Positions 1 through 64,000 of a DNA stretch of 64,000 nt are shown here, one piece after another. Below the pieces are notes generated by a model. That model was not told the origin of the DNA and searched no databases. It saw nothing but the letters and a program-made list of their open reading frames with translations. The translations under genes and the position numbers were made by a program. Numbering within the stretch: position 1 is the stretch's first letter; each line of letters starts with the position of its first letter. The stretch covers positions 61,205-125,204 of the forward strand of contig PAHY01000064.1 in the NCBI GenBank assembly GCA_002705055.1, in the 5' to 3' direction. This DNA comes from Planctomycetota bacterium (GTDB lineage Bacteria; Planctomycetota; UBA1135).

Positions 1-84
1 TTCCTGGGCACGCTGTCGAAGTCGACCCTGTTCGATCGTTACCGCCGCGAACTGATCGTCCAGACCTCGGCGCGCGCCGAGTAA
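1..84 (+). CDS. C-terminal fragment of a CDS starting upstream of the window (…FLGTLSKSTLFDRYRRELIVQTSARAE*), function not assignable
   Basis: Open frame 1 from base 1 to TAA at 82-84; convergent with next gene. Confidence 0.5.
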   Translation, partial: FLGTLSKSTLFDRYRRELIVQTSARAE

Positions 85-86
85 GC

Positions 87-1547
87 TCAGTCGGCGGTCA
101 AGGCGGCGTGCAGGGCCTGCTGCCAGGCCCGCTCCTCATCCTCGGCCAGCGGGCGCCCTTTCTGCGCCGCCTGCAGCACCGCACGCAGGCCGCGATCGAG
201 CGCATCGCGCTGCGGCTTGTCGAGCTGCGCGGCGACCCCCTGCTTGCCCTGAGCGCTCGGCGTCGAAGGCCCCTGCGCGCTGCGCGCATGCGAGAGGGCG
301 CGGATGGCGCGGGCGTGCGTCAGCGCGCGGTCGAGCAGCAGCCAGGCGAGACGCGGCTGGGCGACCGGGCCGATCAGGCGGAAATGCCCCGTCTCGCCCG
401 GGAACATGCGGCGGAACAGCGCGCTCTGCGAGTCCCAGGCCTTGCCGATGCGGGCGCCGCCGAACCAAGCCCCGGCTCCGCCGAGGAGGCCGCCGAGCAG
501 CATGCCGGTTCCCAGCGAAAGGCCGCCGACCGCGAGGTCGAGGCCGCCGCCGAGCAGCGCGCCCCAGCCTGCCGCGTAGAGCGTCAGCTGCTGCCGGGTG
601 AGGCCAAACACCCGCCAGCTGGTTTCGCTGAACAGGTCCTCGCTCAGCAGCTCCAGCGTGCTCGGGGCGAGCGCATCGGCCGGGTGCCCGTAGAGCTCGG
701 CGAGATCGCGCCGCAGTCCCGCTTCGAGCTTGCGCAGCGCATCCTGGTAGTCCGCGGCCAGCTCGACATCGGTGCCGACGCTGTCGCCGTGAGGCGGGGC
801 CGGCTTGCGCTCGACGTGGCGCAGCAGCACGCCAATGCCTTCGGCCAGGGTCTCGGTGGCCTGGCGGTCGCGGCGCGCGCGCTGCTCGCGCAGGTGCGCG
901 ATCGCGGTCTCCGCGGCCGGGCGCCAATCCGAGCGCACCGCGCCCAGGACCTCGAGCAGCCGCAGGCGTGCATCCAAGCCGGCCTGATGGGCGTCGAACT
1001 CGTGGACCGCGTTGAAGAACTGGGTCAGCACCGGGCGCCAGCTCCCGGCGTGATCCTGCGGTCCGATCCGATTCAGCAGCGCGATGCCCGGCTGCCCGGC
1101 CCAGCGGAGGATCTCCATCTCGGCTTCGTGCACCGGCCGATAGGGGCGCGACGCATCGACCACATACAGCACCCCGGCTTCGCCTTCGACCAGCGGGCGC
1201 AGGAGCTCGACTTCGTCCTCAAAGTCCGGTTCGCCCAGCCGGCGTGGTGCCGCGCCGCCAAAGTGCTCGACGAAGGCGCGCACCGCTTCCTGGCGTTCGC
1301 TGGCATCGCTCGCGCGCGCCCGCAGCCAGGCCAGCGCGGCGGCGGCTTCCTGAAAGCCGGGCGTGTCGATGACGCGCAGCACCGGCTGACCCTCGTGCAT
1401 CAGCGCATAGCTGCCCGAGCGCGCGGTCGTGCCGGGCGTGCGATCAATCGGCACGCTCGCGTCCTCGGTGAGGCTGGCGACGACGGAGGACTTGCCCTTG
1501 TTGACATGGCCGACGACGACCAGGGTGGGCAGCTTGGGGGTGCTCAT
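87..1547 (-). CDS. GTPase with C-terminal DUF3482-like/glycine-zipper region
   Basis: P-loop GHVNKGKSS, DTPG, LNRIG motifs; Gly-rich membrane segment; paired with DUF2868-like gene. Confidence 0.8.
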   Translation of the reverse strand: MSTPKLPTLVVVGHVNKGKSSVVASLTEDASVPIDRTPGTTARSGSYALMHEGQPVLRVIDTPGFQEAAAALAWLRARASDASERQEAVRAFVEHFGGAAPRRLGEPDFEDEVELLRPLVEGEAGVLYVVDASRPYRPVHEAEMEILRWAGQPGIALLNRIGPQDHAGSWRPVLTQFFNAVHEFDAHQAGLDARLRLLEVLGAVRSDWRPAAETAIAHLREQRARRDRQATETLAEGIGVLLRHVERKPAPPHGDSVGTDVELAADYQDALRKLEAGLRRDLAELYGHPADALAPSTLELLSEDLFSETSWRVFGLTRQQLTLYAAGWGALLGGGLDLAVGGLSLGTGMLLGGLLGGAGAWFGGARIGKAWDSQSALFRRMFPGETGHFRLIGPVAQPRLAWLLLDRALTHARAIRALSHARSAQGPSTPSAQGKQGVAAQLDKPQRDALDRGLRAVLQAAQKGRPLAEDEERAWQQALHAALTAD

Positions 1548-3118
1548 CCCAGGGCCTCCACGCGCAGGTAGGGGTCATGAAGCCGCGCCAGATAGTCGCG
1601 CCAGAGCTGCAGCGCGGCTTCGTCTTCGGGGCCAACCAGCGCGACCAGGATCGGAGCGTGGACCCCCAGCGTCTCGCGCAGCTTCTGCAGCGCGCGGGTC
1701 AGCGCCTTGTTGGGGCTCTCGCCCAGCTCCGCGAACAGGACCAGTCCCTGCGCCCGCTTGGCCTGCTCGGCCGCCTGGCGGACGGCGGTCTCGGAGGCAT
1801 GCGCATCGGCGCCGCCGGCTTCCAGCAGCGACTCCGCGGTCCAGGAGAAACCCTGACGCAGCCGGGCTGCGAGCTGCTCGGCTTGGTGCGGGAAGCCTCC
1901 CCAGACCAGCGCGGGAACCGGTCGGGCGGGAATCGCGAAGCCTGCAGCCGAGTCGTCCGCCGACGCACCGGCTGCGCCCGCAGGTGCCGACTCCGCCAGC
2001 AGCTCGCCCTGCACTTCGCTGGGGCGCGGGCCCTGCCAGTCACCCGGCTTCGGCAGCGCGAGCATCAGATCAAACAGGCGCTGAAAGCCGGTGTGATCCA
2101 GCCGGCTGGCCTGCAGGGCGCGGCGCAGTCGCCAGCCGCCGTAGGCCCAGGCGAGCAGGCGGGGGAGCAGCCCCCAGACCAGCTGAGCGACCAGAAGGAA
2201 ACTCCACCAGGCGGCCGAAGCGCGCGCCGAAGCGGCGCCTTCGCCCTGCACGAAGCTGCGGTCCAGGCGATTCCACTGCGTGGCCGCGACCTCTTCCAGG
2301 CTGGGCACAGTTTCGGGAGCCAGCCAGGCCCAGGGCCAAGCCAGCGCCTGCACCAGTCCGTGCAACCAGCTGGCGTCGACCCCGGCCGGGGTCGTCGACC
2401 AGGCAAAGGCCAGATCGCTGAAGACCGCCAGCCAGAGGAAGACCACGGCGGCGGCGAGATGAAAGCCCACCCCGATCGCCTGCGCGCTGCGGAACAGGCC
2501 CCAGCGTTCGGCCTCGGCATAGAGCGGGCGGCGTGTGGCCAGCGCGGTGCGATGCCGCGCCAGTTCTTCCCAGCTGGCGCGCCAGGATTCAGGAGCGGTG
2601 CCCAGCAGGCGGCGGACGATCGGGGCGCGGGCCAGAGCGCCGACCGCCCGTTGCGTGGCGCTGGTCAACGCGCGCCCGCGGGCCGCGCCGGCGCCGAGCG
2701 TGAACAGCAGCAGCGCAAACAGCAGGATCTGCAACAGCACGAACAGGCCGAGGAAGTTCCACAGATTGACCGGGGCGCTGCCGTCGTAAGTCAAGGTGGC
2801 CGAGGCCGCGCCGGCTCCCAGCAGGATGCCGAGACCCTGCGCGATCCGCGCCGCGGTGGTCAGGCTGCGCTGGCAGGCGCGCCCGGGCAGGGCCACGCCG
2901 CTGCTGCGCAGGCGCTGCAGCCAGGCGGCGGCCAGCTGCCAGCGCCAGTCTGCGTCGGTTTCGGCGCGCAGCCGAGCCTGCACCGGATCCGCGTCGTCGC
3001 GATCGAGCAGCTCACGCCCTGCAGCCGCCGCGGCGGGCCGCAGCCCGTCGAGCTGAAGCAGGCCGGTTTCGAGGTCGATCAGTTCGGCCAGACCGGGGCG
3101 AGGGGGCCTTGCCGCCAT
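1544..3118 (-). CDS. DUF2868-like membrane protein, partner of DUF3482 GTPase
   Basis: Long ORF with several TM segments, 4-bp overlap with the GTPase gene; known gene neighbourhood. Confidence 0.7.
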   Translation of the reverse strand: MAARPPRPGLAELIDLETGLLQLDGLRPAAAAAGRELLDRDDADPVQARLRAETDADWRWQLAAAWLQRLRSSGVALPGRACQRSLTTAARIAQGLGILLGAGAASATLTYDGSAPVNLWNFLGLFVLLQILLFALLLFTLGAGAARGRALTSATQRAVGALARAPIVRRLLGTAPESWRASWEELARHRTALATRRPLYAEAERWGLFRSAQAIGVGFHLAAAVVFLWLAVFSDLAFAWSTTPAGVDASWLHGLVQALAWPWAWLAPETVPSLEEVAATQWNRLDRSFVQGEGAASARASAAWWSFLLVAQLVWGLLPRLLAWAYGGWRLRRALQASRLDHTGFQRLFDLMLALPKPGDWQGPRPSEVQGELLAESAPAGAAGASADDSAAGFAIPARPVPALVWGGFPHQAEQLAARLRQGFSWTAESLLEAGGADAHASETAVRQAAEQAKRAQGLVLFAELGESPNKALTRALQKLRETLGVHAPILVALVGPEDEAALQLWRDYLARLHDPYLRVEALG

Positions 3119-3127
3119 GCTGAATCT

Positions 3128-4252
3128 CTAGGCGCCGGCGAGCTGCGGAGCCTCGACCGGTCCACGCTCGTCGATGATCTCGTAGCGCTGATTGCGCTGG
3201 CGCGGGATGAAGCCGGCGGAGCGGATGCAGTTTTCGATCTCTTCGAGCGCGACCAGTTCGAAGCAGCCGGCCGAACTGACGACGTTCTCTTCGAGCATCG
3301 CCGAGCCGAAGTCATTGCAGCCCGCGCGCAGCGCGATGGTCGCGGCTTCGGAGCCCTGGGTGACGAAGCTCGCCTGCAGGTTGTCGAAGTTGTCGAGGAA
3401 GATGCGCGAGACCGCCGTGGTGCGGAAGTACTCACCGTAGGTCTTCTTGCTCCAGCCTTCGGCGAGCATCTTCTCGCCGATCGGATTGCCGCCCGGCTGG
3501 AAGGTCCAGTCGATGAAGGCGGTGAAGCCGCAGGTGCGGTCCTGGACCTGGCGCAGCCGGTCAAGGTGCTCGATACGCTCGGCCACGGTCTCGACGTGTC
3601 CGAACATCATCGTCGCGGTCGTGCGCATGCCCAGCGCATGCGCCTCTTCCATGATGCGCAGCCAAGTGTCGGTGTCGGTCTTGCGCGGCGCGATGATCTC
3701 GCGCACGCGTTCGACCAGGATCTCGGCGCCGCCGCCCGGCATCGAATCCATGCCGGCGGCCTGCAGCCGCTGCAGCACTTCGGTGGTCGGAATCTTCGAG
3801 ACCTTGGAGACGTGCTCGATCTCGGGCGGCGACATGCAGTGCATGTGCAGCTTGGGCCAGCGCTGCTTGATGTCGCGCAGCAGCTCTTCGTACCACTCGA
3901 TCCCCAGCTGGGGATGGTGACCGCCCTGCATCAGGATCTGCACGCCGCCGACGTCGACGGTCTCCTGGATCTTGGCGTAGATCGTCTCGCGGTCGAGCAC
4001 GTAGGACTTCTCGGTGTCCTTCGGCTTGGCGTAGAAGGCGCAGAAGCCGCAATCCGTCACGCAGACGTTGGTCGGATTGAGGTTGCGGTCGATGATGTAG
4101 CTGACGACGCCGTTCGGATGCTTGCGCCAGCGCACCTCGTCGGCGAGGTAGGCCAGCGTGCCCAGATCGGCCTGCTCGTGCAGGATCAGGGCTTCCTCAG
4201 GAGTGATGCGCTCCTCGCGCAGCACCTTGGCGCAGATCTCGGCGACGCTCAT
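3128..4252 (-). CDS. mqnC: Radical SAM dehypoxanthine futalosine cyclase (menaquinone futalosine pathway)
   Basis: NVCVTDCGFCAFY CxxxCxxC motif; MQGGHHPQLGIEWYEELL; SMPGGGAEIL. Confidence 0.88.
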   Translation of the reverse strand: MSVAEICAKVLREERITPEEALILHEQADLGTLAYLADEVRWRKHPNGVVSYIIDRNLNPTNVCVTDCGFCAFYAKPKDTEKSYVLDRETIYAKIQETVDVGGVQILMQGGHHPQLGIEWYEELLRDIKQRWPKLHMHCMSPPEIEHVSKVSKIPTTEVLQRLQAAGMDSMPGGGAEILVERVREIIAPRKTDTDTWLRIMEEAHALGMRTTATMMFGHVETVAERIEHLDRLRQVQDRTCGFTAFIDWTFQPGGNPIGEKMLAEGWSKKTYGEYFRTTAVSRIFLDNFDNLQASFVTQGSEAATIALRAGCNDFGSAMLEENVVSSAGCFELVALEEIENCIRSAGFIPRQRNQRYEIIDERGPVEAPQLAGA

Positions 4253-4305
4253 GAACTCCCTATTCTAGGCTGCCCTCGGCCGCAGTTCTTCCCGGCCTGG
4301 CAGGC

Positions 4306-4851
4306 CTAGTTCAGTTCGGGATCGCGCGGCTGGTGTTTCAGGTGGCGCCAGGCCGGGTCGAGTTCGCCCTTCAGCTGGCCCCACAGCGCGTCCGGGCGCT
4401 CGGGGAAGACCAGCTCGGGGCGGGAGCGGACCACGTGCCAGGCTCCTTCGGCGATCTCGCCGTCCAGTTGCCCGGATTCCCAACCGGCGTAGCCCAGATA
4501 GAAGCGCACTTCGATGCCCTCATTCCAGGCGTCGATCAGGTCGTCGAGCTGGCCGCCGAAGGCGAGGCCGGGGTAGACCTCGACGGCGTCCGGCCCGGGC
4601 GCGCCGTCCTTCAGCGCATGCAGCGCGTCGGACTTCACCGGACCGCCCCAGAGCACCGGGGCCTCGCAGCCCAGCAGCTCGTCGCCGGTGACGAGTTCGG
4701 GCAGGCGGACCGAGAGGGGCCGATTCAGCACCAACCCGAGCGTGCCTTGTTCATCGTGCTCGCAAAGCAGGACGACGCTGCCCGCGAAGTTCGGGTCGGT
4801 CAGCAGCTCGGTGGCAACGAGGAAATCGCCGGCGGCGGGGGCAGACGGCAT
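4306..4851 (-). CDS. yqgE: YqgE/AlgH family protein
   Basis: FLVATELLTDPNFAGSVVLLCEHDEQGTLGLVLNRP; GYAGWESGQLDGEI. Confidence 0.9.
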   Translation of the reverse strand: MPSAPAAGDFLVATELLTDPNFAGSVVLLCEHDEQGTLGLVLNRPLSVRLPELVTGDELLGCEAPVLWGGPVKSDALHALKDGAPGPDAVEVYPGLAFGGQLDDLIDAWNEGIEVRFYLGYAGWESGQLDGEIAEGAWHVVRSRPELVFPERPDALWGQLKGELDPAWRHLKHQPRDPELN

Positions 4852-4860
4852 GCGCTCAGC

Positions 4861-6912
4861 CTAGTTGCGCTGTCCCAGAGCTGCGAGTTGCTCTTCCAGC
4901 ATCTGTCGATCCGGCGCGTCGGGGTTGCGCTCAAGATAGGTCTCGATCACTTCGGCCAGGCCGTCAAGATTGCGCTGCAGCGCCAGCAGCTCCAGCAGGT
5001 GATTGAAGTACTGCGGACTGCTCGGGTCCATCTCGAAGGCGACGCGGGCATCCTGTTCGGCTGCGGGGAACTCGCCGGCATCGCGCAGCAGGCCGACCCA
5101 ATACCGGGCCACGCTGCGGTTGTGATAGAAAGCCGCGATGCGGCGCGAGCCGCGCACGGCCTGATCGGCGTGGACCAGGGCGCGGTCAGCCAGCTCGAGC
5201 ACCTGCTCGGTCGTGGCGGCGCGCACCTGCGCATCCGAGGACAGCGCGTTGCGCTGGTAAAGGACGTCGGCCTGATAGAGCAGGCAGTTTGACAGCCCGA
5301 AGTGCGCTTCCTGCGCGTAGGGGAAACCCTTGAGGGTCTCTTCGAAGACGGCCTTCGCCGTGTCGTAGTCGCCCATGACGTAGAGCGCGTTCCCGAGCCC
5401 GACGTTGCCGGATTCACGCTCGTGGGCGGCGACGAGCACGTCGTTGACGTTGACTTCGAGCGAGCGTTCGAAGAGGTCGAAGGCATCGTCGGCGACCTCG
5501 GCGCGCTCGGCCGAGCGCTGCGGCAGCGACTTCGCGCGTTCCAGGGTGGCGAGCCCGGCCAGCAGCCAGGGGGTCATCGTCTCGGGGCTGACTTCGGTCG
5601 ACCAGCGGGCGAACTTCTCGTTCTCGGCCCACTGCGGCGTGACGCGCGCGATCGGCGTGAGGTTGAGCCCCAGCCAGGCCAGGCTGAGAATCAGCGCGAC
5701 CCCGGCGCCGGCGGAGGAGCGGCCACGCTTGGCCTGTCCGCGCGCCAGTCGGTTGATCCCCAGCGCGAGCAGCAGGACGAAGCCGGCGCTCGACAGGTAG
5801 ACGAAGCGCTCTTCGAAGGGGAAGCGGCCGATCGACTTGGTGTTGAGCACCGGAGTCAGGCCGACGAACAGCAGCCCCAGCCCGATCTGCACCCAGGGGC
5901 GGCGCCGTGCGAACAGCAGCCAGATGGCGGCGGCGCCGAGCAGCGCCAGCGCTCCCAGCGCGGCCGGCCCCCAAAGCGAGAGATCTTCAGGGCCGTGGTC
6001 GAGGCGCAGCGGCCGGAAGGGCCGACTCTCGACCGGATAGACCAGGAAGCCCAGATAACGCGCGACGAGCCCCAGTCCGAGCATCGTCTCGTGGCTGGGA
6101 CTCAGGCCGGCGCGGGTCAGTTGCAGATCGAAGCCCGCCGCGAGCGCGAAACCCTCGCTGCTTCCATCCGGCAGCGGGCCCTCCGCGAAAGCGAAGCCGC
6201 GCAGCACGTAGATCAGGCCGGCGACCAGGAACAGACCGGCCAGGAGCGGCGCGCGGCGCGGCAAGGGCAGGCGCGCGGAGCCAAACGCGGCGACCACCAC
6301 CATCAGCAGCCAGGTCGCGTAGGCGGATTCCTTGGACAGCATGGCCAGGGCCAGCGCGCCGATGGCGAATGGAAGTCGCCCCCGGACCAGCTGGTCGAGC
6401 GCTAGCAGCGAGAAGCAGGTCGCCAGCAGGTCGGGCAGCGCCGAGGCCCAGGCGACGGCCTCGACGTGCGAGCCCGCGAGGGCAAATGCAGCGCCTGCGA
6501 TCAGCCCGACGCGCAGCCCCAGGCCGAGGCCAAGCGCGAGGCGCGCCACGAGCAGGGCGCACAGCGCGTGCACCAGCGTCGAGGCAAAGTGGTACAGGAA
6601 GGGCTCGCCGCCGCCGAACTTGTGCAGGACGACGAAGGCCACCCCGGGAATCGGTCGGTAGTAGCCGGCATAGTTCTGCTGGAACGGCGCGAGCGACCAG
6701 AAGGGCTCGGCGAAGGCGCGCCCGATCGTGCCCCACTCGTCCATCGCGGGGTTGGTCTGCAGCAACTCGATGTCGTCGTAAACGAAGCCGGCCCCCCAGG
6801 TCGAGGAGAAGACCAGCAGCCCAAGCAGGAAAGGCAGCAGCAACCACGCCCAGGGCGTACGGGCCGGGGCGAGCGGCTCAGGCGAGCTGATGGGGGTGGA
6901 GTCCGTCGACAT
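4861..6912 (-). CDS. Polytopic membrane protein with C-terminal TPR region (GT-C/TMTC-like architecture)
   Basis: Many TM helices, FVYDD near the N-terminus, followed by TPR-like helical repeats. Confidence 0.6.
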   Translation of the reverse strand: MSTDSTPISSPEPLAPARTPWAWLLLPFLLGLLVFSSTWGAGFVYDDIELLQTNPAMDEWGTIGRAFAEPFWSLAPFQQNYAGYYRPIPGVAFVVLHKFGGGEPFLYHFASTLVHALCALLVARLALGLGLGLRVGLIAGAAFALAGSHVEAVAWASALPDLLATCFSLLALDQLVRGRLPFAIGALALAMLSKESAYATWLLMVVVAAFGSARLPLPRRAPLLAGLFLVAGLIYVLRGFAFAEGPLPDGSSEGFALAAGFDLQLTRAGLSPSHETMLGLGLVARYLGFLVYPVESRPFRPLRLDHGPEDLSLWGPAALGALALLGAAAIWLLFARRRPWVQIGLGLLFVGLTPVLNTKSIGRFPFEERFVYLSSAGFVLLLALGINRLARGQAKRGRSSAGAGVALILSLAWLGLNLTPIARVTPQWAENEKFARWSTEVSPETMTPWLLAGLATLERAKSLPQRSAERAEVADDAFDLFERSLEVNVNDVLVAAHERESGNVGLGNALYVMGDYDTAKAVFEETLKGFPYAQEAHFGLSNCLLYQADVLYQRNALSSDAQVRAATTEQVLELADRALVHADQAVRGSRRIAAFYHNRSVARYWVGLLRDAGEFPAAEQDARVAFEMDPSSPQYFNHLLELLALQRNLDGLAEVIETYLERNPDAPDRQMLEEQLAALGQRN

Positions 6913-6918
6913 GCCGGC

Positions 6919-8589
6919 TTAGTCTTCGCTCGGTTCGGCAGGAACCCAGGGAGCGCGCTTCTCAGGGTCGAGCTGCGCGCCCGTCGGTCGGAAGCGTACC
7001 GTCACCGAGCTCGTGATCTGGGGGCGGACGAAGCGCAGCGGAACGCGCTCCCGTTCGTCCTCTGAGGCTCCCTGCAACTCGAGTGCCAGGCTCATCGGGT
7101 GAAAGGCGCCCTCCTGGCGGGCGCTGATCTGCACCTTCCATAGCGGCGGCCCGCTCTGGCCGGCGGGGCCGTCCACCTGCTCGATCGAGCTGAGCTCCCA
7201 GTCGATCGCGGGCAGGGTGTTGGCCTCGACCCAGGCGGCGAAGAAGGGCTCCAGGTCCTCGCCGGTGGATTGTTCGAGCGCGGTGCGGAAGTCCAGGGTG
7301 CGCGCATTGCCGCGCGCGTGCTGCGCGAGATAGTGGCGCGCGGCCTTCAGAAAGCGCTCGCGGCCCAGGTACTCATCGAGCAGGTGAATCACCATGCCGC
7401 CCTTGTCGTAGACGAGCAGACCATCGAAGAGCGAAGCCGGATCCGGGGCGGCCAGCGTGTGCGGGTGCTCGCGCATGGCCAGGCGGAAGGTGCTGCGTCG
7501 CCAGCCTTCGAGCAGCTGCGCGGCCTGCTGCGGATCGCGCTCCTCAAACCAGAGCAGCTCGGCCCAGGTCGCCCAGCCCTCGTTGAGCCACAGGTCGCGC
7601 CACTGATAGGGGCTGACCAGATTGCCGAACCACTGGTGGGCCAGCTCGTGCGCCAGCAGCGCCTGATCGCCGGACAGGGCCTCGGTGCGGCCCAGGACCG
7701 ACAGAGTTTGATCCTCCATGCCGCCGATCCACTTGCGGGTGAGCATGTGGCCGTACTTCTCGAAGGGGTAGGGGCCGAAGCGCGCTTCGAAGAAGGTCAT
7801 CATCGCGGGGACCGAGGACAGCGCCTTTTCGATGCGCTCGCGATCTTCTTCCTCGCAGTAGTCCCAGATCGGCACCGATGCCCCCGTGCGCTCGATCCGC
7901 ACCCAGGGGCCGACGCCCAGCGCAACCAGATAGCTGGCGGTGGGGATATCGGTCCGCCAGATCGCGCGGTGATAGCCCGGCCGCGGCGAGGGCCCTTCTT
8001 CGACGAGCTCGCCGATGCCGGCGGCGAGCTGTCCTTCCGGCACATCGATGATCAGCTCGTAGCTGGCCTTGTCGCTGGGGTGGTCGTTGCAGGGGAAGAA
8101 GTGATGGGCGCCGTCCGGCTCGAGATAGGCGACCACGCTGCGGCCGTCGTGGAGCATGCCCACTACGTCACCCTGGGACTCGTCCTGGGGGAACAGCCCG
8201 CGGTAAATCACCTCCAGCTCGATGGATCGGCCGGCGGGGAAGGGGCGCTTGCCGGGGATGCGCAGCAGGTGGGGAACCTGCTGGGCCTCGAGCAGCCGGC
8301 CGTCCACGCGGGTCGCGATGACCTCGAACATGTGGTGGAAGTCGAGCTCGAGGGCCTCCTGATCCTCGAGGAGCTCCAGCTCCAGGGTGGCCGTGGCCTC
8401 GACGAAGCGTCGGGTCGGGTCGATCGCCATCTCCAGGCGGTAGTGGCGGACGTCCATGCCCGCGCGGCCCCGGCCGGGGACCGTCAGATCCGGCAGCGCA
8501 GCCGGGCGCTCGGCAGCCTGAGGAGGCTGCGGAGGGGTCGATCCCTCTTGGGCGAGAAGGGAAATCAGGAGGAACAGCGTGTGAAGCAT
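6919..8589 (-). CDS. M1 family metallopeptidase (aminopeptidase N-like), secreted
   Basis: HELAHQWFGNLV zinc motif, GGMEDQT; signal-peptide-like N-terminus from MLHTLFLL (ORF extends to 8610). Confidence 0.88.
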   Translation of the reverse strand: MLHTLFLLISLLAQEGSTPPQPPQAAERPAALPDLTVPGRGRAGMDVRHYRLEMAIDPTRRFVEATATLELELLEDQEALELDFHHMFEVIATRVDGRLLEAQQVPHLLRIPGKRPFPAGRSIELEVIYRGLFPQDESQGDVVGMLHDGRSVVAYLEPDGAHHFFPCNDHPSDKASYELIIDVPEGQLAAGIGELVEEGPSPRPGYHRAIWRTDIPTASYLVALGVGPWVRIERTGASVPIWDYCEEEDRERIEKALSSVPAMMTFFEARFGPYPFEKYGHMLTRKWIGGMEDQTLSVLGRTEALSGDQALLAHELAHQWFGNLVSPYQWRDLWLNEGWATWAELLWFEERDPQQAAQLLEGWRRSTFRLAMREHPHTLAAPDPASLFDGLLVYDKGGMVIHLLDEYLGRERFLKAARHYLAQHARGNARTLDFRTALEQSTGEDLEPFFAAWVEANTLPAIDWELSSIEQVDGPAGQSGPPLWKVQISARQEGAFHPMSLALELQGASEDERERVPLRFVRPQITSSVTVRFRPTGAQLDPEKRAPWVPAEPSED

Positions 8590-8627
8590 GCGTGGACCCT
8601 GCGGCAACAAAGTTTATGCTATCGGCG

Positions 8628-9692
8628 ATGACGTCCCCGGCTCTGCCCCTGGCTGTCCTGTTCGGCGGTCCCTCCGAAGAGCACGAGATTTCGCTGCGAT
8701 CGGCTCGCACCGTGGTTGAGCACCTCAATCCGGCGCGCTACGAGGTTCATCTGGTCGGGATCACGCGCGAGGGCGGCTGGCTGGGCCCCGAGGCCAGTCG
8801 GCGGCTGCTCTACGGCGAGGATCCAGGCGAAGCCGGCGGTCCGCCCGCGCTTCCTGCGGGCACCGCCTGCGTCTTCCCGGTGCTGCATGGCCCCTTCGGC
8901 GAGGACGGGCGGGTCCAGGGCTGGCTCGAGCTGCTGGGCGTGCCCTGCGTGGGCAGCGGCTCGGTGGGCTCGCAGCTGGCGATCGACAAGGTGCTCACCA
9001 AGCTGGTGCTGCGCGGCAACGGCCTGCCGATCATCCCCTGGAGCGAGGTCGACCGTCGCCGCTGGAGCGAGGATCGCTCGGCCGCGCTCACCGAGGCCGC
9101 GCGCCACGGCTTCCCGTGCTTCGTCAAACCCAACCGTCTGGGTTCGAGCGTAGGCATCAGCCGCGTCGAGCACGCCGACGAGCTGGCAGCCGCCATCGAA
9201 GCGGCGCTCGAGCACGACGCGCTGGTCGTGATCGAACCGGAGATCCCGGGGCGCGAAATCGAGGTCGCGGTGCTCGAAGGCGAGACGCTGCAGGTCAGCG
9301 AGCCGGGCGAGATCGCGCTGGACGGCTGGTATGACTACGCGGCCAAGTACGAGACCGACGCCGCCGAACTGAAGGTGCCCGCCGACGAGCTGCACCCGGC
9401 CACGGTGGCGCGGTTGAAGTCGCTCTCGGCCGAGGCCTTCCGCCTGCTGCGCATGAGCGGCATGGCGCGCGTCGATTTCCGCATCCTCGACAAGCAGGTC
9501 GGCTACGAGTCGGCCGGCCGGATCTACATCAACGAGGTCAACTCGATTCCGGGCTTCACCTCGATTTCGATGTACCCGAAGCTGTTCGATCTCGCCGGGA
9601 TCGGCCTGCCGCATCTGCTCGACGAGCTGGTGCAGGCGGCGCTGCGCCAGGCAGCCGCGCCGCAGCCGCGCGCCGCTAAAGCGCAAGTTTGA
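8628..9692 (+). CDS. ddl: D-alanine--D-alanine ligase
   Basis: FGGPSEEHEISLRSA, GSSVGISRV, INEVNSIPGFT; start set at 8628 (ORF opens at 8592). Confidence 0.92.
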   Translation: MTSPALPLAVLFGGPSEEHEISLRSARTVVEHLNPARYEVHLVGITREGGWLGPEASRRLLYGEDPGEAGGPPALPAGTACVFPVLHGPFGEDGRVQGWLELLGVPCVGSGSVGSQLAIDKVLTKLVLRGNGLPIIPWSEVDRRRWSEDRSAALTEAARHGFPCFVKPNRLGSSVGISRVEHADELAAAIEAALEHDALVVIEPEIPGREIEVAVLEGETLQVSEPGEIALDGWYDYAAKYETDAAELKVPADELHPATVARLKSLSAEAFRLLRMSGMARVDFRILDKQVGYESAGRIYINEVNSIPGFTSISMYPKLFDLAGIGLPHLLDELVQAALRQAAAPQPRAAKAQV

Positions 9693-10572
9693 GGCAGAAG
9701 ACCGAGCCGCCTGCTTTGCGAAACTCGCTGGTGTCGAGCGGAATCGGGACGTAGCCGCGCGCGCGCAGCAGCTCGGCGGTCGCCTCGCAGGCGGCGTCCA
9801 GCAGCACGTGCTTGCCGTCGGGGCAATGCGCATTGCCGGCGAAGCGCATCGCCTCGTCGAGCGGCAGCGCGATCGCTGCGGGGAAGGCGGCCAGGACGCG
9901 CGCCCGCCCTGCATCGTCGAAGGCCTCAGGCACGTATAGCGCGCAGCGTTCATCCAGCGGAGCGAGCGCGGTATCGAGGTGGTAGAAGCGCGGATCGACC
10001 AGTTCGTAGAGCAGGATCTCCAGCTCGGGGTGGGCTTCGGCCATCCACGCCCAGGCGGAGGCATCGCTGCGCGGGCCCGTGCCGGCGTGCATCAGAAAGC
10101 GCCCCGGGTGCTGCACCCCGTCGCCGCAGCCTTCAAAGCGCGGCACCTGTTCGGGCATCCGCCGGATGACCGCGCCCCGCTGACGATGGAAATCCTCGTG
10201 CAGCGCTGTTTCCGGCTGCCGTGATGGGTGCCGCATCTTGGCCAGCCAGACTTCGCGGCGGCCATCCGGGCAGGCCAGCACCAGGCTGGGATTCGCGGTG
10301 AAGCACAGATCGGCCAGCCCCTGGCCCGAAGGCAGAATCGAGGTGCGTACGCCGATCTCCTCGTAAGCGCAGCGCAGTTCCTGCCACTGCTCCAGCGCCC
10401 GCGCCGCGTCGACCTGCTGCAGAGCCCCGTCGGCCGTCTGCATATGCGCGTTCTGCGCCTCGAGGACGGCGAAGTCACCGGGGTGGCCGAGCAGCACTTC
10501 GCGGCTCGGCGTCACGGCCGCAAACTCGGTCGCGGAACGCGCCCAGGACGCAGAGGGGGGGACGAGCGCCAT
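9676..10572 (-). CDS. Arginine deiminase/DDAH-type amidinotransferase-fold hydrolase
   Basis: LADLCFTANPS, FEGCGDGV, FYHLDTALAPL, SEFRKAGGSVFCLKL. Confidence 0.8.
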   Translation of the reverse strand: MALVPPSASWARSATEFAAVTPSREVLLGHPGDFAVLEAQNAHMQTADGALQQVDAARALEQWQELRCAYEEIGVRTSILPSGQGLADLCFTANPSLVLACPDGRREVWLAKMRHPSRQPETALHEDFHRQRGAVIRRMPEQVPRFEGCGDGVQHPGRFLMHAGTGPRSDASAWAWMAEAHPELEILLYELVDPRFYHLDTALAPLDERCALYVPEAFDDAGRARVLAAFPAAIALPLDEAMRFAGNAHCPDGKHVLLDAACEATAELLRARGYVPIPLDTSEFRKAGGSVFCLKLAL

Positions 10573-10585
10573 GCAGCCGCTCAGG

Positions 10586-11584
10586 CTAGCGCACGAGCGG
10601 CGCCAGGACCTGAGCCGGGATCACCTGACGGATGCCCGCCAGCTGCTCCTGCATCAGCGTCTCGCGCAGCGAGCGTTCGACCCGCGCCCGCGCGCGCTGC
10701 AGCTCGGGGACTCCATCGATGCGGAAGCCCTCGATGCGCACCAGGTAGGCCCACTTCTGGCCCAGGATCGGGCCGCGCAGGATCTCGTTCTCAATGGCCT
10801 TGAAGCCGAGGTCGGCGAACAGGGCGCGCAGCATCGGCTCTTCGAAGCGGTCGGTCATGGTGCGCTTCAGGATGCCGACCGCGCCGTCGCGTTCCTGGGT
10901 GAGCGGATCCTTGCTGTACTTCTCGACCGCGTCCTTCCAGCTGATCTCCTCGGCCTGCAGCCTGGTCGCGGCTTCGTCGAGGCGATCGTAGACCGCGCGC
11001 GTTTCTTCCTGGGTCAGCGCCCGCGCCGCCTTGGTGTCGACCAGCGGCACGCGAATCCACGAGACCTGCAGCTCGCCGAAGAACTCGGGGACCGAGCGCA
11101 GCATGTGCTGGCGCAGCTCGGAGGTCGTGAACTCGGCGCTCTGCTGAGTCAGCAGGCGGGCGCGGACCTCGATCTCGATCGGCTGCGCGCGCAGCAGCGC
11201 CTCCGGGCTGAGCCGACTCTTGCGATCCGCGCCGTAAGCGCGGGCCTCGGCCAGCAGCTCTTCGGGGGTCGCCTTGCGCACGCCCAGCTCTTCGACCCGC
11301 AGCAGATCCGCGTAGGCGCGGACCGAGGCGAGGAAGCGCGGCGAGGCCAGATAGGCCGCGCGGTAGTCCGCGTCGCCCTGGAGCAGCTTCATCAGCTGGC
11401 CCTGCTCGTCGTCGAGCCGCTTGAGGACCTCGGAGGCCGGGATCTGGCGCTCGCCGTAGATGAGCACCGGGGCTTCCAGCGGCTGCGCGGGCTCCTGGAA
11501 GCCCGGGTGGGGGGCCGCCGAGAGGTCAAGCGTGAGGCCGAGGATGGTCGAAAGGAAAAGCGGAAGCATGGGCGGAAGCGCCAT
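10586..11584 (-). CDS. SurA/PpiC-like peptidylprolyl isomerase domain protein
   Basis: Signal-like N-terminus; KYSKDPLTQERDGAVGILKR parvulin-like segment. Confidence 0.65.
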   Translation of the reverse strand: MALPPMLPLFLSTILGLTLDLSAAPHPGFQEPAQPLEAPVLIYGERQIPASEVLKRLDDEQGQLMKLLQGDADYRAAYLASPRFLASVRAYADLLRVEELGVRKATPEELLAEARAYGADRKSRLSPEALLRAQPIEIEVRARLLTQQSAEFTTSELRQHMLRSVPEFFGELQVSWIRVPLVDTKAARALTQEETRAVYDRLDEAATRLQAEEISWKDAVEKYSKDPLTQERDGAVGILKRTMTDRFEEPMLRALFADLGFKAIENEILRGPILGQKWAYLVRIEGFRIDGVPELQRARARVERSLRETLMQEQLAGIRQVIPAQVLAPLVR

Positions 11585-11600
11585 CGTACCCTCTGCCCAC

Positions 11601-12779
11601 ATGGGCAGTCATTTGAGTCTGCTCGACGCGACTCGCGCTTTGCGGGAAACGTCGTTCCCGGACAGCGCGCGTGCGTTTTTTGCGCCTGGCCGTGCGAATC
11701 TGCTCGGTGCGCACCTGGATTACAACGGCGGGGTCGTGATGCCCGTCGCCTTGTCCAAGGGGACCTGTGCAATCCTCGTGCCGCGGTCGGATGGGCGGCT
11801 GCGCTTCGTCTCGGCGAACTTCCCGGGCGAGCCGATTGAGCTGGCGCTCGACGCGCTGCGCCCCCAGCGCGAAGAGGTCTGGTCCTCCTACCTCGAGGGC
11901 GCGATCTACCTGGCCCAGCAGGAGTGGGGCGAGGTTCCCGGCCTCGACATCTACGTCGACGCCGATCTGCCGATGGCGCGCGGTCTGTCCTCCTCCGCCA
12001 GCGTGCAATGCGTCGCGCTGTTCGGCCTGGCGCGTCTCCTGGGGCGCGAGGTCCCGGTGCAGGAGCTGATTCAGCTCGCCCATCGCTCGGAGACCGAATA
12101 CGTCGGCGTGCAGTGCGGTGTGCTGGATCCGATGGCCGTGTTCCTGGGTCAGCCCGATCGGCTGATGCACTACGACTGCTTCACCGGCGAGGTCGAGCAC
12201 CTGCCTTTGCCGGCCGATCAGGTCGCGATCGCGGTGATGGACAGCGGCGTCAAGCGCGAGCTCGCGGGCTCCGCCTTCAACGAGCGCGTGCAGGAATGCG
12301 CGAGTTCCTTCGCGGTCCTGAAGCAGCAGATCCCGGAGCTGGGCTGCCTCGCGCACCTCCGTCGCGAGGACTTCGAAGCGCATCGCGGGCTCTTGAGCGC
12401 GGTCCAGCAGCGCCGCTGCGAGCACGTGGTCAGCGAGGTGGCGCGGACCGAGCAGGCTTCCGCCGGGCTGCGCGCCGGGCGACTGGATGTCTTCGGTGCG
12501 GCGATGACCGCCGCGCACGCCTCGCTGCGCCGAGATTACGAAGTCTCGACGCCCGAGCTGGATGCCTTGGTCGAAGCCGCGCTTGCCGTGGACGGCTGCT
12601 ACGGCTCGCGCCTGACCGGCGCCGGCTTCGGGGGCTGTACGGTGGCGGTGCTGCACCCCGACGCGATCGCCGGCTTCTCGGAGGAGGTCCCGCGGCGCTA
12701 TCGCGAAGCTACTGGGCGGGACACCGAGGTCATGATCTTCCGTCCGGCAGGTGGTCCGGCGGAATGGTCGCTGGACTAG
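11601..12779 (+). CDS. galK: Galactokinase (GHMP kinase)
   Basis: APGRANLLGAHLDYNGG, MARGLSSSASVQ, GAGFGGCTVAVL; ATG at 11601. Confidence 0.9.
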   Translation: MGSHLSLLDATRALRETSFPDSARAFFAPGRANLLGAHLDYNGGVVMPVALSKGTCAILVPRSDGRLRFVSANFPGEPIELALDALRPQREEVWSSYLEGAIYLAQQEWGEVPGLDIYVDADLPMARGLSSSASVQCVALFGLARLLGREVPVQELIQLAHRSETEYVGVQCGVLDPMAVFLGQPDRLMHYDCFTGEVEHLPLPADQVAIAVMDSGVKRELAGSAFNERVQECASSFAVLKQQIPELGCLAHLRREDFEAHRGLLSAVQQRRCEHVVSEVARTEQASAGLRAGRLDVFGAAMTAAHASLRRDYEVSTPELDALVEAALAVDGCYGSRLTGAGFGGCTVAVLHPDAIAGFSEEVPRRYREATGRDTEVMIFRPAGGPAEWSLD

Positions 12780-12803
12780 GCTCCAAGGTTTGAGCGCCGC
12801 AGG

Positions 12804-14060
12804 CTAGTCCGGCTTGCGCACCGGCAGCAGCAGCTCCAGGCCGACGACGCCGGTGTGAATCCAGACCGGACCGATGACCTCCAGGCCATTCTGCGCCGCG
12901 ACCTCGCGCAGCCGCTGCAGACCTTCCTCGGTCGGCGCCTGCAGCCGCGGGCTGCTCCAGAGCAGGCAGAGCTGAGCCTCGATGGACTCGACCCCCGGCC
13001 CTTCGGCTTTCGCGTCCAGCTGCTCGGCCCAGCGCGTCTCGGTGGGGGCGCGAAACTCCCAGTTTCCCTCGGTTGGGTCCTCGGGCGCGGCCTCCAGCAC
13101 GCGGTAGCGCATCGTGTGTTCGATCAGCGCGAAGCGATCCTCGGGAACGCGCTGACTGCTGCCATCCGGCGCCCGCCGCACCTGGAAACGGGCGAGCGGT
13201 GCTTCCTCCGGGCGGAAGGCGGTGTCGAGATAGAGCGCGTGATCCTCAAGCCGGTCGAGGGTCTCGTGCAGGATCCAGTCCTCGCGATGCCACGACCAGG
13301 AGCGCGGATAGCGCAGTCCTAGAGGTGCATCGGGGGTGGCAGCGCCTGCGCTGAGGCTCCAGTCCGTGACCTCGAGCAGCAGCTCGCGGGTGCCCTCCGC
13401 GTCGACCCGCTCGACCCGGGTCGGCAGGCCGTCCTCGCCCATCGAGATCTGCAGCCCGCCCTGCCCGAAGTCCTCCGGGAGCGCGATCGGCTGCTCGGCC
13501 TCCCAGGCCTCGGACCAGTCGCGGGCCCGCTGCTGCGCGGCAGCCCCTTCGAGGTGGGCGGGGAAGCCGAGGATCAGCCAGCGCAGGGCGGCATCCTCGC
13601 CCAGCTCGCCTGCGCGGGCCGAGGCGGGCTTGGGCTGCTGATCCTCGGGCGTCTTGACCCAGCAGTCGCCGGGGCCTGCGAGCAGAAACCAGTTCTTGCG
13701 CTGCCCGGCAGACAGCTGATACCGCTGCACGCTCGGGCCGGCGAGCGCGACTTCGAAGGCGAAGCTGCGGTCCTCCAGGGCGGGGTCGCGGAAGGCAAAG
13801 CGAGCCTCGCCGCTGAGCTGAAAGTGAGTCGCAGGATCATCTGCCCGGTGGCTGCCGAAGCGGGCCGCGAAGCCGCTGCCGCGCGCGCTGCGGGCGGCCT
13901 CCAGCAGGGCCGGGTCGCGCTGCGGCGAGGGAGGCGAGGGAGGCGAGGGAGCGGATTCAGTCGTCGAATCGGTCGAAGGTGCGGGGGGCGCAACTTCGCC
14001 CTCTCCGCAGGCAGCGAGCCCTGCGCCGAGCATGCACACAGCCCAGAGCGCGCGCATCAT
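12804..14060 (-). CDS. Putative lipoprotein, unknown function
   Basis: MMRALWAVCMLGAGLAACGE lipobox; the ORF-track extension to 14591 lies inside the aminotransferase gene. Confidence 0.65.
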   Translation of the reverse strand: MMRALWAVCMLGAGLAACGEGEVAPPAPSTDSTTESAPSPPSPPSPQRDPALLEAARSARGSGFAARFGSHRADDPATHFQLSGEARFAFRDPALEDRSFAFEVALAGPSVQRYQLSAGQRKNWFLLAGPGDCWVKTPEDQQPKPASARAGELGEDAALRWLILGFPAHLEGAAAQQRARDWSEAWEAEQPIALPEDFGQGGLQISMGEDGLPTRVERVDAEGTRELLLEVTDWSLSAGAATPDAPLGLRYPRSWSWHREDWILHETLDRLEDHALYLDTAFRPEEAPLARFQVRRAPDGSSQRVPEDRFALIEHTMRYRVLEAAPEDPTEGNWEFRAPTETRWAEQLDAKAEGPGVESIEAQLCLLWSSPRLQAPTEEGLQRLREVAAQNGLEVIGPVWIHTGVVGLELLLPVRKPD

Positions 14061-15244
14061 CCGCTTTCCGCCCAGGCGCGCAGCCGCTGCCCCGCTGCCT
14101 CGAGCGTCTCCAGCCTCTTGGCATAGCAGAAGCGCGTCAGGTGAGCTCCATCGGCCGCGTCCTGGTAGAAGGACGAGCCGGGAACCGTGGCGACTCCGGC
14201 GTCGCGCACCAGCCGCATCGCGAACTCGACGTCGTTCTCGCCCGGGCGCTGCAGGCTGCTGCAGTCGGCCATCACGTAGTAGGCGCCCTCGGGAATCTCG
14301 CAGCCGAAGCCCGCGGCGCGCAGATCGCGCACCATCAGATCGCGCCGCTGCCGGTAGTCGGCGCGCATCTGCTCGTAGTAGGCGTCCTCCCAGAGCAGCG
14401 CCTCGGCGACGGCTTCCTGAAGCGGCGCCGCGGCACCCACGGTGAGGAAGTCGTGGACCTTGCGCACGCCGCTGGTCAGCGCCGGCGGGCTGATGACCCA
14501 GCCGATCCGCCAGCCGGTGATCGAGTAGGTCTTCGACGCGCCGGAGACGACCACGGTGCGCTCGGCCATGTCGGGGCGCAGCAGCGGGCACTGGTGCGGA
14601 CCGGTGTAAAGGATCTCCTCGTAGATCTCGTCGGTGAACAGCAGCAGGTCATGCTCGAGCACGAAGGCGCAGAGCGCGTCCATTTCCTGCTCGTCGAACA
14701 CGCGGCCGGTCGGATTGTGCGGCGTGTTGAGCACGACCGCGCGGGTGGCCGGCGTGAGCGCGCGGCGCAGCGCCTCGACGTCGAGGCGGAAACCGTCGCC
14801 GAGCGGCACGAAGACCGGGACCGCGCCGGACAGAATGCCGTCGGGGCCATAGTTCTCGTAGAAGGGCTCGGGGATGAGCACCTCGTCGCCCGGGTCGAGG
14901 ATGCCCATCATCGCGGCGATCATCCCTTCGGTGCCGCCGCACACCACCGTCACCTGCTCATCAGGGTCGATCTGGACGCCGCGTCGCTCTTGCATGAAGC
15001 GGCCGATCGCCGCGCGCAGCTTGGCGGCGCCCCAGGTGACGGCGTACTGATTGAAGTCAGCGCGGATCGCGCGTACCGCCGCTTCCTTGAGCGGCTCGGG
15101 GGCGGGGAAATCCGGGAATCCCTGCGCCAAATTGAGCGCATCGTGCGCCTGGGCGACCCGCGTCATCTCGCGGATGACGGACTCGACGAAGAGCTCGGCC
15201 TTGCGCGAGACGCGCAGGCGGCTGGTACGGCTCGGGGCGCTCAT
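14057..15244 (-). CDS. PLP-dependent aminotransferase class I/II
   Basis: LNLAQGFPDFPAPEPL, LNTPHNPTGRV, SGASKTYSITGWRIGW. Confidence 0.9.
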   Translation of the reverse strand: MSAPSRTSRLRVSRKAELFVESVIREMTRVAQAHDALNLAQGFPDFPAPEPLKEAAVRAIRADFNQYAVTWGAAKLRAAIGRFMQERRGVQIDPDEQVTVVCGGTEGMIAAMMGILDPGDEVLIPEPFYENYGPDGILSGAVPVFVPLGDGFRLDVEALRRALTPATRAVVLNTPHNPTGRVFDEQEMDALCAFVLEHDLLLFTDEIYEEILYTGPHQCPLLRPDMAERTVVVSGASKTYSITGWRIGWVISPPALTSGVRKVHDFLTVGAAAPLQEAVAEALLWEDAYYEQMRADYRQRRDLMVRDLRAAGFGCEIPEGAYYVMADCSSLQRPGENDVEFAMRLVRDAGVATVPGSSFYQDAADGAHLTRFCYAKRLETLEAAGQRLRAWAESG

Positions 15245-15274
15245 CCCGTCAGGATAGACGAGCGCGCCCTACGC

Positions 15275-16249
15275 TCAGTCGCGCAGCAGCGGCTCCCAGG
15301 CCTTCGGATCCGGGCCGAGGTCGCGGCCGAAAATCTTGGCCAGCGCGCCGCGCGCGGCACCGGCTACGCCCGGCGTCGGGTCGTCGAGCGCGGACACCAG
15401 CACGTTGCCGGAGATGCTGTCGCCGATTTCGCCCAGCGCAAAGGCGGCCGCCATGCGGACCGCGCTTTCCGAATCGCCGACCAGCAGATCGGTCAGCGCG
15501 GGAATGCCGCTTTCTGCTTTGGCATAGCCGAGGCCGGAAGCGGCCTGCGCGCGAATGCCGATCTCGGGGCGCTCCAGCAGGCTGAGCAGCACTTCGTCGA
15601 GGCCGTCCGCGCGCTGCCCGCGCACCTCATCCTTGCTGCGCGCCTGCGCGACGCGCGCCGCGGCGAAGACGCCGTTCTGGACGATCTCCAGGGAGGCATC
15701 CGGCCGTTGGATCGCGTCCTGGAGCGAGCCCCCCGGAGTCTCCGGGGCGGCGAGCATGCCGAGGCCAAACAGCGTGTTGGCCACCACGCCCACGTCCGGA
15801 TCGCCCAGGTTGTTGAGCAGGATCGGCAGCACCGAAGGATCGCCGCTGAAGCCGAGCGCGGTCGAAGCCACGCCGCGCGCGCGGTTCTCGCCGATCAGCG
15901 CCGCTTCGCGCACCAGGTCCATCTCATTGGCGACGTAGCGGGCGAAGGCCTCCTCGAGCACCTTGAGCTGCTCCAGTTCGCGCTGGGTATCGGCGTTGGC
16001 GCGGGCGAACTGCCAGGCGTTGATGTGGCGCTCGCAGTCGACGATCAGCTCGGCGATCGTCTTCTCCGAGGTCGGGGCAGCCGGGACGGCATCCGGGCCG
16101 GGGGTGCTGCTGTCCGTCCCCTTCGTTTCGCCGAAGGCCTGCTGGGGCTGCTCGGCCTCGTGCTCCAGTCCGCCGCACGCGGCGGGCAGCAGCGCGACGA
16201 GCATCAGGGCCAGAAAGGGCGGACGGTCGGAGACGGGAACGCGGCTCAT
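15275..16249 (-). CDS. HEAT-repeat lipoprotein
   Basis: LLPAACGG lipobox; repeated GDxSVLPILLNNLGDPDVGVVANTLFGLG-type units. Confidence 0.7.
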   Translation of the reverse strand: MSRVPVSDRPPFLALMLVALLPAACGGLEHEAEQPQQAFGETKGTDSSTPGPDAVPAAPTSEKTIAELIVDCERHINAWQFARANADTQRELEQLKVLEEAFARYVANEMDLVREAALIGENRARGVASTALGFSGDPSVLPILLNNLGDPDVGVVANTLFGLGMLAAPETPGGSLQDAIQRPDASLEIVQNGVFAAARVAQARSKDEVRGQRADGLDEVLLSLLERPEIGIRAQAASGLGYAKAESGIPALTDLLVGDSESAVRMAAAFALGEIGDSISGNVLVSALDDPTPGVAGAARGALAKIFGRDLGPDPKAWEPLLRD

Positions 16250-16267
16250 GACTGTCGGCAGTTTAGA

Positions 16268-17386
16268 ATGGCGAGTCCCGGTTTCGTGTCAAACTGGGTT
16301 GTCATGGCGCGCCTCCCGGCGGGCCACTTCGGCATGGAACTCCTCCAAACCATGGCCCTGGCGGGCCACGAGCAACTCATCGCGGTCCAGGATTCTGCAT
16401 CCGGTCTGCGCGCCTGGATCGCCCTGCACCACACCCGCCGCGGGCCCGCCTACGGCGGCATTCGGGTCTGGAGCTACCGCAACGAGGACGAGGCGGCTCT
16501 GGACGCCTTGCGGCTGGCGCAGGCCATGACCTTCAAGTGCGTGCTGGCCGGGATCCCCGGCGGCGGAGGTAAGACCGTGGTGCTGGCCGACCACCTGCGG
16601 GACCGGCGCGAGGCGGTGCACGCGCTGGGGCGCGCCATCGAAGGCCTCGGCGGCGTCTACCGCGCCGGCCCCGACGCCGGCTTCGACGAGCACGACCAGC
16701 GCCATCTGGCCGAATCGACGCAGTGGGTGGCTCATTTCCATGACGGCGTGCTGCGCCCGGCCGAGGAAGCCACCGCCGAGGGTGCGCTGTGGGGGATCTC
16801 CGCAGCTCTGAAGCACGTCGGGATGGACTCGCTGCATGGCGTGCGCATTTCCCTGCAGGGTCTCGGGGCCGTGGGGCTGGCGCTCGCACGGCGTCTGCTC
16901 GCGGAAGGAGCCGAGGTCTTCGGCTCGGATCTCAAGGTGGCCGCCTGCGCGCACGCGCGCGAGATCGGCGTGCAGCTGCTGGACCCGACCGAGGTGCTGC
17001 GGGCAGAGGTCGATGTCCTGGTGCCGTGCGCGCTCGGCGGTGTGCTGCACGAGCTGTCCATCCCCCGGATCGGAGCGCGGATCGTCGCGCCGGTCGCGAA
17101 CAACGCGCTCGCCAGCGCCGAGCTCGCGGGGTCGCTGCATCAGCGCGGGGTGCTCTACCTGCCGGACTTTGTGATCAACGCCGGAGCGCTGATCGAAGGA
17201 GCCGGCTACGAGTCCACCGGACGCACCGATTGGACAGAGGAGATTCAGGGCATCGGCCAGACCGTCGCCGCCCTGCTCGCCGATGCCGACGCGCGCGGCG
17301 TCACGCCGATGCAGGCAGCAGCCTCGCGGGCCAGCGCGATTCTCGAGAGCGAGGCCGCGCGGCAGCCCGAGCCGGCTCAGTCCTGA
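16268..17386 (+). CDS. Leu/Glu/Phe/Val dehydrogenase family (leucine dehydrogenase-like)
   Basis: GPAYGGIRV, MTFKCVLAGIPGGGGKTVV, LQGLGAVGLALARRL; start 16268 or 16304 uncertain. Confidence 0.85.
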   Translation: MASPGFVSNWVVMARLPAGHFGMELLQTMALAGHEQLIAVQDSASGLRAWIALHHTRRGPAYGGIRVWSYRNEDEAALDALRLAQAMTFKCVLAGIPGGGGKTVVLADHLRDRREAVHALGRAIEGLGGVYRAGPDAGFDEHDQRHLAESTQWVAHFHDGVLRPAEEATAEGALWGISAALKHVGMDSLHGVRISLQGLGAVGLALARRLLAEGAEVFGSDLKVAACAHAREIGVQLLDPTEVLRAEVDVLVPCALGGVLHELSIPRIGARIVAPVANNALASAELAGSLHQRGVLYLPDFVINAGALIEGAGYESTGRTDWTEEIQGIGQTVAALLADADARGVTPMQAAASRASAILESEAARQPEPAQS

Positions 17387-17592
17387 TCCTGAAACTCTTC
17401 CAGCCAGGCCATCTGCACGGCCTCAAGGATCTTCTCGTTGCACTGCTCGCGCGTGCCGGTGAAGTTCGGCAGCGCGAGGATCTTGTCGCGCAGATCGGTG
17501 AAGCGCACGGTCAGCGGATCCAGGCTGGGCTCGCGCTCGAACAGCGCGTAGGCCACGTCATCCACGTCGGTCCAGGCAAGCGGGGCATCCAT
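17377..17592 (-). CDS. iscX: Fe-S cluster assembly protein IscX
   Basis: WTDVDDVAYALFEREPSLDPLTVRFTDLRDKILALPNF…CNEKILEAVQMAWLEE. Confidence 0.92.
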   Translation of the reverse strand: MDAPLAWTDVDDVAYALFEREPSLDPLTVRFTDLRDKILALPNFTGTREQCNEKILEAVQMAWLEEFQDQD

Positions 17593-17596
17593 CGGC

Positions 17597-17956
17597 TTAA
17601 TGTCCTTCCGAAACGAGATTGCGGTTCCAGTGGGGGATCTCGACCACCAGATCGCTGCTGCCATCGGCGACCGCCTGGCAGGCAAGGCGACTCTGCAGCG
17701 TGACGCCGGGGGCGTTGTCGAGCATGTCCTCTTCGTTCTCGCTGGCTTCCGACAGCGAGTCAAAGCCCTCCTTAACGATCACATGGCAGGTCGAGCAGGC
17801 GCACACTCCGCCGCAGGCGTGATCGATCTCCAGGTGGTTCTTCAGCGCCAGAGCCAGAATGCTGCCGGGCAGCCCATCGCGGGTCTCGACCGGCTGGTCG
17901 GCGTCGGCCTCGACGGTGAGGTCGGCGGGAAGAAACTGAATGCGGTAGGTGCTCAT
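17597..17956 (-). CDS. fdx: ISC-type 2Fe-2S ferredoxin
   Basis: HACGGVCACSTCHV; position between hscA and iscX. Confidence 0.92.
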   Translation of the reverse strand: MSTYRIQFLPADLTVEADADQPVETRDGLPGSILALALKNHLEIDHACGGVCACSTCHVIVKEGFDSLSEASENEEDMLDNAPGVTLQSRLACQAVADGSSDLVVEIPHWNRNLVSEGH

Positions 17957-19854
17957 GACGCAGTTTCGGAGTCGAGCAGTTCAGAGACTTTGCGATCCTT
18001 GACCGCTTCGCTGGCCACGCGATGCATCAGCAGTTCGGCCAGCGGGAAGGAGGCTTCCTCGAGGCCGTCGAGGATGCCCTTGAGGGTCTCGGGGCGGTCG
18101 ATGGACTCGGCGTCGCCGGCTTCTTCCAGCGCGTCGACCAGACGCTCGCGCTGCGCGGCTTCCAGTTCGTCGAACAGCGCGCGCTGCTTCTCGATCGCAG
18201 CGACCACGGTGCCCAGTTGCGCGCGCAGGTCGACCACGCGGCGCGTGGTGAGGTCCTGCTCGGCGTGCTCCCAGGCATCGGTCAGCATCTTCTCGACTTC
18301 CTCGTCGGAGAGGCCGTGCTTGGGTTCAATCTCGATCTCGGCGCTGACGCCGGAGCGCTGTTCCTTGGCGCGCACGCGCAGCATGCCGTCGGCGTCGAGC
18401 GCGAAGCGCACGCCGATCTGCGGCAGACCGGCCGGCATCGGCGGGATGCCGCGGAGCACGAACTGGCCCAGACTGCGGCAGTCGTGGGCGAGCTCGCGTT
18501 CGCCCTGGAGCACGTGCAGCGTTACGGCCGTTTGCCCGTCCACCGAGGTGGTGAAGCCCTCCTGCGCCTGGGCCGGAATCGAGGTATTGCGCGCGATCAG
18601 CTTGGAGACCGCGCCGCCGAGGGTCTCGATGCCCAACGAAAGCGGGGTGACGTCGAGCAGCAGCAGATCGCGCACCGTGCCGCCCAGCACGCCAGCCTGC
18701 ACCGCGGCGCCCAGCGCAACCACCTGCTCGGGGTCAAGCTCATCGCGGGCGGGGCGCTGGAAGTACTGCGCGACGGCAGCCTTGACCAGCGGCACACGAG
18801 TGGAGCCGCCGACCAGCACGACCTCGTTGATCTGCTCAGCGGCCACGCCAGCATCGGCAAGCACCTGAGCGGAGCAGTCGAGGGTGCGCTGGATGAGCGG
18901 CGCGATCGCTTCCTGGAAGGTGCGCCAGTCGATCTTGCCGCGGTAGGCGATGCCCGCGGCGGGATCCTGGAAGACCAGTTCGGCTTCTTCGGCCGAGGAC
19001 AGCGCGATCTTGGTGCGCTCGGCGGCCATCCGCAGCGCGGCGCGGGCGGCCGGATCGGCCAGCACATCCTGGCCGGACTTGGCCTGAATCTCGCGCGCGG
19101 CGTGGAGGACCAGCGTGCGGTCGAAGTCGTCGCCGCCGAGATAGGTGTCGCCGGCGGTGGCCAGCACGCGGTAGACGCCGTCCTTCAGCTGCAGCAGCGA
19201 GACATCGAAGGTGCCGCCGCCCAGGTCGTAGACGATGACGTGCTCGGCGCCTTCCTTGTCGAGACCGTAGGCCAGCGCGGCCGCGGTCGGTTCGTTGACC
19301 ATGCGGACGATCTCGAGGCCGGCCAGCTTGGCGGCCTCGCGTGTGGCCTGGCGCTGGGCATCGTCGAAATAGGCCGGGACCGTCACCACGGCCTGCGTCA
19401 CTTCCTCGAGCGGGCGCTTCAGCGCGGCGGCGGCGCGGCGACGCAGCTCAGCCAGCACCTGGCCCGAGACCTCTGCCGGCGAGAGCAGCCGCTCGCCCAG
19501 GTCGATCATGGCCAGGCTGCGGCCCGGCGCGTCGACGATCGAGTACGGCATCGTCGCCAGCTCGCGGCCCAGATCCTGGACGCCTTTGCCGATCAGCCGC
19601 TTGGCGCTGTGCACCGTCCGATGCGGGTCCAGGCGCGCGCGCTCGCGCGCTGCCTCGCCCACGACCGGGGCGCCGTCCTGAGGGTAGCTGACGATCGAAG
19701 GCAGCGAGATCTCGCCTTCGGCGTCGGCCAGAATCCGCGCACCTCCCGCGTCGTAGACCGCCACCAGCGAGTTGGTGGTGCCAAGGTCGATACCGAGGAT
19801 GGGGCCGCGCGAGGCAGCCTCATCGTTCATCGGGAGCGTGGGGAGTTCGATCAT
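17953..19854 (-). CDS. hscA: Hsp70-type chaperone HscA
   Basis: [38 protein letters not shown]; operon context. Confidence 0.93.
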
Positions 19855-20477
19855 GGGATCTGGGTGCCGTCGTGGCGCAGCGCGTCCTGGAGTTGCTCGC
19901 GACTGCGTTGGTGGTAGCGCAACTCGTAGAACAGGCGGCGCAGCGCCGCAAGTTGCGGATGCGGCGGATCCTGGTTTGCGGCTTCTGCCGTGCCGGCCCC
20001 CGCGCGGGCTTCCTCCGGAAGCTCGGCGAAGGCAGCGTGAAAGCGTTCCAGCAGCTCGGCTTCGGCCTGCTGCATCCGCTGAATGAACTGCTGCGCCGGG
20101 GCGGCATCCTGCGCCAGCTGGGTGCGGGCAGCTTCAGCTTCTTCGCGGAGCTCCATCATCGCCATGAGGAAAGCCGGGTCCGCTTCGGCGTCGGTGCCTT
20201 GGGTGGGCGCAACGCCCAGCCAGTTCAGCAGCAGTTCAGCGCGGCGGGCCGGGTCACGGAGCAGCGGGAAGGCGTCATTGAACTCCGCCATCTTGTCCTC
20301 GGCTTCGAGCCGGGCCGCTTCTCCTTGCAGAGCGAAGCGATCCGGGTGCCAGGCCAGACTCGCCTGGCGCAGGCGGTCCTCCAGGTCGCGGAGGTCGATC
20401 TCGAAGGACGGCGCGAGGCCGTACAGTTCGAAAACGCGGGCGGCCTGCTCAGACGGAGAAGGACTCGCCGCAGCCAC
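19851..20477 (-). CDS. hscB: J-domain co-chaperone HscB
   Basis: FELYGLAPSFEIDLRDLEDRLRQASLAWHPDRF; probable GTG start at 20477, overlapping iscA. Confidence 0.85.
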   Translation of the reverse strand: MAAASPSPSEQAARVFELYGLAPSFEIDLRDLEDRLRQASLAWHPDRFALQGEAARLEAEDKMAEFNDAFPLLRDPARRAELLLNWLGVAPTQGTDAEADPAFLMAMMELREEAEAARTQLAQDAAPAQQFIQRMQQAEAELLERFHAAFAELPEEARAGAGTAEAANQDPPHPQLAALRRLFYELRYHQRSREQLQDALRHDGTQIP

Positions 20478-20805
20478 AGGTGCTGGAGGCGTTCGGGTTC
20501 TGGAACTGGAAACCGCGCCCCTGCAATCCGCTGGTGTAGTCGAGCGTGGTCCCGTTGAGGTACAGCATCGACTTCGGGTCGCAGAACAGGCGCACGCCAT
20601 CGACCTCGACGACCAGATCGCCTTCGGCCTGGTTGACGTCGAAGTTGAGGGAGTACGAAAAGCCGGAGCAGCCGCCCCCCTTGACGCCGACGCGCACCCC
20701 GGCGGTCTCGGGGAGATTGTTCTCGGTCATCAGGCGCTTGATCTCGGCCACAGCCGAGGGCGAGATCAGGATCGTGCCTGGAGTCGAGGTTGCGGTGTCA
20801 CTCAC
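20449..20805 (-). CDS. iscA: A-type Fe-S carrier IscA
   Basis: GVKGGGCSGFSYSLNF, STCGCGESFSV; GTG start. Confidence 0.9.
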   Translation of the reverse strand: MSDTATSTPGTILISPSAVAEIKRLMTENNLPETAGVRVGVKGGGCSGFSYSLNFDVNQAEGDLVVEVDGVRLFCDPKSMLYLNGTTLDYTSGLQGRGFQFQNPNASSTCGCGESFSV

Positions 20806-21221
20806 GATGCCGGGGCCTCTTCGGAGGCTGGTGCTTCCGCGGGTTGAGCCTGCTTGGACTGGAAATCGGCGATGGCCTGGCGGATCGCGTCCTCGGCGAG
20901 CACCGAGCAGTGGATCTTCACCGGCGGCAGCGCCAGTTCTTCGGCGATGTCGCTGTTCTTGATCGTCCCGGCATCGTCGATCTTGCGGCCCTTGAGCCAC
21001 TCAGTCGCGAGGCTGGACGAGGCGATCGCCGAACCGCAGCCGAAGGTCTTGAACTTGGCGTCGGTGATGACGCCGTCTTCGACCTGAATCTGCAGCTTCA
21101 TGACATCGCCGCACTCGGGGGCGCCGACGACGCCGGTGCCGACGTTCTCGGCATCCTTGTCCAGCGAACCCACGTTGCGCGGGTTCTCGTAGTGATCGAT
21201 GACCTTTTCGGAGTAGACCAT
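20802..21221 (-). CDS. iscU: Fe-S scaffold IscU
   Basis: MVYSEKVIDHYENPRNVG, APECGDVMKLQI, FGCGSAIASSS, IHCSVLAEDAI. Confidence 0.95.
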   Translation of the reverse strand: MVYSEKVIDHYENPRNVGSLDKDAENVGTGVVGAPECGDVMKLQIQVEDGVITDAKFKTFGCGSAIASSSLATEWLKGRKIDDAGTIKNSDIAEELALPPVKIHCSVLAEDAIRQAIADFQSKQAQPAEAPASEEAPAS

Positions 21222-21252
21222 GTTGTTCTGTTGTCCGGAGCGGGGAAACGGA

Positions 21253-22473
21253 TTAGTGGCCCTGCCACTGGACGGAGTTGAGATCGATGCCCTCGAGAGC
21301 CATCTCGTAGAGCGGCGACATCTCGCGCAGGCGGCGCACTGCGGCGATGACGCGGTCCGCGGCGTAATCGATTTCGTCTTCGGTGGTGAAGCGACTGACG
21401 CCAAAGCGGATGGAGGAGTGAGCCAGGTCGTCGCCGACGCCCATGGCGCGCAGCACGTAGGAAGGCTCGAGGCTGGCCGAGGTGCAGGCCGAGCCGGAGC
21501 TGACCGCGATCCCGGGGATGCCCATGATCAGCGACTCGCCTTCGATGTAGGCGAAGCTGATGTTGAGGTTGACGGCCAGGCGGTGTTCCTGGTCGCCGTT
21601 GACCTGCACGAAGTCGAGTTCCGACTCGAGCCTTTGCTGCAGGCGGTCGCGCAGCGCGGCCATCCGGGCCTGCTCCTCGGCGCGATTCTCGAGGCACAGT
21701 TCAAGCGCCCGGCCGAAGCCGACGATGCCCGGCACGTTGAGGGTGCCGGAGCGCATGCCACGCTCGTGGCCGCCGCCGAACTGGATCGGCTCAAGCCGCA
21801 CGCGCGGGTTACGCCGACGGACGTACAGCAGGCCGACGCCCTTGGGGCCGTACATCTTGTGTCCCGAAGCCGAGAGCAGGTCGATGTGCATCGCTTCGAC
21901 ATTGATCTCTTCTTTGCCGAAGGTCTGCGTCGCGTCGGTGTGGAAGAGCACGCCGGCCTCGCGGCAGATCGCGCCGATCTCGGCGATCGGATGCAGCGTG
22001 CCGATCTCGTTGTTGCCGTGCATCAAGCTGACCAGCACCGTGTCCGGACGGATGGCGCTGCGCAGCTGATCCAGGTCGATGCGGCCCTGGGCGTCGACGT
22101 CGAGCCAGGTGATCTCCCAGCCCTCGGACTCGAGCCGCTTGAGCGGATCGATGACCGCCTTGTGCTCGGTGGGGGCGCTGATCAGGTGCTTCCCCTTGCC
22201 CTGATACATCCGGGCGGCGCCCAGGATGGCCAGGTTGTTGGACTCGGTCGCACCCGAGGTGAACACGATCTCGCGACCCTTGGCGCCGAGGCCGGCGGCC
22301 AGGGTCTCGCGGGCGTGATCCACGGCCTTCTCGGCGACCCAGCCGAAGTCGTGGCTGCGCGAGGCGGCGTTGCCGTAGTCCTCGGTGAGGAACGGCATCA
22401 TGGTGTCGAGCACGCGCGGATCCAGCTTGGTGGTCGCTTGCGAGTCGAGGTAGACGAGGCGGTGGTCAACCAT
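21253..22473 (-). CDS. iscS: Cysteine desulfurase IscS
   Basis: [56 protein letters not shown]. Confidence 0.95.
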
Positions 22474-22478
22474 GGTGG

Positions 22479-22898
22479 TTAGACGGCGAGAGGGGTCTCG
22501 GGTTGGGCCGGCAGCAGCTCGGCGACGGTCATGCCTTCCAGCACGTTGCGGATGTTGCGCGTCACCCGGCCGATGCCGGTCTGGATGATGCACGAGGCTT
22601 CCAGGTCGCAGCTGTGAGCCATGCAATCGGTCATCGCGACCGGGCCTTCCAGCACTTCGACGACCCGGGCGAGCGCCAGCCGCTCGGCGGGCTGCGTGAG
22701 GCGGTAACCACCCCCGGGGCCACGGGTGGCCTCGAGCAGTTCGGCGCGCGACAGATCCTTGAGGACCTCAGCCAGCAGGCGCTTGGGAAGCTTGAGCTCC
22801 TCGACGATTTCGCGCACGGAGCAATACTCGCCCGGGCGGCTGGCCAGATACGCCAGCGCCATGAGGCCGTATTCCGAACGTCGGGTCAGTCGGAGCAT
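22479..22898 (-). CDS. iscR: Rrf2 family regulator IscR
   Basis: [14 protein letters not shown] winged HTH; C-rich [14 protein letters not shown]; first gene of isc operon. Confidence 0.9.
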
Positions 22899-22983
22899 CC
22901 CGATAATTTAGCACCCAGATGGTGCTCTTCCATCCTATTCGGCACGTTTTAAGTGCTGATTAAACAGCGCCGAAGGCTTGTTC

Positions 22984-23520
22984 CTAGTCCTGGGCCGCGC
23001 GGCCGCTCTGCTTGGCGGTCGGCACGACTTGCTCCAGTAGGCTGAAAAACGGCTTCGGAAGGCGGGTGGGGCGCATATCTCCTGCCCGGACGCAGCCCAG
23101 CTCGACTTCGCCCTCGGCACAGATCCGGCTCATCGAACCGTCCCAAAGCCCATCCGGGAGGGAGGACAGCGAGCCACTCGCGCCCGAGGCAGGACTCCGC
23201 GCGAGAATCTCCTCGGAATCGCCTTCCGGCACCACGATGCGGTGCGAAAAAGCGATCCGCGACGCACTCCAGCGCGCGACCTGCGTCCGAACCAGCAGCA
23301 GATCGTCGTACTGGATCGGCGCGCGATACCGACAGCGGGCCTCCGTCACCGGCAGCAGAATGCCGTGCTCCTGCTCCAAATCGCGGTAGCGGCAGCCTTC
23401 CGCGCGCATCCACTCGACGCGGCCCATCTCGAACATGGCGAGATAGCGGCCGTAGTACAGCACTCCCATCGAGTCGATATCCCGATAGAGAACGCGGTAG
23501 CTGGCTGCATGCGTGGCCAT
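22984..23520 (-). CDS. 4HBT hotdog thioesterase
   Basis: VLYRDIDSMGVLYYGRYLAMFEMGRVEWMR. Confidence 0.8.
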   Translation of the reverse strand: MATHAASYRVLYRDIDSMGVLYYGRYLAMFEMGRVEWMRAEGCRYRDLEQEHGILLPVTEARCRYRAPIQYDDLLLVRTQVARWSASRIAFSHRIVVPEGDSEEILARSPASGASGSLSSLPDGLWDGSMSRICAEGEVELGCVRAGDMRPTRLPKPFFSLLEQVVPTAKQSGRAAQD

Positions 23521-23612
23521 GCCCGATTGTAGGGGGAGGATCGGCCAGCATCGCGGGCCCGATTCAGATCCTCGATGGCGTCGATGCAGGCTCTCTGTCA
23601 GAATCCCGGCGC

Positions 23613-24458
23613 ATGGCTGCACTCGTCCCCGCCGATGCGACGCGTGATCGGATGCTCCAGGTCATCGGGCTGAGCTTCCTGTTCCCCGGGCTGGGGCACC
23701 TCGTCGCCGGAGAGCGCAAGCTCGGACTGGCTTGGATGCTCACCGCCAACGCGATGCTGCTGGCGGGCTTCCAGTTGGCGGGCGCGACCCAACTCGATTT
23801 CGGTTTCAGCTGGGTCCTGTTCGGCGCGCTGAAGGTCGCCATCACGCTGCCCGAGTCGCTGAACTTCGGCGGCACCCTGCTGCTGGCCAACATCACCGAG
23901 AGCGTCGAAGGCAGCGGCCGTTTTGTCGAGTACCTGCCGTATCGCCAGATCGGCTATCTGCTCAGCGGCGTGGCCGGGATCGTTTCGATCGCCTCGGCTC
24001 CGCACGCAGCCGGCAGGGTGTTGGCTCAGATGCAGCCAAACTCGCATCGGAAGCTGCACCCGGGACAGGCGGCTGTCATGTCGCTGCTGCTTCCGGGATG
24101 GGGGCACTGGGCGAGCGGGCGTCGCTTCAAGGCCAAGCTGCTCGGCATCACGCTGATGCTGATGTTCATCCTCGGTCTGGCGCTGGGCGGTTTCGCCGAC
24201 TTCGATCGTCAGCGCCACGGCTACTACTGGATCGGCCAGATGTTCATGGGGCTGCCCGCGTGGCTGTCCTACCTGCCGCTGCTGCCCGTCAAGATGGGCA
24301 CGGTGCTGCCGTATCAGGACACCGGCTTCACCTTCACTTCGGTAGCCGGCCTGTTCAACATCGTGGTCGCACTCGATGCCTACCACCGCGCCGAGGCGGA
24401 TTGGCTCCGACCGAAGCAGGAGGGTGCTGCAGAGCAGGTCGAGGAGGGCGTGGCGTGA
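23613..24458 (+). CDS. Polytopic membrane protein with two PGxGHxxxG modules (DUF6677-like)
   Basis: FLFPGLGHLVAGERKLGLAW and LLLPGWGHWASGRRFKAKL, multiple TM segments. Confidence 0.6.
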   Translation: MAALVPADATRDRMLQVIGLSFLFPGLGHLVAGERKLGLAWMLTANAMLLAGFQLAGATQLDFGFSWVLFGALKVAITLPESLNFGGTLLLANITESVEGSGRFVEYLPYRQIGYLLSGVAGIVSIASAPHAAGRVLAQMQPNSHRKLHPGQAAVMSLLLPGWGHWASGRRFKAKLLGITLMLMFILGLALGGFADFDRQRHGYYWIGQMFMGLPAWLSYLPLLPVKMGTVLPYQDTGFTFTSVAGLFNIVVALDAYHRAEADWLRPKQEGAAEQVEEGVA

Positions 24459-24667
24459 GCAACATCTTCGTTCAGCTGCTGCTCCTGCTGTTCTTCAGCT
24501 TCGCGCTGGCCGCGGTCGTTTCCTGCTACCGCGATGATGAGCCCGAAGCGGTGGTGCGTGGCATTCCGCGTCGCATGTTCCTCTTTGCAGGGACGGTCGC
24601 CGGGCTGGCTGTGCTGGCCTACGTGCTGGGCGTGACGCTGCTCTCGCCCGGAAGCGCGCCGGCCTAG
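24455..24667 (+). CDS. Small two-TM membrane protein
   Basis: GTG start with 4-bp overlap to the upstream gene; two hydrophobic helices. Confidence 0.6.
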   Translation: MSNIFVQLLLLLFFSFALAAVVSCYRDDEPEAVVRGIPRRMFLFAGTVAGLAVLAYVLGVTLLSPGSAPA

Positions 24668-24679
24668 GCGGGCAGCGCG

Positions 24680-26440
24680 CTAGTCCTGCTTGGACGGCGC
24701 GTCGGGTGGTGTCGAGACAGGCGCGCGCATCTCCTGACCGGCCAGATAGCCCAGTTCGGCGAGCATCCTTCGCTTGCGATCGCTGATGGGGGCGCCGTTG
24801 CCGCCGCTGCCTCGGGTGGGGTCGAAGGCCTGAAGCGTGCTGCCGCTTGCTTCGAAGAGGCGGCCGTGTGCCGCGGCGCGGTAGAGCGGCATTTGCGAGG
24901 CAAAGCGGGCAGGAGGTTGTTCGAGGGAATGCTCGAGCTCGTGCTCGATGCCGGCGAGGTCGAGCAGACTTGCGCCCAGGAGCTCGGCGGGTACGCGGGC
25001 CTCGTTGCGGCGTGGCTCGAGCTTGCCCGGGGCGATGATCCCGACTGGAACGAGGACCACCGAGTCGCCGAAGGCATGGCCGTGCTCGAATGAGCCGTCT
25101 TCCCAGAGCTCTTCGCCGTGGTCACTGTGCAGAGCGATCACGAGCTCGCGCGGATGCTCGCTGAGCAGGTTCTGCAGCCAGGGGCCAAGCTGAGCGTCGA
25201 GGGTCTCGACCTCGGCGAAGTAGCGCTTGCGGACGGTCTGGCGCTTGGCTGCATCGAGCGCGAAGAACTGAGCGCGCTCCTGGGGGGACGTGTCCTTGCC
25301 GAAGAACTCGGCGAGTGGCAGCTCGGCCAGGGGGTCGGGCTCGGGGCCGTAGCGATACGGCAGATGGGGAGCCATCAGGTGCAGCACGTAGAAACGGGGC
25401 CGCCCTGCCGGAGACGCGAAGAACTCTTCGGCAGCTTGGAGGGCGTCGCCCGTGCGGTCGCTGGCGCGCTGATAGCGCTCGAAGCCGCGCGAGAGCCCCG
25501 TCCAGGTCTCGAGCATGGGGTTTTGATGGACCATCCCCGTGGCGTATCCGGCCGCTCGAAAGCGTTCGGCGAGCAGCGTGAGCTGATCGTCGATCGCGGA
25601 GAGTTGGCGATCCTCGGGCTGCCCGGTGGCCGAGGCTTGGAAAGGCCCGCGCCCCGCCTGATGCTGGTCGGCCGGCAAGCCGCTGAAGAGCGAGGCGTAG
25701 GAGGGCAGGGTCCAGTTGGAAGGCGAGACCGCCTGCGACCACCAGTGCCCTTGGGCCAGCAGGCTGCGCAGCACGGGCGCGTGCTCGAGGGCGTCGGAGC
25801 GCAGCGTGTCGATGGTGACGAGCAGCACATCCGGCTGCTGGGACGGCGGAGCGAGCGACTCGACGACCGGAGCCTGCCAGGCGAGCTCGGTTTGGGGTGC
25901 CTGCTCGCCGAGAGGACGCGGATCCCGAGCGATCAGGATGAGGGTGCCAGCGGTGGAGGGGAGCTCGGCTTCGAGCGAAGTCCAGGGCTCGCTGAGCTGC
26001 AGCGGCTGCGCTTCGAGGCGCAGGGTAGCGAGGGACTGCGGCGGCTGGTCGGCGGCCTGCCAGAAGACCTCGAAGCGAGTCGGTACGGCGGGGCGCGGGC
26101 CCGTGCGTCGGACTGCCGTGTGGAGCCGACGAGGTGCAGGGCTGGGGCCGAGCTCGACTGAGAGCTGGGTGGGCGTCGCGGTGAGGACCGCGTCCCGTTC
26201 GTCGCCGAGGATCGCTTGCGGCCGCACCTGGAGCAGGCTGGGGTCCACGCCGTGCCACATCGTGAGGTACTCACTGCGGGCATGGGTCCAGGGGCCGGAG
26301 CTTGTGATGGGCGCGTCGTGGACGCCCGGGTTCCAGCTTGCTTGGACTTCAGCCGGCGCGGACGGCTTGCCGCAAGCCCCGCCGGCCAGCAGCGCGAGCA
26401 GGGCGAAGCAGGCCCGGAAGCAAGGGAAGAGTGCCTTCAT
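24680..26440 (-). CDS. Sulfatase/alkaline phosphatase superfamily lipoprotein
   Basis: DVLLVTIDTLRSDAL, LHSDHGEELWEDG; lipobox LAGGAC. Confidence 0.85.
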   Translation of the reverse strand: MKALFPCFRACFALLALLAGGACGKPSAPAEVQASWNPGVHDAPITSSGPWTHARSEYLTMWHGVDPSLLQVRPQAILGDERDAVLTATPTQLSVELGPSPAPRRLHTAVRRTGPRPAVPTRFEVFWQAADQPPQSLATLRLEAQPLQLSEPWTSLEAELPSTAGTLILIARDPRPLGEQAPQTELAWQAPVVESLAPPSQQPDVLLVTIDTLRSDALEHAPVLRSLLAQGHWWSQAVSPSNWTLPSYASLFSGLPADQHQAGRGPFQASATGQPEDRQLSAIDDQLTLLAERFRAAGYATGMVHQNPMLETWTGLSRGFERYQRASDRTGDALQAAEEFFASPAGRPRFYVLHLMAPHLPYRYGPEPDPLAELPLAEFFGKDTSPQERAQFFALDAAKRQTVRKRYFAEVETLDAQLGPWLQNLLSEHPRELVIALHSDHGEELWEDGSFEHGHAFGDSVVLVPVGIIAPGKLEPRRNEARVPAELLGASLLDLAGIEHELEHSLEQPPARFASQMPLYRAAAHGRLFEASGSTLQAFDPTRGSGGNGAPISDRKRRMLAELGYLAGQEMRAPVSTPPDAPSKQD

Positions 26441-27351
26441 CGATGGGTACTGCGATGATACGCCCCGCCCGCACCGCGCTGAATGAGCCCGTCCAGCTCG
26501 AGGCGGCCGAGCAGGACCTGCAGTTCGGTGGCAGGAAGACGAGAAGCGCGGAGCAGCTCGTCGAAGGACAGGGCCTGATGGCGCAGCAGATGGAGAAGCT
26601 GCTGACGCGGCGTGCTGGGGGCGGAAGCGGGCTCGTGGGCGGCTTCGAGCTGGAGCCCGAGGAACTGCGCCACATCCTGTGCAGACTCGACGAGAAGGGC
26701 GCCTTCGCGCAGGAGCCGATGGGGCCCGGCGCTGCGCGGATCGCCGGGGGGTCCGGGGACGGCGGCAATCTCGCGACCGAGCTCGAGGGCCCAGCTGACG
26801 GTGTTCATCGTGCCGGATCGCTGACCGGCCTGCACCACCAGGACGAGTTGAGAGAAGGCCGCGATCAGCCGATTGCGCTGCAGGAAGTGGTGCCGCAGTG
26901 GAGCCATCTCTGCGGCGAACTCGCTGACCACGGCGCCGGAGCCCTGGGCGAGCGCGCAGAGCAGATCGAGTGCATCGTGCGGATAGGGGCGCGCAAGGCC
27001 TGAACCCAGGACCGCGAGCACCCGCCCGCCGGCCTGTTGCGCGCCGCGCATCGCTGCCTGGTCGATGCCGCGGGCCGCCCCGGAGACTAGCTGGATTCCG
27101 GCGTCGGCGAGTTGGGCGCCGAGCCGAAAAGCGAAGCGACGCCCGGCAGGGGTGCAGGCGCGTGCCCCGATGACCGCCACCGTGGGCACTTGCGGTGCCA
27201 CCGGAAGCAGCTTGCCGCGGACGTGCAGCACCGGGGGAGCCTGAAAGCCCTGGATGGCCGACTGTGCCTGCAACAGGACCGGCGGATAGCCCGCATCCTC
27301 TTGCTTATGAGCCACGCACGGGATGGCCCCCCAGCAGTCTTCCCACCGCAC
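26437..27351 (-). CDS. dprA: DNA processing protein DprA
   Basis: GARACTPAGRRFAFRLGAQLADAGIQLVSGAARGID, LGSGLARPYP, RNRLIAAFS. Confidence 0.88.
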   Translation of the reverse strand: MRWEDCWGAIPCVAHKQEDAGYPPVLLQAQSAIQGFQAPPVLHVRGKLLPVAPQVPTVAVIGARACTPAGRRFAFRLGAQLADAGIQLVSGAARGIDQAAMRGAQQAGGRVLAVLGSGLARPYPHDALDLLCALAQGSGAVVSEFAAEMAPLRHHFLQRNRLIAAFSQLVLVVQAGQRSGTMNTVSWALELGREIAAVPGPPGDPRSAGPHRLLREGALLVESAQDVAQFLGLQLEAAHEPASAPSTPRQQLLHLLRHQALSFDELLRASRLPATELQVLLGRLELDGLIQRGAGGAYHRSTHR

Positions 27352-27391
27352 ACCTGGAAGACGGGGACACCCGCCCGAGGTGACAGCTTCT

Positions 27392-27967
27392 TTACTTCAC
27401 TTCCAGCTCGCGGACCGCAGCCAGGAAGGCCTCCGCCTGTTCGCCCAGCTCCGCGTGCGGGCCCACGGCCTTGACGTAGAGCGGCCCCTTCGGGCTGTCG
27501 ACGATTGCGCCGAGCAAGGTCCAGTCCTGGCGCGGCTCACCGCCACCGACCTGACGCACATCGGTCAGAATGCCGCGCACGCGCACGAAGGTGAAGGGGT
27601 GCTTGCCATCCGTGTGCGGCTTGATCTCCCCGTCCTGCGCCGGCGAACCTCCTTCCGTCTGCCACTGGCCCAGCCAGCGATCCAGGTTCATTGCGATCGT
27701 TTCCTTGGACGGACCCAGCCACGAGATCGTGGCAACGCCGCCACCCGGAAGATCCCAGGCTGCAAGCTGGAAGCTCATCGTGGTCGCCTTCTCTTGCCAG
27801 CCTTCCAGACCAGCCATGTTGATGACCGGAGGCTCAACTTGCTCGGGCTCCGTCTCGGCGGCCGAGGATTCCTGCGATGCCTGACGCAGGCCGACATCCG
27901 GATCCGGCGCCTTCATGCAGGCGAGGGTCAGGCCGAAGACCAGAACGGGGGCGAAGAAGCGCAGCAT
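27392..27967 (-). CDS. Putative lipoprotein, unknown function
   Basis: LVFGLTLACMKAP lipobox; ORF fits between neighbours. Confidence 0.55.
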   Translation of the reverse strand: MLRFFAPVLVFGLTLACMKAPDPDVGLRQASQESSAAETEPEQVEPPVINMAGLEGWQEKATTMSFQLAAWDLPGGGVATISWLGPSKETIAMNLDRWLGQWQTEGGSPAQDGEIKPHTDGKHPFTFVRVRGILTDVRQVGGGEPRQDWTLLGAIVDSPKGPLYVKAVGPHAELGEQAEAFLAAVRELEVK

Positions 27968-27993
27968 GACCCGAGATCATAAGATGCCGCGCG

Positions 27994-29384
27994 GTGAAGT
28001 CGGCCACCATCCTGCGACTCACGGGGCCCTTGGTGGTCTCGTTCTGGCTGCGTTCGGCCTTCGCCTGGGTCGACACCTTCTTCGCCGCCGAGCTTGAGGA
28101 CCTCGAACAAGTTCCGGGCCTGGGGGATGCCTCGATCGCGGCCATTGGCCTGGCGCTCCCCTTCGAGTTCCTGACCATCGCCTGCTGGGTCGGCTCTTCG
28201 AATGGGCTGACGACCCGCCTGGCCGCGGCCATGGGCGCCGGCGAATCCGATCGCGTCGCTCAGCTGAAGAGCGCTTCCGTGCGGATCATTTGGGTGCTCT
28301 GCGCGGCCTTTCTGGCGATGGCCGCGGCCATCTGGTGGCTGTCGCCGCACGTGCTGGAAGACCCGCTGCTGGCCCGTCAGTTTCAGCTCTACGGCACGAT
28401 CCTGATCGGCGGCTCAGCGCTGACCTCTTTCTGGGCGATCCTGCCCGACTCGATCGTCAAGGCCCACCAGGACACGCGCGGCACCATGTGGGCCGGACTG
28501 CTGTCCACCTTCACCAACGTGATCATGAACACGATCTTCGTGTTCGTGTTCGGCTGGGGCATCATCGGGATCGCGGCATCGACGGTGCTCAGCCGGGTCT
28601 TCTCGCTGGCCTACGCCTGGCAGCGCGCGGCAGGGCACGAACGCCGCCGGCTGGAAGAATGCGCCGCGCCGCGCCCTGGCCGCTTCGAACAGCCGGTCCG
28701 CGCCATCCTGGCGCTCGCGATCCCCGGCGCGCTGACCTACCTGCTGATGTCGGTCGAGTCGCTGGCGGTGCTGGGGCTGATCGCCAACCTTCCGCCCGCC
28801 GAGCAGGCGGTCTCGCTGCTGGCTGCCTGGTCGATCTTCGACCGCGCCCTGCGCTTCCTGCTGATGCCGGGCATCGCCTGCAGCGTGGCGCTGCTGCCGC
28901 TGGTCGCGCGCGACAGCGGCAAAGGTGACTTCGAGCAGATCCAACTCGAGCTGCGCACCGCGGAACGGGCGGGCTGGATCTACTCGCTGGCGATCGTCCT
29001 GCCGATGGTGCTGCTGGGCGGGCCGTGGCTTGCCCAGGTCCTGTCTGATACGCCGGAAACGCGGCAGTTCGCGCGCGATGGGATGCCCTGGGTCTTCCTG
29101 GGAGTGCTGGTCTCGATTCCCTTCTTCCTGGCCCGCTCGACCTTCGACGGTCTGCAGCGCCCGCGGCCCGGCCTGATCGCCTCGACGATCCGCGCCTTCC
29201 TGCTGTTCATCCCCGGGATGGCGGTGGGCTACACCGTCGCGGTGGCCGCGGGCTTCAGCCCGATGCACGGCCTCGGCGCCGGTGCCTGCTTCGGGCTGCT
29301 GGGCGGCAGTCTGCTGATCCGGAATTGGATCGGCCGCCAGCTTGGCGAGCTGGCGGCCGAACAGAATCCGCGCGAAGCGGTGGT

Positions 29385-29388
<4 letters not shown>
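27994..29388 (+). CDS. MATE family efflux transporter
   Basis: Twelve-TM-like hydrophobicity; GLTTRLAAAMGAGESDRV; GTG start. Confidence 0.8.
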
Positions 29389-31931
<2,543 letters not shown>

Positions 31932-32019
31932 GGATGCGTGATCTCCGGCGATCTATCGGATTTTCCGTCGGGTTGAGTTGAACGAATGCCGTGTTGGCTG
32001 ATGCCGGGAGGAGCCGAAA

Positions 32020-32550
32020 CTAGGCCGGCTCATCCGAATTTTCCAGAGCGGTGTCGAGCTCGCGGATGGCATCCCGCAGGCGCGCTGCGGATTCGTAGTC
32101 CTCGGCGAGGATCGCGGCATCGAGCTCGCCTCGGAGCTGTTCGATGCGGCTCTCCCGGTCGGAGGAGGCGTGCTCGGTGTAGCCGTGGATGCGTTCGAGC
32201 ACTTCCTCGACGAACTCGGAAAAGTGCTCGTAGTCGTGTGGGCAGCCGAAACGACTTGTTTGACGGAAGTCACGTTCGGTCCAACCGCACTCCGGGCAAG
32301 GCTCGGATGTTGTATCCGGGGAGGCCTGCTCGGGTGTGGACTGCTGGAACGGAGCCAGCAGGCTCTTCGAGAGCTTCTGGACGATCTCGGGATAGTTCTG
32401 GCCGCTGGGGGCAGCCATGTGCAGGCCCTTGGCCTGCGCGCACTGGGCGCAGAGGTGCTCTTCGCGAACATTCGGTTGACCGCCCGCCAAGTACTCGATT
32501 TGTACCTGGTGGACCGTCGCGTCGAACTTCTGACAGGATTCGCAGAGCAT
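32020..32550 (-). CDS. mcsA: McsA-like zinc-finger/UVR-motif protein
   Basis: CESCQKF…CAQCAQ, CPECGW, IEQLRGELDAAILAEDYESAARLRDAIREL. Confidence 0.8.
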   Translation of the reverse strand: MLCESCQKFDATVHQVQIEYLAGGQPNVREEHLCAQCAQAKGLHMAAPSGQNYPEIVQKLSKSLLAPFQQSTPEQASPDTTSEPCPECGWTERDFRQTSRFGCPHDYEHFSEFVEEVLERIHGYTEHASSDRESRIEQLRGELDAAILAEDYESAARLRDAIRELDTALENSDEPA

Positions 32551-32568
32551 CGTTTTCCCCCTCGATGT

Positions 32569-33960
32569 TTAGTACGTCCCCGCAGCGGCGTCACCAGGAC
32601 TCTTTTTGCCTGAGCCCGCAAAGCGAGCGCAGAAATCCTGGAACAGTCGTGCTCGGTCGCGGAAGTTGCGGAACTCGTCGAAGGATGCGAACGACGGCGA
32701 GAACAGCAGAGTTCCTCCCGCGGCGGGCAATTCTGCCAGGGCGGCGTGGACGGCGTCAGCGCAGTTCGCGTGAATCCGCACCGAAGTCGAGGAGGAGGGC
32801 AGGGCGGCGGCGATCCGCTCTCCGCCGGCTCCGAACAGGTGGACCTGCTGGCAGCGCGCGAGCGAAGCGGGCAAGTCCAGCAAGGGCAAGCCTTTGTCGT
32901 ATCCGCCGACGAGCACGCTGAGCGCGGCCGTTTGCGGGAGCAGGCTCTCAATCGCGGCCTGGGTCGGCTCCGGATGGGTCGCGATGCCGTTGTCGATGAA
33001 GCGGAATCCGGCCGGTGCCGGGAGCTCCTCGAGCCGGTGAGGGAGGCCGCGGAAGCCCCGCATGGCCGCTCCCAGCTCGGATTCCGGCAATCCAAACTCC
33101 TGCGCAGCCCGTGCAGCGAGCAGCAGAGAAGGAAGTCGGTAATCCTCGTGCCAGGGCAGATCGGCCTCGTCGGCGCCCCAGCGCGCGAGGTTCAGATCGC
33201 CGGAGCCCCAGCGTTCTACCCGCCCGCGCGCGGCCGCTGCGAAGGCGTCGAGCGAGGCTTCGTCGCGGGGGAAGAGCGCCAGGCCCTGCTCATTCTGGAA
33301 CTCCAGCAGGCGCCGCTTGGCCGCGGCGTAGTGCTCCATGTCGCCGTGCCGGTCGAGGTGGTCCGGGCGCAGGCAGGTGAACAGCGCGACCTGCGGCCAG
33401 CCCTGCGGGGCATCCAGCCGCTCCAGCTGAAAGCTCGACAGCTCGACGATGAGCCGATCCTGCGGCGTCAGCCCTTCGACGGCTTCCAGCAGCGATCCGC
33501 CGACGTTGCCGCTGAGCACCGTCCGCCCGGGCAGGCTGCGCAGCAGGTGGTGGAGCAGGCTGGCGGTGCTGGACTTGCCGTGCGTGCCGGTGATGGCCAC
33601 CGCGGGGACCTGAGCGGCCAACCGCAACGCGAGATTGACCTGGGTGGTCAGCTGGCAGCCCTGATCGCGCGCGACCTGCAGCCAGGATGCACCCTGCGGC
33701 ACGGCCGGATTGACGACCACGACTTCGGCGCGCTCAAACAGCTCGGGGGAATGGCCGCCGAAGGCCGGCCGGTACTCGATCCCCTCGAGCTCTTGAATCG
33801 ACTCGCTGAGCTGCTCTTCCGGACGCAGATCGGTGATCGTGAGCCGGGCTCCGCGGCGCGCCAGCGCGCGGGCGCAACCAGCACCGCCTCCAAACGCTCC
33901 GAGACCCAGGAGCAGGACTTCGCGGCCTGCCAGCTCGTCCGGGTGGGGGGTGCGCTGCAC
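32569..33960 (-). CDS. murD: UDP-N-acetylmuramoylalanine--D-glutamate ligase
   Basis: AITGTHGKSSTASLLHHLL, LSSFQLE, HRLEELPAPAGFRFIDNGIATHPEPTQAAI. Confidence 0.9.
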   Translation of the reverse strand: MQRTPHPDELAGREVLLLGLGAFGGGAGCARALARRGARLTITDLRPEEQLSESIQELEGIEYRPAFGGHSPELFERAEVVVVNPAVPQGASWLQVARDQGCQLTTQVNLALRLAAQVPAVAITGTHGKSSTASLLHHLLRSLPGRTVLSGNVGGSLLEAVEGLTPQDRLIVELSSFQLERLDAPQGWPQVALFTCLRPDHLDRHGDMEHYAAAKRRLLEFQNEQGLALFPRDEASLDAFAAAARGRVERWGSGDLNLARWGADEADLPWHEDYRLPSLLLAARAAQEFGLPESELGAAMRGFRGLPHRLEELPAPAGFRFIDNGIATHPEPTQAAIESLLPQTAALSVLVGGYDKGLPLLDLPASLARCQQVHLFGAGGERIAAALPSSSTSVRIHANCADAVHAALAELPAAGGTLLFSPSFASFDEFRNFRDRARLFQDFCARFAGSGKKSPGDAAAGTY

Positions 33961-33987
33961 TCTGGGCTTGCCGCTCGGTGCTGGAAG

Positions 33988-34079
33988 TGGCGGAGAGAGA
34001 GGGATTCGAACCCTCGGAGCCCCATGAAGGACTCAACAGCTTAGCAAGCTGCCGCATTCGGCCACTCTGCCATCTCTCC
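33988..34079 (-). tRNA. tRNA-Ser(GCT)
   Basis: Class II cloverleaf: GGAGAGA acceptor, anticodon loop CTTGCTAA, long variable arm, GGTTCGAATCC, encoded CCA. Confidence 0.95.
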
Positions 34080-34153
34080 GCAGCCAACAGCGGCGAGAGA
34101 GTGTATCCCCGCGTTCCGGGCATGGGAAGGGCGAGCCTGGAAGGGCGGGAGAG

Positions 34154-34242
34154 TGGCGGAGAGGGAGGGATTCGAACCCTCGGCACCTTGCGATGCGCTG
34201 GTTTTCAAAACCAGTCCGTTCGGCCAACTCCGGCACCTCTCC
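34154..34242 (-). tRNA. tRNA-Ser(TGA)
   Basis: GGAGAGG acceptor, CTGGTTTTGAAAACCAG anticodon arm, long variable arm, GGTTCGAATCC, encoded CCA. Confidence 0.95.
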
Positions 34243-34253
34243 GCTGGATGGGC

Positions 34254-34652
34254 CTACTGGGCGGCCCAGACCCGGTCGTGCACGTAAATCGGCGCGGCCG
34301 CCCCGAAGGCGAGCGCGACGGCGTCGCTTGGCCGAGCGTCCAGTTCGTGCACGTGCTCGCCCTGGCGGAGGCGCAGCGTAGCAAAGTAGGTGCCTTCCTG
34401 GAGATCCCGGATCTCGACCTCTTCCACGGCGCCGCCCAGCGTCTGCAGGATCGTCTGGGCGAGGTCGTGGGTGAGCGGGCGCGGGGTCTCGACCTGGCGA
34501 ACCCGGGCGGAGATCACCTTGGCCACGTCGCGGCCGATCATCATGGTCAGGGTGCGCGGCGGGTCGCCATCGACTTCGCGCAGTTCGAGCAGCTGCGCGT
34601 CGTGCTCGGTGGTGGTGACGACCTGACTGAGGCGGACCTCGGACCTCGACAT
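34254..34652 (-). CDS. Bifunctional nuclease (DUF151) family protein
   Basis: MMIGRDVAKVI, TYFATLRL, LDARPSDAVALA. Confidence 0.85.
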   Translation of the reverse strand: MSRSEVRLSQVVTTTEHDAQLLELREVDGDPPRTLTMMIGRDVAKVISARVRQVETPRPLTHDLAQTILQTLGGAVEEVEIRDLQEGTYFATLRLRQGEHVHELDARPSDAVALAFGAAAPIYVHDRVWAAQ

Positions 34653-34674
34653 GCAGACAGAGTACCCTGGCGGC

Positions 34675-35178
34675 ATGCAGCCCGCTTTCGTCGACGTGCT
34701 GGCCTGTGCTTGGGGCACGACGCGCTTCTCCTTTGCCGCGGACGGACGCCTGATCGAGGTGTCGATTCGCTCGGGGGAGCAGCCCGGCCAGCGCGGCCGT
34801 CGGCCCGCCGGCGCGCCCAGCAAGGCCGCCCTGAAAGCCTGGTTGCGCGACTACGAACAGGGCGGCGGCGCTCCCTTCCCCGGCCCCTGGGATGTGCCCG
34901 GTGCGAGCGCCTTTCGCCAGGCGGTGTACCGCGCCGTCGCGGCGATTCCTCCGGGAGAAACCCAGAGCTACGGCGAGATCGCCGCGACGGCGGGCTCGCC
35001 GGGCGCCTCCCGCGCGGTGGGCACGGCGATGGGCGAGAATCCACTTCCGCTCGTCGTCCCCTGACACCGGGTCTTGGCCGCCGGTCGGCGGCTGGGGGGA
35101 TTCACCGGCGGACTCGCGCTGAAGCGCAAGCTCCTGGCCTGTGAGCTTCAGGACCCGAGCCAGGTGCCGGTCAAGTAG
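34675..35178 (+). CDS. ogt: Candidate selenoprotein: methylated-DNA--protein-(seleno)cysteine methyltransferase, Sec130 encoded by TGA 35062-35064
   Basis: [90 protein letters not shown]; TGA at the catalytic Cys, homologous frame continues to TAG 35176-35178. Confidence 0.85.
35072..35097 (+). promoter_or_regulatory. Putative bacterial SECIS hairpin of the alkyltransferase gene
   Basis: GCCGCC(35077-35082)-GGTC-GGCGGC(35087-35092), extended by wobble/C-G pairs; loop starts 18 nt after the UGA and begins with GG. Confidence 0.65.
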
Positions 35179-36431
35179 AGCGCGGCCAGCGCCAGGCTGC
35201 CGCCCACCTGCGGGGCGAGCGGGCGCTCCTGCGGGTCCATTCTGCGTCTCGCCCAGATCGCCAGGACGATGGCGAGCAACAGGGTGCCCGGCAGCGCCGC
35301 GAAAGCCTCGGGAAGGAAGCCGAGGCCGGGCAGGTCTTCAGTGCGATGGCTGTAACTGTCGAGGGCCCGTCCGAACAGCACCAGCGCGAGCCCGCCCAGC
35401 AGCAGGCCCGCGGATTGGCGTCCTGCGGCGATGCGCTCCGGGCCCAGCAGGCGGGCCGCGGCCCGCGCCGCCAGCACCACCGGGACGACGAACAGAATCT
35501 GGCCCAGCTCCACTCCGAGGTTGAAGCCCAGCAGCTTGATCGTGACCTGATCCTCCTGCAGCCCCTGCAGCTGCGTGGCGAAGCTCGAGCCGTGCAGGAA
35601 TCCGAACAGGAAGGCGAGGCGCCAGGCGTGAGCCTGCGCGGGGCCGCGATACAGATGCCACCAGAGCGCGCCCGAAATCGAGAAGGCGATGCCCGGTTCG
35701 ACCCAGGCCTGCGGGAAGCGCACGATGTCGAAGGCGCCGAGGGCCAGCGTGATGCTGTGGGACAGCGTGAAGGCGGTCACCGCAGCGAGCAAGGAGCGCA
35801 GGCCCGCCACGCCAAAGAGCAGCGCGGCCAGAAAGGCGACGTGGTCGACCCCGCCCAGGACGTGATCGCGTCCCTTGGCGAAGTAGGTTTGGAAGGGCGG
35901 CGGAGGCGGCGGCGCGTTGGGATCCGGCGGAATCGGAAAGCGCGCCTCGCGCTTGCCCCACATCAGAAACCAGCGCTCGGGCTCCTTGGTTAGGCCGCTG
36001 ACCACCATCGAGACCGTGTGCTCGGGGTTGGCGCCATCAAAGAAATGGTCGAGCCGCACCTCGAGGCTCTGCGGGCGGGTGGGTCGCGGCAGAAAGGCCT
36101 CGACGTACAGCGTGGCTCCCTGCTCCTCGAGCGTGTAGTCAGCGAAGCGCGGCTGCCAAGCCTCGCCGTCGACGCGCAGGGTGAAGCCGGCTTCGAGGTA
36201 CGGGCCGATCCGCGGCCAGGCCTCGGCCGCCTCCTGCGGGGCCATGTTCCAGAGGTCTTCGCCTTCAAAGGCGACCTCGGGCTCCTCCATGATCGTCCGC
36301 GACTGGATCCACCAGCCCATCCACAGCCCGTCGTCGCGCGCCTCGAACTCAAGACGCGAGATCGAGAAGGGGTGCGCGGGCTCGGCGCTCGGGCCGGTGC
36401 CGAGCGTGGCCAGGAGGAGGGCGGCGATCAT
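35148..36431 (-). CDS. HupE/UreJ-like membrane protein with extracytoplasmic N-terminal domain
   Basis: GRDHVLGGVDHVAFLAALL, AFTLSHSITLALG, FLFGFLHGSSFA, FNLGVELGQ. Confidence 0.8.
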   Translation of the reverse strand: MIAALLLATLGTGPSAEPAHPFSISRLEFEARDDGLWMGWWIQSRTIMEEPEVAFEGEDLWNMAPQEAAEAWPRIGPYLEAGFTLRVDGEAWQPRFADYTLEEQGATLYVEAFLPRPTRPQSLEVRLDHFFDGANPEHTVSMVVSGLTKEPERWFLMWGKREARFPIPPDPNAPPPPPPFQTYFAKGRDHVLGGVDHVAFLAALLFGVAGLRSLLAAVTAFTLSHSITLALGAFDIVRFPQAWVEPGIAFSISGALWWHLYRGPAQAHAWRLAFLFGFLHGSSFATQLQGLQEDQVTIKLLGFNLGVELGQILFVVPVVLAARAAARLLGPERIAAGRQSAGLLLGGLALVLFGRALDSYSHRTEDLPGLGFLPEAFAALPGTLLLAIVLAIWARRRMDPQERPLAPQVGGSLALAALYLTGTWLGS

Positions 36432-36438
36432 GCCGCGC

Positions 36439-37449
36439 CTATTCGTAGCGCGGCATCGGCAGCTCGGGGAGCACCTTCTCGAAGATCGGCACCAGCGAAG
36501 GATCAAACTGCCCGCCGGCGCCCTCGCGGATGATCTCGAGCGCCGCTTCCTTGGACATCGCCTTGCGGTAGGGGCGGGTGGAGCAGACCGCGTCATAGGT
36601 GTCGGCGATCATGATCAACCGCGCGCCCAGCGGGATGTCCGTGCCGGCGATGCCATCCGGGTAGCCGCGACCGTCCCAGCGCTCGTGCTCGTGCCGGACG
36701 ATGGCCAGGACCTCCGGGTACTCGCGCGACAGCGGCTCGAGGATGCGGCAGCCGTATTCGGGGTGGCGCTTGACCTCCTGCCATTCCTCGTCGTCGAGCG
36801 GGCCGTCCTTGTGCAGGATCGTCAGCGGCACGCCGATTTTGCCGATGTCGTGCAGCAGCGCGCCGATCCGAATCTCGCGGATGCCGCGCTTGGTCATGCC
36901 CGGCACGTGGCGCGCCATCATCACCGCGCTCTGCGCGACCTTCTTGGAGTGGTCGCGGGTGTACTGATCCTTCGTCTCGAGCGCATTGATCATCGCCTTC
37001 ACGCTGCGCAGGAAGGTGATCAGCTTTCCCATATTGGCGTCGAGACTGGACTTCTCCTCGGCGAGCTGCCGCGTACGACGTTCGATCGCCGACAGCAGCT
37101 TGCTGGACAGCGTCTGCGGGGTGACCGGCTTGAGCAGGTACTCGTCCGCGCCGTCGTGCATCGACTGCACCGCCGTCTGCACATCCTGCGAGCCGGTCAG
37201 CATCAGGAAGGGCATGCCCGGTTCCATGGTGCGGATGTGGCGCAGCAGTTCGTCACCGTTCATGCCCGGCAGCGAGAGATCCGAGACGATGGCGACGAAG
37301 TCCTCGAGCGCCATCCGGTGCAGCGCCTCGCGGGCATCACGCACCGAAGCGACGCGGAAGCCCGAGCGTTCCAGGCCGCGCTCGACGAGTTCAGCCTGTT
37401 CGAGGTCGTCCTCGACCAGCAGCACGGAAGGGGGAGAGTTCTGGATCAT
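36439..37449 (-). CDS. Response regulator with HD-GYP domain
   Basis: Receiver VLLVEDD…SDLSLPGMNG; LLHDIGKIGVP, HHE-like RHEHERWDGRGYP. Confidence 0.93.
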   Translation of the reverse strand: MIQNSPPSVLLVEDDLEQAELVERGLERSGFRVASVRDAREALHRMALEDFVAIVSDLSLPGMNGDELLRHIRTMEPGMPFLMLTGSQDVQTAVQSMHDGADEYLLKPVTPQTLSSKLLSAIERRTRQLAEEKSSLDANMGKLITFLRSVKAMINALETKDQYTRDHSKKVAQSAVMMARHVPGMTKRGIREIRIGALLHDIGKIGVPLTILHKDGPLDDEEWQEVKRHPEYGCRILEPLSREYPEVLAIVRHEHERWDGRGYPDGIAGTDIPLGARLIMIADTYDAVCSTRPYRKAMSKEAALEIIREGAGGQFDPSLVPIFEKVLPELPMPRYE

Positions 37450-38246
37450 GATTCGGGCGGAGTGGGGACGGCAGGGTTGCTGCCGCGACGGGATCGCTGG
37501 ATCTGTTGAGGGGCGTCCTGGACGACCAGGGTTCCGGCGGCGAGGCTCTCGGTGAGCCAGACGCCCGCGCCGATGACGCAGTCATCGCCGATGGTGGTGT
37601 CGCCCCCGAGCAGCGTCGCGTTGGCGTAGATCACCACGCGGTCGCCGATGCTGGGGTGGCGCTTGCCGCCGCGCAGGACGCGTCCGTCCGGGTCGCGCGG
37701 CAGATTGCGGGCGCCGATCGTGACGCCCTGATAGAGCGTGACCGCATCGCCGATCTCGGTGGTCTCGCCGATCACCACGCCCGTGCCGTGATCGATGAAG
37801 AAGCGTCGGCCGATGCGCGCGCCCGGATGGATGTCGATGCCGGTCTCGCGGTGGGCCTGCTCGGCGATCATGCGCGGCAGCAGCGGCAGCGCGCGCTGAA
37901 ACAGCGCGTGCGCGAGCCGGTGGGCCACGGTGGCGCGGAAGCCGGGGTAACAGGCCTCGACCTCTTCGCGGGATCGCGCCGCCGGATCCTGGTCGAGCGC
38001 GGCCGAGACATCCTCCTGGAGCAGGGCCTGGAATCGCGGCAGCTCCTGCAGGATCTCGGTGGCCACGGCCTCGGCGCGCGGGGCGTCGACCCCGGACATC
38101 CGGCACAGCTCGGCGAGTTCGATGCGAAAGCGCTCGCGCGGATCGCCGGATTCCGTGCCACAGGCGATCGAGGGCGTGAAGCCCTCGGCGACCAAGGCGT
38201 GGAAGCGGTCGATCAGATGGCCGACCTCCGCGAGACTCGCGTGCAT
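37446..38246 (-). CDS. cysE: Serine O-acetyltransferase
   Basis: GIDIHPGARIGRRFFIDHGTGVVIGETTEIGDAVTLYQGVTIG. Confidence 0.9.
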   Translation of the reverse strand: MHASLAEVGHLIDRFHALVAEGFTPSIACGTESGDPRERFRIELAELCRMSGVDAPRAEAVATEILQELPRFQALLQEDVSAALDQDPAARSREEVEACYPGFRATVAHRLAHALFQRALPLLPRMIAEQAHRETGIDIHPGARIGRRFFIDHGTGVVIGETTEIGDAVTLYQGVTIGARNLPRDPDGRVLRGGKRHPSIGDRVVIYANATLLGGDTTIGDDCVIGAGVWLTESLAAGTLVVQDAPQQIQRSRRGSNPAVPTPPES

Positions 38247-38298
38247 GGCCCCATTCTGGGCAAACCGGCGTTCGGTTTCCAATCGCTACAATTGGCGG

Positions 38299-38844
38299 AT
38301 GAGCGAAGCGCGCCGACGTGTGCTGCTGGACCGGGATCAGGTCCAGGATGGACTCGCCGAACTGGCGGGGCGCCTGCGCCCGCGCCTCGAGGGCCGGGAA
38401 CTGACCGTGATCCCGATCATGGGCGGGGCGATGATCTTCGCCGCGGACCTGATTCGCGAGCTGCCGCCCGGGCTGATCCTCGACTTCCTTCGCATCCAGA
38501 CTTACGGCGACGCCACCTCGCCGCAGACCGAGCCCGAGGTGGAATGGCGCCCGGATCGCTCCAACGTCGAGGGCCGCACCATTCTGCTGCTCGACGACAT
38601 CCTCGACACCGGCCGCACCATGCAGGAGGCCCGCCGCTACCTGCTCGAGGACTGCGGCGCAGCCGAAGTGCTGTGCGTGGTCCTGGTCGACAAGCCTGCG
38701 CGGCGTGCCGTCGAGATCCAGGCCGACGATTGCGTGCTGCACCTCGAGGAGGACCTGTTCCTGGTCGGCTGCGGGTTGGACTGGGCGGGCAAGTACCGCA
38801 ATCTCCCCGAGTTGTGCGCGGTCGAGATGGCCGAGAAGGCCTAG
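38299..38844 (+). CDS. hpt: Hypoxanthine phosphoribosyltransferase
   Basis: TILLLDDILDTGRTM PRPP motif; VGCGLDWAGKYRNLPEL. Confidence 0.92.
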   Translation: MSEARRRVLLDRDQVQDGLAELAGRLRPRLEGRELTVIPIMGGAMIFAADLIRELPPGLILDFLRIQTYGDATSPQTEPEVEWRPDRSNVEGRTILLLDDILDTGRTMQEARRYLLEDCGAAEVLCVVLVDKPARRAVEIQADDCVLHLEEDLFLVGCGLDWAGKYRNLPELCAVEMAEKA

Positions 38845-38851
38845 AGCAAGC

Positions 38852-39862
38852 ATGGGTGTCCCTGCCGAGACGCGGATTGTCGGAGACGATCACCACGGCA
38901 TGCAGCTCGACGAGTACCTCTCGCTGTGCTGGCCGGAGATCGCCAAGGGGACGCTGCGCCGCCTGGTCCGCGAGGCCATCGTGACCGTGGATGGGCAGCC
39001 CGCGCGACCCGAGCAGAGGCTGCATCGCGATCAAATCGTGCTGCTCGAAGAGGACTGGGAGGAGCTGTCGGTCAAGCGCCACAAGGCGGCCAAGATCGCG
39101 CTCGAAGTCCTGTATCAGGACGAGCACCTGCTGGCGGTGCAGAAGCCGGCCGGGCTACCGGTCGAGCCCAGTCGCTGGGGCGAGCATCCGATTCATCTCG
39201 GGCAGGCGCTGCTGGCCTGGGCCGAGGGCCAGCGCCGCGAGGACGGCACCGTGGCGCAGCGCCCGCGCGCTCTCCATCGGCTCGACCTGGGCACCAGCGG
39301 TGTCCTGCTTTACGCCCTCGACCTTGAGGCCGAACGGTTCTATCGCCAGCTGTTCGCCGACCAGAAGGTCGAGAAGGTCTACCACGCGCTGGTGATCGGC
39401 GAGGTGCGTCAGGAAGGCTCGATCGACGCTCCGATCGAGCCGGCCAAAGCAGACGGCTCGCGGATGAAGGTGGCGACCAAGGGCGGGAAGTCGGCGCAGA
39501 CCGATTACCGACCGCTGCAGCGATTCCGGGGCTACACCTTGGTCGAGGCGCGGCCGCGGACGGGGCGGACCCACCAGATTCGCGTCCATCTGGCCTCGAT
39601 CGGCCACCCGCTGGCGGTGGACCCCCTGTATGGCGGCCGCGAGCGTATGCTGTTGTCGGAGTTGAAGCCGGGCTACCGGCAGAAGACGGGAAGGCCCGAG
39701 CGGCCTTTGATCGATCGGCTGACGCTCCACGCAGCCGCGGTGCGGCTGCCGGCCTTCCAGGGCGGCGAGATCGCCGTGGAAGCGCCGTACCCCAAGGATC
39801 TGCGGATCCTCCTCAGCAAAATGGAGAAGTTTCGACGTGCGCATCCTTCGCGTGCCGACTGA
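38852..39862 (+). CDS. RluA-family pseudouridine synthase with S4-like domain
   Basis: ALHRLDLGTSGVLLYA; ARPRTGRTHQIRVHLASIGHPLAVDPLYGG. Confidence 0.9.
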   Translation: MGVPAETRIVGDDHHGMQLDEYLSLCWPEIAKGTLRRLVREAIVTVDGQPARPEQRLHRDQIVLLEEDWEELSVKRHKAAKIALEVLYQDEHLLAVQKPAGLPVEPSRWGEHPIHLGQALLAWAEGQRREDGTVAQRPRALHRLDLGTSGVLLYALDLEAERFYRQLFADQKVEKVYHALVIGEVRQEGSIDAPIEPAKADGSRMKVATKGGKSAQTDYRPLQRFRGYTLVEARPRTGRTHQIRVHLASIGHPLAVDPLYGGRERMLLSELKPGYRQKTGRPERPLIDRLTLHAAAVRLPAFQGGEIAVEAPYPKDLRILLSKMEKFRRAHPSRAD

Positions 39863-41306
39863 TTTTCGAGTCGTCGAACAATTCGACGAGTCCATGCTCA
39901 CCCGCAGCGGCGAGTACCTGGTCTACAGCGTCTCGACCAAGGGTATGACCACCGGCGAGGCCGCCGACCGACTGGCGCAGGCTGCCGGGGTCGACCCGGA
40001 GGCCGTGGCCTCGGCTGCGCAGAAGCCCAAGGAAGGCGTGGCCGGCCAGGTCTTCTCGATCCTGGGCGGCGAGCCGCTGAGCCTGCGTGGCGGTGAGTTC
40101 GTGGCGCGTCGTCTCGGCGTCTCCGACCGCGCGGTCGAACCCGGTGACATCACCGGCAACGCCTACGAGATCGTCGTGCGCGATCTGCGCGGCGACGACA
40201 TGCGGCGGCTGCGTCACAACCTGGCGCAGGTCAAACAGGCTGGCCTGCCCAACTACTTCGACGACCAGCGCTTCGGCTGCCTGCGTCACGGCCAGGGGTA
40301 CATCCTGCGCGATGTGCTGCGCGGTCGCTACGAGCAGGCGCTGAAGTCGGCGCTGGCTGCGCCCTCGCCCTACGGCGCGGAGCCGGTCGAGCGCTACAAG
40401 GCGCAGATCCGCGAGCAGTGGGGCGATTGGGCAACGCTGGTCGGGGTCTCCAACGGTCGGCGCGGCAAGAGCGCCTTCGAGTACCTGCGCGAACACGAGG
40501 GCGACTTTGAAGGCGCGCTGCGCTTCGGCCTGTCCTCGCGCGAGCGGACCATGCACCTGTTTGCCTACCAGTCGCACCTGTTCAACCGTGCGCTGGCGGC
40601 CAAGGTGCGCGCCGTCGCCGAGGGCGAGAACCTGGGCTGGCTGCCGTGCGACGAAGGCTCGCTGCCGGTGTGGCGCGAGCTGCCTGCGAGCGAGTCGATG
40701 CGCTGGGCCGAGTCGGAGCTGATCCTGCCTGGCCCGGGCATGGAAGAGAACGAGGAAGCCATGCGCCTCTATGGCCCAGTCTTCGAAGCGGAAGGCGTCA
40801 GCATGGAGGCCTTCTGCGCGCTGGACCTACCCGGCTTCCGTCCGATCTCGGAGACACGGCCACTGCTGATGCAGCCCGAGTACCTGCGCGCGGCGCCGGC
40901 GCAGGATGACGAACACTACCCGCGCAGCAAGAAGATGCGGGTGCGCTTCACCTTGCCGCGCGGCCAGTACGCGACGCTCGCGCTGAAGCGGCTGCTGATG
41001 CCGACCGAGCTCGGCGCGAAGCGGCTGTGTATGTGGGTCTCTCGCCATCCCTTGGTCTGGCCGACCGACGACGGGACGCCGCAGTACTTCGAGCGTCGAC
41101 CGCGCGAGGAACGTTCCCGCAGCGGCGGCGAGCGCGGCCCGGGCGGAGGCCGCCCGCGCGAGTATCAGGGCGGCGGCCGCGAGGGCGGGAGCCGCGGCGG
41201 CGGCGGACGTCGGCCCTGGGGCCGCGAGCGCCGCGACGACCGCAAGCCCCCGCGCGACCGCAGACCGCAGGGCAAGCCCCGCTCGCCCTGGGAGGGGCGG
41301 GATTGA
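39837..41306 (+). CDS. truD: TruD-family tRNA pseudouridine synthase-like protein with Arg/Gly-rich tail and altered catalytic motif
   Basis: NYFDDQRFG, FAYQSHLFNRAL, DFRVVE; catalytic region reads AAQKPKEGVAGQ. Confidence 0.8.
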   Translation: MRILRVPTDFRVVEQFDESMLTRSGEYLVYSVSTKGMTTGEAADRLAQAAGVDPEAVASAAQKPKEGVAGQVFSILGGEPLSLRGGEFVARRLGVSDRAVEPGDITGNAYEIVVRDLRGDDMRRLRHNLAQVKQAGLPNYFDDQRFGCLRHGQGYILRDVLRGRYEQALKSALAAPSPYGAEPVERYKAQIREQWGDWATLVGVSNGRRGKSAFEYLREHEGDFEGALRFGLSSRERTMHLFAYQSHLFNRALAAKVRAVAEGENLGWLPCDEGSLPVWRELPASESMRWAESELILPGPGMEENEEAMRLYGPVFEAEGVSMEAFCALDLPGFRPISETRPLLMQPEYLRAAPAQDDEHYPRSKKMRVRFTLPRGQYATLALKRLLMPTELGAKRLCMWVSRHPLVWPTDDGTPQYFERRPREERSRSGGERGPGGGRPREYQGGGREGGSRGGGGRRPWGRERRDDRKPPRDRRPQGKPRSPWEGRD

Positions 41307-42166
41307 GCACCGCGCCGCTCGGCATCCTGGGTGGTTCCGGGCTGGGCCGGCTGGCCGGCTTTGAACTCGAGGAGGAGCGGCAGCTGGATACAGGTTTCGG
41401 TTCGCCCTCCGCGCCCCTGCGGCGGGGCCGACTGGCCGGCACGCCGGTGGTCTTCGTGCCTCGGCATGGCGATGGACATCACCTCACGCCCAGCGAGGTT
41501 CCCTATCGGGCGAATCTGCTGGCCCTGAAGCAGCTCGGGGTCGAGCGCGTGCTCTCGGTCTCGGCGGTCGGCAGCCTGCGCGAGGATCTGGCTCCCGGCG
41601 ATTTCGTGCTGGTCGATCAGTTCATCGATCGCACCGTGGCCCGTCCGCGCAGTTTCTTCGGCGAGGGTTGCGTCGCCCACGTCCCCTTCGGCGATCCGGT
41701 CGATGCAGCCATGATCGAGGTGCTGCAGCGATGCGGCGAAACGATCGAGGGACTGCGCGTCGTCTCCGGCGGCACCTACCTCACGATGGAAGGGCCGCAG
41801 TTTTCCTCGCGCGCGGAGAGTGAGCTCTATCGCAGCTGGGGTTGCGCGGTGATTGGGATGACCAATGGCACCGAGGCGCGGCTGGCGCGCGAGGCCGGGC
41901 TGGCCTTCGCCAGCATTGCGATGGTGACCGATTACGACTGCTGGCACCCCGGTCACGACGAAGTCGACGTGGCGCAGGTGATCGCGGTGGTGCAGCGCAA
42001 CGCTCAGCTCGTCGCCCAGCTGCTCGCTGCCGCGGTCGCGGATCTGGCGGCCCTCGGCCCTTCGCCGTGGCGGGGGATCGCGGCGCGCTCGCTACTGACC
42101 CGCGCCGACGCGATTCCGGTCGCGACGCGAGCTCGGCTTGCTCCCTTGCTCGACGAACCGGCATGA
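41303..42166 (+). CDS. mtnP: S-methyl-5'-thioadenosine phosphorylase family (PNP/MTAP)
   Basis: LGILGGSGL, PRHGDGHHLTPSEVPYRANL, GTYLTMEGPQFSSRAES, GMTNGTEARLARE; TTG start overlapping truD stop. Confidence 0.9.
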   Translation: MSTAPLGILGGSGLGRLAGFELEEERQLDTGFGSPSAPLRRGRLAGTPVVFVPRHGDGHHLTPSEVPYRANLLALKQLGVERVLSVSAVGSLREDLAPGDFVLVDQFIDRTVARPRSFFGEGCVAHVPFGDPVDAAMIEVLQRCGETIEGLRVVSGGTYLTMEGPQFSSRAESELYRSWGCAVIGMTNGTEARLAREAGLAFASIAMVTDYDCWHPGHDEVDVAQVIAVVQRNAQLVAQLLAAAVADLAALGPSPWRGIAARSLLTRADAIPVATRARLAPLLDEPA

Positions 42167-42750
42167 GCCCTCGCCCGCGCGAGTTCCCCGCACAGGAGGG
42201 CTACGGCGAGCTCGAGGATCGCGGCTCGCGCTTCCTGGCCTGGGTCTTCCCCGCGTCGAGCGAAGAGGTCTTCCTGGCCAGGCTGGAATCGCTTCGGGAG
42301 GAGCACCCCAAAGCTCGCCATCACTGCTGGGCTTGGCGGATCGGCGAGGCCTACCGCTTTCACGATGACGGCGAGCCGGGCGGCACAGCGGGGCGGCCCA
42401 TGCTGCAGGTCCTCGAAGGCAGCGGGCTCGACGACCTCGCCGCGATCTGCGTGCGGTACTTCGGCGGGGTCAAGCTGGGCACCGGCGGGCTGGCCCGGGC
42501 CTACTCCGGGGCGACCGCGCGCGCGCTGGCCGAGGCCGGGCGCTGCACCGAGGAGCTGCGCGTGACTTTGCCGCTGCAGCTTCCCTTTGCGGCGCTGGGT
42601 GTGCGCACCGAGCTGGAAGCGGTCTTTCCCGGGCTCGAGTTTCGCGGCGACTACGACGCCGAGGGCTGGCAGGGGGAGGTGGAGCTCCCGGAGGAGGAAG
42701 GCGATCGCCTGCGCTCCTTCCTCGCCGAGCGCGGGATCGCGCTGGGCTAG
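42163..42750 (+). CDS. yigZ: YigZ/IMPACT family protein
   Basis: ARHHCWAWRIG, DDGEPGGTAGRPMLQVLEGSGL, VRYFGGVKLGTGGLARAYS. Confidence 0.92.
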   Translation: MSPRPREFPAQEGYGELEDRGSRFLAWVFPASSEEVFLARLESLREEHPKARHHCWAWRIGEAYRFHDDGEPGGTAGRPMLQVLEGSGLDDLAAICVRYFGGVKLGTGGLARAYSGATARALAEAGRCTEELRVTLPLQLPFAALGVRTELEAVFPGLEFRGDYDAEGWQGEVELPEEEGDRLRSFLAERGIALG

Positions 42751-42759
42751 AATCCGGGC

Positions 42760-43359
42760 GTGGAAGCGCAACACCGCGAGGACCTCGCGCTCGCCGAACG
42801 TCTGGCGGCCGGCGACGAAGCCGCCGCGACCGAACTGTTCCGCCGACTATCCGGCGAAATGTTTGGCTACGCGCGCAAGATGGTCGCCGACCCGGTCCTG
42901 GCCGAAGACGTCCTGCAGGAAGCGATGCTCGGCATGCTGAAGAGCATCGGCAAGTACGACGGCCGGGTCAGCCTGCGCGCCTGGGGCTACGGCATCTTGC
43001 GTCACAAGGTGGTGGACGCGCAGCGCAAGCGCGGGCGCGAGCCGATCGTGTCCGGGGCCGATCCTGAAGCGGACGACTATCGAGGCGACGGCCACTGGAA
43101 AGACGGCGTCACACTCGAGCCCTGGAATGAGAAGGCCGAGGTGGTGGATGTGGTCCGCAAGTGCATGGACGCGCTCCCGCACAATCAGCGGGAAGCCTTG
43201 TTCCTGCGCGCTCTGGACGGCATGCCCGCCAAGGAAGTCGCGGTCGTGCTGGAGATGAGCTACGCCAATCTGCGCCAAGTGCTGCATCGGGCTCGCCAAG
43301 CCGTACGGCGCTGTGCGGACCAGGCCCTGGGGCCGCAGGCGACGGAGGAATGGTCATGA
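42760..43359 (+). CDS. Sigma-70 family (ECF-type) RNA polymerase sigma factor
   Basis: AEDVLQEAMLGMLKSIGKYDG, region 4 FLRALDGMPAKEVAVVLEMSYANLRQVLHRARQAVR. Confidence 0.9.
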   Translation: MEAQHREDLALAERLAAGDEAAATELFRRLSGEMFGYARKMVADPVLAEDVLQEAMLGMLKSIGKYDGRVSLRAWGYGILRHKVVDAQRKRGREPIVSGADPEADDYRGDGHWKDGVTLEPWNEKAEVVDVVRKCMDALPHNQREALFLRALDGMPAKEVAVVLEMSYANLRQVLHRARQAVRRCADQALGPQATEEWS

Positions 43360-43649
43360 GCAAGTTCGAGTGCCCGGAAAGCGGCGATCCCCTGATGCCG
43401 AGCTGTCACCTGGTCGCGGATACCTTGAGCGACTACCTGGAAGAGCAGCTCAGCGACGCCGACCGCATGCTGCTGGAGGAGCACCTGCGCGCCTGCGGCC
43501 TCTGCATGGTCTATCTGGACCAGTTCCGCGCGGTCTATCGCGTGGCCGGGCAGGTGGACTGCTCCGAGCTGCCCGATGACTTCGAGGAAGTCATGGGGGC
43601 GGTGATCCGCCGGTGGCAGGCGGACCGTCAGGCGGACGGCAAGGAATAG
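43356..43649 (+). CDS. Zinc-finger anti-sigma factor-like protein
   Basis: LSDYLEEQLSDADRMLLEEHLRACGLCMVYL; ATGA overlap with sigma gene. Confidence 0.8.
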   Translation: MSKFECPESGDPLMPSCHLVADTLSDYLEEQLSDADRMLLEEHLRACGLCMVYLDQFRAVYRVAGQVDCSELPDDFEEVMGAVIRRWQADRQADGKE

Positions 43650-44128
43650 GCGCTCGCCTCGACTTCAAGGCAACGCTCGATCAGCTCTTCGCTGCGCGGC
43701 GCCTGCAGCCAGCTGAGTTCACGGAACAGCAACGGAATCGGATCGCGCAGCGCAAGCAGGCGGCAGTGTCCGCTGGGCGAACTCTGCAGCGCGAGGTCCG
43801 CCTGCAGTGCCGCGAAGCCCAGCTGTTCCAGTTCCTGCAGGCTAGGCGCTGGGCCTGCGGCGGGGAACCACGCGCCGACCCAGCCTGCTCCGGTCCGCAG
43901 CGCCTGCAGCAGCGCGCGCTCCACCGCAGTCCCGCGCCGCACGGAGCGCACGCGGATGCGGACGTCCTCGTCGGGGCCTCGCTCCGCGGCCGGACTGCGC
44001 AGCCCCTCCTCGACGGTCCAGTGCTGCCAGCCCGCCTCACGGAACGCCGGGTCGTGCCAGGCCGCTTGGCGCATGCCGCCGTCGTCTCCGATCGACAGGA
44101 TGACCGGCTTCTCCTCGGCGTGGCTCAT
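43628..44128 (-). CDS. Hypothetical protein, translationally coupled to the upstream selenoprotein candidate
   Basis: ORF with ATGA overlap to 44125..44667. Confidence 0.5.
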   Translation of the reverse strand: MSHAEEKPVILSIGDDGGMRQAAWHDPAFREAGWQHWTVEEGLRSPAAERGPDEDVRIRVRSVRRGTAVERALLQALRTGAGWVGAWFPAAGPAPSLQELEQLGFAALQADLALQSSPSGHCRLLALRDPIPLLFRELSWLQAPRSEELIERCLEVEASAYSLPSA

Positions 44129-44667
44129 GAGGCAGGTTCGGGATCGACGCCGAGGCCGTCGGCGATGCGATTGATGTAGTTGAAATAAGCGATGACCTGA
44201 CAGCCATCGTGAATCGCGCGATCATCCCAACCCGCTTCGCGCAGCAGGTCGAGATCGGCGGCGCTCATCGCGGCGGGGCGGGCCGTCAGCTTCTCGGCAT
44301 AGGCGACGAAGGCGCGCTCCGCTGGCGTGAGCGGCGCGTCCTGCCAGGGGCCGGCCTCGAGGGCATCGGCCAGTTCCGCTTCGCCGACCTCGACACGGAG
44401 GTCATGGGCATGCGCGCGCACTCAGTAGAGGCAGTGATTGGTCCTGCTGACGACCACCGCCAGCGTTTCGCGCAGCCGCGCGGGAATCACGCTGTCGGCA
44501 TGCATCGTCGACTGATACAGGCCCAGGCTGGCGCGCAGCTGGCGGGGATTCGCCGACTGCAGCTGCAGGATCTGCCAGACCTTGCCGGCCCGCGCCACCG
44601 CATCCTGGTAGATCTTCCGCAGCAGGCCTTCCGCCTGATCCGGCTCGGTCTTGTGGATCCATGCCAT
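44125..44667 (-). CDS. Candidate selenoprotein: AhpD/CMD-like peroxidase-related protein, Sec82 encoded by TGA 44424-44422 (CLYU motif)
   Basis: LRETLAVVVSRTNHCLY-U-VRAHAHDLRVEVG…LTPAERAFVAYAEKLTARPAAMSAADLDLLREAGWDDRAIHDGCQVIAYFNYINRIADGLGVDPEPAS. Confidence 0.88.
44386..44403 (-). promoter_or_regulatory. Putative bacterial SECIS hairpin of the AhpD-like gene
   Basis: Minus strand GACCTC-CGTGTC-GAGGTC; loop starts 24 nt after UGA, G at loop position 2. Confidence 0.6.
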
Positions 44668-45044
44668 GCGCGCATCGTAGATGCCGGCAGGGCGGGCCCG
44701 CCCGCGGGAATGCAGCTTCGTGAGTTTTCCCGGCCGGGCGGGGCGATTCGGGGTAGCGTTTCCTTGGCTCCGCCCGGGTTGAGGTTCGACTCCATCCCCC
44801 TCCGTCGACCCCTCGTTTCGGAACACTTCCTTTTCCCCTTGCCGCAGCGCGCCGGCTTGTCGCATCCCCGGTCCAGACAAGTTCGTGCAGCGATTTCGGT
44901 GCAGGTTCGAGGAACCCGGGACGGATCCATCCGTCCTACCCGCGGCGCTGCAGCGTCCGGGCCTGTCCAAGAGTCCCGGTTCCATCCCAATCCATACGCT
45001 GCAGCGTCGCTTTCTTGGCGGCGAGGCGCGGCTATCTTGGGGCC

Positions 45045-46112
45045 ATGAGTTCCGGCCTCTCGCGTCGTCGTTTGCTGCAGGGTGCTGCCGCTGGTTTGGC
45101 AGCCGGCGTTCTGCCTGGTTCGCGTTCCGCCACGGCGCGACCGCTTCGTCCCGCGGCCAACGCCGTGGCCATCGCCTCGGGGAACGGGGTCGAGACGGTG
45201 CGGATCGCCCACGAGCTGGTCACCCAGGAGAAGCTCCGCCCGGTCAGCGCGGCGGTGCGCGGTGTCGCGGTGGTCGAAGCGGATCCCAACGACATGTCGG
45301 TCGGCTACGGCGGTCTGCCCGACGAAGACGGCAAGGTCTCGCTCGATTCGGCCTGCATGGATGGCCCCACGCACAACGCCGGTTCGGTCGGAGCGATTCA
45401 GGACATCATGCATCCGGCGCAGGTGGCCGAGCGGGTCATGGACGCCACGGACCACGTCAATCTGGTGGGGGATGGTGCGCGTCGCTTCGCGATCGAGCAG
45501 GGTTTCCGCCCGGAGAACCTGCTGACCGAACGCGCCGAGGAGATCTGGAAGCGCTGGATCGCTGGCCGCAACGACGACGATCGCCTCTGGCCGCTCAACG
45601 ACACGAACCCGGCCGACCCGGTCCTGCAGGGCGAGCCGCGCCCTTGGGGCACGATTCACTGTTCGGTGCTGGCGCCCAACGGCGACCTGGGCTGCTGCAC
45701 CACCACCTCGGGCCTGGCCTTCAAGATTCCCGGCCGGATCGGGGATTCGCCGCTGATCGGCTGCGGCCTGTACTGCGACAACGAGGTCGGCAGCGCCGGC
45801 GCCACCGGTCGCGGCGAGGCGGCCATCCTCTCGGGCGGCTCCTGGCTGATCGTCGAGAAGATGCGCGAAGGCATGCACCCGCGCGAGGCCTGCCTGGCTG
45901 CGCTGCGCCGGGTCGTGGAACAGACCGAGCGCGCGGCGCGTTGGCAGCCGGCGCTGTGGAAGGACGGCCGGCCCAGCTTTGGGCTGACTTTCTACGCCGT
46001 GCGCAAGGACGGTGAGTTCGGCAGCGCCACCATGAGCGGCAATCGTCGCTTTGCCGTGGCGACCGCCGAGGGCGGCGCGCGGCTGGAATCCTGCGCCGCG
46101 CTGTACTCGTAA
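45045..46112 (+). CDS. N4-(beta-N-acetylglucosaminyl)-L-asparaginase family Ntn hydrolase, Tat-like signal
   Basis: SRRRLLQGAAAGLAAG; MDGPTHNAGSV; PWGTIHCSVLAPNGDLGCCTTTSG…PGRIGDSPLIGCGLY. Confidence 0.85.
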   Translation: MSSGLSRRRLLQGAAAGLAAGVLPGSRSATARPLRPAANAVAIASGNGVETVRIAHELVTQEKLRPVSAAVRGVAVVEADPNDMSVGYGGLPDEDGKVSLDSACMDGPTHNAGSVGAIQDIMHPAQVAERVMDATDHVNLVGDGARRFAIEQGFRPENLLTERAEEIWKRWIAGRNDDDRLWPLNDTNPADPVLQGEPRPWGTIHCSVLAPNGDLGCCTTTSGLAFKIPGRIGDSPLIGCGLYCDNEVGSAGATGRGEAAILSGGSWLIVEKMREGMHPREACLAALRRVVEQTERAARWQPALWKDGRPSFGLTFYAVRKDGEFGSATMSGNRRFAVATAEGGARLESCAALYS

Positions 46113-46123
46113 GCAGCAGGAAC

Positions 46124-48121
46124 ATGATTCGGGTCGGCATCGACACCGGCGGCACCTTCACCGATGCGGTGCGGCCGCGTGAGGACGGCAGCCTGCAGGT
46201 CTTCAAGTTGCCGACTACGCCGCAGCGGCCGGCGCAGGCGGTGCTGGCGGCGCTGCTCGAGCTCGCGCAGGCGGAGCCGACGGCGCTGGTGCACGGCACC
46301 ACGCACGCGACCAACGCCCTGCTCACCGGCAAGCTGGGTCGGGTCGTCTTCGTGACCACCGCCGGCTTCGCCGACATCCTGGCCATCGGTCGGCAGGAGC
46401 GGAATGAGCTGTACTGCCTCGAGCCGCGCCCGCAGCGACCGGCGCAGCCGGCGAGCTTGGTGGTCGAGGTCGACGAGCGCCTCGACGCGACCGGCGAGGT
46501 GCTGCGAGCGCTCGGCGCAAGTGAACTGCGGCGCGTGGTCGAGGAGGTCCGTCGACGACGCCCGGAGGCGATCGCGGTAGGCCTGCTGCATGCCTACCGG
46601 GACGGCCGTCACGAGGTGCTGCTGCGCGACGCGCTCGCCTCGCTCGGCGTTCCGGTGTTCTGTTCGCACGAAGTCGCGCCCGAGTATCGCGAGTATGAGC
46701 GGTTCACGACGACCTGGGCGGACGCGGCGCTGACGCCCGTGGTTGCGCCGGCTTTGCACGAGCTCGATCAGCAAGTGCAGGCGCGCTTTCCGGGCAGCGC
46801 CGAGGTGCGCATCCTGCGTTCCGATGGCGGCACCGCGACCGCGCACGCCGCCGCGGCCGACCCGGTGCATCTGGCGCTCTCCGGTCCGGCGGGTGGCCTC
46901 GCCGCCGCACGCACCCTGGCGGACGCCCGCGGCGACGGCGCGGTCCTGACCCTGGACATGGGGGGGACTTCGACCGATGTCGCGCTGCTGCCCCCCGGAG
47001 AGCCGGAGCTTACGCCGATGTCTCTGGGCGGGCTGCCGCTGCTGGCCCGCGGACTTCCGGTGCATTCGGTGGGCACCGGGGGCGGCAGCCTGGCCAGCTG
47101 GGATCCCGGCGGAGCGCTGTGCGTGGGCCCGGAGAGCGCTGGAGCGCTGCCCGGCCCGGCCTGTTACGGCCGGGGGGGCCGCCGCGCGACCGTGACCGAC
47201 GCGCATCTGGTGGCCGGTCGCCTGCACCCGGAGGCCTTCCTCGGCGGCGAGTTCGCGCTCGACGCCGAGGCCTCGCGCGCGGCTCTCACCGCGCTCGGCG
47301 CCGAGGCCGGACTGACCATGTTCGAGGCAGCCATCGCCGTCCTCGAGATCGCCAGCGCCGATATGGAGCGGGCTCTGCGTCGGGTCTCCTTGGCGGAAGG
47401 GCACGATCCGCGCGACTTCCACCTCTACGCTTTCGGCGGGGCCGGGGGCCTGCACGCGGCCTGGGTCGCGAGCCGGCTCGGCATGCGCTCGGTGGTCATG
47501 CCGCCGCACGCGGGGGTCTTTTCGGCGGTCGGCATGCTGGCCGCGCCGGCGCGTCGCACCTTGGCCAAGACGGTGCTCTGCGAATTGCCGTCGCAGCGCG
47601 ATCGGCGCGAGCTGTTCGCCGACCTGGAAGAGCGCGCCCGCGCCGAGCTGATCGCCGAAGGAGTCGCGCCGTCCGCGATCAAGATGCGTCGGGTGCTCGA
47701 GCTGCGCAGCGCCGGGCAGGGCGGCGAGTTTGCGATCCCCGAAGGCCCCAAGCTCGTCGAACGCTTCCACGCGGAGCATGAGCGCCGCTTCGGCTATCGG
47801 CGCGAGGATCGGCCCATCCTGCTGGTGGCCGCGCGCTTGCGGGCAGAAGGCCCATCCAGCTCGCCGTGGACCGCGCAGACGGTGCGCGACGAAGCGCCCG
47901 AGCCCTTCGCCACCGAGACGGCGATCCTGCTCGAGGACGGAGACGAAGCGCGAAAGCCGATGAACTGGTACCGGCGCGAAGAGATGCGCCCCGGTGCACG
48001 CTGCACCGGGCCAGCGATCGTCGCCGAGTACTCGGGCACCACGGTCGTGCCCTCCGGCTGGCAGGCGCGGATCGAGGCCTGTGGTTCGTTGGTGCTCAGC
48101 GGACCGGGAGGCGCGGCATGA
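46124..48121 (+). CDS. Hydantoinase/oxoprolinase subunit A
   Basis: RVGIDTGGTFTDAV, HGTTHATNALL, LDMGGTSTDVAL, GGAGGLHAAWVA. Confidence 0.9.
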   Translation: MIRVGIDTGGTFTDAVRPREDGSLQVFKLPTTPQRPAQAVLAALLELAQAEPTALVHGTTHATNALLTGKLGRVVFVTTAGFADILAIGRQERNELYCLEPRPQRPAQPASLVVEVDERLDATGEVLRALGASELRRVVEEVRRRRPEAIAVGLLHAYRDGRHEVLLRDALASLGVPVFCSHEVAPEYREYERFTTTWADAALTPVVAPALHELDQQVQARFPGSAEVRILRSDGGTATAHAAAADPVHLALSGPAGGLAAARTLADARGDGAVLTLDMGGTSTDVALLPPGEPELTPMSLGGLPLLARGLPVHSVGTGGGSLASWDPGGALCVGPESAGALPGPACYGRGGRRATVTDAHLVAGRLHPEAFLGGEFALDAEASRAALTALGAEAGLTMFEAAIAVLEIASADMERALRRVSLAEGHDPRDFHLYAFGGAGGLHAAWVASRLGMRSVVMPPHAGVFSAVGMLAAPARRTLAKTVLCELPSQRDRRELFADLEERARAELIAEGVAPSAIKMRRVLELRSAGQGGEFAIPEGPKLVERFHAEHERRFGYRREDRPILLVAARLRAEGPSSSPWTAQTVRDEAPEPFATETAILLEDGDEARKPMNWYRREEMRPGARCTGPAIVAEYSGTTVVPSGWQARIEACGSLVLSGPGGAA

Positions 48122-49677
48122 GTCAGGCCGACGCTCGCCTGATGGTCTTCCGGCATCTGCTGGCCAGCGTGACCGAAGAGATGGGCGAGGCCCTACGGCT
48201 GGCCTCGGTCTCGCCGAACATCAAGGAGCGCCTGGACTTCTCCTGCGCGCTGCTCGATGCCGATGGACGGCTGATCGCGCACGCCGCTCATATTCCTGTG
48301 CACCTGGGAAGCGCTCATCTGACGGTCCCGGCGGTGCGCCGGGAGCGCGAACCGCAGCCCGGCGAGATCCTGGTGCTGAATGATCCGCATCGCGGCGGCA
48401 CGCATCTGAACGACGTCACGGTGCTGGCGCCGTTTTACCGCGGAGATCGTCTGCTCGGATTCCTGCTCAATCGAGCACACCACGCGGACATCGGGGGCGC
48501 CGAGCCGGGCTCGATGAGCGGGGCGCGCGACCTCTACGGCGAGGGCCTGATCCTGCCGCCGATCCGGCTGTGCAACCGGCTCGAGCCGGTGGAGGACGTC
48601 TGGCGTCTGTTCTGCGCCAATGTGCGCGACCCCGAGTCGGCGAAGGGGGACCTGCAGGCGCAGGTGGCCTCGCTGGCGCGCGGTGCGCGGCGCTTCGCTG
48701 AGCTCTGCAGCCGCTTCGGCGATCAGGAGGTGCAGGTCGCGATGGGCGGGCTGCTCGACCACGGCGAACGGCTGACCCGCGCGCTGCTGAAGACCTGGCC
48801 GGATCGCAGCGCCGAGGCCAGAGATACCCTCGACGGCGAGGGCTCGCCGCGCATCAGCCTGAAGGCCGAGAAGTCGGGTGGCACGCTACGGCTCGATTTC
48901 CGCGGCAGCTCGGGCCAGGTGCCGGGATCCTGGAATACCCATGCCGCCGTCGCGACAAGCGCGGTCTTCTATGCGCTGCAGGCTTTGAGCCCGCGCGAGA
49001 TCCCTGAGACCAGCGGGACCTTGCGCCCGGTCGAGGTCATCCTGCCCGAGGCCAGCGTCATCTCCTCGGCGGCGCCGGCGGGCGTCGCGATCGGCAACGT
49101 CGAGACTTCTCAGCGCATCGTCGACGTCGTGTTGGCGGCATTCCGCGGGCTGTTCGGCAAGGCGATCCCGGCCGCCAGTCAGGGCACGATGAACAATGTG
49201 CTGTTCGGCGGCGTGCGCCGGGACGGCCGGCCTTTCGTCCACTACGAGACGCTCGCGGGCGGCGCCGGCGCGGGCAGCCAGGGGCCCGGCGCGAACGCCG
49301 TCCAGGTCCATATGACCAACACGCGCAACACCCCGATCGAGGTGATTGAGTCAGAACTCCCGGTGCGTATTACCCGGCTCGCGCTGCGGCGTGGATCGGG
49401 CGGGCGCGGGCTCCACCGCGGCGGCCAGGGCATGATCAAGGAGTACGAGTTCCTCGAGCCGGCGCGCGTCACCCTGACCGGCACCCGTCGCCGCACCCAG
49501 GCCCCGGGGGCCTTCGGCGGCGAAGGCGGCAAGCGCGGGATCGACTGGTGGATCCCGGTGGGCGCGGCGCGCCGGCAGCGTGTCGTTCCCGGTGAAACGC
49601 GACAAGCGCAGCCGGGTGACCGGCTGCGCGTGGAGACGCCGGGCGGCGGCGGCTGGGGCCGCGCCCGCAAGAACTGA
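48118..49677 (+). CDS. Hydantoinase/oxoprolinase subunit B
   Basis: LNDPHRGGTHLNDVTVLAP, NRAHHADIGG, GSWNTHAAVATSAVFYAL; ATGA overlap. Confidence 0.9.
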   Translation: MSQADARLMVFRHLLASVTEEMGEALRLASVSPNIKERLDFSCALLDADGRLIAHAAHIPVHLGSAHLTVPAVRREREPQPGEILVLNDPHRGGTHLNDVTVLAPFYRGDRLLGFLLNRAHHADIGGAEPGSMSGARDLYGEGLILPPIRLCNRLEPVEDVWRLFCANVRDPESAKGDLQAQVASLARGARRFAELCSRFGDQEVQVAMGGLLDHGERLTRALLKTWPDRSAEARDTLDGEGSPRISLKAEKSGGTLRLDFRGSSGQVPGSWNTHAAVATSAVFYALQALSPREIPETSGTLRPVEVILPEASVISSAAPAGVAIGNVETSQRIVDVVLAAFRGLFGKAIPAASQGTMNNVLFGGVRRDGRPFVHYETLAGGAGAGSQGPGANAVQVHMTNTRNTPIEVIESELPVRITRLALRRGSGGRGLHRGGQGMIKEYEFLEPARVTLTGTRRRTQAPGAFGGEGGKRGIDWWIPVGAARRQRVVPGETRQAQPGDRLRVETPGGGGWGRARKN

Positions 49678-49682
49678 GCGGA

Positions 49683-50399
49683 TCAGCCTTCGTAGAGGTG
49701 CTCTTCGCCGAGCAGGTGATACCAGTCGACCGCGTCACGCAGCACGTCACTGAGTGACTCGCGGAAGGCGCAGGCCTCGAAGCGGGTGCCTTTGGCGCGC
49801 AGCAGCGGCGCGACGTCGGCGAACACGCCGTTGCCCGAGACGACGATGATCGAATCGACCTTGTCGGCGACCGCGATCATGTCCATGGCGATGGCGAGCT
49901 CCCATTCGGCCTTGCGTGAGCCGTCCTGGCGTTCAATCACGCTGCGCTTCTTGACTTGGAAGCCGCAGTAGTGCAGGTGATCGACGAACCCGGTCTGCTC
50001 GATGCCTTCGCGATCGATCACGTAGGCCGTGGCGTGGGTGAGGCGGCGGTTGCGCACGCAGGCGCGCAGCATCTTGGCGTAGGACAGGTTGCGCCCATAG
50101 GTCTTCTTGGCCGAGTGGTACATATTCTGTACGTCGACGAAGACCGCGCAGCTCTGCCGCTTGAGGAAACCGCCTGCGCCGGCGAAGCCGCCGTTGACAG
50201 GATGAGCACCGGTGGCAGGCTCGAGATTGAGCTTGCGGCGGAGTCTCCAGACCTCGTCTTTGAGGTCGAGGTACTTCTCTTCGAGGTCGACGCGCTCAAC
50301 AGCTTCGACGTCCTCGTTGAGGTCGATGACGGGCCATTCCGATTCCGAAACCGAACTGGTGGCCGCGTCCTCCGACTGCTCGGTCGGGGTCGTGGTCAT
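49683..50399 (-). CDS. NYN domain (LabA/PIN-like RNase) protein
   Basis: CAVFVDVQNMYHSAKKTYGRNLSY, DMIAVADKVDSIIVVSGNGVFADVAPLLRAKG. Confidence 0.85.
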   Translation of the reverse strand: MTTTPTEQSEDAATSSVSESEWPVIDLNEDVEAVERVDLEEKYLDLKDEVWRLRRKLNLEPATGAHPVNGGFAGAGGFLKRQSCAVFVDVQNMYHSAKKTYGRNLSYAKMLRACVRNRRLTHATAYVIDREGIEQTGFVDHLHYCGFQVKKRSVIERQDGSRKAEWELAIAMDMIAVADKVDSIIVVSGNGVFADVAPLLRAKGTRFEACAFRESLSDVLRDAVDWYHLLGEEHLYEG

Positions 50400-50531
50400 G
50401 GTGTCTCTTGGACTTTGGGTGGAGGTGTCCGGCAAATAAGGCCGGGAGAATAAGAGAAGACTCTTATGTGACAGGATGGGACGCAGGGGCACTCCGTCCC
50501 AGGTGAATTCTAGCAGAATTCGGAGTGATTC

Positions 50532-51398
50532 CTACCAGAGCCCCGGCTGCTCGGCCGGCGGCGGGGCCGGAGTGGGGCGCCGTACCCGCACGCGCGGCGC
50601 GTCCGGGCAGGGGTGGACCGCCTGGATGCGTTCGAGGCGGTAACTCTTGTAGTGGCCGTCCTCGTGGCAGAAGGCCTCCATGACCCCGGTGTTCTTGCTG
50701 GGGAAGAAGAAGCGAGGGGTCACGCGCGCCTGCATCAGATACCCATTCGCATTTCGATAATGCAGCTCGACGGCCTCGCGGGTCTGTGCGGCGTCCCAGA
50801 GCTGCGCCTTGGAGCCGCTGAGCCGGACCGGGCCGGGAGCAAAGCTGGCGACGGTAGCCCCGGAACCGAGTTGCTCCATCTTGAAACCGGCACCGCCGAT
50901 CTCGATCAGCTTCCAGAGCAGCTGCAAGGTGGTTTCGGAATCGTCGGCAGCGCGGTGGGCGCGCCCGGTGTCGATGCCGAACTCGTCGGCCAGAGCTTCC
51001 AGGCTGTTGCTGCGTCGACGCAGCAGGGAACGCGCGGCGCTGAGGGTGCAGTAGGTTTCGTTTTCCGGGGGCGAGATGCCGAGCCGGCCGCATTCGCAGG
51101 CCAGCATGGTCGCGTCGAAGGCGACGTTGTGCCCAAACAGCGGCAGCTTGCCGATCCAGTCGAGGAAATCGGGGACGACTTCGTCTGCGGTGCGGCACTG
51201 CGCGACGCTGGCGTCGTCGAGCCCGTGGACCTCGGTGGTCTTCGGGGGGATGGGCAGCTCGGGGAAGACGAGCTCCTGGAAACGCTCGACGATCTGGCTG
51301 CCGCGGACCTTGATCGCGCCGATCTCGACCAGCCGCGCCCCGGGGGGCATCCCGGTCGTTTCGGTGTCGAACACCACGAAGTCGCGCGGAAGGCCCAT
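50532..51398 (-). CDS. DnaQ-family 3'-5' exonuclease
   Basis: FVVFDTETTGMPPGARLVEIGAI, LFGHNVAFDATML, HRAADDSE. Confidence 0.88.
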   Translation of the reverse strand: MGLPRDFVVFDTETTGMPPGARLVEIGAIKVRGSQIVERFQELVFPELPIPPKTTEVHGLDDASVAQCRTADEVVPDFLDWIGKLPLFGHNVAFDATMLACECGRLGISPPENETYCTLSAARSLLRRRSNSLEALADEFGIDTGRAHRAADDSETTLQLLWKLIEIGGAGFKMEQLGSGATVASFAPGPVRLSGSKAQLWDAAQTREAVELHYRNANGYLMQARVTPRFFFPSKNTGVMEAFCHEDGHYKSYRLERIQAVHPCPDAPRVRVRRPTPAPPPAEQPGLW

Positions 51399-52130
51399 TT
51401 AGGAAGTTTGCCGCGCGGCGGAGTCCGGGTCAACACCTAGCCAGCGTTCCGTGAGCGCCGTGCCCAGATAGAACAGCGGAGTGTCCAGCAACGCGACCAG
51501 CGCCTTGAACAGCCACAGATCGAGAACCGTATTCCACATCCAGTCGACGTCCTGCGTGCCGCCGAACAGCACGACGACAACCAGCAGTGAGTCCAGAAAT
51601 TGCGACAACACCGTGCTGGCATTGTTGCGCAGCCAGAGGTGCTTGCCGCGCGTGAGCCGCTTCCAGAAGTGGAACAGGCGAATGTCGACGAACTGGGCGA
51701 CCAGATAGGCGGTCATGGACGCGGCGATGACGCGCCAGGCGTTCTGAAACACCGCGCGGTAAGTCTCGTCGTCGACGGGCGATTCGGGAATCGCCGTGAA
51801 CTGATCGCCCATCCAAAGGGTCGCCAGGACTAGCAGCGAGGTGAAGAAGCCGCAGGCGACGACTCGGTTGGCGCGCTTGCGTCCGTAGATCTCGGACAGC
51901 AGGTCCGTCACCAGGAAGGTGACCGGGTAAGGCAGCGCGCCGGCCGAAAGAGTGAAGGGCTCGGAGAAGCCGAGAAAGCCGAGGTCGACCGTCAGGAACT
52001 TGTTGGCGATCAGATTGCAGACCACCAGCGCGCCGATAAACAGCGCCGCCAGGAGGAGATACAGAGACTCGGCGCGGCCTTGCAGCGGGGCCTCGGCGAG
52101 CGGCTCATGGGCCAGCTCAAGCCGCGACAT
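51399..52130 (-). CDS. yhhQ: Queuosine precursor transporter (YhhQ/VUT family)
   Basis: NLIANKFLTVDLGF, YPVTFLVTDLLSEIYGRKRANRVV, LVAQFVDIRLFHFWK. Confidence 0.9.
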   Translation of the reverse strand: MSRLELAHEPLAEAPLQGRAESLYLLLAALFIGALVVCNLIANKFLTVDLGFLGFSEPFTLSAGALPYPVTFLVTDLLSEIYGRKRANRVVACGFFTSLLVLATLWMGDQFTAIPESPVDDETYRAVFQNAWRVIAASMTAYLVAQFVDIRLFHFWKRLTRGKHLWLRNNASTVLSQFLDSLLVVVVLFGGTQDVDWMWNTVLDLWLFKALVALLDTPLFYLGTALTERWLGVDPDSAARQTS

Positions 52131-52132
52131 GG

Positions 52133-53425
52133 CTACTTGACCGGGTAGGTCTCCAGGACCCAGGTCTTCCAGGCCTCGTCGGCCTGGCGCATCGTCCAGC
52201 CGTAGATCTCACGGAAGGCGTCCCGCTGGACATCCGCGATCGCGGCGCCGGTGCCCTGGACCTTGATCCGGCGGATGAACTCGCCGAACTTCTGCTTGTC
52301 GGTCTGAATCAGGAAGTCGATCTTCGACCAGACCACGAGGTGATCCTCGAATTGCAGATCCACGTAGTCGTTGATCCGCGACAACCGGGCAAAATCGGCG
52401 CCTTCGTCCTTCTTGACCAGCTTGCGCACGATCGGCGCCCAGTTCTCTTCCTGGTTCTCTATCAGCGCGGCGCCTTCGCCGCCGTCGAAGAAGTTGTAGC
52501 CGTGCACGTTGAGCCGGCGCATGTAGTGCGCGTAGCCTTCGCGGATCCAGGCCGGCATATCGAACAGGTACAGCATGTACCCGTCGAGGAAGTTGATCGC
52601 CAGGTTGTGGCGCAGCGCGTTGTGCAGGTGCTGATCGTGGCGCACTTTGGCCTGCTTCAGCGACATGCCGAAGCTGAGGGCGCGCGATCGCGATTGCGTG
52701 TAGCCCTCGTCGACGGTCTCGACTTTGACGTTCCAGCGTTGCGGGTGGGCCGTCTTGATGCCGCAATAGCGCAGCTTGAACTCCTGCCAGACCGCCTCAT
52801 CCTCGCAGACAAAGATCTCGAAGCGGTGGGGCTGGCCCAGGTACTGACCCATGCCGACCCACTGCGCGAAGCCCTCCGGGCGCACCTGGCCGCCGCGCGC
52901 CAGCTCGAACTCATTGATGACCGTCGTGAACTCGCCCTCAAAGGCCTGCGACAGCAGCTCTTCGTCGGGCAGCCGGCGGAAGTCCTCGTCGGTGTAGCCC
53001 ATGTGGTCGAGGAACTCGGCGTACATGTTCTCCATGCGCCAGGCCATCAGGTGCAGGCGCAGCCACGGGTCGAGGGTGCTCGTCTTGGGATCCAGGTCCG
53101 GGTAGTCCTCGGCCATCAGCGCAAGCTCGGCGCGGTAGAGCTTCCTGTCCGGGACCGGGATCTTCCACTTCTTCAGCATGCTGCCGATACGGAAGTGGGG
53201 GGTCTGGAGCCACAGCACCTCGCCGTCGATGAACAGGTCGAGCGCGACCTGCTCGTTGGTGCTGTGCATGAAGGGGAAGGGGCCATACGAGAGGCCCAGC
53301 TTCTCGAGCAGCTCGGTGTCGCCGTCGATGACGGTGTCCGGATTGTCCTTCTTACGCTGCGCCGGCGCCGGAAGCGCGAAGAGCAGCAGGAAGGGGAGCA
53401 GGAGCAGGAGGTGGCGGCGGCTCAT
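52133..53425 (-). CDS. Secreted protein of unknown function, DUF1570/peptidase-MA-like
   Basis: Signal peptide; MPAWIREGYAHYM motif without a clear HExxH. Confidence 0.5.
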   Translation of the reverse strand: MSRRHLLLLLPFLLLFALPAPAQRKKDNPDTVIDGDTELLEKLGLSYGPFPFMHSTNEQVALDLFIDGEVLWLQTPHFRIGSMLKKWKIPVPDRKLYRAELALMAEDYPDLDPKTSTLDPWLRLHLMAWRMENMYAEFLDHMGYTDEDFRRLPDEELLSQAFEGEFTTVINEFELARGGQVRPEGFAQWVGMGQYLGQPHRFEIFVCEDEAVWQEFKLRYCGIKTAHPQRWNVKVETVDEGYTQSRSRALSFGMSLKQAKVRHDQHLHNALRHNLAINFLDGYMLYLFDMPAWIREGYAHYMRRLNVHGYNFFDGGEGAALIENQEENWAPIVRKLVKKDEGADFARLSRINDYVDLQFEDHLVVWSKIDFLIQTDKQKFGEFIRRIKVQGTGAAIADVQRDAFREIYGWTMRQADEAWKTWVLETYPVK

Positions 53426-54192
53426 TGCAACAGCGGATCGTCGAGGACGCGACCGCGGACAAAGCTCCGCGGGAGCACACGCATCAGCGCGGAATCACCC
53501 GCAAGAGGCAGTGTAGCCCACTCCTGGCGCGCCGCGTTCTGGTCGGCTTCGTCTCCGACCGGGTAGACCAGCCGGCGCAGCATGACCCCGGCGCGGCTGC
53601 GCACCCCTTCGCCGCGCGCTTCCACGTAGACGATTTCCCAGCCCTTGAGCGTGGGGACCGGGCCGAACCAGGCGCCCGGCTCGAGAACCGCGACCTCGGC
53701 GGAAACGCGTGCGCCCAGCGCGAAGGGGGTGGGCGATTTCATGATCGGCGGGGGCTCCGTGCCCTGCTCCTGGAGCAGCGCGAAGAAGTTCTCGCCCTGA
53801 CGAATGCGCTCGGCCGCCGCTTCGGCTTCGGCCTGGGCGGCTTCGCTGCGCTCTGGGAAGCGGGCATGCAGCAGCAGGCTCGGGGCCAGCCCGCCATCCA
53901 GCAGATGCCAGGCCAGGCTGCCGGCACCCCAGGCAGCGTAGGTTTCGCGCAGCTGGAGCAGCGAACGGCGCAGCAGGCCGTCAGGCAGCGCGTGGCCGCC
54001 GACCTCGAAGTGCAGCGGCGTGGCTTCAGATTCGACCAGCGCCCAATCGAGCGCGGGCTGAGCCTGGGAGGCCTGGCCGGTGCGCCGCCCCTCGGCCGCC
54101 GGATCTTCGCCCGGGGCCTGCGGGCCGCACGACACAAGTGCTGCAGCTCCAAGAAGAAATGCTGAAACGATCGGGCGGAAGCGCGTTTTCAC
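53422..54192 (-). CDS. Putative lipoprotein with parvulin-like C-terminal region
   Basis: GTG start VKTRFRPIVSAFLLGAAALVSCG lipobox; FGPVPTLKGWEIVYVEARGEG; ORF-track extension is antisense to 54265..55827. Confidence 0.6.
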   Translation of the reverse strand: MKTRFRPIVSAFLLGAAALVSCGPQAPGEDPAAEGRRTGQASQAQPALDWALVESEATPLHFEVGGHALPDGLLRRSLLQLRETYAAWGAGSLAWHLLDGGLAPSLLLHARFPERSEAAQAEAEAAAERIRQGENFFALLQEQGTEPPPIMKSPTPFALGARVSAEVAVLEPGAWFGPVPTLKGWEIVYVEARGEGVRSRAGVMLRRLVYPVGDEADQNAARQEWATLPLAGDSALMRVLPRSFVRGRVLDDPLLQ

Positions 54193-54264
54193 CTTGGGAC
54201 GAATCGAAGACCCTCGCCGGGGCGCAGGGTAGAATACGGGACCCGATTGGTTTCGGAGAAACGC

Positions 54265-55827
54265 ATGATCCGCCACATCCTTGTTGTGCTGTTCCTTGGC
54301 CTGCTGGCCACTCTGACCCCTGCGCTTGCCGCCCAGGAGGGCGGTGCCACCGCGGCGCCTGCGCAGCTCACCGCCGAAAACTGCAGCGAGCTGGCCCCTG
54401 AGGTCCAGCACGCGCTGGTGTTCTCGGTCGGCACGCCGCGCCTTTATCAGGCTCTGCAGGCGCTGCTGATCGAAACCGAGTTCGATCGCCGCAAGGAAGC
54501 CGGCCTGCGCGTCGATTTCGCGGAAGTCACGGAGCTCGACGTGGAACAGCGGATTCAGCGCACGATCGGCGACTTCGTGGACAAGAACCCAGACTTGGAT
54601 TTCTGGGCACAGGTCGACGCCGCCGGCTTCGATGAGAAGTCCTACCGCGAGGAGATCCGCCGCAACCTGGTGCTGGAGCGCCTGTATTTCCCGCCGAACT
54701 TCGACGACTGGCCCACCGACATCCTCAAGGAGGTCTTCGGGGGCGAAGACGAGGGCTCGCTGTGGACCTCGATGATCTCGAAGATGCCCGAAGAGCTGCA
54801 GAAGCAGCGCGACGCCGGGCAGCCCGGCGAGATTCACCCCACCACGATGCAGGTCTTCCTGCGTCCGGCGATCTTCGGCTACCTGATGGACAACGCCGAG
54901 ATCAAGTACCCCTTCGATGGCCTGCCTGACGGCGTCGCTCTCAGCGTCAACGGCAAGGAGGTCCAGACGGTGGACCTGCTCAAGCTGTTCGCCGATGTCG
55001 TTTCCGACGTCGAGCTGCAGCGCGCCCGCGACTGGGTGGACGTGGTGGCCAAAACGCGCGCCGCCCTCGAGGCCGAAGGCGTCCTCATGAGCAACGAAGA
55101 GACGCTCGCCCTGGTCGAGGAAGAGCGCAAGGAGTACATCGGCTCGGTCGTGACCTACGAGCAGATCGCGCTCGAGTTCATGGGCTTCCCCAGCCTCGAG
55201 CTCTACCACGCCTACAAGCAGCTGCGCGAGTCGTACCGCAAGACCTTGCCGGATCCCTACTCCGAAGAGGTCATGGACGAGCACCTGAAGAATCGTCTCA
55301 ACTTCATCGGTAACGGCCAGGTCACCGCCGAGGTGATTCTGATCTCCGCCCACGACCTCGACACCGGCACCTGGCCGCAGTCGGGATCCTGGGAGGCCGC
55401 GCGCAAGCGCTCGGAGAACGTGGTCCGCGAGCTGCTGGCCGAGAAGCCCTGGAACGAGGTGCTCAGCCAGTACAGCGAGTACCCGGCCAAGACGCGTGGT
55501 TCGCAGCCCGGCATGCCGCAGCCCCAGCGCGGCCGCTTCGGCTCGCAGATGCGCAACCCGCTGCGTCAGTTCATCGGCGAGAACGACTACACCGATTTCC
55601 TGCTCGGCCACTCGGTGGCGGACCACATCTTCTTCGAAGCAGAGAAGGGTGCGGTCTACGGCCCGGTCGAAGGCGTCTACGGCTTCTACATCTACAAGCT
55701 GATGTCGCGCTCGGATCCGACCAAGCAGCCGGACTGGCGCAACGACGAGCGGGATGCCTACTTCGTCCGTGACGACTACCTGAACGTCAAGTTCCTGGAG
55801 TACGTCTCGGGCGTCATGAATCGCTAA
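54265..55827 (+). CDS. SurA-like peptidylprolyl isomerase domain protein, secreted
   Basis: Signal peptide; long helical N-domain, YGPVEGVYGFYIYKLMSR C-terminal parvulin-like end; ATG preceded by GGAGAA. Confidence 0.6.
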   Translation: MIRHILVVLFLGLLATLTPALAAQEGGATAAPAQLTAENCSELAPEVQHALVFSVGTPRLYQALQALLIETEFDRRKEAGLRVDFAEVTELDVEQRIQRTIGDFVDKNPDLDFWAQVDAAGFDEKSYREEIRRNLVLERLYFPPNFDDWPTDILKEVFGGEDEGSLWTSMISKMPEELQKQRDAGQPGEIHPTTMQVFLRPAIFGYLMDNAEIKYPFDGLPDGVALSVNGKEVQTVDLLKLFADVVSDVELQRARDWVDVVAKTRAALEAEGVLMSNEETLALVEEERKEYIGSVVTYEQIALEFMGFPSLELYHAYKQLRESYRKTLPDPYSEEVMDEHLKNRLNFIGNGQVTAEVILISAHDLDTGTWPQSGSWEAARKRSENVVRELLAEKPWNEVLSQYSEYPAKTRGSQPGMPQPQRGRFGSQMRNPLRQFIGENDYTDFLLGHSVADHIFFEAEKGAVYGPVEGVYGFYIYKLMSRSDPTKQPDWRNDERDAYFVRDDYLNVKFLEYVSGVMNR

Positions 55828-55863
55828 GCTGCGGGGGCGTCATCCGGCGCCCTCGTCCTGCGT

Positions 55864-57750
55864 TTGGCCCGTCGAGCCCGACTCCGCGAGACGGCCAGTC
55901 GTCTCGGACCGTACCTGCGTCGCTACCGCGGCACGGCGATCCTCATCGTCGTGCTTGGCGCGGTGGCCGCGGCGGGCGGCCGCTTGACGCTGATCCTGAT
56001 TGACCCGCTGGTCAATCTGCTGTTCCCCGAGCAGCCCACCGCGGCGGTCGACAGGAATGGCGAGGCTTCGCTGCTAGACCGCTTCTCGGACGGCTGGCTG
56101 CTGCCCAAGCTCGAGGGCGTGAGCTGGTTCGGCTGGAGCCCCGAGGTCACGACCGTGGCGATTCTGGTCGGCCTCATGGTCGGCGCGGCGGTCTTCTTCT
56201 CGATCCTGCAGTACATCTTCCTGCGCCTGTCGCGGATGATCGGGATCTGGATGATCGTCGATCTGCGGCAAGATCTGGCGGAACACCTACTGCGGCTTGG
56301 CATGCGTTTCCACGGCGGCCGCCGGATCGGCGACGTCGTATCGCGGATGACCGCCGATGTCAGCACCAGCCTGCGGCTGCTGAACATCCTGGTCGAAGAG
56401 CTCATCCAGGGGCCTTTCAACATCTTGGCTTCGCTGTTCCTGGCCTACGCGGCCGCGCCGACGGCCACCCTCGCGATGCTGGTGTTCATCCCGCTGCTGG
56501 CTTGGCCGGTCATGAAGATTGGTCCGCGGGTGCGGCGGCGCAGCACGCGTTCGCAGGAAAAGCTCGGCGACACGACGCAGTCGCTGATGGAAATGCTGGC
56601 CGGGATCCGAGTGGTCAAGGCCTTCCGGCTCGAGGACTTCCAGGCCGAGGAGTTTCGCAAGGCCAACCAGGAGTTCGTCGATCAGACCGATCGCATGGTG
56701 CGGGCGCAGGCCGCGAGTCGAGGCATTACCGCCTTCATCGCGCAGGCTGGCATGGGGCTGATCGTCGGCGCGATGGTGCTGGTGCAGCTAGCAGGCATGG
56801 AGATCTTCTCCGATGCCGGCAAGATGACCCTGTTCTTCCTGGGCATCGGCACGATGTTCGCGCACGTCAAGCGCTTGACCAAGGCGCTGTCGAACATCTA
56901 CGTCTCGATGGGCGCGACGGATCGCATCTTCGAGGTCTTCGACATGCCGCTCGACGAGCGCGCGGCCGATCAGGGCGCCGAGTTCTCGGGGCTGCACGAG
57001 TCGATCGTCTTCGACGGCGTCGGTTTTGACTACGGCACCGGCGACCGGCCCGCCTTGAGCGAGGTCAGCTTCACGGTGCGCCGCGGCGAGCGGATTGCGC
57101 TGGTAGGGCCGAGCGGGGCCGGCAAGAGCACGCTGCTCGATCTGCTGGCGCGTTTCTACGAACCGACTAGCGGCCAAATCCGAGTCGATGGCCAGCCGCT
57201 CGAGGGCGTCCGCCGGGATCAGTGGCTGGATCGTCTCGCGGTCGTGTCGCAGCGACCCTTCCTGTTCCAGTCCACCCTCGCTGCCAACGTGCAGCTGGGG
57301 CGCGCGGCCGCGACCGAGCAGGAGATCCTGCAGGCGCTCGAAGCCGCGCAACTCGGCGACATGGTGGCGGAGCTGCCCGAAGGCCTCGAGACCGAGGTGG
57401 GCGAACAGGGCGCGCGGCTCAGCGGCGGTCAGGCGCAGCGCGTCACCATCGCGCGTGCCCTGCTGCGCGACGCCGACCTCCTGCTGCTCGACGAAGCGAC
57501 CTCCGCGCTGGACAGCGAGAGCGAACGCAAGGTGCAGGAGGCGCTCCATCGCCTGCTGGCGGGCCGCACTGCCTTCGTGATCGCCCACCGGCTGTCGACC
57601 ATTCAGGACTGCGACCGCATCTTCGTGCTGGAAGAGGGCCGCATCATCGAGGACGGCTCGCACGAAGAGCTAGTGGCGCAGGGCGGCGTCTACGCGCGCA
57701 TGTGGGCGCTGCAGTCGCTCGGCGAAGAGCCCAGCCCCGCCGAGGCCTAG
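55864..57750 (+). CDS. ABC transporter, permease-ATPase fusion (MsbA-like)
   Basis: ALVGPSGAGKSTLLDLLARFYEP, LSGGQAQRVTIARALLRDADLLLLDEATSALD. Confidence 0.93.
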   Translation: MARRARLRETASRLGPYLRRYRGTAILIVVLGAVAAAGGRLTLILIDPLVNLLFPEQPTAAVDRNGEASLLDRFSDGWLLPKLEGVSWFGWSPEVTTVAILVGLMVGAAVFFSILQYIFLRLSRMIGIWMIVDLRQDLAEHLLRLGMRFHGGRRIGDVVSRMTADVSTSLRLLNILVEELIQGPFNILASLFLAYAAAPTATLAMLVFIPLLAWPVMKIGPRVRRRSTRSQEKLGDTTQSLMEMLAGIRVVKAFRLEDFQAEEFRKANQEFVDQTDRMVRAQAASRGITAFIAQAGMGLIVGAMVLVQLAGMEIFSDAGKMTLFFLGIGTMFAHVKRLTKALSNIYVSMGATDRIFEVFDMPLDERAADQGAEFSGLHESIVFDGVGFDYGTGDRPALSEVSFTVRRGERIALVGPSGAGKSTLLDLLARFYEPTSGQIRVDGQPLEGVRRDQWLDRLAVVSQRPFLFQSTLAANVQLGRAAATEQEILQALEAAQLGDMVAELPEGLETEVGEQGARLSGGQAQRVTIARALLRDADLLLLDEATSALDSESERKVQEALHRLLAGRTAFVIAHRLSTIQDCDRIFVLEEGRIIEDGSHEELVAQGGVYARMWALQSLGEEPSPAEA

Positions 57751-58247
57751 GCCGCCGGGCCCAGCAGCACGACGGCGGTCACATCGACCGCTTCCACCTC
57801 AGAGCCGACGCCTTCGCGCGTCTTGCCCTTGAGGTTGACCCGGTCGAGCGGCAGCTCAAAGAGCTGGGCGAGGTGAGCGCGGATCTCGGCTCGGCGCGGA
57901 GCGATGCGCGGCCGGTCACACTGAATCGCCAGGTCGATCGACCAGCAGCGCAGGCCCTGCTCGGCGACCTGCTGCAGCGCGGTACGCAGCAGCGTGGTCG
58001 AATCCGCCCCCTGATAGCGCGGGTCGGTGTCCGGGAACAGGGTGCCCAGGTCATCCAGTCCGGCCGCCCCGAGCACCGCGTCGGTCAGCGCGTGCAGGAC
58101 CGCATCGCCATCGGAGTGACCCTGGGGGCCGACCGGGCAATCTGCGAAGTGCACTCCGCCGAGCATGCAGGCCCTACCGGCCACCAGCCGATGGCGATCC
58201 GTGCCCAAGCCGATGCGGGGGAGCGGAGAGAAGTCGAATCGAGTCAT
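57747..58247 (-). CDS. ispF: 2-C-methyl-D-erythritol 2,4-cyclodiphosphate synthase
   Basis: RIGLGTDRHRL, GHSDGDAVLHALTDAVLGAAGLDDLGTLFPDTD. Confidence 0.93.
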   Translation of the reverse strand: MTRFDFSPLPRIGLGTDRHRLVAGRACMLGGVHFADCPVGPQGHSDGDAVLHALTDAVLGAAGLDDLGTLFPDTDPRYQGADSTTLLRTALQQVAEQGLRCWSIDLAIQCDRPRIAPRRAEIRAHLAQLFELPLDRVNLKGKTREGVGSEVEAVDVTAVVLLGPAA

Positions 58248-58933
58248 CGGGCAGCGATCAGAGCCCGCGCGAGCGCGAGATCATCCGGGGTGGTCAGTTT
58301 GAAGTTGCTGGCCGGGGCCGGGACGAGCGCGGGGCGCAGGCCGCGCCGCTCGAGCAGCATGCACTCATCGGTGGGAAGGCCGTCGGCAAGGTCCCAGTGC
58401 GCGAAGGCCTCGAGCAGCAGCTCGCGCCGCGCGCCCTGGGGGGTCTGGGCTCGCCACAGACCCTCGCGTGGGATGGTCTCGTCGACGACCCCTCCGGGGG
58501 CTTCGCGCTTCAGCGTGTCGGCGAGCGGCTCGGCGGCCAGCGCGCAGCCGTGTTCGCGCGCCGCGCGGGCGACCGCGTCGATCGTCTCCGGGGCGACCAG
58601 CACGCGCGCGGCATCGTGCACCAGCACGACGCCACTCTCGGTCGAGGTGGCCTCGCAGCCGTTGCGGGAAGACAGCCAGCGCTCGGCGCCGCCGGCGACG
58701 ACACGATCCGCGCCCAGCTCCTCGGCGCTGTGCTGCCAGCGCGCGCGCAGTGCATCGGCATCGTCGGGGTTGAGCACCACCACGATCTCGCGCACACAGC
58801 GCGCGGCTCGCACGCTACGCAGCACGTGGGCGAGCACTGCTTCGCCGTCCAGCTCGAGCAGTGCCTTGTTGTGGCCTCCCATGCGCCGACCCTGGCCGGC
58901 TGCGACCACGACCACCGAAGTGTCGGCCTGCAT
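58244..58933 (-). CDS. ispD: 2-C-methyl-D-erythritol 4-phosphate cytidylyltransferase
   Basis: VVVAAGQGRRMGGHNKALLEL, VLVHDAARV, AQTPQGARREL, ATG 58933. Confidence 0.93.
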   Translation of the reverse strand: MQADTSVVVVAAGQGRRMGGHNKALLELDGEAVLAHVLRSVRAARCVREIVVVLNPDDADALRARWQHSAEELGADRVVAGGAERWLSSRNGCEATSTESGVVLVHDAARVLVAPETIDAVARAAREHGCALAAEPLADTLKREAPGGVVDETIPREGLWRAQTPQGARRELLLEAFAHWDLADGLPTDECMLLERRGLRPALVPAPASNFKLTTPDDLALARALIAAR

Positions 58934-58987
58934 GGCGCGGAGTCTAGCAGGTGGCAGAGGCCGGGTCCTGCGAGCTAGCATGGGGCG

Positions 58988-59530
58988 ATGGCGGAGACCG
59001 TCCTGGGCGTGGATCCGGGGACCCAGCGCGCCGGCTGGGCTCTGGTAGGCCGCGCATCGGATGGGCGGGCGGTGCATGTCGCCAGCGGGGCCTGGGCGCT
59101 GGGCGGGTCGCGGGTTCCCGTGGCCGAGCGTCTGGTGCGGTTGCGCCAGGAACTGGCTGCACTGCTCCAGGATTACCGGCCCGAACTGCTGGCCCTCGAG
59201 GCCGCCTTCTTCGGCAAGAACGCCCGCAGCGCGCTGCGGCTTGGCGAGGCGCGCGGAGTCGTGCTTGTGACCGCGCAGGAGCACGGCATGCAGCTGATCG
59301 AGCTGCCGCCGGCTCAGGTTAAGCGTCGGGTCACGGGCGCAGGGGCTGCCAGCAAAGAGCAGGTGGCGCGTCTGGTGGCCGCGCAGCTGGGGCTGGACGA
59401 GGCGGAGTTCGGCTGCACTGATCAGAGCGACGCGGCGGCGGTGGCTTACTGCGGGCTGCTTGAGACCTCCATGCAGCTCGGGGCCGCGACCGGGCGCCTC
59501 CGACTTCCTCCGGGAGCCAGCCTGCAATGA
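58988..59530 (+). CDS. ruvC: Holliday junction resolvase RuvC
   Basis: VLGVDPGTQRAGWAL, LALEAAFFGKNARSALRLGEARGVVL, QSDAAAVAYCGL. Confidence 0.92.
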   Translation: MAETVLGVDPGTQRAGWALVGRASDGRAVHVASGAWALGGSRVPVAERLVRLRQELAALLQDYRPELLALEAAFFGKNARSALRLGEARGVVLVTAQEHGMQLIELPPAQVKRRVTGAGAASKEQVARLVAAQLGLDEAEFGCTDQSDAAAVAYCGLLETSMQLGAATGRLRLPPGASLQ

Positions 59531-60267
59531 GCGAAGCCCAGAAGGGAATGAAGAAGGAGGTGCGGCGCGCGCTGCTGCAGCGCCCCGAATGGGTCGAGCC
59601 CGGGGTCCTGCTTCAGGATCAGGCTCTGGTGCTGCCCGGCGGTCGCAAGATCCGGCTCCACGGAGTGGACGTGCTGGGGCGACCCTGCCCCGTCGGAGTC
59701 TTCAAAGAGCTCGACGCCGAGGCCTATGACTGGATGCTCGCGGTGCTGTGTGCTTTTCGCGATGGCTTGCTCGGTGGCGATCCGGTGTATGCCCGGGGGC
59801 GCGAGCCGCGCCTGTTTGTGATCGCGCCCTGGTATCGGCCCGAGGATCTCGCCCGGCTGGCCCTGCTTGACGAAGCGGCCCCGGTGCGGGCGCTGCGGGT
59901 GCGTCGCCGGGCCGGCGCATGGGCGACCGAGCTGATTCACCCACGCGCGGACTTCCCGGACGAGTTCGAGCGCTGGGTCGACGCCGCGCCGACTGGCGCG
60001 GAAGGCTTCCTGAGCCGGCTGCGGGCGGCCTGCCTGCGCGGGGTGCATCGCTGTGATTTCCAGGGCGAGCCCTGGCCGCTCCTGATCTCGGGGCCCGGTG
60101 GGCCGCTCGCTGCGATCCACCGCGAAGGCGAGCGCCTGCTTTATCTCGCGGTGCACGAACCGGGGCAGCCCCCGGAGCTGGTCGATCTGCGCTCGGAATC
60201 GGGGCAGGACGCCGCGATCGATCACGTGCTGCGCAGCCGGATCGGCGCCGACCTGGTCGCCAGCTAG
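59527..60267 (+). CDS. Hypothetical protein
   Basis: ORF with ATGA overlap to ruvC; no recognised motif. Confidence 0.6.
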   Translation: MSEAQKGMKKEVRRALLQRPEWVEPGVLLQDQALVLPGGRKIRLHGVDVLGRPCPVGVFKELDAEAYDWMLAVLCAFRDGLLGGDPVYARGREPRLFVIAPWYRPEDLARLALLDEAAPVRALRVRRRAGAWATELIHPRADFPDEFERWVDAAPTGAEGFLSRLRAACLRGVHRCDFQGEPWPLLISGPGGPLAAIHREGERLLYLAVHEPGQPPELVDLRSESGQDAAIDHVLRSRIGADLVAS

Positions 60268-60305
60268 ATTCTGTCACCTTCTTCGGTCCCCCCCGTCTTC
60301 CGGGT

Positions 60306-60635
60306 ATGGATCGAAGTGAGTTTGTCGCGCGGCGCATTCTGGCCTGGGCGCTGTTGTTGGTCAGCCTGCGCAGCGCCGCCGCTCTCCGCGGCGAGGGGGC
60401 GGGTACGCCCGCGTGGCAGCTCTATCGGCCCGACTGGGCCACCGATGGCTGGCGCGAATTGGCGACGGTCCCGGGGGTGGGGGCGGCGCAGGCCCGCGCG
60501 ATCGTCCGCGGTCGGGCTGGGCATTCCGGCGTACTCGGCCCCGAGCAACTCCAGCAGCTCCCCGGCGTCGGCGCCAAGACCGCGCAAGCCGCCCGGGCCG
60601 CGGCGCGGGCTTCGGCCGTGGAAGGGCCCGGCTAG
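60306..60635 (+). CDS. ComEA-like helix-hairpin-helix protein
   Basis: LATVPGVGAAQARAIVRGRAGHSGVLGPEQLQQLPGVGAKTAQ. Confidence 0.75.
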   Translation: MDRSEFVARRILAWALLLVSLRSAAALRGEGAGTPAWQLYRPDWATDGWRELATVPGVGAAQARAIVRGRAGHSGVLGPEQLQQLPGVGAKTAQAARAAARASAVEGPG

Positions 60636-60644
60636 AATGGGGGG

Positions 60645-61508
60645 ATGCAGCCTGCGCCCCCTGCGCTGGAATCGCTCACGGACATCGTGCAACACGCGCT
60701 CGAGGAAGATCGCGCCTTTCACGATGCAACGAGTCAGGCTGTGGTGCCCGCGGCCACTTTGGGTCAGGCCCGGATCGTCGCCAAGCAGGATGGGGTGCTG
60801 GCTGGGCGCGACTACGCCTCGGCTGCGTTTGCGGCTTGCTGTCCGCAGGGTGAGTTCTCCTGGACCGTCCAGGATGGCGATCCCGTTCGAGTGGGTCAGG
60901 TCGTCTGGACAGGGCGTGCCACCGCGCGCGGCCTGCTCGCTGCGGAACGCACGGCGCTCAACTTCCTGCAACAGCTCAGCGGCGTCGCCACGATGACCGC
61001 GCAAGCCGTGGCCGAAACAGGGGGCGACTTCGTCGTCCTCGACACTCGCAAGACGGTGCCCGGCCTGCGCGACGCGCAGAAGGCGGCGGTGCGCGCGGGT
61101 GGGGGCGTCAATCATCGGCGCGATCTGTCGGATCAGCTCCTGCTCAAAGAGAACCACTTCGGCTTTTCGGGCTTGGACTACTCGCAAACGGTTGCTCGGG
61201 CGGTGGCTCATGCCGAGGGCAAGCCGGTCGGCGCCGAGGCCCAAACGCTCGAGCAGGCGCTCGCTGCGCTGGCCGCCGGCGCGAGCTACGTCATGCTCGA
61301 CAACTTCGCCGAAGGCGAGCTCGCCCCGGCCGTTGCCACGATCCGTGCTCAGCATGCCGCTGCGGTGATCGAGGTTTCAGGTGGCCTCACTCCGGCACGG
61401 CTGGCCGCGCTGCGCAGCGCGGGGATCAATCGTGTCTCGTTGGGGGCGCTCACGCATTCCGCGCCGGCCCTGGACTTTTCACTGCTGTTCGATGGCGCTC
61501 TATCCTGA
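60645..61508 (+). CDS. nadC: Nicotinate-nucleotide pyrophosphorylase (carboxylating)
   Basis: LNFLQQLSGVATMT, LDTRKTVPGLRDAQKAAVRAGGGVNHRRDLSDQLLLKENH. Confidence 0.95.
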   Translation: MQPAPPALESLTDIVQHALEEDRAFHDATSQAVVPAATLGQARIVAKQDGVLAGRDYASAAFAACCPQGEFSWTVQDGDPVRVGQVVWTGRATARGLLAAERTALNFLQQLSGVATMTAQAVAETGGDFVVLDTRKTVPGLRDAQKAAVRAGGGVNHRRDLSDQLLLKENHFGFSGLDYSQTVARAVAHAEGKPVGAEAQTLEQALAALAAGASYVMLDNFAEGELAPAVATIRAQHAAAVIEVSGGLTPARLAALRSAGINRVSLGALTHSAPALDFSLLFDGALS

Positions 61509-61992
61509 GCTCTTCCGCCTCCCGGTTCGGGTCCGGCAGCTGCTGCTGGGGCTGTCGATCGCCATCATCGTGGCCGCTTCGATGCGGCCCGGAAAAGCAG
61601 GGGGGACGCCGCCATGGACGCTGGATTTCACGCTCAATCTGGGGCACCAGTTCCTCTATGGCTTCTTCACGCTGTGCGCGCTGCTGCGCCTGCATCCACG
61701 TGCGCCGCTGCATCGTCAGACCTGGATTGCCATGCTGGGCCTGGTCTTCGTCATGGGGGTGCTCGACGAATGGAATCAGAGCCGCGTCGGCGAACGAGGG
61801 GTCGGCTTCTTTGACGTCATCTCCGACTGTCTCGGCTGCTTCCACATTTTGGTCCTGACGCGCTGGTTCAGTGAGCCGCGGCGACTCGGCCCTTCTCTCC
61901 GCCTCATGGCGGGGCTGGCTGTCCTGGGACTTGGCTGGAACCTGTTTCTGGTCGAATCCGGCACCGACATTCCCATTCCCTTCCTCGACTGA
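61492..61992 (+). CDS. VanZ-like family protein
   Basis: TM segments; FVMGVLDEWNQSRVGERGVGFFDVISDCLG. Confidence 0.8.
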   Translation: MALYPELFRLPVRVRQLLLGLSIAIIVAASMRPGKAGGTPPWTLDFTLNLGHQFLYGFFTLCALLRLHPRAPLHRQTWIAMLGLVFVMGVLDEWNQSRVGERGVGFFDVISDCLGCFHILVLTRWFSEPRRLGPSLRLMAGLAVLGLGWNLFLVESGTDIPIPFLD

Positions 61993-63431
61993 TGACTGAC
62001 CGTCACTCCCGCTACTCCTCCCCGCTGGCCGAGCGCTACGCAAGCGCGGCCATGCAGCAGAACTTCTCGTCGCGTCGGCGTGCATTGATCTGGCGCGACC
62101 TCTGGATCGCGCTCGCCGAGTGTGAACAGGAGCTGGGGCTCGATATCAGCGATGAGCAGATTCAGGAGCTGCACGCGGCACGCGAGCAGATCGATCTCGA
62201 CAAGGTCGCCGAGTACGAGCGCGAGCTGCGCCACGATGTGATGGCCCACGTCCACGCCTACGGCGACGTCGCTCCGAAGGCGCGCGGCATTCTGCATCTG
62301 GGTGCGACCTCCTGCTTCGTCGCGGACGGCTCGGACCTGATCATGATGAAGGCCGGCTTGGAGATTCTGCGCGACCGGCTGGTCGCCGTCGTGCGCGCGC
62401 TCGCGGCCTTCTGCGAACAAGAGGCCGCGCATCCGATCCTTGGCTTCACGCACTTCCAGCCGGCTCAGCCGACCACCCTCGGGAAGCGCGCCGCGCTGTG
62501 GCTGCAGGACTTCCACCTTGATCTCGAAGAGCTGGATCGGCTCATCGACCGCCTGCCGTTCCGCGGCGTCAAGGGCACGACGGGCACGCAGGCAAGCTTC
62601 CTGCAGCTCTTCGGAGGTGACCACGAGAAGGTGCGCGAGCTCGACCGGCGGGTCACGCAGCGGGTCGGCTTCCAGCAGCCGATTCCGGTCTGCGGGCAGA
62701 CCTATCCGCGCAAGTGGGATGTGCTGGTGCTGCAGGCAGTCGCGGCGATCGGCACTTCGGCGGCGAAGTTCGCCAATGATATTCGCTTGCTGGCGCACCG
62801 CCGCGAGCTGGAAGAGCCCTTCGGCAAGAAGCAGATCGGCTCCTCGGCGATGCCCTACAAGCGCAACCCGATGCGCTCCGAGCGGATCGGCGCGCTCTCG
62901 CGCTATCTCGTCAATCTCACGCCGAACGCATCCGAGACCGCCGCGCATCAGTGGTTGGAACGCACCCTCGATGACTCCGCCAATCGCAGGATCGCGATCC
63001 CCGAGTCATTCTTGGCAGCCGACGCCATCTTGCTGCTTGTCCAGGATGTCAGCTCGGGGCTGGTGCCCTACCCGCGCGTAATCGAGCGGAATCTGGCTCA
63101 CGAGTTGCCCTTCATGGCCACGGAGTCGATCCTGATGGCAGCCGTGCAGGCTGGGGGAGACCGCCAGGATCTGCACGAGCGCATCCGTGTTCACAGTCAC
63201 GCGGCAGCAGCGCGCATGAAGACCGAAGACGGGGTCAACGACCTGCTCGAACGGATCCAAGCCGATCCCGCTTTTGCGGGGATCGCTGGCCAGCTTGCGG
63301 ATCTGGTTGATCCCCAGGCGTTCGTCGGTCGCGCCCGGGAGCAGGTCGAGGAGTTCCTCGCCGAGGTCATCCGTCCGACGCTGGCTCGGTTTGAAGGTGT
63401 CGAAGCTGCCGAAGGCGAGGTCCGCGTCTAG
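61992..63431 (+). CDS. purB: Adenylosuccinate lyase
   Basis: LHLGATSCFVADGSDL, VKGTTGTQASF, GSSAMPYKRNPMRSERIG. Confidence 0.95.
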   Translation: MTDRHSRYSSPLAERYASAAMQQNFSSRRRALIWRDLWIALAECEQELGLDISDEQIQELHAAREQIDLDKVAEYERELRHDVMAHVHAYGDVAPKARGILHLGATSCFVADGSDLIMMKAGLEILRDRLVAVVRALAAFCEQEAAHPILGFTHFQPAQPTTLGKRAALWLQDFHLDLEELDRLIDRLPFRGVKGTTGTQASFLQLFGGDHEKVRELDRRVTQRVGFQQPIPVCGQTYPRKWDVLVLQAVAAIGTSAAKFANDIRLLAHRRELEEPFGKKQIGSSAMPYKRNPMRSERIGALSRYLVNLTPNASETAAHQWLERTLDDSANRRIAIPESFLAADAILLLVQDVSSGLVPYPRVIERNLAHELPFMATESILMAAVQAGGDRQDLHERIRVHSHAAAARMKTEDGVNDLLERIQADPAFAGIAGQLADLVDPQAFVGRAREQVEEFLAEVIRPTLARFEGVEAAEGEVRV

Positions 63432-63460
63432 ACGGCGACGTTTTCATAGGACCGAAAAGG

Positions 63461-63496
63461 AAACGGGCCCTGCCGATCACTCGGCAGGGCCCGTTT
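63461..63496. terminator. Bidirectional intrinsic terminator between convergent purB and the Cys-rich repeat gene
   Basis: Perfect 16-bp inverted repeat AAACGGGCCCTGCCGA-TCAC-TCGGCAGGGCCCGTTT. Confidence 0.9.
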
Positions 63497-63511
63497 CAGT
63501 TTGCCGTCTGC

Positions 63512-64000
63512 TTAGAGCTGACCAGCGATCCGCTCGAGCATCATCTCGATCCGCGCGAGGCGATCTTCGATGCTGGCCATGCGGGACTCAAGCTCGACCG
63601 ACTTGGCCGAGGCCACTTCAGCGCTGAGCTGGACGACTTCCGCCTCCATGGCGCAGGCAGTCTCTTCCAGGGCGACCAGAGTCTCGACCTCTTCGCAGCA
63701 GCCGGAGCACTCTTCGGTCACGTCCTCAAGAGCAACGAGCTCCACAACGACTTCCTCTTCGCAGGTGGTCTCGCAAGCGCTCTCGCAAGCTTCGACTTCC
63801 AGCACGACCAGCTCTGCGGCAGCATCGCCCTCGCAGCAGCAGGAGCCACACTCTTCAGCGGCGACTTCCTGAGCGACGAGCTGAGCAGCGACAGTCTCTT
63901 CGCAGGCAGTCTCGCAGGCGCTTTCGCATGCTTCGACTTCCATGACGACGACCTGGGCAGCGGCTTCCCCTTCGCAGGCGGTTTCGCAAGCCGAGGCGCA
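63512..64000 (-). CDS. Cys/Glu/Ala/Val-rich tandem-repeat protein, 5' end beyond window; C-terminal coiled-coil-like tail
   Basis: Frame stays open from the ORF-track ATG at 63943 through 64000; 47-aa repeats (ACESACETACEE…EECGSCC). Confidence 0.7.
   Translation of the reverse strand, partial: CASACETACEGEAAAQVVVMEVEACESACETACEETVAAQLVAQEVAAEECGSCCCEGDAAAELVVLEVEACESACETTCEEEVVVELVALEDVTEECSGCCEEVETLVALEETACAMEAEVVQLSAEVASAKSVELESRMASIEDRLARIEMMLERIAGQL
63620..64000 (-). repeat. 141-bp (47-codon) coding tandem repeat made of two ~24/23-aa half units
   Basis: CGCAGG(T/C)… block recurs at 63760, 63901 and 63973 (spacings 141 and 72 bp). Confidence 0.75.

Follow-up and report, generated by a model that had tools for sequence, protein, structure and literature searches.

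A cysteine-rich repeat protein family restricted to one planctomycete family and held beside purB, with a possible role in binding soft metals

The window, that is, the whole stretch of 64,000 nucleotides analysed here, corresponds to G000:C2:61205-125204 of a planctomycete metagenome-assembled genome (3.85 Mb in 64 contigs, 85% complete). At its edge, purB converges with the 3' part of a cysteine-rich gene that we call T1 (Table 1). The initial annotation had read this edge as the end of a repeat protein rich in Cys, Glu, Ala and Val, and the minus-strand frame yields exactly the residues that it quoted. We extended the contig, as had been proposed there, and recovered the whole gene (L004:716-1891, minus strand), which encodes 391 amino acids without an internal stop. 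No frame break is seen just upstream of the window; reading continues up to the ATG, located at L004:1891, which corresponds to window position 64687. An alternative upstream GTG would add 15 residues, and the exact start is therefore uncertain; MLSILTT and MLSLLTT in the two nearest relatives agree with the ATG.

Table 1. Features at the window edge (window positions)
Feature	Position	Strand	Remarks
purB (adenylosuccinate lyase), convergent neighbour	61992..63431	+	PF00206, PF10397; synteny anchor, outside the system
Terminator-like hairpin in the interval separating purB from the T1 gene	63460..63497	-	17 pairs, 4-nt loop; consensus match only, as shuffled sequence yields 1.3 such sites on average
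3' part of the T1 gene (residues 230-391 and stop)	63512..64000	-	Open frame, stop at 63512-63514
C-terminal coiled-coil tail, residues 365-391	63515..63595	-	ELESRMASIEDRLARIEMMLERIAGQL
Degenerate unit, residues 279-331	63695..63853	-	CxxCCC (CGSCCC), one CxxxCxxxC, CxxCC (CSGCC)
Third regular 50-aa unit, residues 230-278	63854..64000	-	Two CxxxCxxxC triplets; the unit's first residue falls outside the window

The N-terminus of the protein is hydrophobic and signal-peptide-like (MLSLLSTVLLLAPFAQ; signal peptides and lipoboxes were called by eye throughout, with no predictor) and is followed by Cys-rich sequence; the protein is probably exported. Its composition is 38 Cys (9.7%), 23% Ala and 16.6% Glu, with 72 acidic residues against 15 basic ones and only two aromatics. 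Upstream of the window edge the assembly carries nine ambiguous bases (N) within the gene, and 9/9 of these occupy the third base of a codon, fourfold-degenerate in six cases. The chance of all nine falling at third positions is about 5e-5, and the pattern is the behaviour of a translated gene under amino-acid constraint. The N are probably variants between strains or between repeat copies. We exclude an assembly artefact because the N are confined to third positions, because the differences between regular repeats are mostly synonymous (7 synonymous and 4 replacement codon differences between units 1 and 3) and because a gene is found at the matching place in independent genomes.

The regular repeat unit is 50 residues long and consists of halves of 24 and 26 residues, each with a CxxxCxxxC triplet near its start (DCASACETACEGEAAAQVVVMEVEA-CESACAAACEETIAAQLVAQEVAAK). 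The units span residues 125-174, 175-228 (54 residues, owing to a 4-residue insert that adds one Cys) and 229-278, and the triplets begin at residues 126, 150, 176, 200, 230, 254 and 301. Shuffling the sequence predicts 3.7 CxxxC motifs, whereas the protein has 18. From the part inside the window, two repeats of 47 residues with halves of about 24 and 23 had been described. Those two stretches are indeed alike, at 32/47 residues, but the spacing of 47 is that of the last, degenerate interval between triplets, and the unit length of the regular array is not 47. The coiled-coil-like tail that had been proposed in the same place is the best conserved part of T1 across relatives, with the consensus ExExRxxxLExRLxRIExLL. 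A BLASTP match to the T1 of G011 (E = 5e-6) is due to this tail, and one to that of G008 (E = 7e-7) lies in the N-terminal part. AlphaFold, run without an alignment on residues 230-391, gave two long helices in its best model with moderate confidence (pLDDT 76, pTM 0.44), while the other models scored lower and disagreed; a helical repeat region is thus suggested by prediction.

A search with the whole protein recovered no relative from the host genome, from 60 relatives or from the GTDB contigs. Since sequence search alone gave none, relatives were recovered only through synteny. The conserved flanks are purB on one side and, on the other, an isomerase-like gene, a DHH phosphoesterase gene, a ferredoxin-like gene and plsY. 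The nearest named purB homologue is that of Planctomycetota bacterium isolate NIOZ-UU23 (79%). We read this locus in 26 genomes of the host's taxonomic family, all of them draft metagenome assemblies, of which G010 and G019 were unreadable; repeats break the assembly in G014, G007 and G020, and G009 carries a run of N. Between purB and the isomerase/DHH block, 22/24 readable genomes hold T1, a second Cys-rich gene (T2) or both. T1 stands alone in 11 (G000, G004, G006, G007 as a fragment, G008, G011, G012, G013, G014 on two contigs, G017 and G020 as a fragment), T1 and T2 occur together in five (G001, G005, G009, G018, G022), and six have T2 alone (G002, G016, G021, G023, G024, G025), one genus having T2 only. 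The remaining two (G003, G015) have neither. Two other features of the locus stand out: in G016 (L152), about 5 kb of other sequence, seen in no other genome, separates the purB end from T2, and in G010 (L032:653-1994) the complete DHH phosphoesterase gene is directly preceded by part of a further copy, either a duplication or an assembly error.

In the order's other families, 20 loci show no Cys-rich open reading frame next to purB, and the six of these viewed in detail have only the isomerase-like gene between purB and the DHH gene. Out of 121 genomes, a T2 profile matched only the 11 that carry T2 at the locus. The simplest reading of both results is that the host's taxonomic family gained the gene. 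The proteins form an undescribed family that is restricted to one taxonomic family and fixed in synteny.

T1 and T2 differ in architecture. T1 consists of a signal peptide, a variable middle part and the C-terminal coiled coil, and the middle part does not align among the family's genomes although the locus is kept. Length varies by repeat gain and loss, from about 260 to 834 residues. The 834-residue relative in G006 (L036:10026-12527) has about ten near-identical units of ~28 residues (CDTKQKQECETKKACDSKAAAVTVSGKA), a case of rapid repeat expansion. T2 is a lipoprotein rich in Cys and Met, of 102-382 residues, with a lipobox-like start (LLVASC-QAP, LLGAC-QVPN), and its mature part contains 8-17% Cys, often in CDKMG, CPM or CSM motifs. 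AlphaFold gave no usable structure for a T2 lipoprotein (pLDDT 50). The T2 of G005 (L033:5989-6849) has two MTxEQRxxRM segments that match Metal_resist (PF13801) below the threshold (E 0.04) and recall proteins of the Spy/CpxP type.

The potential metal ligands are partitioned between the two proteins. Where T1 has no T2 partner it carries 15-64 Cys (4.7-9.7%), whereas T1 with a T2 partner has 0-7 Cys (0-2.4%) together with 4.3-10.4% Met and 4.4-7.3% His. The T1 of G005 has 31 Met and 14 His and repeats EMHGMRGMQ; that of G018 has 25 Met, 15 His and no Cys. C-x-M is over-represented in G012, G002, G009, G021, G022 and G023, and CxC is strongly depleted, with 6 occurrences in 21 proteins where about 55 would be expected. 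On a purB tree, on which four genomes first scored as T2 are now scored as T1 and T2, T1 occurs in the deepest branches and T2 is confined to one clade (support 80/97). The Cys-rich role seems to have moved from T1 to T2 once, with T1 later lost one or more times. The exchange of ligands lies in one clade and is hence essentially one evolutionary event.

The protein had appeared to belong to no nameable family, and no library family proved to match it: the G000 protein has no Pfam or NCBIfam match over the cut-off, 23 further members have no Pfam match over the cut-off, the PDB returned nothing by sequence, and by fold it returned nothing at E <= 0.001, with low TM-scores. The YTV proteins of Planctomycetales are likewise exported, Cys-rich, repetitive and fast-evolving proteins of Planctomycetota, but the family described here has CxxxC and C-x-M patterns and a coiled-coil tail in place of a YTV repeat. 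The YTV domain (PF07639) was found in 0/26 genomes of the family, and by hmmscan in neither the G000 protein nor the 23 members; the same search matched 4/4 Pirellulales-type control genomes, and membership of the YTV proteins is rejected. The copper storage proteins Csp1 and Csp3 share the high Cys content and CxxxC-type spacing on predicted helices, and exported Csp1 holds Cu(I) by Cys inside helical bundles (PMC7558416). Csp is, however, a compact four-helix bundle, in contrast to tandem repeats of up to 834 residues or short lipoproteins, and the G000 protein, which has no DUF326 (PF03860) match, is not counted among them. The sole DUF326 (Csp3-like) match in that genome is L189 (G000:C41:9850-9909); the contig that carries it, G000:C41, looks much lower in GC than the window (68%) and is probably a contaminant.

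In the periplasm, SilE serves as a His/Met metal sponge that is disordered until it binds metal and folds (PMC5008109). SilE/PcoE sponges resemble the present family in being exported, of low complexity and rich in metal ligands (Met and His in the partnered T1 proteins), but the main ligand here is Cys, we found no sequence similarity and no adjoining sil or pco genes, and a recognised SilE/PcoE family is rejected on the library searches above. CxC is a hallmark of metallothioneins. The bacterial metallothioneins SmtA and MymT share a very high Cys content, but the strong depletion of CxC and the signal-peptide or lipobox-like starts set the long, repeat-built proteins of this family apart from them. 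OmcA is a lipoprotein. The chlamydial pair OmcA/OmcB offers a parallel, a small Cys-rich lipoprotein beside a larger Cys-rich exported protein; our proteins have no Pfam match, and disulfide machinery (VKOR and DsbB) was mostly not found in their genomes, whereas Chlamydia has DsbA/DsbB (PMC6752827).

We propose that T1 and T2 may act as an extracytoplasmic soft-metal sponge, a reading to which we give slightly less than an even chance. T1 would be exported by its hydrophobic N-terminal signal and oligomerise through its coiled coil. Its repeat region, long, acidic, for the most part helical and dense in Cys, would bind thiophilic metal ions outside the cytoplasm, with Cu(I) the likeliest and Ag(I) or Zn/Cd possible. 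The ligand-bearing part could vary freely in sequence and length while ligand density is maintained. In one clade the thiol part would have passed to the membrane-anchored T2 and its T1 partner turned Met/His-rich, one genus retaining T2 alone. This reading is favoured because ligands trade among Cys, Met and His, as soft-metal binding predicts, because of the CxxxC excess in G000 and the C-x-M excess in six genomes, and because signal-peptide-like or lipobox-like starts accompany a locus kept in nearly all readable genomes; Csp1 and SilE are precedents for it. It is weakened by the lack of any metal-related gene linked to the locus, by the lack of a library match, by the depletion of CxC and by the single origin of the ligand trade. 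No conserved metal-regulator site was found in a crude 8-mer count over 21 upstream regions, in which the best 8-mers occur in 11/21 regions against 7-9 in shuffles that ignore relatedness and base order.

Among the roles suggested initially (metal or cluster binding, redox buffering or a structural function), we infer that metal binding fits best. The structural role would be that of a disulfide-cross-linked envelope protein, in which a Cys-rich coiled-coil rod, a small lipoprotein or both stiffen the envelope by intermolecular disulfides, as YTV or OmcA/OmcB proteins do. Other Planctomycetes have Cys-rich YTV proteins in their walls (PMC8567305), according to one description the planctomycete wall is a protein sacculus containing disulfide bonds (PMC2754498), and Cys-rich envelope proteins of chlamydiae are oxidised with DsbA/DsbB present (PMC6752827). 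Such a role would suit a protein that is very rich in Cys and repetitive, is probably exported, evolves fast, is specific to its lineage and has repeats predicted to form a helical rod, and its large exported and small lipoprotein forms parallel OmcB and OmcA. It is the main rival to the sponge, although we consider it less likely. YTV is absent from the family's genomes, and neither the Met/His richness of the partnered T1 proteins nor the C-x-M excess is explained by disulfide formation, which speaks for the metal-binding reading. VKOR was found in 0/26 genomes of the family and DsbB above the cut-off in 2/26, one being G015, which lacks the Cys-rich gene; it is therefore doubtful that the exported thiols form Dsb-type disulfides. 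This argument is weakened in turn because disulfides can form without either enzyme and the genomes are incomplete.

A redox function, with Cys as a sacrificial reductant store in an exported thiol buffer or a peroxide or sulfane-sulfur sink, would agree with the many thiols, the acidic soluble character and the few aromatics, but is improbable given that no redox partner gene lies near the locus and that T1 beside T2 is almost free of Cys. Length change by repeat gain and loss is shared with many surface proteins and would suit an adhesive or stalk-type repeat protein whose Cys serve only local intramolecular disulfides. T2 proteins of only 102-140 residues are still Cys-rich, however, and no structured domain is recognised, and we hold this idea to be very improbable.

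Returning to metal binding, we suggest, only tentatively, that the family represents a new class of exported metal-sequestering proteins restricted to this lineage, in which the ligand region evolves under loose constraint, as a "ligand cloud" of Cys, Cys and Met, or Met and His, at one locus, while the thiol role passes from T1 to a lipoprotein. If the proteins are metal sponges, they would show that soft metals can be held by exported repeats, a solution that ordinary homology searches overlook because conservation is limited to position, signal and tail. If they are envelope cross-linkers, a lineage that lacks YTV would have a YTV-independent means of keeping the planctomycete envelope together. 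On either reading, synteny has exposed an orphan family that is otherwise invisible.
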